This document shows positions 1 through 32,903 of a DNA stretch of 32,903 bases, in pieces. Under the pieces are notes generated by a model that was given only the letters and a program-made list of their open reading frames with translations, did not search any database and was not told the DNA's origin. The stretch covers positions 1 to 32,903 of the forward strand of contig JAISHW010000038.1 of NCBI GenBank assembly GCA_031262365.1, given 5' to 3'. Numbering within the stretch: the stretch's first letter is position 1; each line of letters begins with the position of its first letter. The position numbers and the translations under genes were made by a program. Origin of the DNA: Lentimicrobiaceae bacterium (GTDB taxonomy: Bacteria; Bacteroidota; Bacteroidia; Bacteroidales; F082).

Positions 1-2259
1 GTGCCATTTGCCAACATTGTCAGCTTCCGAATGGCGATTGTAAACAACGTATTGCGCTAACCACAGTTGCAAACCTTGAAAATCATTTTCAGAAGTTAAA
101 TTTATTGCTTTTTCACGTACTCTCGTTTTGATTGTTTCGTCGTATTCTCCTGTGATTATTTTGCTTATGCGCTCTTTTGTTTTTTCATCAATGGCTTCAT
201 ACGACCAATATTTTTCTAAACGCATCAACGGAAGCAGTTTTTTGATTGCTTTTTCGGAAAAAGAGCCATAATCGCTTTTGAAAGGCGGAAATTTTTTGAA
301 GTTTTCTACGAAAGAATCAACAAAAGCGTCATTGCGGTCTTGAGCCGTAATCGCCTCTTTGTTTGGGTGTTCCGAAACAAGTTCGGAATGACGTTTCGTG
401 GCAAAAGTTTTCAATGCCTTTTCAAACTCTATTTTATCTGTTACCGAATAGATTATATGCCAAAGTTGATATTCGGTTTTTGGAGTTAAGAAATTTTCCG
501 GCGCATTTTCAACTTTTGCCAATCGAGTCTTAATCATAGTTCCCGTTTCATTGCACGGATATTTTTTATCTTCAACATAATTCCAACGATATTTTTCTGC
601 TTCGCTTTTTCCTTTGATATTTTTTTCTTTCAACAGATATTGAATAAGCGGCTTTTGTTCAATTTCTTTTCTGCCCATTAAGAAATCAAACAATTTTACC
701 CAATCATCCGTGTTTTCAATAAATTGAGCCGAAACATCTTTGTCATCTTCTTTTTGATAAATTTTTAGATTATACAACCATTGCCATACTCTAAACTCTT
801 GATAATAAGGATTTGATTTTGGAATACCTTTTAAATATTCTTTAACCTCAACGTCATTGCCGTTTGCATCTTTTTCAAAAACATTTTTTATCGGATTTCC
901 TTTTTCGTCTTTCTTGTTGATTTTATGAATCACATATTCCAACGAGCAATTTCCGATAGACGATTTTTGACTGCGCAATGGTCGTTGATAAAAGATAATG
1001 TCGTCCAAAAATAAATGAACAAAATCGCGTTTGCTTAAAATAGTTTGTTGCGTTTCATTGCTGCGATAAAGTTCACGCACGCAATCGTTGTACAAATCGG
1101 CGGCAAACAGTTCGGGCTGCAATTCAATTTGCTTTTTAAGTATTTGACGGAGTTCGTCTTTATAAAATTTGCGTTCAATGGTGCGGACTAATTTACCACG
1201 AATTTTTTGTGTTGGGTTTTCCAATAAGGTTTCGTAAATATATTGTCCGACAGTTTTATTACTATTGCTAATTGTAATTTCTGTCCTTGCTTTTATCTTT
1301 TTATAAATTTTATCTTGTTGTTCTTTTGACATAAGATTAATTTCGTCAAATGAAGGTAAAGGAGTAATTCTGCGTTTTTCTTTTCCTGTGGTATCCGACT
1401 TTTTATCTTTTACAATTTTAATATTTCCATTTTCGTCATATTCTTCGGTAATTAAAAATTCTCTTTCTGTATTTAGCCAATTAGGTTCTGTTTGAAAGGT
1501 TGCCGAATATTCCCAACCATTTTCAAAAGTCATTTTATACCACGTTTTCTTATCATTCTTTTTATCTTTTTCTCCTTTTTCAATAGACACAACTTTCAAT
1601 AACGCACAATATTCTTTTGTATCTGTTTTTTCGTCGTCCTCGCCACGCAACTGATAATACCCACGTTTTTGGTTAAAATTCAATATAAGCCAAGCCAATT
1701 CTTCTTTTTCAAGTTTATGAGTAAGGGCTTTTTTGCGCAGGTAATAAATTGTCCAATCGTAAGGAATTTTCAGTTCTTGTCCGTTTGCCTTAAAATCCTC
1801 AACCATTTCGGCAAATGAATTTTGAAAAATAAATTCAAAATCATTTTTATTTTTCTGTTCGTTCCAAATTTCTTTCCAAGCGATTTTAGGCTCTTTTTCA
1901 TCCAAGAATTGTCCCAAGTGCTTATCAAAATCAATTTGAGCCGCATAATGCTCCGGCAAAAATCCTAACACATTCAAAACGCGATGCAAGCGTTCGCGAC
2001 GTTGGTGGTGGCGTTCATATAAACGCCTATGACCACGATAATCTGTTCGTGCTTTACATTTCGATACGCCATTTCCAGAAGCGAAATCACTTAAAGGGTC
2101 TTTACTTTCGCTGCCGTTTGCTGACGACACATAGCCTTGCATCGGAATAATCCGACTGCCCATACCAAGAATTTTGCCGCTTTTCGCCTCAAAATCCTGT
2201 TCTACTAATGCCCAGCCAATGCTGTTGGTTCCTAAATCCAGTCCGAGTATTTTTTTCAT
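1..2259 (-). CDS. cas9: Type II-C Cas9, N-terminal half (cut by left window edge)
   Basis: RNA-guided DNA endonuclease of a type II CRISPR-Cas system. The minus-strand frame from the ATG at 2259 is open to base 1, giving 753 residues with no stop. RuvC-I is at the N-terminus (ILGLDLGTNSIGWALVEQ, residues 4-21; probable catalytic Asp8). A strongly arginine-rich bridge helix follows at about residues 66-95 (SKCKARTD, YRGHRR, RRERLHR). Further on come a typical FRVWQWLYNLKIY segment, a GSFSEKAIKKLLPLMR segment and, at the window edge, a YNRHSEADNVGKWH stretch that in Bacteroidetes Cas9 precedes RuvC-II. The HNH, RuvC-III and PAM-reading domains lie outside the window. Residues about 623-645 look like a translated palindromic repeat. 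A tracrRNA candidate lies divergently upstream. Bacteroidetes II-C Cas9 proteins are usually about 1,400-1,500 residues, so roughly half is visible. Confidence 0.95.
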   Translation of the reverse strand, partial: MKKILGLDLGTNSIGWALVEQDFEAKSGKILGMGSRIIPMQGYVSSANGSESKDPLSDFASGNGVSKCKARTDYRGHRRLYERHHQRRERLHRVLNVLGFLPEHYAAQIDFDKHLGQFLDEKEPKIAWKEIWNEQKNKNDFEFIFQNSFAEMVEDFKANGQELKIPYDWTIYYLRKKALTHKLEKEELAWLILNFNQKRGYYQLRGEDDEKTDTKEYCALLKVVSIEKGEKDKKNDKKTWYKMTFENGWEYSATFQTEPNWLNTEREFLITEEYDENGNIKIVKDKKSDTTGKEKRRITPLPSFDEINLMSKEQQDKIYKKIKARTEITISNSNKTVGQYIYETLLENPTQKIRGKLVRTIERKFYKDELRQILKKQIELQPELFAADLYNDCVRELYRSNETQQTILSKRDFVHLFLDDIIFYQRPLRSQKSSIGNCSLEYVIHKINKKDEKGNPIKNVFEKDANGNDVEVKEYLKGIPKSNPYYQEFRVWQWLYNLKIYQKEDDKDVSAQFIENTDDWVKLFDFLMGRKEIEQKPLIQYLLKEKNIKGKSEAEKYRWNYVEDKKYPCNETGTMIKTRLAKVENAPENFLTPKTEYQLWHIIYSVTDKIEFEKALKTFATKRHSELVSEHPNKEAITAQDRNDAFVDSFVENFKKFPPFKSDYGSFSEKAIKKLLPLMRLEKYWSYEAIDEKTKERISKIITGEYDETIKTRVREKAINLTSENDFQGLQLWLAQYVVYNRHSEADNVGKWH

Positions 2260-2303
2260 AGTATAATTATGTGTTTTGTGCCATGTGGAAAAATTTTAAG
2301 GTT

Positions 2304-2334
2304 CAAATTTACTATTTTAATTGTATATCTAAAA
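2304..2334 (-). promoter_or_regulatory. Probable cas9 promoter
   Basis: On the minus strand TAAATTTG (2311-2304) fits the Bacteroidetes -7 consensus TAnnTTTG. Nineteen bases upstream lies only TTTT (2334-2331) where TTTG is expected. The predicted start near 2297 leaves a leader of about 38 nt before the cas9 ATG. The element overlaps the divergent tracrRNA promoter. Confidence 0.5.
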
Positions 2335-2350
2335 ATTTTGCCTACTTTTG
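2321..2350 (+). promoter_or_regulatory. Promoter of the tracrRNA candidate
   Basis: TTG at 2321-2323, then exactly 19 bases, then TACTTTTG at 2343-2350: a full match to the Bacteroidetes sigma-ABfr promoter (TTTG/TTG, N19-21, TAnnTTTG). Transcription would begin near 2354-2358, at the first bases of the anti-repeat. Confidence 0.75.
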
Positions 2351-2353
2351 CCC

Positions 2354-2440
2354 TACTAATTTGAAAGCAATTCACAATAAGGATTATTCCGTTGTGAAAA
2401 CATTTAAAGCGGGAAGGTAGAAATATCTTCTCGTTTTTTT
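2354..2440 (+). ncRNA. tracrRNA candidate of the type II-C CRISPR system
   Basis: Short RNA gene of about 87 nt, transcribed away from cas9. It starts with an anti-repeat (about 2353-2378) containing CTAATTTGAAAGCAATTCAC, whose complement closely resembles the start of a 47-nt CRISPR repeat known from Bacteroides II-C loci (quoted from memory: GTTGTGATTTGCTTTCAAAT). Next comes a nexus-like hairpin: GGA/TCC around TTAT at 2381-2390, enclosed by CACAA (2373-2377) and TTGTG (2392-2396). The 3' end is a terminator hairpin, CGGGAAG (2410-2416) with CTTCTCG (2427-2433), followed by nine T. Promoter, anti-repeat, nexus and terminator occur in the expected order and spacing. An alternative is a degenerate stray repeat, but the promoter and terminator argue against that. 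The exact ends are inferred. Confidence 0.85.
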
Positions 2441-2442
2441 TT
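2410..2442 (+). terminator. Rho-independent terminator of the tracrRNA
   Basis: A seven-pair stem, CGGGAAG (2410-2416) with CTTCTCG (2427-2433) including one G-T pair, is followed directly by a run of nine T (2434-2442). Confidence 0.75.
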
Positions 2443-2466
2443 GCCAAATGTTTCACGAACACAAAA

Positions 2467-2667
2467 GGGAGCTTCTAAAATTCAAAAGATAAGGCTTGCG
2501 ACCGAGACAAAAGCGGAGTTTAATTCCGTTTTGCGGTCTTTTCCTCCTCGCGGCTCAGCATAATCCACAAGCGGCTTCTGCTTTCGCTCCGCAACGTCGG
2601 TTACTTGGCGTAAATGAGCATTTTGGCGAGGGAGCGTAACGCAGTATTTTGGATTTTAGAAGCTCCC
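2467..2667. mobile_element. Small TIR element, copy 1 (long form, 201 bp)
   Basis: Bounded by inverted repeats: GGGAGCTTCTAAAATTCAAA at the left, and a right end ending GGATTTTAGAAGCTCCC. The core (GGCTTGCGACCGAGACAAAA, GCGGAGTTTA, CTTGGCGTAAATGAGC, GTAACGCAG) matches the copies at 19352 and 24158. This copy holds about 81 extra bases between GCGGAGTTTA and CTTGGCG, bounded by TTA on both sides. No transposase frame is present, so it would depend on an enzyme encoded elsewhere. No clear target duplication is visible here. It fills the gap between the tracrRNA terminator and the lgt 3' end. Confidence 0.75.
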
Positions 2668-2699
2668 TTTATTGTTGTGAGAAAGAATTTGTGGTGGGT

Positions 2700-3608
2700 T
2701 TAAGCAGTCTTTTTTCGACTCTTTTTCAAGACTTTTACAATCAGATAAATTCCCCAGATGATAAACGGAATGCTGAGTAGTTGTCCCATGTTGAAGAACA
2801 TATTGTTTTCGAAAGCCTCTTGGTTTAGTTTGATAAATTCGAGTAGGAAACGTGTGCCGAAAATTCCGATTAAGAAAACACCGAAAATCAATCCTTGTTT
2901 TTTGTAGGCTTCGCGTTTTTTGTATAGATAAACAAGAAAGGAAAATGTGATAAGACAATACAGCATTTCGTAAATCTGATTTGGATGACAAGGCAAACCG
3001 CCACCACCGCCAAATTCGATGGGCTGATACCACATCGGGTCGCGCACAAAACGAAATCCCCAAGGAAGCGTGGTTGGCGTTCCGTAAATTTCGGAATTCA
3101 TCAAGTTTCCGAAACGAATGAAAGCACCTCCCAAAGCAACACCGATAACCAAACGGTCGAGAATCCAGATATAGCCTTTTTTTGTTACATATTTGTTGTA
3201 GAAATACATCGAAATCAATAGTCCGATAGCACCGCCATGGCTTGATAAGCCGCCTTGCCATACGTATAGCAATTCCCAAGGTCGTGCAAAATAAGGATTG
3301 CCGTAACGAAACGTAATGCCTAAAATAGTTACCGGTTCCTGTAACAAATGCCATTCGTAAAAAAAACAATGTCCTAATCGTGCTCCGACAATTAAACCGA
3401 TAGCTCCGTAAAAGAAAAGTTTTTCGCCCCAGATTTCAGGGTATTTTTCGTGTTTGAAAATTTTTCTGACGATTTCCCAAGCGGCGAATATTGCCAAAGC
3501 CCAAAGTAATCCGTACCAACGTACTTCGCGACCGCCTAAAAGCGGTAGCCATTCGGGAAAATTGAAAAGAGTCGGACTGACATCCCACGTAATCGCTAAT
3601 AAAGACAT
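2700..3608 (-). CDS. lgt: Prolipoprotein diacylglyceryl transferase
   Basis: Inner-membrane enzyme that moves diacylglycerol from phosphatidylglycerol to the lipobox cysteine of prolipoproteins, the first step of lipoprotein maturation. The 302-residue protein has about seven hydrophobic segments. It carries the HGG motif (GGLSSHGGAIG) and the Lgt signature as IRFGNLMNSEIYG, followed by LPWGFRF. The C-terminus is basic (KVLKKSRKK), fitting a cytoplasmic tail. The ATG at 3608 lies about 20 bases after a minus-strand TACTTTTG box, so this start is well supported. It is preceded on the same strand by a glycosyltransferase gene. Length is normal for Bacteroidales Lgt. Confidence 0.95.
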   Translation of the reverse strand: MSLLAITWDVSPTLFNFPEWLPLLGGREVRWYGLLWALAIFAAWEIVRKIFKHEKYPEIWGEKLFFYGAIGLIVGARLGHCFFYEWHLLQEPVTILGITFRYGNPYFARPWELLYVWQGGLSSHGGAIGLLISMYFYNKYVTKKGYIWILDRLVIGVALGGAFIRFGNLMNSEIYGTPTTLPWGFRFVRDPMWYQPIEFGGGGGLPCHPNQIYEMLYCLITFSFLVYLYKKREAYKKQGLIFGVFLIGIFGTRFLLEFIKLNQEAFENNMFFNMGQLLSIPFIIWGIYLIVKVLKKSRKKTA

Positions 3609-3629
3609 ATTTTGCTATTTAAAATCAAG

Positions 3630-3637
3630 CAAAAGTA
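3630..3637 (-). promoter_or_regulatory. -7 promoter element of lgt
   Basis: TACTTTTG on the minus strand, 21 bases upstream of the lgt ATG, matches TAnnTTTG. No convincing -33 TTTG lies 19-21 bases further upstream. Confidence 0.45.
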
Positions 3638-3678
3638 ACGAAATTCCAAAAGGAATCGAATATTGTTTCTTGTAGCAC

Positions 3679-4773
3679 TTAAATGCTATTGAGCCATTGT
3701 GCGAGAAAATGACTCAAAAAATTGGTGTTTACCGTTGTTTTTTGAGGTGCGTTTAGTGCTTCAATTTTTTTTAAGTTAAACTGATTTTGTTTTACCGAAC
3801 GAAAATCGAAAATTGTTGATACATAGTCTGATAAATATTCCTGTTCTGTTTGTCCGGGCGTTGGAACGAGCCAAGTTTTTCGACCTAATACTATCAAATC
3901 CATGATGGTCGAATAACCGGCACGACAAACGATTTTTTTTGCACGACAAACAAGTTCGGCAAATGTATTGTCATCGGTATGATTCAAAACGCAAATATTT
4001 TCAGGAACGTCGATTTTGTTTGAAACATCTGGCAACCCTCTCAGTAAGACGACCATGCCACTTGATCTATCAATTTGACTTAAAATGCTGTTTTCGAGTA
4101 TGCTACGTTGTGGTTCGGGACCTGATAAAATGATCAAAAGGTCGATATCTTGTTCTTTTTCTTTCGGTTGAATATTCGAAAAACGACTTAAAATCCCGAT
4201 TCGATGACTTGTGATATTTCGAAAATGCGGAAAAGAAAGTTTTCCCGAAAGGAAAGGTTCTTCTGCAAAATCAGGAATCCAACATGCGTCAAAATGTTTG
4301 ATATACCATTTGTTTAAAAAATCGACAAACGGACGCGCCCATTTCATGCTTTTTGGAAGTTGAATGTGCAACTGGTGCGTCATGAAAACACAAGGAACGT
4401 TACGGCTCCAAGCACCAAAACGATTGTCGGAAATAACCGCGTCAATGTGATGGTTTTCAATAATTTGTTCGAGTAAGAAATGGTCGTTTCTGAAACTTCT
4501 CAACGATTTTGGAATCGAACGCACCATCGCCATGATTTGCGAATTTGATTTGCTGTAAACAGGTCTGAATCCGGGCATTCGTACAAATTCAATGTGCGGA
4601 AATTGCTGTTGTAAAAACGATAAGGGCGCATTATCGGCGGCAACAATAACTTCTTGCTTTAGATTTAAAAGCGTTTGAATTATTGGAACACAACGACTTG
4701 CGTGTCCTAATCCCCAATCAAAAGGACAAATCAATATGCGTAATCGACGTTTCAACAAAAAGAATTTTGTCAA
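3679..4773 (-). CDS. GT-B family glycosyltransferase (MurG/Glyco_tran_28-like)
   Basis: Probable cytoplasmic or membrane-associated glycosyltransferase of unknown acceptor. The N-terminal Rossmann domain begins RILICPFDWGLGHASR, the glycine-rich acceptor-side loop of GT-B enzymes. The C-terminal domain has ILSGPEPQRS, VCRAGYSTIMDLIVLGRK and VPTPGQTEQEYLSDYV, as in the nucleotide-sugar half of Glyco_tran_28 proteins. There is no signal peptide. The start is unclear: the frame has no ATG near its N-terminus. The outermost candidate is TTG at 4773, but that codon overlaps a minus-strand TACTTTTG promoter box (4778-4771), so TTG at 4758 or 4755 is more likely. It is divergent from dprA, with the two promoters lying within about 30 bases. 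Confidence 0.8.
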   Translation of the reverse strand: MTKFFLLKRRLRILICPFDWGLGHASRCVPIIQTLLNLKQEVIVAADNAPLSFLQQQFPHIEFVRMPGFRPVYSKSNSQIMAMVRSIPKSLRSFRNDHFLLEQIIENHHIDAVISDNRFGAWSRNVPCVFMTHQLHIQLPKSMKWARPFVDFLNKWYIKHFDACWIPDFAEEPFLSGKLSFPHFRNITSHRIGILSRFSNIQPKEKEQDIDLLIILSGPEPQRSILENSILSQIDRSSGMVVLLRGLPDVSNKIDVPENICVLNHTDDNTFAELVCRAKKIVCRAGYSTIMDLIVLGRKTWLVPTPGQTEQEYLSDYVSTIFDFRSVKQNQFNLKKIEALNAPQKTTVNTNFLSHFLAQWLNSI

Positions 4774-4778
4774 AAGTA
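4771..4778 (-). promoter_or_regulatory. -7 element for the glycosyltransferase gene
   Basis: TACTTTTG on the minus strand matches TAnnTTTG and lies across the most upstream possible TTG start of the glycosyltransferase frame. It therefore argues for a start codon further inside (4758 or 4755). Confidence 0.45.
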
Positions 4779-4791
4779 TGAATAAATCCTG

Positions 4792-4799
4792 TATTTTTG
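4792..4799 (+). promoter_or_regulatory. -7 element of dprA
   Basis: TATTTTTG at 4792-4799 fits TAnnTTTG, with TTTG at 4766-4769 about 22 bases upstream. It ends only five bases before the dprA ATG (4805), which would make the transcript leaderless or nearly so. Confidence 0.5.
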
Positions 4800-4804
4800 G
4801 GACA

Positions 4805-5896
4805 ATGAATGAACAACTGAAATATCAAATTGCTTTAACGCTTGTGCCAGGCGTGGGTGATGTTTTAGGAAAAAAACTTGTGGCATATTGTGGCGGTGCA
4901 GAAGCTGTTTTTTTGGAAAAAAAATCATCGCTCGAAAAAATTCCCGGAATAGGAAGCAAAGTCGTTGCGAATATTTTAAAGCAACAAGTGTTATCGCGCG
5001 CCGAAGAAGAAATTGCATTTATTGAAAAACAAGACATTCAACCGTTTTTTTATCTTGATAAAGCCTATCCAAAACGCTTGCAACAATGCGCCGACGGTCC
5101 GATAATGCTTTATTACAAAGGCAATGTCGATTTGAACCACGAGCGTGTCATTGGTGTTGTCGGGACGCGCAACGCGACCACTTACGGAAAACAAGTGTGT
5201 GAACAAATTGCCGAACAATTATCCGATGATAAAATTTTAGTTGTGAGTGGATTAGCTTACGGAATCGATAGTTTTGCACACCGTGCCGCTCTGAAATCGG
5301 GATTGCCGACCGTTGGTGTTTTGGCACATGGATTAGATAGACTTTATCCGGCGCAAAACAAACAATTAGCTGATAAAATGCTCGAAAATGGTGGTTTGTT
5401 GACGGAGTTTCTGACGAAAACAAATCCTGACAGAGAAAATTTCCCACGACGCAATCGCATTGTCGCCGGAATGATTGATGCTTTGATTGTTGTTGAATCG
5501 GCATCGCGAGGTGGTGCTCTGATTACTGCCGAAATTGCCAATTCGTATAATCGCGATGTATTTGCCATTCCCGGAAAAGTGGGCGATACGTATAGCGAAG
5601 GATGCAATTACCTAATCCGCACAAACAGAGCGCATTTGATGGAAAAAGCCGATCATCTGCGTTATATCATGCGTTGGGACGATAAGCCGAAAGCAATTCA
5701 AATGCAAATTTTCAGAAACTTTACGGAAGAAGAAACATTGATAATGCATGTTTTTGGCGATGAAACGATTTGTTCGATCGACGAAATGATTGTAAAAACG
5801 AACCTGACCACAACAAAAATTGCTTCGATACTGCTTTCGCTCGAATTCGATGGCGTGTTGTTGGCGTTGCCGGGGAAAAGATATCAGAAATTGTAA
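4805..5896 (+). CDS. dprA: DNA-processing protein DprA (Smf)
   Basis: Cytoplasmic single-strand DNA-binding protein that protects incoming DNA and loads RecA during natural transformation. The 363-residue protein starts with a helix-hairpin-helix region (LVPGVGDVLGKKLV, IPGIGSKVVANIL). The Rossmann-like DprA core follows, with VIGVVGTRNATTYG, VVSGLAYGIDSFAHRAAL, VLAHGLDRLYP and FPRRNRIVAGM, then a GGALITAEIA segment and a C-terminal winged-helix-like tail. A longer frame begins at 4736, but the promoter box at 4792-4799 lies inside that extension, so ATG 4805 is chosen. It is divergent from the glycosyltransferase gene and followed after 120 bases by rsgA. Confidence 0.95.
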   Translation: MNEQLKYQIALTLVPGVGDVLGKKLVAYCGGAEAVFLEKKSSLEKIPGIGSKVVANILKQQVLSRAEEEIAFIEKQDIQPFFYLDKAYPKRLQQCADGPIMLYYKGNVDLNHERVIGVVGTRNATTYGKQVCEQIAEQLSDDKILVVSGLAYGIDSFAHRAALKSGLPTVGVLAHGLDRLYPAQNKQLADKMLENGGLLTEFLTKTNPDRENFPRRNRIVAGMIDALIVVESASRGGALITAEIANSYNRDVFAIPGKVGDTYSEGCNYLIRTNRAHLMEKADHLRYIMRWDDKPKAIQMQIFRNFTEEETLIMHVFGDETICSIDEMIVKTNLTTTKIASILLSLEFDGVLLALPGKRYQKL

Positions 5897-5983
5897 TTAG
5901 CAAATAGAGAAAGAGAAAATGTAGGTTTAAGGTCTTTAGGCACGATTTCCTATTTTCTCATTCACTAAAATATTCGAAATAAC

Positions 5984-5991
5984 TACTTTTG
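5984..5991 (+). promoter_or_regulatory. -7 element upstream of rsgA
   Basis: TACTTTTG at 5984-5991 fits TAnnTTTG and leaves about 20 nt of leader before the rsgA ATG at 6017. No good -33 box is visible at the right distance. It probably serves rsgA, the CBS gene and the Omp85 gene together. Confidence 0.45.
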
Positions 5992-6016
5992 TCAATAAAA
6001 AAAGAATAGAACCGAG

Positions 6017-6949
6017 ATGCTACAAGGAATTGTCATCAAATCGACCGGAAGTTGGTACACCGTTCAAGACGAAAATGGGAAGTTTTGGGAATGTCGGTTA
6101 CGTGGAAAAATCCGTCTCGAAGGCATTCGCTCAACCAATCCGATTGCTGTTGGCGACAACGTGGTTTTCGAACAGGAAGCAGGAAAGGAAACAGCAGTTA
6201 TTAAAAACATGCTGCCACGGCACAATTTGATTGTCCGTAAGGCAACACGACTTTCGAAAGCATCGCATATCATTGCTGCAAATATCGACCAAGCCATTGT
6301 AATTGTAACAATAGATTTTCCGCGTACTTCGACAGGTTTTATCGATCGCTTTTTGGCAACTGCCGAGGCTTATCATATACCTTCGTTAATTGTTTTCAAC
6401 AAATACGATTTGTATGATGCAACACATCTCGGCTATTTAAATAAATTGATGCATTATTACAATGCGATTGGTTATGAATCGTTTGCTGTTTCGGCAGCAA
6501 CAGGATACAATCTCGAAAAGCTAAAAACTTGTATGACAGATCGTACAAGTTTGCTTTCGGGGCATTCGGGAGTCGGAAAATCGACTTTAATTAATTTAAT
6601 CGAACCTTCACTCAATCTGAAAACTGGTGAAATATCGCATATTCATAACAAAGGAAAACACACGACAACTTTTGCCGAAATGCATTTGCTTTCAGATGGT
6701 GGACGGATTGTTGATACGCCCGGAATCAAAGAGTTTGGTTTGTACGATTTAGAAAAAGAAACGTTAGCGCAACGTTTTCCGGAAATGCGCGAACGGATGT
6801 CGGAATGTCGTTACGCCAATTGTACACACATTCACGAACCCGATTGCGCTGTCAAAAAAGCAGTCGATGAAGGCAAAATTGCTTCGTGGCGTTACACAAA
6901 TTATTTGAACATGATGAGCGGTCAAGATACAAACGAAAACAATAATTAA
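6017..6949 (+). CDS. rsgA: Ribosome small subunit-dependent GTPase A
   Basis: GTPase that acts late in 30S ribosomal subunit maturation. The 310-residue protein shows the circularly permuted order typical of RsgA: an OB-fold at residues about 1-70, G4 as NKYD (128-131), then G1 as GHSGVGKST (182-190), then G3 as DTPG (233-236). The C-terminal zinc site has the expected spacing: Cys264, Cys269, His271, Cys277. It is first in a tight group; the CBS-domain gene starts one base after its stop. Confidence 0.96.
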   Translation: MLQGIVIKSTGSWYTVQDENGKFWECRLRGKIRLEGIRSTNPIAVGDNVVFEQEAGKETAVIKNMLPRHNLIVRKATRLSKASHIIAANIDQAIVIVTIDFPRTSTGFIDRFLATAEAYHIPSLIVFNKYDLYDATHLGYLNKLMHYYNAIGYESFAVSAATGYNLEKLKTCMTDRTSLLSGHSGVGKSTLINLIEPSLNLKTGEISHIHNKGKHTTTFAEMHLLSDGGRIVDTPGIKEFGLYDLEKETLAQRFPEMRERMSECRYANCTHIHEPDCAVKKAVDEGKIASWRYTNYLNMMSGQDTNENNN

Positions 6950-6950
6950 G

Positions 6951-7613
6951 ATGCTTGTTCGAGAACTGATTAGCGACGGCATTATGCCGTTGAAAAAAGA
7001 GGATACAGGTTGGGACGCTTTAAGTTGGATGGAAGATTTTCGCGTTTTGCACCTGCCTTTGGTTGATGGTAAAAAATTGTTAGGATTAATATCGGAATAT
7101 GATATTTACAACACTCATTATTTCGAAGAAAAAATCGGAAAAATTCCGTTGTCCGGAAATCCAATTTTTGTGTACGATTACCAACACGCTTTTGATGCGT
7201 TGAGCGTGCTGACTCAGAATCAGTTGACTTTGCTTCCCGTTTTAGACGAACATGAAAATTACATGGGTACTGTCAGTATGCAGGCGTTGCTGATGTTTGT
7301 CGGAAATTCGTTTTCGATCAGCGAACCCGGCGGTGTTGTCGTACTCGAAATGAGTATAAACGATTATTTGTTGAGCGAGATAGCCCAAATAATGGAATCG
7401 AATGATGCTAAAATTCTGAGTTTGATGATTCATTCCGAAAAAGATTCGACACGCATACAAGTTTCGTTAAAACTAAACAAAAGTGATCTGAAAGGAATTT
7501 TGCAAACATTGAACCGCTATAACTACAATATCATCGCTTCGTTTACTGACAATGCTTACTATGACGACCTCCGCGACCGTTACGATGCTTTCATGAATTA
7601 CCTGAATATATGA
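6951..7613 (+). CDS. CBS-domain pair protein
   Basis: Cytoplasmic protein of 220 residues with two CBS motifs in the N-terminal 130 residues (VLHLPLVDGKKLLGLISEYDI, about 33-53; LTLLPVLDEHENYMGTVSM, about 85-103), which usually bind adenine nucleotides. The C-terminal half (residues about 130-210) alternates strands and helices like an ACT-type regulatory fold; that reading is tentative. It starts one base after rsgA, and its stop overlaps the next gene by four bases (ATGA), so the three genes are probably translationally coupled. CBS proteins next to nadK are common in Bacteroidales; the ligand and target here are unknown. Confidence 0.85.
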   Translation: MLVRELISDGIMPLKKEDTGWDALSWMEDFRVLHLPLVDGKKLLGLISEYDIYNTHYFEEKIGKIPLSGNPIFVYDYQHAFDALSVLTQNQLTLLPVLDEHENYMGTVSMQALLMFVGNSFSISEPGGVVVLEMSINDYLLSEIAQIMESNDAKILSLMIHSEKDSTRIQVSLKLNKSDLKGILQTLNRYNYNIIASFTDNAYYDDLRDRYDAFMNYLNI

Positions 7614-9022
7614 CGCGAGCCGTTTTTTTATTGTTTTTTTTTAACGTTTCGCTTGCGTTATTTGCACAACGACAGATTGATATAGAAAAAGTTGTTGTAG
7701 GCGAAATTTCTTTTCTGGGAAATAAAGTAACCAAAAACAAAATTATAGCACGCGAACTCGAATTTTCGAAAGGCGATACACTTTCGACAACCGAACTCGA
7801 TCGTTTGATCGAATTGAGTCGGCAAAACATGCGCAACCTTTCGATTTTCAATTTTGTTGAAGTAGAAAAAACAGCCATTCAAATACCTGACGGAATAAAA
7901 ATGAACATACAGTTTATTTTTACCGAATGTTGGTATTTATTGCCCTACCCGAAAATAGAATTTGCCGATCGTAATTTTAATTCGTGGTACGAAACAAGCA
8001 ACTGGAAACGTGTGAGCATTGGCGGCGATATTAAGCATAATAATTTTCGCGGTCGTTTAGAACAGCTTAATTTAACACTTTATTTTGGTTACAATCAGCA
8101 ATTCGGTATAGCGTATCAGATTCCGTATTTGACAAAAAAGCAGAATTTTGGCATCGGTTTCGATTTTGCTTATATCCGAAAACGCGAAGTTGCCTACGAG
8201 ACTGAAAACGACAAGCCAAACTATTATTTTTTGTCAAACAAAATAGCGCAGAAATCGATTCGGGTAGGAGGGAAGCTCTTGTATCGATATGGTTTTCGAA
8301 ATTTACATACGCTGTATTTAAGTTGGAACAGCGACCGGTTTAACGACAGTGTTTTTGTATTGAACCCTGATTTTATGCATCGACCGGACAAAAAAAACGA
8401 TTATTTCACGGCATCGTATGTTTTTAGAAACGATTATCGCGACGATAAACCCTATCCGCTTAAGGGACATTATTTGGAATTGGAATTGACAAAAATAGGT
8501 TTGGGAATCTTAACTTCGGAACCGAATTTCTTTTATGCGAAAACGACAGCCGATTGGTATCATCATTTGGGCGGACGCTGGTACTGGGCATCGAATCTTA
8601 CGGCAAAAATTTCAGACGGCAATAAACAGCCGTATTATCTGATGCAAGGTCTCGGATTTGGGAACGATTTTGTGCGTTCGTACGAATTGTATGTTGTTGA
8701 CGGAAAAAGTTACGGTTTGAACAAAAACAATTTAAAATATAACATCGTAAAACCTAAAGTTCGCAAAATGAATTTTTTGAAAAGCGAAAAGTTTAGTAAA
8801 ATTCATTATGCTTTATACGGAAATCTGTTTTTCGATGCGGCTTACGTCGTCAATAGCGACAAAAAACAGCATTCGCGACTGCAAAACAAACTGATTTACG
8901 GCGGCGGTATCGGTTTCGATGTTGTAACCTACTATGATTTGGTATTTCGTTTCGAATATGCGATAAATATGTTCGGCAATGGTGGCTTGTATATTCATTT
9001 TGTAGCACCTATTAGCGAGTAA
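7610..9022 (+). CDS. Small Omp85-superfamily outer-membrane protein (one POTRA plus barrel)
   Basis: Predicted outer-membrane protein of 470 residues. A signal peptide (cleavage after FAQ, about residue 20) leads into a single POTRA-like unit (residues about 25-105: EISFLGNKVTKNKIIARELE, FSKGDTLS, NLSIFNFVEVE). The rest is rich in alternating aromatic strands, as in a beta-barrel. GLGFGNDFVRSYELY (about 345-360) resembles the conserved Omp85 loop-6 V-R-G-Y/F motif, with Ser in place of Gly. At 470 residues with one POTRA it is far smaller than the 884-residue BamA encoded 2.8 kb downstream. The start overlaps the CBS gene by four bases. Its substrate is unknown; protein or lipid insertion is possible. 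Confidence 0.8.
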   Translation: MTRAVFLLFFFNVSLALFAQRQIDIEKVVVGEISFLGNKVTKNKIIARELEFSKGDTLSTTELDRLIELSRQNMRNLSIFNFVEVEKTAIQIPDGIKMNIQFIFTECWYLLPYPKIEFADRNFNSWYETSNWKRVSIGGDIKHNNFRGRLEQLNLTLYFGYNQQFGIAYQIPYLTKKQNFGIGFDFAYIRKREVAYETENDKPNYYFLSNKIAQKSIRVGGKLLYRYGFRNLHTLYLSWNSDRFNDSVFVLNPDFMHRPDKKNDYFTASYVFRNDYRDDKPYPLKGHYLELELTKIGLGILTSEPNFFYAKTTADWYHHLGGRWYWASNLTAKISDGNKQPYYLMQGLGFGNDFVRSYELYVVDGKSYGLNKNNLKYNIVKPKVRKMNFLKSEKFSKIHYALYGNLFFDAAYVVNSDKKQHSRLQNKLIYGGGIGFDVVTYYDLVFRFEYAINMFGNGGLYIHFVAPISE

Positions 9023-9030
9023 AGTCAGGA

Positions 9031-9096
9031 GTCATTCCGGCGGAAGCCGGAATCCATTGTGCAAATAAACACTTTACACACTTTTTGGGATACTAC
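9031..9096. repeat. Dispersed two-hairpin repeat, partial copy
   Basis: Contains the hairpin ATTCCGGC/GCCGGAAT (9034-9041, 9046-9053), then the shared tail AATCCATTGTGCAAAT and ACTTTACACACTTTTTGG. It lacks the second hairpin (ATGCCGTT/AACGGCAT) present in the copies at 19485 and 24040. The uninterrupted tail serves as an empty-site reference for the element inserted at 24158. Confidence 0.8.
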
Positions 9097-9162
9097 TACT
9101 TGGCATAATCGTGCTATCGCAATAGCAGTTCCATATAAAAATTGTTAAACAGCAAGTTAAAA

Positions 9163-9183
9163 ACGAATTAATTCGTATTCTTG
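9163..9183 (+). promoter_or_regulatory. Candidate nadK control region
   Basis: A perfect 14-bp palindrome, ACGAATTAATTCGT (9163-9176), abuts TATTCTTG (9176-9183), which differs at one base from the -7 consensus TAnnTTTG. The nadK ATG follows at 9206. This would suit an operator lying just upstream of the -7 box, but the promoter match is imperfect and no regulator is visible nearby. Confidence 0.3.
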
Positions 9184-9205
9184 CCGTCGAAAATAAAATC
9201 GACAA

Positions 9206-10084
9206 ATGAATATTGCATTATTTGGCAAAACATTAGCATCTGATTGCGTTCCTTTTTTTCTGAGATTAATCGAAAGGTTGTGTGATAATAATATCAATAT
9301 ACTTATATATACGCCTTATTACGAAAAAGTTGTGGAAAATCTTTCATTGCCTGAATCGGTAAAAACATTTCAAACGCACGAAGAATTAGTCGCGCAGGCA
9401 CAAATGGTTTTTTCTATCGGCGGCGATGGAACACTTTTAGATACAGTGCCTTTAGTGCGTGATAGCGGTATTCCTGTTTTAGGCATCAATATGGGAAGAC
9501 TGGGATTTTTGTCGAGTATTTCGCAAACTGAAATCGATTGGGCAATCACACAATTGATCGAAAAAAAATACACACTCGAAAAGCGCACGCTTCTGCAACT
9601 TGATGAACCCAAAGGACTTTTTGGCACGATTACCTATGCGCTAAACGATTTGTCGGTGCTTCGTAAAGAAAGTTCGACTTTGATTGTTGTCGAAGCGTTT
9701 GTCGATGATTTGTTTCTGAACGCCTATTGGGCTGATGGCTTGATTGTTGCTACGCCTACAGGATCAACAGCTTATTCGCTGAGCGCAGGCGGACCGATTC
9801 TTACACCAAATTCGGCAAATTTTGTCATCACGCCTATTGCACCACACAATTTAAGTGTACGACCTGTCGTTATACCCGAAGACAGTGTCATTCGCTTGCG
9901 TGTAACAGGACGAAACAGCAGTTATTCAATTGATATGGATTCGCGAATCGCCTTTTTAGACGAGCCGGTTGATATTGTTGTTCGTAAGGCCGACTTTCAT
10001 CTAAATTTGGTAAAAATGCAGGATAAAGACTTTTTTAGTACCATACGTGAGAAAATGCTTTGGGGATTAGATGCTAGAAATTAA
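9206..10084 (+). CDS. nadK: NAD kinase
   Basis: Phosphorylates NAD to NADP in the cytoplasm. The 292-residue protein has the kinase motif GGDGTLLDT (GGDG at residues 72-75), then NMGRLGFLS, and the nucleotide-binding DGLIVATPTGSTAYSLSAGG. Length is normal. It sits in the usual Bacteroidales order CBS - (Omp85) - nadK - porG - uppS - bamA, but 180 bases of repeat-containing DNA separate it from the upstream genes, so it may have its own promoter. Confidence 0.95.
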   Translation: MNIALFGKTLASDCVPFFLRLIERLCDNNINILIYTPYYEKVVENLSLPESVKTFQTHEELVAQAQMVFSIGGDGTLLDTVPLVRDSGIPVLGINMGRLGFLSSISQTEIDWAITQLIEKKYTLEKRTLLQLDEPKGLFGTITYALNDLSVLRKESSTLIVVEAFVDDLFLNAYWADGLIVATPTGSTAYSLSAGGPILTPNSANFVITPIAPHNLSVRPVVIPEDSVIRLRVTGRNSSYSIDMDSRIAFLDEPVDIVVRKADFHLNLVKMQDKDFFSTIREKMLWGLDARN

Positions 10085-10227
10085 AAATCAGCAATAAGAG
10101 ATTGAAGAAAAATGGTATTTTTGCAGACTAGAACGATTTTTTTTAGAAGGGTTGATGCACTCGCTTCTGTTTGCCTTACAGAGAAGAATAAGAAACACTG
10201 TTATAACCCCGAAATTTTCTATTAATT

Positions 10228-11037
10228 ATGAAAAAAGAAGCACGTTTCTTATTGATTTTATTTATTTTTCTTTTCGAAATTGCCTCGAAAATGCCACTCA
10301 AAGCACAAGATATCGAAGTCGGTATTTTCGGTGGTGGCGCTTATTACATAGGCGATATCAATCCGCAAAAACATTTTAACGACATCAGACCGTCATTCGG
10401 ATTTGTAGGTCGCTATGATTTAGGAACACGTTGGGCTTTTCGTTTCAGTTATACCAACGCTGAAGTGCAATCGGACGATTCGAAAGTAAAATACAGAGAA
10501 GAACGCATGCTGTCGTTCAAAACAAAAATCAACGATTTCAGTATCATTACTGAATTTAATTTCTTGCCCTACTTTATCGGTAGCAAGCGCGACTATTTTA
10601 CACCCTATATTTTTGGAGGCGTTTCGGTTTTTCTATACGAACCCCAAACGCTCGACGGCGAAAAATTGCGACCAATACAAACTGAAGGAAAAGATTACGA
10701 CAAATTTGCTTTTTCGATTCCTTTTGGTGTCGGATTCAAATACAGCTTGGCAAAACGAATCGGCATCGCTTTAGAATGGCGTATGCATAAAACATTTACC
10801 GATTATATCGATGATGTGAGCGACGTATATCCGGGCGAAATAGGCGGCGAAATAATATCGAACCGCCCTGATTTAACCGATCCTTCGGGTAATTACCAAC
10901 CGGGCATGCAGCGAGGAAACGAAAACAATAAAGATTGGTTTAGCTACGCGGGAATCATGATAACCTATAAATTCAGAATCCTCAGAAAGCAAAACTGCAA
11001 CAACTTTAATCAGTGGCAAGGAGGAGGATCATTTTAG
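10228..11037 (+). CDS. porG: PorG-like type IX secretion component (DUF6089)
   Basis: Predicted outer-membrane beta-barrel protein of 269 residues. A signal peptide ends near residue 27 (PLKAQ), followed by DIEVGIFGGGAYYIGDINP, typical of the PorG/DUF6089 family. Strands with alternating aromatics run to the end (DWFSYAGIMITYKFRI). In Porphyromonas gingivalis PorG is needed for type IX secretion, and its gene likewise lies next to uppS, bamA and ompH; the same neighbours here (uppS eight bases downstream) support the call. A TATTTTTG box at 10116-10123 may start transcription. The PorKLMN genes are not in the window, so an active type IX system is an inference. Confidence 0.82.
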   Translation: MKKEARFLLILFIFLFEIASKMPLKAQDIEVGIFGGGAYYIGDINPQKHFNDIRPSFGFVGRYDLGTRWAFRFSYTNAEVQSDDSKVKYREERMLSFKTKINDFSIITEFNFLPYFIGSKRDYFTPYIFGGVSVFLYEPQTLDGEKLRPIQTEGKDYDKFAFSIPFGVGFKYSLAKRIGIALEWRMHKTFTDYIDDVSDVYPGEIGGEIISNRPDLTDPSGNYQPGMQRGNENNKDWFSYAGIMITYKFRILRKQNCNNFNQWQGGGSF

Positions 11038-11045
11038 TATTTATT

Positions 11046-11804
11046 ATGAGTCTAAAGCAAAAAATAAATGCAAACCAGCTACCACAGCACATTGCCATTA
11101 TTATGGACGGCAATGGTCGTTGGGCAAATATCAAAGGAAAACTGCGTGTTTTTGGTCATCAGAACGGTGTGCGTCCAATACGTAAAGTTTCCGAAGCTGC
11201 TGCTGAACTCGGAATAGGATATGTAACACTCTATGCTTTTTCGACTGAAAATTGGAATCGCCCCGAAAAAGAAGTGAAAGCATTGATGGAATTGTTGAGA
11301 AAAACAATTCCGCAAGAGCTTCCAACTTTAATGAAAAATAATATCCGTTTGAATGCTATCGGCGACTTAAAACGGCTTCCCGAACAAAATTACAAGGCAC
11401 TGATGGATGCGATGAAAGAAACAGAAACCAATACAGGCTTAGTTTTGACACTTGCTTTGAGTTATTCGAGCCGATGGGAAATAGTCGAAGCCGTGAAAAA
11501 AATAACTTCAGAAATACAACAAGGAAACTACACCGCAGAAGCAATCGACGAAAAACTTTTTGGTGCACATCTCTCGACTGCAACAATGCCCGATCCGGAT
11601 CTTCTTATTCGTACAAGTGGCGAATGGCGCATAAGCAACTACATGCTGTGGCAAATCGCCTATTCCGAACTTTATTTCACCGACAAATTTTGGCCTGATT
11701 TTGGAAAAGAAGACCTCTACAAAGCCATTTTAGCCTATCAAAATCGCGAACGCCGCTTTGGAAAAACAAGCGATCAATTAACGACAAGCAGTAATAAAAA
11801 ATGA
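11046..11804 (+). CDS. uppS: Isoprenyl transferase (undecaprenyl diphosphate synthase)
   Basis: Condenses isopentenyl diphosphate units onto farnesyl diphosphate to make the undecaprenyl carrier used for peptidoglycan and O-antigen. The 252-residue protein has IAIIMDGNGRWA (catalytic Asp21), YVTLYAFSTENW and the C-terminal signature LLIRTSGEWRISNYMLWQIA. The frame opens earlier at 11013, but that extension overlaps the porG end and carries no conserved residues, so ATG 11046 is preferred. Its stop overlaps the bamA start by four bases. Confidence 0.95.
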   Translation: MSLKQKINANQLPQHIAIIMDGNGRWANIKGKLRVFGHQNGVRPIRKVSEAAAELGIGYVTLYAFSTENWNRPEKEVKALMELLRKTIPQELPTLMKNNIRLNAIGDLKRLPEQNYKALMDAMKETETNTGLVLTLALSYSSRWEIVEAVKKITSEIQQGNYTAEAIDEKLFGAHLSTATMPDPDLLIRTSGEWRISNYMLWQIAYSELYFTDKFWPDFGKEDLYKAILAYQNRERRFGKTSDQLTTSSNKK

Positions 11805-14455
11805 TAATAAAACGATTCCGCAAATTCCTTTTATTCACCACAATGATCATTGGTGCTTTAATGTTTTTGGCAATGCCAAATGCCGTAGCGCAAATTCAAA
11901 TTGGAAGCGACATTCAGGAATTTGATTATGCGCGACCAAAAGAATACGAAATTGCAGGTATTACCGTCAGCGGCGTGAAATACCTCGATCAAAACATTCT
12001 CATCATGCTTTCGGGATTGACAGTCGGTGAAACCATAAAAATCCCGGGCGAAAAAACTACCGATGCAATTCGCAAACTATGGGAACAAGGCTTGTTCGAA
12101 GATGTAACGATCAGTGCGACAAACATCATCGGAAACAAAATCTTTTTAGATATTGAAATGAAAGAACGCCCGCGTGTATCGCGATTTTCGTTTGAAGGAC
12201 TAAAAAAAACAGAAGTAGACGACATTCGTTCTAAAATAAACTTAAGTCGCGGCGATGTCGCTACCGAACATTTATTCGTAAAAACACGAAACATTATCAA
12301 AGACTATTTTGACGAAAAAGGTTATCTGAACGCTACGGTTGAAATAGAAGCGATTGACGATGAATCAAAAGAAAATTATGTCGACTTAAAATTCAAAGTC
12401 CAAAAAAATTCGAAAATCAAAATCGCCAAAATTAACATCATCGGAAACGAAGACCTTACTGATGATCAAGTGCGCAGTGCAATGAAAGACACAAAACAAA
12501 GAGGCTATTTCAAACCGCTTTCAGCACTCGGACCGGCACTTGTAAATACAACATGGGATATTATACGCTTACGACCTAAATCGGCACTCGAAACAATGGA
12601 AACGTACTTTTTCGACAACTATCGTTTACGAATCTTGAAATCGTCGAAATATATTGAATCGAACTTTGAAACAGACCGTGCCAACATCATCAAAAAATAC
12701 AACCAAAAAGGTTATCGCGATGCTTCTATCGTAAGTGATTCGGTTTATTTTGTCAACAACAAAAGCATTGCCATCGACATTCACGTGAACGAAGGAAACC
12801 GTTACTACTTTAGAAATGTAACGTGGGTAGGTAACACAAAATACGACGCGCAAACATTAGACCTTATTTTAGGAATTCAATCCGGCGATGTATACAACAA
12901 AGAATTGCTCGAAACAAACTTGAATTTTAACCAAAATGGAATGGATGTGAGTTCGTTGTATATGGACGATGGCTATTTGTTTTTCCAAGCCGATCCGGTT
13001 GAAGTACTTGTGGAAAACGATTCGATTGACTTGGAAATCCGCCTTCGCGAAGGACCGCAGGCGCGAATCAGCAATGTTGCCGTAATAGGAAATACACGCA
13101 CGAACGACAATGTGATTATTCGCGAGTTATACACGCGTCCCGGAATGCTTTTCAGCCGCAGCGACGTTATTCGTTCAACACGAGAACTATCAAATTTGCG
13201 TTATTTCAACAACGAAACAATTTATCCGGACATCAAACCGAATTATTCCGACGGAACGGTCGACATCGAATACCATGTAGAAGAAGCTTCTGCCGACCAG
13301 ATTGAAGTTTCGGGAGGTTGGGGTTACGGTCGCCTTATCGGAACATTAGGTTTATCATTCAATAATTTTTCAGCACGTCGGTTCTTTAAAAAAGACGCTT
13401 GGAAACCAATCCCTTTTGGCGACGGACAAAAACTTTCTTTACGTCTTCAAACATACGGAAAAGGTTACCTCAGCTATGGAATATCGTTTACCGAACCTTG
13501 GCTAACCGGACGTAAACCAACCTCGTTGACGGTTTCGTATTCGCATACACTTTATACAAACGGTTATTCGAAATCGAATGAAAATTATGCCTCGTTTAAA
13601 ACAGATGGTTTCAGTGTCGGTATTGGAAAACGTTTGACATGGCCTGATAGTTATTTTACACTTTATCAATCTGTCAACACAATGCGTTACAGATTACATA
13701 ACTATTCGAGCATCTTTAATTTCGGTGATGGAACAGGCGACTTTTATGTGTTGAGTTACAATATCGTTTTCGGACGTAGCTCGACGAGTCAGCCAATTTA
13801 TCCCCGTTCGGGTTCTGAATTTTCACTTTCACTTGAGGTAACACCGCCTTATTCGCTCTTTAGCAACAAGGACTATTCGACAATGAACGAAAATCGAAAA
13901 TACAAATGGGTCGAATACCACAAATGGAAATTCAACACGGGATGGTATACCGAAATTGTTAACAAATTTGTATTGGCAACAAAAGTTCGATTTGGATATT
14001 TAGGAGAATACAACAGCGAGATCGGCGTTACACCGTTTCAACGCTTCTATTTGGGAGGCGACGGACTTTCGTCGGGTTATAATCTTGACGGACGCGAAGT
14101 GATAGGAATGCGTGGCTACCAAAACGAAACAGTAACTCCCTATTATTATTCCGACACAGACATAGGTGGAAATATTTTCTCGAAATATACACTCGAATTA
14201 CGTTATCCGCTTTCGCTCGCTCCAACTGCAACTATTTATGCGATGGCATTTGTCGAAGCAGGAAACAGCTGGTTAGGATTCGATACATTTAATCCGTTCG
14301 ATGTCAAACGTTCGGCAGGATTTGGTGTACGCGTCTACTTACCAATGTTTGGCTTGATTGGTCTCGACTGGGGATACGGATTCGACGATATACCAGGCAT
14401 TCCGAGTGCTAATGGAAGCCAATTCCATTTCTCAATAGGAGGTTCAATCGATTAA
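11801..14455 (+). CDS. bamA: Outer-membrane protein assembly factor BamA
   Basis: Central Omp85 protein of the Bam complex, which folds and inserts outer-membrane barrels. The 884-residue protein has a signal peptide (cleavage near AVAQ, residue 30), a periplasmic stretch to about residue 490 containing about five POTRA units (for example ITVSGVKYLDQN, FSFEGLKKTEVDDI, INIIGNEDLTDDQV, VAVIGNTRTNDNVI), and a C-terminal barrel starting near VSGGWGYGRLIGTLGLSFNN. The loop-6 motif appears as IGMRGYQNE. The start overlaps uppS by four bases and two skp paralogues follow, so substrate chaperones and the insertase are co-located. The C-terminus (SIGGSID) lacks the terminal Phe common in proteobacterial barrels. 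Confidence 0.95.
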   Translation: MIIKRFRKFLLFTTMIIGALMFLAMPNAVAQIQIGSDIQEFDYARPKEYEIAGITVSGVKYLDQNILIMLSGLTVGETIKIPGEKTTDAIRKLWEQGLFEDVTISATNIIGNKIFLDIEMKERPRVSRFSFEGLKKTEVDDIRSKINLSRGDVATEHLFVKTRNIIKDYFDEKGYLNATVEIEAIDDESKENYVDLKFKVQKNSKIKIAKINIIGNEDLTDDQVRSAMKDTKQRGYFKPLSALGPALVNTTWDIIRLRPKSALETMETYFFDNYRLRILKSSKYIESNFETDRANIIKKYNQKGYRDASIVSDSVYFVNNKSIAIDIHVNEGNRYYFRNVTWVGNTKYDAQTLDLILGIQSGDVYNKELLETNLNFNQNGMDVSSLYMDDGYLFFQADPVEVLVENDSIDLEIRLREGPQARISNVAVIGNTRTNDNVIIRELYTRPGMLFSRSDVIRSTRELSNLRYFNNETIYPDIKPNYSDGTVDIEYHVEEASADQIEVSGGWGYGRLIGTLGLSFNNFSARRFFKKDAWKPIPFGDGQKLSLRLQTYGKGYLSYGISFTEPWLTGRKPTSLTVSYSHTLYTNGYSKSNENYASFKTDGFSVGIGKRLTWPDSYFTLYQSVNTMRYRLHNYSSIFNFGDGTGDFYVLSYNIVFGRSSTSQPIYPRSGSEFSLSLEVTPPYSLFSNKDYSTMNENRKYKWVEYHKWKFNTGWYTEIVNKFVLATKVRFGYLGEYNSEIGVTPFQRFYLGGDGLSSGYNLDGREVIGMRGYQNETVTPYYYSDTDIGGNIFSKYTLELRYPLSLAPTATIYAMAFVEAGNSWLGFDTFNPFDVKRSAGFGVRVYLPMFGLIGLDWGYGFDDIPGIPSANGSQFHFSIGGSID

Positions 14456-14460
14456 AGTAT

Positions 14461-14468
14461 TAACTTTG
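14461..14468 (+). promoter_or_regulatory. -7 element upstream of the first skp gene
   Basis: TAACTTTG fits TAnnTTTG and lies just after the bamA stop, leaving a leader of about 40 nt. The -33 box is poor, so this may only supplement read-through from bamA. Confidence 0.35.
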
Positions 14469-14512
14469 GCAAGTTTTTTGAACAAAAAATACGGACTTAA
14501 AAATAAATTACC

Positions 14513-15073
14513 ATGAAAAAGATTCAATTACTCTTATTAGCAGTATGTTTTATCGTTTTAGGGACAACTGCAACAATGGCTCAAAATCAGCGTTTTGCGT
14601 ATGTTGATACCGATTATATCATGTTAAATATCCCCGAATATTCCGATGCACAGGAAGAATTAAATATGTATTCGGAAAAATGGGAAGAAGAAATCAAAGC
14701 AATTTATGCAAAGGTTGAAGAAATGTATCGTGCCTATCAAACCGAATCGGTATTATTGCCCGAAGATTTGAAAAGAAAACGCGAAGAAGATATTATCAAC
14801 AAAGAACAGGAAGCGAAAAATCTTCAAATGAAATATTTCGGTCCTGAAGGCGAATTGTACACCAAACGAACGGCACTTGTACAACCGATACAAGAAAAAG
14901 TTTTCAATGCAATTGACGAGATTGCTAAAGTAAAAAACTACGCTTTTGTATTCGATAAAGCAGCCGGAGCAATGCTTCTTTATTCGAGCGATAAGTTTGA
15001 TATTAGCGACGATGTACTCGACGAAATCAGTAACGTCATGCAAACCGTAAGCCGCGACCAACGTAAGAAATAA
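14513..15073 (+). CDS. Skp/OmpH-family periplasmic chaperone, paralogue 1
   Basis: Predicted periplasmic chaperone that would hold unfolded outer-membrane proteins on their way to BamA. The 186-residue protein has a signal peptide ending near TMAQ (residue 24), then RFAYVDTDYIMLNIPEYSD, the family start. A long charged coiled-coil region (about 45-120) is followed by the conserved C-terminal strand and helix (VKNYAFVFDKAAGAMLLY). It lies 57 bases after bamA and 95 bases before a second copy. Two adjacent copies next to bamA are usual in Bacteroidales. Confidence 0.9.
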   Translation: MKKIQLLLLAVCFIVLGTTATMAQNQRFAYVDTDYIMLNIPEYSDAQEELNMYSEKWEEEIKAIYAKVEEMYRAYQTESVLLPEDLKRKREEDIINKEQEAKNLQMKYFGPEGELYTKRTALVQPIQEKVFNAIDEIAKVKNYAFVFDKAAGAMLLYSSDKFDISDDVLDEISNVMQTVSRDQRKK

Positions 15074-15123
15074 CTAAAAAATGCCACGTAGTATTTGGAA
15101 TGACTATCAAACCAAAAAAATGC

Positions 15124-15131
15124 TACATTTG
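15124..15131 (+). promoter_or_regulatory. -7 element upstream of the second skp gene
   Basis: TACATTTG fits TAnnTTTG. The nearest TTTG upstream (15094-15097) is 26 bases away, longer than usual. It would give a leader of about 30 nt and could allow paralogue 2 to be expressed separately. Confidence 0.35.
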
Positions 15132-15168
15132 CAAAAAAAATGAATCATTATAATTTACAAACTGTCAA

Positions 15169-15684
15169 ATGAAAAGAGTAGTAAAAGTATTTTTCTTTAT
15201 CGCATTGATTTTTTCTGCAGGATTTGCAGTACAAGCACAATCAAAAATCGGTTATGTCGATTCGAACGAAGTTATGCAGGCAATGCCTGAAAGAAACACA
15301 GCCGAAGCCGCACTTATCGAATTTAACAAACAATTGGAAAGCGAATTGATGACCATGGCGAAAGAATATCAAGACAAACTTGCTGATTATCAAAACAATT
15401 TAGCTACCATGTCGAATCTGATTCGCCAATCGAAAGAAAAAGAGCTGACCGACTTGCAAACACGTATCCAAGCATTCCAAGAAAGTGCCGAACATGAGTT
15501 TTCTGAAAAACAAAATGAATTATTAGCACCGATTATCGAAAAAATTAAGGGAGCAATAGAAGCTGTAGGTAAAGAAAATAGCTTTACATACATTATCGAT
15601 AAAGCTACAGGTGTTTTGTTGTACATTGGGCTTGATGCCGAAGATATTACACCAAAAGTAAAAACGAAGCTCAATATTAAATAA
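15169..15684 (+). CDS. Skp/OmpH-family periplasmic chaperone, paralogue 2
   Basis: Second Skp-like protein, 171 residues, with a signal peptide ending near VQAQ (residue 24). It then follows the same pattern as paralogue 1: KIGYVDSNEVMQAMPERN, a coiled-coil arm (about 50-115) and ENSFTYIIDKATGVLLYIG. It differs clearly from paralogue 1 in sequence, so this is an old duplication rather than a recent one. It is the last gene of the cluster and is followed by a strong terminator at 15711. Confidence 0.9.
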   Translation: MKRVVKVFFFIALIFSAGFAVQAQSKIGYVDSNEVMQAMPERNTAEAALIEFNKQLESELMTMAKEYQDKLADYQNNLATMSNLIRQSKEKELTDLQTRIQAFQESAEHEFSEKQNELLAPIIEKIKGAIEAVGKENSFTYIIDKATGVLLYIGLDAEDITPKVKTKLNIK

Positions 15685-15710
15685 AACGTTTTACTGCATA
15701 AATCAAAAAA

Positions 15711-15744
15711 AAGCCACCTTGGATCACAAGGTGGCTTTTTTTTT
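15711..15744 (+). terminator. Rho-independent terminator of the skp cluster
   Basis: A perfect 11-bp stem, AAGCCACCTTG (15711-15721) with CAAGGTGGCTT (15727-15737), and a five-base loop, followed by a T run to 15744. Confidence 0.9.
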
Positions 15745-15790
15745 ATGGATTTGGCATATAGGTCAAAATTCAGAAAAATAAACCAACACT

Positions 15791-15826
15791 AAAAAATAAA
15801 GGTTACGAAATTTCTTCGTAACCTTT
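15791..15826 (-). terminator. Terminator of the tRNA-Ser/tRNA-Pro transcript
   Basis: A 12-bp stem, AAAGGTTACGAA (15798-15809) with TTCGTAACCTTT (15815-15826), and a five-base loop. Read on the minus strand it is followed by ATTTTTT, just downstream of the tRNA-Pro 3' end. Confidence 0.8.
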
Positions 15827-15838
15827 TGATTTTCAAAG

Positions 15839-15913
15839 TCGGGGCAGCAGGATTCGAACCTGCGACCCCCTGCTCCCAAAGCAGGTGCGCTAGCCGGACT
15901 GCGCCATACCCCG
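15839..15913 (-). tRNA. tRNA-Pro (UGG)
   Basis: Full cloverleaf on the minus strand. The acceptor stem pairs CGGGGTA with TGCCCCG, with discriminator A. The anticodon arm is CTGCT-TTGGGAG-CAG with anticodon TGG, and the T arm contains GGTTCGAATCC. CCA is not encoded. It is the second gene of a two-tRNA transcript, 10 bases after tRNA-Ser. Confidence 0.95.
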
Positions 15914-15922
15914 TATTCCGGC

Positions 15923-16011
<89 letters not shown>

Positions 16012-16030
16012 GTGGTTGAGATTGAGGATG

Positions 16031-16061
16031 CAAAAGTAATCTTTTTTGTTTTTGCTTCAAA
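16031..16061 (-). promoter_or_regulatory. Promoter of the tRNA-Ser/tRNA-Pro pair
   Basis: On the minus strand: TTTG (16061-16058), 19 bases, TACTTTTG (16038-16031). This is a consensus Bacteroidetes promoter placed about 20 bases before the tRNA-Ser 5' end. Confidence 0.75.
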
Positions 16062-16241
16062 CTTTTTTTCAAAATAAAATGACCAATCATTTGCCGACAA
16101 ATTTAATCATGAACTTGGTTAAAGTTAAGCATACTTTTTTACTTGTAAAAACATGATTCACAAATCGTTTTTATTTTATGGTTTGATAAGTTATCGTTCT
16201 CGATCAGAGCATGATAGCAGACTTTTCCATATAATTCATTG

Positions 16242-17456
16242 TCAATAAAACTTTTTTTCGCCCGCCAGAATGTGTACTGATAAATGATTTTCATCGGGCG
16301 GAATCGGGCACGACCAACGAGAATCGTAGGCGCAATACGGATTATAAGCAAGATTGAAATCGATTACAATGATTTCTGAATCATTATATTGTAAATCTAT
16401 ATAACGTCCGCCACCATAGCTTTTTTGTAACGAAGTAAGATCTTTAAACGGCACAAAAAGATGATTATTCATACTCGAATCTTTTCGAATAAGATCCAAA
16501 TTTTGATACACAGCTAAGGTTTGTGCGGTGTCGCGAATTGTAAAATGAAGTGTTCCGAATTTGATGTAATTCGGTTCGCGTGTGCCTGAAGTCTGCATTT
16601 TGAACGGTTCGGTAGCTGTGTTACGCTCTATAAACGCTGTAACTTTGTAATCCGGATGAATCGGGAAGTATTTAAGTCCTCTAAAATATTTGATACAACT
16701 ATCATTTAAGGGCGATGTTTCTTTTTTATCGAATAATTTGTCTTTGGCAAAACGTTTTGTTTGTATACTATCAATGTAGCTTCCAAGCTGAATTTTTTCA
16801 ACAACTTCCTGTTCGTCAGGATTAAAAAACAAAAGGGCATACGTGTATGAGAGAAATTCGCTTAAAATTGTTCTGAAACCGCGACTTGTATGGTACCATT
16901 TTCGAATATCGAACGTGTCATCTTCACAAGCAATCACGCCTTTGATGCGTTTTCCGAATGCTTTTTCGTACATATTGAACGAGCGTCGCGCATGCGCACC
17001 CATCGAAAACAAATCGAAATCATCGTAGGGAATGTTATATGAGTTCCATTTCAATTTCAGGGCAACGGCAGTCGAATATGTTCTGTCGCGTGTGATGGTG
17101 TTCGGAATACTGACGGTATAAATAGAATCTTTAAAAAACATTTCTTTCACGCTTCTTGCCGAAGCATCTGCCATGTTAGAGTATGGTGAAGAATACGTCC
17201 ATTGTGTAATCGGAATTCCGGTCATGATCATGTATTCGTAACCGCACGAATCGTACAGTTGAACTGCTTTTCGAAGTCCTTCTTCCGGAATCCATCCTTC
17301 AATAACAAGCACTTTGGAATTACACGTATCGTTGCGCGATAAAAAGTAAGCGATATTATTTATAAAGAAAAAAAACAATAAAAAAATCGCGAAAAGAATT
17401 AGCAGCCAACCCCAAAATGTAGGAACATAGTGCGTTTTACGATGGAAAAATTTCAT
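16242..17456 (-). CDS. DUF218 (SanA/YdcF-like) and DUF1684 fusion protein
   Basis: A 404-residue protein that appears to join two families. After a membrane segment (residues about 12-38, strongly hydrophobic) comes a SanA/ElyC/YdcF-like DUF218 region (about 45-190): KVLVIEGWIPEEGLRKAVQL, IMTGIP, RTYSTAVALK and SMGAHARRSFNMYEKAFG. From about 255 the sequence reads as a complete DUF1684 protein: SPLNDSCIKYFRGLKYFPIH, GTLHFTIRD, FVPFKDLTSLQKSYGGGRYI, and the signature DFNLAYNPYCAYDSRWSCPI followed by PPDENHLSVHILAGEK. Topology suggests an inner-membrane anchor with both domains periplasmic. It starts 26 bases after the DUF4301 gene on the same strand, probably as an operon. The function of both domains is poorly known; an envelope role is only inferred. 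Confidence 0.8.
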   Translation of the reverse strand: MKFFHRKTHYVPTFWGWLLILFAIFLLFFFFINNIAYFLSRNDTCNSKVLVIEGWIPEEGLRKAVQLYDSCGYEYMIMTGIPITQWTYSSPYSNMADASARSVKEMFFKDSIYTVSIPNTITRDRTYSTAVALKLKWNSYNIPYDDFDLFSMGAHARRSFNMYEKAFGKRIKGVIACEDDTFDIRKWYHTSRGFRTILSEFLSYTYALLFFNPDEQEVVEKIQLGSYIDSIQTKRFAKDKLFDKKETSPLNDSCIKYFRGLKYFPIHPDYKVTAFIERNTATEPFKMQTSGTREPNYIKFGTLHFTIRDTAQTLAVYQNLDLIRKDSSMNNHLFVPFKDLTSLQKSYGGGRYIDLQYNDSEIIVIDFNLAYNPYCAYDSRWSCPIPPDENHLSVHILAGEKKFY

Positions 17457-17482
17457 GTGAATCGTAACTATAAACTGAATAA

Positions 17483-19036
17483 TTATTGATGATTTGGTCT
17501 TAACAGATCGTTTATTGTTTTTACCGGATTAAAGGTAATGATAGGAATTTCGATAAAAATGGTGTTCCAATCAGCCATTGCTCCGTTCCACAATCCGGGA
17601 AGTTCAATTGCTTTCAGATCGCGTCCGTCTTTCGATTTTACCGAAATGAATCCGGTACGTTCGTCGACAAAAACCGTTAAATCGAATTTTTCGCCGGTGA
17701 AATCGTAAGTGCTGCAAACCAAATCGACCGGATTGAAATGTGTTGCTTCATGAAAAATCTTTTCTTGCGATTCTTTTTGAAGATCCATTTGCGACGATTC
17801 GACTATTTGCAGCGAAATTTCGTCTTCGGGCGATTTAACCCAATAAGGTCCGCCGCCGGGCTCGCCTTCATTTTTTACCATGCCGCATACACGAATTGGG
17901 CGGTTTAGTTTCGAAAACAAAAAATCGATTTTTTCAATTTCGCTAAATGTTCCGAAATAAATCGGAAGGTCAATCAACATTCGTTCTTTTGAAAATTCAA
18001 CTATTTCGGCGAGTTCGTCTTCTGTAACATTACCATCGGCAAGCAGTTCGAGGTATTTTGAGGTTTTTTGTTGCACATATAAAAGGTAGCCTCCAATGGC
18101 TTTTTTGTATTTAAAAGTATCCTCTTTAAGCCTGTCGGGAACAATATTGTCGATGTTTTTGATAAAGATGATTTCTTCTTTCAGATCGTTCAGGTTTTCA
18201 ATCAACGCACCGTGTCCGGCAGGTCTGAACAATAAACTTCCATTGTCATTTCTGAAAGGTTCGTTATTTAAATCAACAGCAATCGTGTCTGTCGAAGGTT
18301 TTTGTTCGGAAAACGAAATGTCGTAGGTGATACCGAATTTTTTTTCATAAATTGATTTTGTTTCAGCAACAATACGTTCAAACGCTTCGCGATGTTCGGG
18401 CGATATCGTAAAATGCAGCTTGGCGATATTTTCGTTGCTGCGTGCGTAAGTAGCCGCCTCGACAAGGTGTTCTTCGACTGCAAAACGGTTTCTGTCTTCG
18501 TAACGATGAAATTTCAATAGAGCTTTCGGTGCATGACCGTACTCAAGACCGTCTTCGAGTAGTGTTTGGACTATTTTGACAAGTTCTTTTTTTGCGATTA
18601 ATTGTTCGATATCCATGCCTTTTTCCGAAAGACAAGATTTTAAATCGTCATAAAAAGCAAAGTTTTGAAGATTGATAAAGAAGTTTTCCGGCGAATCGAA
18701 TGGCGGATTTTCTTGCAACAAGAAGTCGTCGGGAATAGGCGTGTCTTTATATTTTTCGATAAAGGCGTACAAATTCTTGAACATCCTGCTGGCTGCTCCC
18801 GAAGCCGGAACGAATTTGGTAATGGTATAGAATCCTTTATTTGCATCGAAAAATGAAATCATCTCATTTAATTCCAGCGTGTTAAGTCTGATAATTCCTT
18901 TCGAAATCAATGCCGGAGCATATAAATTGACGAACGAATATCCTTTTTTGAAACGTTCAATTTGTTCGTTTACTTGCGATTCGGTAATAGCTTTACTATC
19001 AAGTAAAATTCTATCTTTTTCGTTTAATGCTATCAT
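17483..19036 (-). CDS. DUF4301 family protein
   Basis: Predicted cytoplasmic protein of 517 residues that I match to the Bacteroidota family DUF4301, whose function is unknown. Visible features are a FVPASGAASRMFKNLYAF loop near the N-terminus, reminiscent of nucleotide-sugar pyrophosphorylases, LLFRPAGHGALIENLNDL in the middle, and GEPGGGPYWVKSPEDEISLQ near the C-terminus. The frame is open upstream to 19261, but that extension runs antisense through tRNA-Leu and across a minus-strand TATATTTG promoter box (19068-19061). ATG 19036 is therefore the start. It probably shares a transcript with the DUF218-DUF1684 gene downstream. Confidence 0.85.
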   Translation of the reverse strand: MIALNEKDRILLDSKAITESQVNEQIERFKKGYSFVNLYAPALISKGIIRLNTLELNEMISFFDANKGFYTITKFVPASGAASRMFKNLYAFIEKYKDTPIPDDFLLQENPPFDSPENFFINLQNFAFYDDLKSCLSEKGMDIEQLIAKKELVKIVQTLLEDGLEYGHAPKALLKFHRYEDRNRFAVEEHLVEAATYARSNENIAKLHFTISPEHREAFERIVAETKSIYEKKFGITYDISFSEQKPSTDTIAVDLNNEPFRNDNGSLLFRPAGHGALIENLNDLKEEIIFIKNIDNIVPDRLKEDTFKYKKAIGGYLLYVQQKTSKYLELLADGNVTEDELAEIVEFSKERMLIDLPIYFGTFSEIEKIDFLFSKLNRPIRVCGMVKNEGEPGGGPYWVKSPEDEISLQIVESSQMDLQKESQEKIFHEATHFNPVDLVCSTYDFTGEKFDLTVFVDERTGFISVKSKDGRDLKAIELPGLWNGAMADWNTIFIEIPIITFNPVKTINDLLRPNHQ

Positions 19037-19060
19037 GAGTTTCGTTGTTGTTTGAAGATT

Positions 19061-19068
19061 CAAATATA
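19061..19068 (-). promoter_or_regulatory. -7 element of the DUF4301 gene
   Basis: TATATTTG on the minus strand, 24 bases before ATG 19036, fits TAnnTTTG. The nearest TTTG upstream is about 23 bases away. Its position rules out the longer start at 19261. Confidence 0.5.
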
Positions 19069-19133
19069 AGCAAGTATTTTGGTTTTGAAAACAAATACAA
19101 GAATAAAAGTAACAAAAAAGCAGCATAAAACAC

Positions 19134-19163
19134 TTGTGTCGAGTTAAAAAATAACTATTTTTG
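19134..19163 (+). promoter_or_regulatory. Promoter of tRNA-Leu (GAG)
   Basis: TTG at 19134-19136, 19 bases, TATTTTTG at 19156-19163. A consensus Bacteroidetes promoter 11 bases before the tRNA 5' end. Confidence 0.75.
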
Positions 19164-19174
19164 TCGCTCAAATT

Positions 19175-19258
19175 GCCCAGGTGGTGAAATTGGTAGACAC
19201 GCCACTTTGAGGGGGTGGTGCCGATTGCGGTGTGCAAGTTCAAATCTTGTCCTGGGCA
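19175..19258 (+). tRNA. tRNA-Leu (GAG)
   Basis: Class II tRNA. The acceptor stem pairs GCCCAGG with CCTGGGC, discriminator A. The anticodon loop TTGAGGG gives anticodon GAG, with a leucine-type D arm (GGTGGTGAAATTGGTAGACA). The T loop is TTCAAAT. CCA is not encoded. Confidence 0.95.
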
Positions 19259-19276
19259 CATAGGTTATTAGTTTTC

Positions 19277-19311
19277 AAAAAGCTGACTGTTGAATTATAG
19301 TTGGCTTTTTT
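19277..19311 (+). terminator. Terminator after tRNA-Leu (GAG)
   Basis: A 12-pair stem with two G-T pairs, AAAAAGCTGACT (19277-19288) with AGTTGGCTTTTT (19299-19310), ten-base loop, T run at the 3' side. Confidence 0.7.
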
Positions 19312-19351
19312 CTTTGTGTAGTCATTGTGTCAACTCTTGATATTTGGAATA

Positions 19352-19472
19352 GGGAACTTCTAAAAATTCCAATCTCGGCGTTACGCTTCTTCAACAAAAT
19401 GCTCATTTACGTTAGTAAACTCCGCTTTTGTTTCCGTCGCAAGCCTTGATATTGAAATTTTTAGAAGTTCCC
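19352..19472. mobile_element. Small TIR element, copy 2 (121 bp)
   Basis: Inverted ends GGGAACTTCTAAAAATTCC at the left and a right end ending TTTTTAGAAGTTCCC. The core shares GCGTTACGCT, AAAATGCTCATTTACG, AGTAAACTCCGCTTTTG and GTCGCAAGCCTTG with the copy at 24158. ATA stands on both sides (19349-19351 and 19473-19475), a possible 3-bp target duplication. No coding capacity. It lies between two tRNA-Leu genes. Confidence 0.75.
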
Positions 19473-19484
19473 ATAAGTAACACC

Positions 19485-19605
19485 TTTTCCTTGCCTTTAC
19501 AGTGGATGCCGTCCTGCAACGGCATGACAAGGACAGAAAAGTCATTCCGACGAAGGTCGGGAATCTATTGTACAAATGGAACTCTTTACACACTTTTGGG
19601 GACTA
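19485..19605. repeat. Dispersed two-hairpin repeat, full copy
   Basis: In order: CCTTGCCTTTACAGTGGATG, hairpin ATGCCGTC/AACGGCAT, GACAAGGACAGAAAAGTC, hairpin ATTCCGAC/GTCGGGAAT, TCTATTGTACAAA, and the tail CTTTACACACTTTTGGGG. Same order as the 24040 copy. It directly follows TIR element copy 2. Confidence 0.8.
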
Positions 19606-19720
19606 CCTTTTCTACCAATTATAGAATCCTTAACGGGATTCCTGTCTTATAAATCATCTTATAAATCAATTGATTACAAATAAATCTTATTCAAAACACA
19701 GGTTTTTAGCAAATAACATG

Positions 19721-19728
19721 TATCTTTG
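19721..19728 (+). promoter_or_regulatory. -7 element of tRNA-Leu (CAG)
   Basis: TATCTTTG, 14 bases before the tRNA 5' end, fits TAnnTTTG. The -33 region has no clear TTTG at the right spacing. Confidence 0.55.
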
Positions 19729-19742
19729 CAATTCTTTTTCGC

Positions 19743-19826
19743 GCCCAAATGGCGAAATTGGTAGACGCGCTACATTCAGGGTGTAGTAACCTTAAGGTTG
19801 TGCAAGTTCGACTCTTGTTTTGGGCA
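19743..19826 (+). tRNA. tRNA-Leu (CAG)
   Basis: Class II tRNA. The acceptor stem pairs GCCCAAA with TTTGGGC, discriminator A. The anticodon arm CTACA-TTCAGGG-TGTAG gives anticodon CAG. The T arm contains AAGTTCGACTCTT. CCA is not encoded. Confidence 0.95.
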
Positions 19827-19832
19827 CTGAAA

Positions 19833-19869
19833 AAATAAGGTCGTTGAATTTCAGCGGCTTTATTTTTTT
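19833..19869 (+). terminator. Terminator after tRNA-Leu (CAG)
   Basis: A 14-pair stem with three G-T pairs, AAATAAGGTCGTTG (19833-19846) with CAGCGGCTTTATTT (19852-19865), five-base loop, followed by further T. Confidence 0.7.
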
Positions 19870-19905
19870 GTAATGCCGATTACTTTTCCAAACGAGAATA
19901 CCTCG

Positions 19906-19913
19906 TAAATTTG
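19906..19913 (+). promoter_or_regulatory. -7 element of the 844-residue protein gene
   Basis: TAAATTTG fits TAnnTTTG, with TTTT at 19884-19887 about 18 bases upstream. It ends seven bases before the ATG at 19921, so the mRNA would be leaderless or have only a few leader bases. Confidence 0.5.
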
Positions 19914-19920
19914 CACACCT

Positions 19921-22455
19921 ATGATGTGTCGCTATAATTTTCTTCTTTTGATTTTTCTTTTTTTGCCTTTTTGGAGTAGCTCTCAGCAAGTTATTCCGAC
20001 GAGTACACAATTGAAACTTGATTATAAACATGTTAACGGACAATCAGGGCGCAACAAACAATTTGTTTTTTTTACGGTTTCGAACACAACGGTCAACGAC
20101 CAGAGTTATGCCAATATTGCTATCGATGTGCAATTTAGAGGACGTGTTGCCGACACGAATATTTTTGCGATTTCGCTGCACGAGGCGAAAGTAACAACGC
20201 CTGTTTTATATCGAAAGTTTGATGTAACCGAGCACCTGATTCCTGACTTGTTTTCTTTTGAAGTCGAATGTCTGATCGGAAACGGAAAATCGCGCATTTA
20301 TTTCGAAAATGTTTCGATAACCGATACAAAAGAAATGTATTTTTCGTACGATTCCGATCGCTTGCAAATACACGATTTGTCGGTCAACTCGTTCAATTAT
20401 TCCGATTCATTGACAGCCATATTTGAACGTGTTGTGCGAAAAATAAACGATTTTCATGCTTCGAAACGTCTGTTCGAATACCTTATTAGACAACACAAGC
20501 AACTCGCCGAAGACAACTTGTTAGCATTGTTCAATTATTGGGATATATCGCGAAAAGCATTGAAAGAAACAGCGCATTTCGAAACATCTTTTTTAGAAAA
20601 TAATCTTCACGAAAAAAAAACATTCGAAACTTTACGCGATCAGTTGACACGATTCAATACGCGATACAAAACTTTATTAAACAGCGAATTAGAAAAAAAA
20701 GAACGAAAAATATCCAATTCACAGCAATTTATCGAAGCTTATTTTGCGTATTCGGCGCAACTGAAGGCAGATGCAAATAAATTAGAATTGCGCGATTCTG
20801 AGATTTTCAATCAAGTTGCGGCTATCGAAATTGATGATGATTTCAGAGCGGTATTGCGTCGTATCACCGCTTCGCAGTCGCTGCTGTTTTTAGAAAACGA
20901 TTTGTTCGCTGCAATATTTAACAAAGCACGTGTGCAAGTCAACCAATCGAATTATTCCGAAGCAATCAAATTGTTCGAAACTTTGCATCAATTTGACTTA
21001 TTGAAAAACGATAGCGCAAAAATTGCAGCGGTAAAACAACAGCAAGAAATCTGTAAATCAGGCTTGTTGAGCGATTATTTTCGAATAGCATCGCGCGCTG
21101 TTACAAACGGAAATCAGTTGTTAGCCACACAATATATTCGAAAAACAGTTGATTTTTACAAAAACGAATGCAATGGACAAGCTCAAGTTCAACGCGAATC
21201 AGAGCCGTTGTTAGCCGCCATGCAACAAAAAGGTGTAGCATTGCTGAACGCGAAAAAAATACAAGATGCCATCAAAACCTTGGAAGAAGGAAAACAACTT
21301 GCTCTTACCTTTAAAAATACATTTTATAACGAAGATTTTAACGAACTGCTTCGTTACGCACATCACGAAGTGTATTGGAATATTTTGGCTGATGCAAACC
21401 AGCATGCTGCTAATGGAAACACCGAAACGGCTCATGTTTTGATTGAATCGGCACTTCATTATGCCGCTCAAAACGCGTTGTATATTACAAATTCGAACGA
21501 TGCGTTGGCATTGCGCAGTCAGATTCAAAAACCACTTTACGACGAAATGCTGCAAAATAGCTTGATAATGGCGAAAAAAGGCGAAAGAAAACGTGCGTTG
21601 GAATTGTTGCAAAATGCCAATCAATTATCGAATAATTATGGTATCGAAACGGAAATAGACAAAGATTCGGTCAATCTTATCGTTGCTAAACCTTTAATAT
21701 TAAATATATTAAGAAGTTCGTATGTAAAAATCTGGTCGAACGATTTAGACGATGCTTGGCGTATTTACAGCGAAGCAAAACAAATAGCCGACGAATTTTC
21801 GTTGATGATTGACGAAGATGTGAATCGCGAATTTCGAAGTTTCGATAAGAAAGTAATCGAACGCATTTGTTTAAACTGCAAACTCGAATTCGACGACTTG
21901 ATGCAAACAATCGAAGTAAAAGCTGAACAACAAAAACTTTTCGATTTACGACAAGCCATAAAAAGGGCAGAGGAGATTGTCAGTCAAAATCAAGGATGCA
22001 ACATTGATACACAAAAACTGTACGAATTCAAATCACGTTATAGTTCGATTTTCGAATATGAAGCGCGTTACAATGCCGTTTTAAACGTATTGTATTCCGA
22101 AGGATTCAAAGCGTGTATTCCTCATTATTTGGCACTCGATAAAGAAGTTTCTTCAACATACAAAAACGTTCACAAAACACTCTTCGATTTCATAAAAGAA
22201 CAGCAAAATGCAACGTTGACTTTCATGGCATTGTCGTATTTTCTGGAAGAAAAAGATGAATTATCATTACGAAAATGTATGTTATTACTCGTCGATCAAC
22301 ATTTTTTTGGCGATGATTATGCGGACATTCTAAGTCAATTAGGAAGTTTTTTTGCACAAGTCGACCTAAAAAATAACACTTCAATTATAGATTATATTCC
22401 TGATAATAAGGATTTTAAAAACTTTAACAAATCATATCGACGCAATTTTAAATAA
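19921..22455 (+). CDS. Unrecognised exported protein, beta N-terminus and long helical repeat body
   Basis: I do not recognise this 844-residue protein. A signal peptide (residues about 1-21, LLLIFLFLPFWSSSQ) indicates export. Residues about 25-140 are mostly beta-like. From about 150 to the end the sequence is almost all charged, Glu/Lys/Gln-rich helix with tetratricopeptide-like or coiled-coil spacing, for example QSNYSEAIKLFETLHQFDLL, KKIQDAIKTLEEGKQLAL, NGNTETAHVLIESALHYA and KGERKRALELLQNANQL. No catalytic motif, lipobox or C-terminal sorting domain is visible. It stands alone between tRNA-Leu and pepE. A periplasmic scaffold is a guess from shape only. Confidence 0.75.
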   Translation: MMCRYNFLLLIFLFLPFWSSSQQVIPTSTQLKLDYKHVNGQSGRNKQFVFFTVSNTTVNDQSYANIAIDVQFRGRVADTNIFAISLHEAKVTTPVLYRKFDVTEHLIPDLFSFEVECLIGNGKSRIYFENVSITDTKEMYFSYDSDRLQIHDLSVNSFNYSDSLTAIFERVVRKINDFHASKRLFEYLIRQHKQLAEDNLLALFNYWDISRKALKETAHFETSFLENNLHEKKTFETLRDQLTRFNTRYKTLLNSELEKKERKISNSQQFIEAYFAYSAQLKADANKLELRDSEIFNQVAAIEIDDDFRAVLRRITASQSLLFLENDLFAAIFNKARVQVNQSNYSEAIKLFETLHQFDLLKNDSAKIAAVKQQQEICKSGLLSDYFRIASRAVTNGNQLLATQYIRKTVDFYKNECNGQAQVQRESEPLLAAMQQKGVALLNAKKIQDAIKTLEEGKQLALTFKNTFYNEDFNELLRYAHHEVYWNILADANQHAANGNTETAHVLIESALHYAAQNALYITNSNDALALRSQIQKPLYDEMLQNSLIMAKKGERKRALELLQNANQLSNNYGIETEIDKDSVNLIVAKPLILNILRSSYVKIWSNDLDDAWRIYSEAKQIADEFSLMIDEDVNREFRSFDKKVIERICLNCKLEFDDLMQTIEVKAEQQKLFDLRQAIKRAEEIVSQNQGCNIDTQKLYEFKSRYSSIFEYEARYNAVLNVLYSEGFKACIPHYLALDKEVSSTYKNVHKTLFDFIKEQQNATLTFMALSYFLEEKDELSLRKCMLLLVDQHFFGDDYADILSQLGSFFAQVDLKNNTSIIDYIPDNKDFKNFNKSYRRNFK

Positions 22456-22522
22456 GCACTCGATTTTCCTTGTTGATTTTTTTATAATTTTGAAACAGTT
22501 AAAAATTCAAATACAGACTACA

Positions 22523-23284
22523 ATGAAACTTCTATTGATTAGCAATTCGACAAATCGTGGTGAAGCCTATCTTGACTGGCCAAAGGAATATATTAGTAAA
22601 TTCATGAATGAACACAAGGTAAAAAAAGTTCTTTTTATTCCTTATGCGGGCGTTAATATTGCTAATCCGAAAACTTTGGAAGATTCGTACAACGCATACG
22701 AAGCGAAAGTGAAACCGGTATTTGAAAAATTAGGGTTTGAACTTACATCAATTCATCGTACAAAAAATCTTTTCGAAGCCGTACAAAAAGCCGAATGTAT
22801 CGCGGTTGGCGGAGGAAATACATTTCATTTGGTTGGTATGATGCAACAATTAGGAATAATGAAAGCTATTCGCGAAAAAGTGCTGAACGGAACGCCCTAT
22901 ATGGGCTGGAGCGCAGGCGCAAACGTTGCTTGTCCGACCATGAAAACCACGAATGACATGCCGATTGTTCAACCGGAAAGTTTTGATTGTCTCAATTTGA
23001 TTCCGTTTCAAATAAATCCACATTATTTAGGTGTTGAAGACGATTTGAATGCCGAAAAACACGGTGGCGAAACACGCGAAGAACGTATCAACGAGTTTTT
23101 AGCAGCAAACCGTGAAGCAATTGTTGTCGGACTTCGCGAGTCGTGCTTACTTGAGCGCAATGGCGATTCACTTTTATTAAAAGGAAAAAGAACATTGCGC
23201 ATATTCAAGCATTTAGAAGTGTACGAACAAGATGCGAATACAGATGTTTCGTTCTTGTTGAAAGCTCAATTTAAACGTTCATAA
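22523..23284 (+). CDS. pepE: Dipeptidase E (alpha-aspartyl dipeptidase, S51 family)
   Basis: Cytoplasmic serine peptidase that cleaves N-terminal aspartyl dipeptides. The 253-residue protein opens with MKLLLISNSTNRGEAYLDW and has AVGGGNTFHLVGMMQQLG, the catalytic serine in MGWSAGANVACPT, and NLIPFQINPHYLG with the probable catalytic histidine. The frame extends back to 22490, but ATG 22523 gives the typical family N-terminus and is chosen. A TAATTTTG box at 22485-22492 may be its -7 element; it overlaps the earlier ATG and so supports the downstream start. Slightly longer than the E. coli enzyme (229 residues). Confidence 0.92.
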   Translation: MKLLLISNSTNRGEAYLDWPKEYISKFMNEHKVKKVLFIPYAGVNIANPKTLEDSYNAYEAKVKPVFEKLGFELTSIHRTKNLFEAVQKAECIAVGGGNTFHLVGMMQQLGIMKAIREKVLNGTPYMGWSAGANVACPTMKTTNDMPIVQPESFDCLNLIPFQINPHYLGVEDDLNAEKHGGETREERINEFLAANREAIVVGLRESCLLERNGDSLLLKGKRTLRIFKHLEVYEQDANTDVSFLLKAQFKRS

Positions 23285-23341
23285 TTTCTTAGAAAAAATA
23301 TATAAAACTTTTAAAGTATTATTAATCAATAACATATTATA

Positions 23342-23917
23342 ATGGAAAAATCAATTAAAGGAACTGAAACAGAAAAAAATCTGTTGAAGTCGTTTGCCGG
23401 CGAGTCGCAGGCTAAAAACCGTTACACTTTTTTTGCTAAACAAGCTAAAAATGAAGGCTATGAGCAGATTTCCGCTATTTTTATGGAAACAGCTTTGCAA
23501 GAAGAAACTCACGCGAAAACATTCTTTCGTTTTCTTGAAGGCGGAATGGTTGAAATTAAGGTTTCATATCCGGCAGGAATTATTGGAACAACGGTCGAAA
23601 ATTTGATCGAAGCTGCTGAAGGCGAAAATGAAGAGTGGCACATGTATCCATTATTTGGTGATATAGCTGAAGCTGAAGGGTTTAAAAAAATAGCAACAGT
23701 TTTTCGCATGATTGCTACGGTAGAACGCGAACACGAAATGCGCTACCGCGCTTTGCTAAAAAATATTGAAGACGGAAAAGTATTCGAAAAAGACGAAGAA
23801 GTAGAGTGGATGTGCCGCAAATGCGGTTATGTACACAAAGGTAAAAAAGCATTAAAAAATTGCCCTTCATGCGGTCATCCGGAAGCGTATTTTGAACTAC
23901 GTGCAAAAAATTATTAA
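23342..23917 (+). CDS. rbr: Rubrerythrin
   Basis: Cytoplasmic non-haem iron peroxidase that removes hydrogen peroxide, typical of anaerobes. The 191-residue protein has the ferritin-like diiron domain (residues about 1-145) with [23 protein letters not shown] and [12 protein letters not shown] supplying the Glu/His ligands. The C-terminal rubredoxin domain has CRKCGY and [11 protein letters not shown], giving two CxxC knuckles. Length is standard. It is monocistronic, with a terminator right after it. No clear promoter box is visible in the 57-base upstream gap. Confidence 0.96.
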
Positions 23918-23950
23918 GGAGTAGTCATAAATAAACTGACTACAACAAAA

Positions 23951-23980
23951 AAAGGATGGTTCAACGAACTATCCTTTTTT
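23951..23980 (+). terminator. Rho-independent terminator of rubrerythrin
   Basis: A 12-pair stem with one G-T pair, AAAGGATGGTTC (23951-23962) with GAACTATCCTTT (23966-23977), three-base loop, T run to 23980. Confidence 0.85.
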
Positions 23981-24039
23981 CGTTGTAGCTACTAAATTAA
24001 GTGTTAATATCTTGTAACGAACAGGAATTTGTGTTTATG

Positions 24040-24301
24040 ACAATGGATGCCGTTCTGCAACGGCATGACCGGAGGCTGGTCTGCAACAACGGCATGACAA
24101 GGACGGGAAAGTCATGCCGGCGAAGGTCGGAATCCATTGTGCAAATGAAACACTTTAGGGTGTCTCTAAAAATCCAAAATACTGCGTTACGCTCACTCGC
24201 CAAAATGCTCATTTACGCCAAGTAAACTCCGCTTTTGTCTCGGTCGCAAGCCTTGTCTTTTGAATTTTTAGAAGCTCCCTTTACACACTTTTTTGGATAC
24301 T
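24040..24301. repeat. Dispersed two-hairpin repeat, interrupted copy
   Basis: Holds ATGCCGTT/AACGGCAT (about 24047-24066), a partly duplicated second CAACGGCATGACAAGGAC stretch, the TGCCGGCGAAGGTCGG hairpin region and AATCCATTGTGCAAAT. Its tail is split: ACACTTTA before 24158 and TTTACACACTTTTTTGG after 24279, with the TIR element copy 3 between. This repeat and the inserted element account for the gene-free stretch between rubrerythrin and the serine hydrolase. Confidence 0.8.
24158..24279. mobile_element. Small TIR element, copy 3 (122 bp), with TTTA target duplication
   Basis: Left end GGGTGTCTCTAAAAATCCAA, right end ending GAATTTTTAGAAGCTCCC. The core is collinear with copies 1 and 2. 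It interrupts the ACTTTACACACTTTTTGG tail of the surrounding repeat, which is intact at 9071 and 19583. TTTA occurs on both sides (24154-24157 and 24280-24283) but only once in the intact copies, so it is a 4-bp target duplication. No transposase is encoded. Confidence 0.88.
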
Positions 24302-24312
24302 TCCAACGAGCA

Positions 24313-25851
24313 TTATTTGAGTTTTACAAATTCAAACTCGGTGAAATCGAAATCGGGATTATCAACAAATACTTCTAAGCCTTCCACTTTGCCGTCGCGA
24401 TTGATTTTGAATGTTACAAATCCTTTAGGAAGCGATGGTTGCGTGTCAAATTCAACTTGAAATGTGTCGTAATGCCAGTGTTTCATTTTTCCTTTGAAAA
24501 TAGGTGAATTTAAGAAATCTATTAATAATCCATCTCTCGTTTCAACAACTTGAATACTGTCGTAAAGCGGACAACCATAATAGCCCGTGTATGCATCGTT
24601 TTTGAGTGAAGGTTTTGTGTTGTTGACACGTGATTTTTCGATTTCAAGTACCTCGTCAGCAGCTATTTTCTCCATTGCGACTGAATTTCTAAGAAACAAT
24701 TCGTTCCAATTGGTTTGCGTTTCGTTTTCGAGTATAATATCTAAAAAATGATACATCATAGGAGTGTAAAGTCCTGATAACGAGTTTGTCATAATTACAA
24801 GTCCGATATTTGCTTCCGGAATAAACAAGGTTTGTGAAATCATGCCGTCATATCCGCCATTGTGCATCACGATTTTTTTACCTAAATAATCCATCAGCGA
24901 CCATCCCAAAGCATAAGCTCGGAAGTGTATCGAAGGCATGAGTTTCGACGGATAGACATTGTTTAATGTGCGCGGACGTTGTAATTCCCACATATTCTTG
25001 TCGCTAACCAATGTGTCTCCTCTGAAAATTCCATTCGAAAGATTCATTTGCAACCAATTTGCCATATCGTTTGCCGATGAAATCAATGCTCCTGCCGGTG
25101 CCATATTATCCCACGAAAGCCAAGGTATCTGTATTAATTCGCCGTTAACGTAAGTATGTGGTTGTGCAACATTTTCTTTCCCTTCGAGATCACTTACGTG
25201 CAATACCGAACGATTCATATTCAGTCGATCTAAAATTGATTCTTTAACAAAATCGTCCCAACTTTTTCCGGCAATCTGTGGAATCAGTTCACCGGCGGCG
25301 ATAAATAGAATATTTGAGTAACCGAAAGTGGTTCTGAAACCGTATTTAGGTTTTAAAAAACGTGCCTTTCGAATAACTTCTTCTCGTGTGTAATTGCTTC
25401 CATACCAGATCAAATCGCCCGAAAATGTTTCTAATCCGCTTCGATGGCTCAACAAATCTTCAACCGTCATTTCGTCCGAAACATAGGCATCGTAAAGTTC
25501 GAAATAAGGCATGTGTTTTCTGACTTTATCGGTCCACGATAGTTTATTTTGATCGACAAGCATTGCTAAAGCTGTGGCAGTGAACGCTTTCGTGTTGCTT
25601 GCTAAAGCAAAAAGTGTATTTTCATCAACCGCTTGTTTTGTTTTGATATCGGTGATTCCGTAACCTTTTGAAAGCAATATTTCGTCGCATGTAACAATAG
25701 CGACAGCCATTCCCGGAACATTCCACTGTTCTAAAGCAAGCGTAAAAATAGAATCTAACTTATTGATTTTCTGATTAAAATCTTGAGCTGTAACAGCTAC
25801 AACAGTAAAAAAGAAAAAAATAATGGAAAAGAGTAGATTTTTCTTATTCAT
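24313..25851 (-). CDS. Serine hydrolase, beta-lactamase class C/AmpH-like family
   Basis: Predicted exported penicillin-binding-like hydrolase of 512 residues. A signal peptide ends near TAQ (residue 23). The catalytic SxxK is SNTK (Ser85, Lys88) in FALASNTKAFTATALAML. The second motif is a tyrosine in FGYSN and the third is HNGGYDGM in place of KTG. From about residue 400 a separate C-terminal DUF3471-like beta domain follows (YTGYYGCPLYDSIQVVE onward). The true substrate is unknown: family members are esterases, D-aminopeptidases or peptidoglycan hydrolases, and resistance should not be assumed. Its start overlaps the sirtuin gene by eight bases. Confidence 0.88.
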   Translation of the reverse strand: MNKKNLLFSIIFFFFTVVAVTAQDFNQKINKLDSIFTLALEQWNVPGMAVAIVTCDEILLSKGYGITDIKTKQAVDENTLFALASNTKAFTATALAMLVDQNKLSWTDKVRKHMPYFELYDAYVSDEMTVEDLLSHRSGLETFSGDLIWYGSNYTREEVIRKARFLKPKYGFRTTFGYSNILFIAAGELIPQIAGKSWDDFVKESILDRLNMNRSVLHVSDLEGKENVAQPHTYVNGELIQIPWLSWDNMAPAGALISSANDMANWLQMNLSNGIFRGDTLVSDKNMWELQRPRTLNNVYPSKLMPSIHFRAYALGWSLMDYLGKKIVMHNGGYDGMISQTLFIPEANIGLVIMTNSLSGLYTPMMYHFLDIILENETQTNWNELFLRNSVAMEKIAADEVLEIEKSRVNNTKPSLKNDAYTGYYGCPLYDSIQVVETRDGLLIDFLNSPIFKGKMKHWHYDTFQVEFDTQPSLPKGFVTFKINRDGKVEGLEVFVDNPDFDFTEFEFVKLK

Positions 25852-26599
25852 ATATTAATTTTTGAAAATATTTATCGATTTCTGGTAATATTTCTCCCGA
25901 TTTTCCTTGCAAAAAGATATCGGTTGTGTGTGAGGTGTATTTCGAGGGTTCGCGATTGATTTCGATGATGGTTGCGCCTTGATTTTTAGCAATTTCCGGA
26001 AGAAAATTTGCAGGAGCAACGTCGCCGGAAGTGCCAATAATAAAAAACAGATCGCATTTCGAAGCGGCATTAAATGATTTATTGTAAGCGTCTTGCGGTA
26101 TTCCTTCACCGAAAAACACAAAATCAGGTTTTAATATGAATTTGCACTTTGGACAAGTTGGCGGTTTGTTGTTCAGTATCATATCTTTAACTTGAAAATA
26201 CGACCGACATTGCGAGCAAACCAAACGTGATGAATTGCCGTGAAATTCAAAAACAGTTTCCGAACCGGCAAGTGCGTGCAAATTGTCAATATTTTGTGTA
26301 ATTAAAGCTTTAAGTAATCCTTCTGATTCCCATTTTGCCAAGGTTTTATGTCCTTCATTAGGGTGTTTCTGTTCGAAAAAATCATAGAAAATTTCTTTAA
26401 TCACTTGCCATGATTTTTCGGGATATTGGTAATAGTAATCAATTTCTAAAGTTCGTGGATCGTACTGATTATACAAACCGTCATCGCCTCTAAAAGGAGG
26501 TATTCCACTTTCAACCGACACGCCGGCACCGGTAAAAGCGACAAGGTATTTTGATTTGAGTAAAAGTTTAGATACTTCTTGTATTTTATTTTGAATCAT
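25844..26599 (-). CDS. Sir2-family NAD-dependent protein deacylase
   Basis: Removes acetyl or other acyl groups from lysines, consuming NAD. The 251-residue protein has the NAD-binding GAGVSVESGIPPFRG, TQNIDNLH, the catalytic histidine in FEFHGN, two zinc CxxC pairs (CSQC, CPKC), then GTSGDVAPANFLPEIA and IEINRE. The frame extends to 26644 but would then overlap the guaD end. ATG 26599, four bases after the guaD stop, is the better start. It is followed with an eight-base overlap by the serine hydrolase gene. Confidence 0.93.
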   Translation of the reverse strand: MIQNKIQEVSKLLLKSKYLVAFTGAGVSVESGIPPFRGDDGLYNQYDPRTLEIDYYYQYPEKSWQVIKEIFYDFFEQKHPNEGHKTLAKWESEGLLKALITQNIDNLHALAGSETVFEFHGNSSRLVCSQCRSYFQVKDMILNNKPPTCPKCKFILKPDFVFFGEGIPQDAYNKSFNAASKCDLFFIIGTSGDVAPANFLPEIAKNQGATIIEINREPSKYTSHTTDIFLQGKSGEILPEIDKYFQKLIYE

Positions 26600-26603
26600 A
26601 TAT

Positions 26604-27086
26604 TTAGTATGAAATCTTATTTTCAGTCTCTTTCCACGAATCAAAGATTTTCATCGCATCATTTTGAAGTATTCGAGCGGTTTTCAAATTACGTTTCGCA
26701 ATATTCAAATTCAGTTGGTCGTAAATATAAGAATCGTCGAAACCTGCATCGGCAGCATCTTCGCGTGAACAAGCAAAGTAAAGTTTTTCGGGACGTGCCC
26801 AGTAAATAGCACCCAGACACATCGGACATGGTTCGCAGGTGGAATAAATTTCGCAACCGTCTAACTGAAATGAATTCAGATTTTTACAGGCATCGCGAAT
26901 CGCTTCTACTTCGGCATGTGCAGTCGGGTCGTTTTTCGTAGTTACTTTATTAGCTCCTTGCCCGATAATTTTACCATTTTTTACAACAACAGCAGCAAAA
27001 GGACCTCCTTGTTTCTCTTTTATATTGTTAAGAGCTAATGAAATAGCTTGTTTCATGAATGTGTTTTGTTGTTCGTTGTTTTCCAT
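26604..27086 (-). CDS. guaD: Guanine deaminase
   Basis: Converts guanine to xanthine in purine salvage. The 160-residue protein is a cytidine-deaminase-fold enzyme with zinc and catalytic residues in TAHAEVEAI (His, Glu) and CEPCPMCLGAIYWARP (two Cys). The tail DAADAGFDDSYIYDQLNL and the C-terminal FDSWKE region resemble Bacillus GuaD rather than TadA, which lacks this extension; a TadA assignment is therefore less likely. It lies 40 bases after aat and four bases before the sirtuin gene, with a perfect palindrome in its upstream gap. Confidence 0.85.
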   Translation of the reverse strand: MENNEQQNTFMKQAISLALNNIKEKQGGPFAAVVVKNGKIIGQGANKVTTKNDPTAHAEVEAIRDACKNLNSFQLDGCEIYSTCEPCPMCLGAIYWARPEKLYFACSREDAADAGFDDSYIYDQLNLNIAKRNLKTARILQNDAMKIFDSWKETENKISY

Positions 27087-27088
27087 GT

Positions 27089-27120
27089 CAAAAGTGTTTT
27101 TGTTCCGTAAAATTACGGAA
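27089..27120 (-). promoter_or_regulatory. Palindrome and weak promoter before guaD
   Basis: TTCCGTAA (27103-27110) and TTACGGAA (27113-27120) form a perfect inverted repeat around AA. No T run follows on either strand, so it does not look like a terminator. On the minus strand CACTTTTG (27096-27089), one base from TAnnTTTG, lies downstream, which puts the palindrome where the -33 region would be. It could be an operator. Confidence 0.35.
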
Positions 27121-27126
27121 ATTTTA

Positions 27127-27846
27127 TCAAATAGTTTTGATGACTTCTATTCGTTTTGCAGAGTCATCGCCCCAATTTCCTAATAAAGTTGGCTTAAAAA
27201 CATGTTTTTCAAGCAATTTCAAAAATTGTTTTCGAGAAATTGTATAGGCTCCTAAACTCCTCAAATGATTTGTATCTTGTTGCGCATCAATGAGTTGAAA
27301 TTCGTTTTCGTGTAGAAATTTACATAAATGAACAAAAGCAACTTTTGAAGCATCGGTGCTGGTATGAAACATCGACTCGCCAAAGAAAACATTTCCTAAC
27401 GAAAGACCGTATAAACCTCCTGTAAGTTCTTGATTTTTATAAACTTCTACCGAGTGAGCGATGCCTATTTCGTGCAATTTCGTGTATGATTTTATGATAT
27501 CGTTAGTGATCCATGTTCCTTGTGATCCTTTGCGTTTTGTTTGCGCACAACAGTGAATTATTTGTTCGAAATTGGTATCGAATCGGACTTCAAAAGTGTT
27601 GTTTTTCAGTGTTTTTCTTAAGCTTTTCGAAATTTTTATATCTTCCGGTCGCAATACCAAACGCGGATCGGGCGAATACCAAACAATCGGTTCGCCTTCG
27701 TTATACCAAGGAAAAATACCATTTATATAAGCGTTGATCAAACGATTAATAGATAAATCGCCTCCTACGGCAACAATGCCTTCTTCTGTGGCTTCTTCGA
27801 CAGGAGGAAATCCTAAATAATCATCTGATAATAGATAGATAGTCAA
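27127..27846 (-). CDS. aat: Leucyl/phenylalanyl-tRNA-protein transferase
   Basis: Adds Leu or Phe to proteins with N-terminal Arg or Lys, marking them for ClpAP degradation by the N-end rule. The 239-residue protein shows the family signatures GIVAVGGDLSINRLINAY, GIFPWYNEGEPIVWYSPDP, GSQGTWITNDI, GIAHSVEVY and GGLYGLSLGNVFFGESMF. Length is normal. It is 27 bases downstream of the aminotransferase gene and upstream of guaD, in one minus-strand run. Confidence 0.95.
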   Translation of the reverse strand: MTIYLLSDDYLGFPPVEEATEEGIVAVGGDLSINRLINAYINGIFPWYNEGEPIVWYSPDPRLVLRPEDIKISKSLRKTLKNNTFEVRFDTNFEQIIHCCAQTKRKGSQGTWITNDIIKSYTKLHEIGIAHSVEVYKNQELTGGLYGLSLGNVFFGESMFHTSTDASKVAFVHLCKFLHENEFQLIDAQQDTNHLRSLGAYTISRKQFLKLLEKHVFKPTLLGNWGDDSAKRIEVIKTI

Positions 27847-27873
27847 TTAAATAAATATAATTATTAAAACATT

Positions 27874-29067
27874 TTATTGAATACTTTCATCTAATGCCGA
27901 ATAAACCAATTCGATGGTCTTATCAATCTCAGAATCAGTGATTGTAAGTGGCGGGGCGATACGAAAAGCGTTGTTGTCGAACAAAAATTGATCGACAATC
28001 AATCGGTGTTTTCGTATCGACTTCATCAATTTATTTATGTCAATTGATTTAATAACTTGTATACCAAGCATTAATCCAATTCTCCTAATATTTTCTACAG
28101 CATGATGTTGAATAAGTTCATCTACATAACGTTGTCCTTTTGTTTCGGCTTGTTCGATAAGTTTTTCATCTAATAATACTTGTAAGCTAGCCAATGCTGC
28201 AGCACAGCTAACCGGATGTCCGCCAAAAGTTGTAATATGTCCAAGTTCCGGATTGAAAGTCAGCGATTTCATTTTTTCTGCCGATGAAATAAATGCACCA
28301 ATCGGCATGCCGCCACCCATTGCTTTTGCCAAACAAAGAATATCAGGGACGACATCAAAACATTGAAAAGCAAACAGTTTTCCTGTACGCCCGAATCCCA
28401 TTTGGATTTCGTCGAAAATCAAAATCGTTCCTGTTTTGTTACAACGTGCTCTTAATGCCTTTAAATAGTTTTTTTCGGGAATAATAATACCTGCTTCTGC
28501 TTGTACCGGTTCTATTAATACACAAGCAGTTTTGTCCGTTATTTGAAGTAGTTGTTCAGTATTGTTGAAGTCTAAGAAACGTATTGCCGGAAGCAAAGGT
28601 CTGAATGCATTTTTAAGCTCTTCGTTGCCGAGCATACTCAAAGCACCCATTGTTCCACCATGATACGCATTTTTAAAGCCAATCATTTCGGCGCGCCCGG
28701 TCAAGCGTTTCGCTAATTTCAAAGCACCTTCGATAGCTTCGCTTCCCGAGTTGACAAAAAACACCGAATTTAACGATTCGGGAAGCTGTTTAGTCAACAG
28801 TTCAGCGAGGCGTACTTGAGGCGATTGTACAAATTTTCCATAAACCATCAAGTGCATGTAATCGTTTAACTGATTTTTTACCGCTTCGACAACACGTGGA
28901 TGCAAATGTCCGACATTGCTTACCGAAACACCTGAAACCAAGTCGATGTATTCATTTCCTTCGTTATCATAGAGATAGATTCCTTTTGCGCGGACAATTT
29001 CGATCGGATCGTGTACAACAGAAGGTGTGGCTAAATGTGCTTGAAAAATTTGCCTGTTTGTTAACAT
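27874..29067 (-). CDS. Class III (acetylornithine/aspartate-family) aminotransferase
   Basis: PLP-dependent aminotransferase of 397 residues in the acetylornithine/ornithine/GABA transaminase family. Visible motifs are VSGVSVSNVGHLHPRVVEAV, FFVNSGSEAIEGALKLAKR, the PLP aspartate in LIFDEIQMGFGRTG, and the Schiff-base lysine in CLAKAMGGGMPIGAF, then TTFGGHPVSCAAAL. The frame opens at 29118, but that lies in the -33 box of a strong promoter (29119-29088). ATG 29067 is therefore taken. No arginine-biosynthesis genes are adjacent, so the substrate is not assigned. First gene of the aat-guaD-sirtuin-hydrolase run. Confidence 0.88.
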   Translation of the reverse strand: MLTNRQIFQAHLATPSVVHDPIEIVRAKGIYLYDNEGNEYIDLVSGVSVSNVGHLHPRVVEAVKNQLNDYMHLMVYGKFVQSPQVRLAELLTKQLPESLNSVFFVNSGSEAIEGALKLAKRLTGRAEMIGFKNAYHGGTMGALSMLGNEELKNAFRPLLPAIRFLDFNNTEQLLQITDKTACVLIEPVQAEAGIIIPEKNYLKALRARCNKTGTILIFDEIQMGFGRTGKLFAFQCFDVVPDILCLAKAMGGGMPIGAFISSAEKMKSLTFNPELGHITTFGGHPVSCAAALASLQVLLDEKLIEQAETKGQRYVDELIQHHAVENIRRIGLMLGIQVIKSIDINKLMKSIRKHRLIVDQFLFDNNAFRIAPPLTITDSEIDKTIELVYSALDESIQ

Positions 29068-29087
29068 ATTGTCGATTTTAAGTGCTG

Positions 29088-29119
29088 CAAAACTACCATT
29101 AAAGATTAATTTCGACAAA
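29088..29119 (-). promoter_or_regulatory. Promoter of the aminotransferase-aat-guaD gene run
   Basis: On the minus strand: TTTG (29119-29116), 20 bases, TAGTTTTG (29095-29088). A consensus Bacteroidetes promoter with a predicted start near 29080, 13 bases before ATG 29067. Confidence 0.7.
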
Positions 29120-29137
29120 TTTGAATGGATTTGGTTT

Positions 29138-29145
29138 TACCTTTG
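29138..29145 (+). promoter_or_regulatory. -7 element of the SDR-truA pair
   Basis: TACCTTTG fits TAnnTTTG, 19 bases before the SDR ATG. The -33 candidates are off-spacing. It is back-to-back with the aminotransferase promoter. Confidence 0.45.
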
Positions 29146-29164
29146 TGGCTAAAATTTAAGCATC

Positions 29165-29968
29165 ATGAAAGATAAAGTAGTCGTCATTACAGGTGCATCA
29201 TCGGGAATCGGGGAGGCTTTGGCTGTCGAAGCGGCAAAACAAGGTGCCATGGTTGTTATGGGCGCTCGAAATGTTGAAAAATTACAAGTTTTAGCAGAAC
29301 AGATTCGGACTAAAGGCGGACAAGTTACATTTGTAGAAATGGACGTAACGCAAGAGGAAGATTGTAAACGCTTGATAGAAAGTGCTGTAACGGCTTTTGG
29401 TCGAATTGATGTGTTGATTAACAACGCCGGAATATCGATGCGTGCGCTTTTCGAAGAACTTGATTTAAGCGTTTTGAAAAAATTGATGGATACGAATTTC
29501 TGGGGGACGGTTTATTGTACAAAATACGCCTTTCCTTATATTTTACAATCGAAAGGATCGATAGTAGGTGTTTCGTCTATTGCCGGTTTCAAAGGCTTGC
29601 CGGGGCGCACAGGTTATTCGGCTTCGAAATTCGCAATGCATGGTTTTTTAGAATCGTTGCGCACCGAAAACCTAAAAAAAGGCATTCACGTCATGATTGC
29701 TTGTCCGGGATTTACGGCTTCAAATATTCGCAATACGGCACTTGTTGCTGATGGAACACAGCAAGGCGAAACACCACGCGATGAAGATAAAATGATGTCG
29801 GCATCAGCCGTTGCTATCCATATTTTGAAAGCGATAGACAAACGCAAACGTACTTTAGTGCTCACATTGCAAGGGAAAACGACTGTTTTGGCTTCTAAAA
29901 TCATTCCGGGAATAGCTGAAAAGTTGGTATTTAATCACATGTCGAAAGAACCTAATTCGCCATTTTAA
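29165..29968 (+). CDS. Short-chain dehydrogenase/reductase
   Basis: NAD(P)-dependent oxidoreductase of 267 residues with the classical SDR layout: VVITGASSGIGEALA cofactor loop at residues 5-19, INNAGIS near 83, the catalytic serine in VSSIAG and YSASKFAMHGFLESL supplying Tyr and Lys. The sequence before the C-terminus (TLQGKTTVLASKIIPGIAEK) is hydrophobic and could touch the membrane, as in DHRS7-like SDRs. Substrate unknown. It is followed 20 bases later by truA, so they are probably co-transcribed. Confidence 0.9.
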   Translation: MKDKVVVITGASSGIGEALAVEAAKQGAMVVMGARNVEKLQVLAEQIRTKGGQVTFVEMDVTQEEDCKRLIESAVTAFGRIDVLINNAGISMRALFEELDLSVLKKLMDTNFWGTVYCTKYAFPYILQSKGSIVGVSSIAGFKGLPGRTGYSASKFAMHGFLESLRTENLKKGIHVMIACPGFTASNIRNTALVADGTQQGETPRDEDKMMSASAVAIHILKAIDKRKRTLVLTLQGKTTVLASKIIPGIAEKLVFNHMSKEPNSPF

Positions 29969-29988
29969 TCAACGGAAAAGGAACTAAA

Positions 29989-30759
29989 ATGCGTTATTTT
30001 GTTCATTTGTCTTACAACGGCGCGGCTTATCATGGATGGCAAGCACAAGAAAATGCGCCGAGCGTGCAAGCGGAAATCGAAAAATGTTTGGGTTTGAAAG
30101 CCAAAGAAACGATTTCTTTGACCGGTTGCGGACGTACCGATACAGGCGTGCATGCGCGTAATTTTTTTGCGCATTTCGATTCTGAAACGCAATTTACGGA
30201 GCACGAATTGGTACATTTGACCGAAAAAGTGAACGCCTTTTTACCTCCTGACATTGTGATCCACCATATTTGGCAAGTTGAAAATGATTTTCATGCACGT
30301 TTTGATGCTCAAAAGCGCACCTATCATTACTATATTTCGCAATATAAAAATCCTTTCCGAATAGCTGATTCCTATTATATTTACGGTGATTTGAATGTTC
30401 CGTTGATGCAGAAAGCAGCTAATATGCTTTTTGAATATGATGATTTTACGAGTTTCGCGAAGTTACATTCACAAACGCGAACAAATTTGTGTAAAATCTA
30501 CGCGGCACACTGGTTTGACGAAAATGGCATGTTGATTTTTCGTATTTCGGCGAACCGATTTTTACGTAATATGGTACGTTCGATTGTTGGTACGCTGCTC
30601 GAAGTAGGAAAAGGAAAACTGAGTCTGAACGATTTTCGAAGTATCATCGAAGCAAAAGACCGTTGTTTTGCAGGTTTTTCGGCTCCGGCTCACGCACTTT
30701 TTTTAGAAGAAGTGGTTTACGAAGGAATAAATGATGCGTTAGGTGCAATACATAATTGA
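29989..30759 (+). CDS. truA: tRNA pseudouridine(38-40) synthase TruA
   Basis: Isomerises uridines 38-40 in the anticodon arm of many tRNAs. The 256-residue protein has YFVHLSYNGAAYHGWQAQEN at the N-terminus, the catalytic aspartate in CGRTDTGVHARNFFAHFD, FHARFDAQKRTYHYYI, and the C-terminal RISANRFLRNMVRSIVGTLL. Length and motifs are all normal. Confidence 0.96.
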   Translation: MRYFVHLSYNGAAYHGWQAQENAPSVQAEIEKCLGLKAKETISLTGCGRTDTGVHARNFFAHFDSETQFTEHELVHLTEKVNAFLPPDIVIHHIWQVENDFHARFDAQKRTYHYYISQYKNPFRIADSYYIYGDLNVPLMQKAANMLFEYDDFTSFAKLHSQTRTNLCKIYAAHWFDENGMLIFRISANRFLRNMVRSIVGTLLEVGKGKLSLNDFRSIIEAKDRCFAGFSAPAHALFLEEVVYEGINDALGAIHN

Positions 30760-30794
30760 TTGTCCCGACAGCTGAAAAAAATCCTGAAAAATAT

Positions 30795-30825
30795 TTTGAT
30801 AATGTTACCTAATTAGCTAACTTTG
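30795..30825 (+). promoter_or_regulatory. Promoter of the higBA pair with candidate operator
   Basis: TTTG (30795-30798), 19 bases, TAACTTTG (30818-30825). An 18-bp near-palindrome, GTTACCTAATTAGCTAAC (30804-30821), lies between the boxes and overlaps the -7 element; 16 of 18 positions are symmetric. This fits autorepression by the HigA-like antitoxin. Confidence 0.7.
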
Positions 30826-30851
30826 TGCCGGATTTGATACCATTCAAACGA

Positions 30852-31208
30852 ATGAACAAAGAATTTATTAGGGAAATATTTTATTACGAAAATCATTATT
30901 TGGACTTTTTTGCCACGCTGAGACCCGAAGTCCAAAAAAAGTTCAACTATACATTGCAACTTATCGCAACCATTGATCGAATTCCTGAAAAATACTTCAA
31001 GTATATGATCAATTCCTCCGGAATTTATGAAATCAGAGTGGAAGTCGGGTCGAATATTTATCGGGTTTTCAGTTTTTTCGACAAAGGAAATTTGATTATT
31101 TTGGTTAACGGCTTCCAAAAGAAAACGCAGAAAACGCCACAAAAGGAACTTGAATTGGCAGAACACCTTAAAAAACAATATTATAATGAACAAAAGAACA
31201 AAAAATAG
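30852..31208 (+). CDS. higB: HigB/RelE-superfamily toxin
   Basis: Predicted ribosome-dependent mRNA interferase of a type II toxin-antitoxin pair. The 118-residue protein resembles the phage Gp49-like HigB group: a helical start (FATLRPEVQKKFNYTLQLIA), then IYEIRVEVGSNIYRVFSFFD and LIILVNGFQKKTQKTPQKEL, the usual beta-sheet with basic residues, then a Lys-rich tail. A longer frame starts with GTG at 30825, but that codon is the last base of the -7 promoter box and onward, so ATG 30852 is correct. Its 3' end overlaps the antitoxin start by 23 bases, toxin first, as in HigBA. Confidence 0.85.
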   Translation: MNKEFIREIFYYENHYLDFFATLRPEVQKKFNYTLQLIATIDRIPEKYFKYMINSSGIYEIRVEVGSNIYRVFSFFDKGNLIILVNGFQKKTQKTPQKELELAEHLKKQYYNEQKNKK

Positions 31209-31497
31209 TAAACTGACCGCCTTTTCCGATCACTTGGACGAACAGTATGGAAAACGAGGAACTGTGAAACGTGAACAGTACGAAGAAGAATTTGAAGCCT
31301 TTAAATTGGGCGTAATGATTCAGGAACTCCGTAAAAAACAAGGTTTAACACAAGAGCAACTTGCTGAAAAATGCGGAACGACCAAAACGTATATCTCACG
31401 GATTGAGAACAACGCAAGCGACATCCGACTTTCTACGCTGATGCGGATTATCCGAGAAGGATTGGGAGGAAATTTAAGGTTGAGCGTATTACATTGA
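31186..31497 (+). CDS. higA: HigA/XRE-family antitoxin
   Basis: Predicted DNA-binding antitoxin of 103 residues. The XRE helix-turn-helix is in the C-terminal half (about 45-95): IQELRKKQGLTQEQLAEKCG, TKTYISRIENNASDIRLSTL. The N-terminal 40 residues are charged (YEEEFEAFKLG) and probably contact the toxin. ATG 31186 is chosen over 31150 because the protein then begins MNKRTKNSK and keeps a short overlap with the toxin gene. It likely binds the palindrome at 30804-30821. Confidence 0.87.
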   Translation: MNKRTKNSKLTAFSDHLDEQYGKRGTVKREQYEEEFEAFKLGVMIQELRKKQGLTQEQLAEKCGTTKTYISRIENNASDIRLSTLMRIIREGLGGNLRLSVLH

Positions 31498-31517
31498 AAT
31501 CTGTACAGTTCCTATGT

Positions 31518-31789
31518 AAAGGCAAGGAATAAGGTATTGCTTGTTTGTACAATGGATTCCGACCTTCGTCGGAATGACTTTTCGTCCTTGTCATGCCGTT
31601 GCAGACCGGCATCCACTGTAAAGGAAAGGCAAGAATAAGTTGTTGCTTGTTTGCACAATGGATTCCGACCTTCGTCGGAATAACTTTTTGTCCTTGTCAT
31701 GCCGTTGCAGAACGGCATCCACTGTAAAGGAAAGGCAAGAATAAGGTATTGCTTATTCGTACAATGGATTCTGACCTTCGTCGGAATAA
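31518..31789. repeat. Tandem array of the two-hairpin repeat (about 2.6 units of 106-107 bp)
   Basis: Unit markers GGCAAG recur at 31521, 31628 and 31734. Each full unit has the ATTCCGAC/GTCGGAAT hairpin and the ATGCCGTT/AACGGCAT hairpin (ATGCCGTTGCAGACCGGCAT in unit 1), in reverse orientation to the copies at 19485 and 24040. The last unit stops after the first hairpin. Units differ by a few bases only, so the duplication is fairly recent. Confidence 0.85.
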
Positions 31790-31876
31790 CATACACGGCA
31801 CTTCGTGTTTCTGGATTGCTTCGGTTGCTTCGACTACGCTCAGCAAACCTACTCACAAATAACATACACGGCACTT
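31785..31876. repeat. 19-bp direct repeat flanking a GC-richer insert
   Basis: AATAACATACACGGCACTT occurs at 31785-31803 and again at 31858-31876. Between them lies CTTCGACTACGCTCAGC (31829-31845), a sequence that resembles a repeat commonly seen in bacterial intergenic DNA. Confidence 0.75.
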
Positions 31877-31963
31877 TCTTCATTTCTACATCTCTCCATT
31901 TCTCCATTCCTTCATTCCTTCATTTCTTCATTTCTCCATTCCTTCATTTCTACATTCTCCATT
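31876..31963. repeat. Degenerate 8-bp microsatellite
   Basis: About eleven units close to TTCTYCAT (variants TTCTTCAT, TTCTACAT, CTCTCCAT, TCCTTCAT, TTCTCCAT), strictly pyrimidine-rich on the plus strand. No convincing gene overlaps it. It ends at the mscL terminator. Confidence 0.8.
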
Positions 31964-31994
31964 AAAAAAAGCCTGTAACCAAAACGATTACAGG
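31964..31994 (-). terminator. Terminator of mscL
   Basis: On the minus strand CCTGTAATC pairs with GGTTACAGG (plus 31986-31994 and 31972-31980; one G-T pair), five-base loop, followed by CTTTTTTT. Confidence 0.8.
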
Positions 31995-32026
31995 ACTTTT
32001 TGCATGAAAAAACTACTTATTACGGT

Positions 32027-32455
32027 TTATTTTTTATCTTTCAATAAGTCGCGAATTTCGGTAAGCAATACTTCTTCTTTTGTTGGAGCAGGAGGTGCTG
32101 CGGGGGCTTCGGTTTCCTCTTTTTTCTTGAGTTGCGAGAGCTTGTTAATGCCTTTGATAAACATGAAAATAGCAAAAGCAACAATCAGAAAATCAAATGT
32201 TGCTTGTAAAAAATTTCCGTAGTTGAGCGTTACAGCCGCTTGTTCGACACCCTGTATGACTTCTGCCGGGCGCAATGTTACTGATAAATCGGTAAAATTG
32301 ACTCCTCCAATTAAAAGTCCGATAGGCGGCATGATGATATCGGCTACCAACGACGACACAATTTTTCCAAAAGCACCGCCAATAATGACCCCCACAGCCA
32401 TGTCGATCACATTGCCGCGCATGGCAAAATCTTTAAATTCTTTTAAAAATCCCAT
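32027..32455 (-). CDS. mscL: Large-conductance mechanosensitive channel
   Basis: Inner-membrane channel that opens under high membrane tension to release solutes in osmotic downshock. The 142-residue protein starts [20 protein letters not shown], then TM1 (about 15-45, [20 protein letters not shown]) and TM2 (about 77-100, [20 protein letters not shown]). A C-terminal helix ([17 protein letters not shown]) follows an Ala/Pro-rich linker. The frame opens to 32509, but ATG 32455 matches the family start and has AGGAG eight bases upstream, an unusually good ribosome site for this group. It ends at the terminator at 31964. Confidence 0.95.
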
Positions 32456-32582
32456 AACATATACTCCTAATTTGTTTTGCAAGCTGTTTATTTTGACACA
32501 TTTGCGCACATGCTTCCGGTGTGTGTATGTGCAAACTGAAACTTCTAAACAACAGCACCAAAAAAAATGTTCGATGCCGTAA

Positions 32583-32631
32583 CAACTTTTTTTTAAAAAA
32601 GTTGGATGTTACAACCAATTACTTATATTTG
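32583..32631 (+). promoter_or_regulatory. Promoter and palindrome before the last gene
   Basis: GTTG (32601-32604), 19 bases, TATATTTG (32624-32631), a consensus Bacteroidetes promoter. A palindrome, CAACTTTTTT/AAAAAAGTTG with a two-base centre (32583-32604), runs up to and includes the -33 box, so it may be an operator or a terminator for other transcripts. Confidence 0.6.
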
Positions 32632-32730
32632 TAACTTCAAACAAGAAAAACCGAACGCCCTTGATAAACCGTTTTGCGTTGGTTGCTTTTTAGAGTGCTT
32701 AATAAATTTAGAAACAAATAACTTACAACT

Positions 32731-32903
32731 ATGAAAAAAATTACACCACTAAAAAAATTCTTATTCCTTACTATTTTCGCTCTTGGAAGTGTGAGTGTAT
32801 GGGGGCAGACATGGGATTTAACAGATATTTCATCTTTGTCTGAAACAGATGTGTTTTTAATTGTTGATATAGCTTCTGGAAGAGCCATGTCAAATAATAA
32901 TGG
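32731..32903 (+). CDS. Secreted protein, 5' part only (cut by right window edge)
   Basis: Only 57 codons are visible. ATG 32731 begins a clear signal peptide (MKKITPLKKFLFLTIFALGS, cleavage probably after VWGQ, residue 26). The mature part starts TWDLTDISSLSETDVFLIVD. The protein would be exported. With PorG encoded in this genome a type IX cargo is possible, but the C-terminus that would show a sorting domain is missing. The leader of about 90 nt follows a strong promoter at 32601-32631. Family not recognised. Confidence 0.75.
   Translation, partial: MKKITPLKKFLFLTIFALGSVSVWGQTWDLTDISSLSETDVFLIVDIASGRAMSNNN

What the first reader, a model, noticed from the sequence alone, without database searches (positions are those of the whole stretch)
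1..2259. Open-ended type II-C Cas9 at the left edge
The minus-strand frame runs without a stop from ATG 2259 to base 1, with RuvC-I, bridge helix and typical Bacteroidetes II-C recognition-lobe motifs. It marks a CRISPR locus whose nuclease half, adaptation genes and array lie outside the window. Because the frame is open at the edge it is easily missed.
Basis: partly seen in the sequence, partly recalled or inferred. Interest (0 to 1): 0.75.

Follow-up and report, generated by a model that had tools for sequence, protein, structure and literature searches.

The report
Ordinary Cas9 cut by contig end
The fragment is the front half of a normal, probably working type II-C CRISPR Cas9 gene that the assembler cut in two; the other half, its partner genes and its spacer array lie on another contig of the same genome, and the only less ordinary point is that the gene is a patchwork recently shared with a distantly related gut bacterium.

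Summary
In detail: minus-strand frame 2259→1 is open and is the N-terminal half of Cas9 (TIGR01865; nearest solved structure CbCas9). The window is a whole contig, so the frame stops at an assembly edge. The rest lies on contig C23 of the same genome: RuvC-II, HNH and RuvC-III, then cas1, cas2 and an array of nine 47-nt repeats, with about 29 residues lost at the junction. No stop interrupts either half. With no cas4 or csn2 at the locus, it is type II-C. The edge is an assembler artefact: a distant Bacteroidales MAG's cas9 breaks at the same two bases, and each pair of contig ends shares exactly 119 bases, as expected from a k=119 graph junction. The cas9 is a mosaic: nearly identical to that genome's cas9 around the break although RecF is only 44% identical, while residues 200-330 come from another cas9 lineage. 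cas9 exchange, RhuM genes between cas9 and cas1, and 47-nt repeats are already described for Bacteroidetes. A new member of a known kind, of modest interest.

The parts
1..2259 (-). cas9, N-terminal half (753 aa): RuvC-I, bridge helix, REC lobe up to just before RuvC-II; continues on G000:C23 7713..5149 (-) after about 29 missing residues
2206..2250 (-). RuvC-I motif ILGLDLGTNSIGWAL with catalytic Asp (residue 8)
   Evidence: Ala at this site in the dead CbCas9 of 8iyq
1942..2049 (-). arginine-rich bridge helix, residues 71-106
   Evidence: PF16593
1270..1662 (-). residues 200-330 of the REC lobe: segment whose nearest relatives (L036/L038/L035) differ from those of the segments after it and just before it (L049); recombinant block
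327..393 (-). in-frame palindromic (REP-like) insertion in cas9, encoding about RHSELVSEHPNKEAITAQDRND; shared with L049 and absent from the other three relatives aligned
1..119 (.). terminal 119 bases identical to the end of JAISGN010000008.1 (L049); first mismatch at base 120: k=119 graph junction that made the edge
   Evidence: same pattern on the other side of the gap
2354..2377 (+). tracrRNA anti-repeat, complementary to the C23 CRISPR repeat over 24/24 bases
2378..2442 (+). rest of the tracrRNA: nexus-like stem, then terminator-like stem (2410-2433) and T-run (2434-2442)
   Evidence: similar tail upstream of cas9 in L049
2458..2676 (.). palindromic interspersed element between the tracrRNA and lgt; related copies at 19350-19472 and 24156-24282; not part of the CRISPR system

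Best explanation
A complete type II-C CRISPR-Cas system of the long-Cas9, CbCas9-like Bacteroidota clade (proteins of about 1450-1650 residues), split over two contigs. Order: tracrRNA (window, +), cas9 (window 2259 to 1, then C23 7713 to 5149), three cargo genes (PNPOx-like, RhuM, Y1 transposase), cas1, a four-helix-bundle gene, cas2, then nine repeats with eight spacers. Inferred working, as for other II-C systems: the tracrRNA pairs with the repeat of the pre-crRNA, RNase III trims the duplex, and Cas9 carrying crRNA:tracrRNA cuts matching invader DNA with HNH and RuvC; Cas1-Cas2 add spacers. The gene parts, catalytic motifs and repeat:anti-repeat pairing are shown by sequence. Expression, PAM, cleavage and adaptation are inferred. 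The contig edge is a k=119 assembly-graph junction caused by a stretch shared with the cas9 of another bacterium in the community; it is not a truncation of the gene. The shared stretch reflects recent transfer and recombination within cas9.
For: Cas9 profile and bridge helix on the N half. A full-length relative finds exactly two pieces in the genome: the window (its residues 1-686) and C23 (717-1509), both without stops. C23 carries HNH_4, RuvC_III, type II Cas1 and Cas2 and nine 47-nt repeats with 29-30-nt spacers. Catalytic motifs GLDLGTNS, IHVELGREM, EHIIPKS and HRHHAMDAL are present. The window anti-repeat pairs with the C23 repeat at -34.8 kcal/mol, against a best of -17.6 for 500 shuffles and cross pairs at -27.4 and -22.4. 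Exactly 119 shared terminal bases with two contigs of one other MAG, on both sides of the gap. The C half of that MAG sits on a 74-kb contig carrying a recF only 44% identical to the one G000 has on C16, so that half is not G000's.
Against: About 87 bases at the junction are not in the assembly, so continuity of the frame across them is inferred. C23 is a 7.7-kb contig assigned to this genome by binning; mis-binning is possible. No spacer hit in the viral collection, and no expression or activity data.
Confidence: 0.92

Rival explanations
1. Mis-binned pair: the window's cas9 continues into another C-terminal half, and C23 belongs to a different co-resident strain.
For: The shared stretch makes the graph ambiguous between two N halves and two C halves. 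C23 has lower G+C than the window (0.356 against 0.382), which is weak evidence because CRISPR loci often differ.
Against: The tracrRNA anti-repeat in the window fits the C23 repeat perfectly and the other MAG's repeat less well. The other N half and C half lie on 432-kb and 74-kb contigs of one MAG, whose recF and rRNA methyltransferase homologues are only 44% identical to those of G000, so by elimination C23 is the partner.
Confidence: 0.06
2. Broken or inactive cas9 (pseudogene) at the edge.
For: Part of the gene is unseen (about 29 residues).
Against: Both halves are free of stops, all catalytic motifs are intact, and cas1, cas2, tracrRNA and array are all present.
Confidence: 0.03
3. Member of the PcrIIC1-associated Cas9 systems, with a Cas9 partner protein that strengthens immunity.
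For: The nearest solved Cas9 by far is CbCas9, the PcrIIC1 partner. The cas9-cas1 interval holds extra genes on the cas9 strand.
Against: None of the locus ORFs submitted to Pfam is a PIN-domain protein; they match PNPOx, RhuM, Y1 transposase and 23S_rRNA_IVP, one 67-aa ORF matches nothing.
Confidence: 0.04

Closest known systems
CbCas9 (8iyq and related entries; Zhang et al. 2024, cited in PMC13153721)
   Same: Long type II-C Cas9; most of the length aligns with both halves (E 1.6e-238 and 4.2e-229).
   Different: No pcrIIC1 (PIN) gene found at this locus; longer protein (about 1636 aa against 1442 aa), with insertions in REC and C-terminal regions.
Bacteroides fragilis type II-C CRISPR-Cas (PMC5704556)
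   Same: cas9-cas1-cas2, 47-bp repeats with spacers averaging 29 bp, and RhuM-domain ORFs between cas1 and cas9.
   Different: Here PNPOx-like and Y1 transposase genes share the interval, and a four-helix-bundle gene lies between cas1 and cas2.
Riemerella anatipestifer CRISPR1 (PMC5006608)
   Same: 47-bp repeat; anti-repeat TGAAAGCAATTCACAA upstream of cas9, contained in the window's anti-repeat.
   Different: Only cas1, cas2 and cas9 at the locus; no cargo genes described between them.
In situ shuffling of cas9 in II-C loci of Flavobacteriales (PMC12669027)
   Same: cas9 exchanged independently of cas1.
   Different: Here the exchange is seen inside the gene, between two Bacteroidales apparently from one community.

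Membership tests
Cas9 (type II effector) | RuvC-I/bridge helix, RuvC-II, HNH and RuvC-III with catalytic residues | tested here: met
   PF16593; HNH_4 and RuvC_III; TIGR01865 on both halves; motifs. The parts lie on two contigs.
Type II CRISPR-Cas | type II Cas1 and Cas2 | tested here: met
   TIGR03639 321 bits over cut-off 120; TIGR01573 79 bits over 24.5
Type II CRISPR-Cas | tracrRNA complementary to the repeat | tested here: met
   24/24 complement at 2354-2377, -34.8 kcal/mol, best shuffle -17.6
Type II CRISPR-Cas | CRISPR array | tested here: met
   nine 47-nt repeats, spacers 29-30 nt, C23 165-824
Subtype II-C | no csn2 (II-A) and no cas4 (II-B, II-D) at the locus | tested here: met
   ORFs of C23 assigned; the window side starts with lgt. 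The only cas4 seen is at the separate type V-like locus on C104.
Subtype II-D (Cas9d) | score over the Cas9d model cut-off | tested here: not met
   NF049971 80 bits against cut-off 375, C half only
PcrIIC1-associated Cas9 | PIN-domain pcrIIC1 gene at the locus | tested here: not met
   no PIN match among the locus proteins scanned; whole genome not searched
PcrIIC1-associated Cas9 | conserved C-terminal helix (CTH) that binds PcrIIC1 | tested here: inconclusive
   the C-terminus aligns to CbCas9 up to residue 1428 with gaps; domain borders not known here
Subtype II-C | RNA-guided DNA cleavage and PAM | not testable with these tools
   needs an experiment

The most novel reading that the evidence does not exclude
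cas9 in these gut Bacteroidales evolves by frequent swapping of gene segments between distant bacteria of the same gut (natural chimeras: one REC block from one lineage; a RuvC-II/HNH block almost identical to that of a bacterium with 44% identical RecF), while each host keeps its own cas1, cas2, repeat and matching tracrRNA; and the same-strand cargo between cas9 and cas1 includes real accessory factors.
Probability: 0.3. Interest if true: 0.45.

Novelty: new member of a known kind. Interest (0 to 1): 0.27.

Why it matters
It removes a false puzzle: the open-ended cas9 belongs to a complete, ordinary system. It also shows how identical segments shared between community members cut cas genes at contig ends, so that surveys of assembled metagenomes can undercount them. 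The pair of cas9 genes is a usable natural example of segment exchange within cas9, with matched tracrRNA and repeat on each side.

Tried and rejected
Rfam: only tRNAs in the window, so the tracrRNA was found through the repeat. Seven of eight spacers (22-23 nt of each) and a 54-nt piece of cas9 against viral contigs: no hit. Idea that the shared break point marks a mobile-element target or an invertible switch inside cas9: rejected, because both sides share exactly 119 bases, the k in the other contig's assembler name. Idea that RhuM marks CRISPR loci in this genome: not supported, since it has 10 RhuM matches and RhuM in II-C loci is already known. Cas12a for the second locus: no match, but the control was silent too, so undecided. 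Structure prediction not run: homology to a solved Cas9 is decisive.

Full report
OBSERVATION. The minus-strand frame 2259→1 is an unbroken 753-aa ORF starting with ATG. The window is the whole contig G000:C113 of a 2.23-Mb, 119-contig assembly, 92% complete and 1.5% contaminated. The frame therefore ends where the contig ends. It passes the Cas9 model TIGR01865 (161 bits, cut-off 100) and the Cas9 bridge-helix model. Its best solved relative is CbCas9, aligned in two blocks from residue 2 to 753.

THE OTHER HALF. A full-length relative (G003, 1516 aa) used against the same genome finds exactly two pieces: its residues 1-686 in the window and 717-1509 on contig C23 7713..5149 (-). C23 begins exactly at its own edge with LRVVRDIW. 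Relatives have about 29 residues between GKW(H) and LRVVRDIW, so about 87 bases are missing and the protein would be about 1636 aa (full-length relatives are mostly 1450-1660 aa). The C half carries HNH_4 and RuvC_III and the motifs IHVELGREM, EHIIPKS and HRHHAMDAL; the N half carries GLDLGTNS. Neither half has a stop.

THE LOCUS. After cas9, C23 carries on the same strand: a PNPOx-like protein with a signal-peptide-like start, RhuM, an IS200-type Y1 transposase, cas1 (type II model, 321 bits), a four-helix-bundle protein (23S rRNA IVP family), cas2, and then nine 47-nt repeats with 29-30-nt spacers at 165-824. The last repeat has one change, and the 3' part of a tenth lies at 118. With neither csn2 nor cas4 this is subtype II-C. 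Forty-seven-bp repeats with spacers averaging 29 bp, and RhuM-domain genes between cas1 and cas9, are reported for B. fragilis II-C loci (PMC5704556).

THE tracrRNA IS IN THE WINDOW. On the + strand, divergent from cas9, 2354-2377 is the exact complement of repeat positions 2-25. It is followed by a nexus-like stem and a terminator-like stem with nine Ts up to 2442. Pairing with the C23 repeat is -34.8 kcal/mol; 500 shuffles average -7.0 with a best of -17.6. The Riemerella anti-repeat TGAAAGCAATTCACAA (PMC5006608) is contained in it.

WHY THE FRAME ENDS HERE. Among 39 relatives from GTDB genomes, L049 (JAISGN010000008.1, Bacteroidales Hm464_bin103, contig name k119_128163) ends at the homologous base of cas9. 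Counted back from the two ends, the last 119 bases are identical and base 120 differs. The same MAG has the C-terminal half at the very start of another contig, G061:C7; against C23 the first 119 bases are again identical and base 120 differs. This is the expected mark of a k=119 de Bruijn graph junction. It implies that the two cas9 genes share an identical stretch of about 325 bases (119 + 87 + 119; the middle 87 are unseen). The edge is thus an assembly artefact, and the two organisms were most likely assembled together (inference).

WHICH HALVES BELONG TOGETHER. The other MAG's N half (432-kb contig) and C half (74-kb contig) carry ordinary genes; its recF and rRNA methyltransferase are only 44% identical to those in G000, which has its own copies on other contigs. 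So the window pairs with C23 by elimination. The tracrRNA agrees: window anti-repeat with C23 repeat -34.8, with the G061 repeat -27.4; L049 anti-repeat with G061 repeat -27.3, with C23 repeat -22.4. In G061 the cas1, cas2 and array lie about 16 kb downstream of the cas9 end.

MOSAIC cas9. Against L049/G061 the DNA is mostly 97-100% identical from residue 681 through the first 200 residues of the C half, but amino-acid identity falls to 32-53% in residues 201-320 and to 42-44% near the C-terminus. Segment trees put window residues 110-200, 330-480, 480-610 and 610-753 with L049 (support 0.95-0.997), but 200-330 with L036/L038/L035 (support 1.0). Cas1 proteins of the two genomes are only 59% identical. 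Recent transfer of a cas9 segment between distant Bacteroidales, plus older recombination in the REC lobe, is the simplest reading; cas9 exchange independent of cas1 is known from II-C loci of Flavobacteriales (PMC12669027). A caveat is that assemblies of mixed strains can create false chimeras; blocks that are only about 90% identical are not what a simple assembly switch would give, but only long reads can settle it.

CARGO. In 10 of 33 loci of this clade in which cas9 and cas1 lie on one contig (this genome included), extra genes sit between them, in every case with the main cargo ORFs on the cas9 strand (counted by hand). They are diverse: REP-associated Y1-transposase-like (L016, L061, L063, weaker L068), RhuM (L039, here), YhcG nuclease, nucleotidyltransferase, ATPase and others. 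Same-strand insertion may simply be what leaves cas1-cas2 transcription intact. No PIN-domain PcrIIC1 was found at this locus.

MECHANISM. Shown by sequence: all parts of a II-C system, intact motifs, matched tracrRNA and repeat. Inferred from established II-C biology: RNase III processing, crRNA:tracrRNA-guided cleavage, and spacer capture by Cas1-Cas2. Not known: PAM, expression, targets (no spacer hit).

VERDICT. Observation confirmed and interpretation supported; an ordinary system whose only modest surprise is the mosaic history of its cas9.

Noticed in passing
G000:C104 (L034): array from about 1890, cas1 5671-6657, cas4 6626-7189, RhuM 7192-8133 (locus coordinates): A second CRISPR locus: Cas4 and Cas1 of the type V (PREFRAN) models and Cas12a-like repeats (ATCTACAATAGTAGAAATT). 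The contig ends just beyond RhuM; no Cas12a was found in the genome with TIGR04330, but the control was silent.
   Followed up: partly
window 327-393 (-): A palindromic REP-like element inserted in frame inside cas9 (CGTCATTCCGAA...CGCAATGACG), also present in L049; related GTCATTCCG/CGGAATGAC words occur in other repeats of the window (9031, 19541, 31570).
   Followed up: partly
window 2458-2676, 19350-19472, 24156-24282: Interspersed palindromic elements (GGGAGCTTCTAAAATTC...) between genes, parts of two copies 95-97% identical; a Y1/REP-type transposase lies on C23.
   Followed up: partly
L049 8001-10496: A REC insert looks tandemly duplicated in L049 (two similar copies of about 80-100 aa), making its N half 79 aa longer than the window's.
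   Followed up: no
G061:C7 1-2337 and 18833-21830: In the other MAG, cas9 is separated by about 16 kb of ordinary genes from its cas1, cas2 and array.
   Followed up: partly
L037 9556-10383: A protein between cas1 and cas2 with a weak IscB match (E 4.6e-10, below the curated cut-off).
   Followed up: no
G000, 10 places: Ten RhuM-family matches in one 2.2-Mb genome, two of the genes beside CRISPR loci.
   Followed up: no
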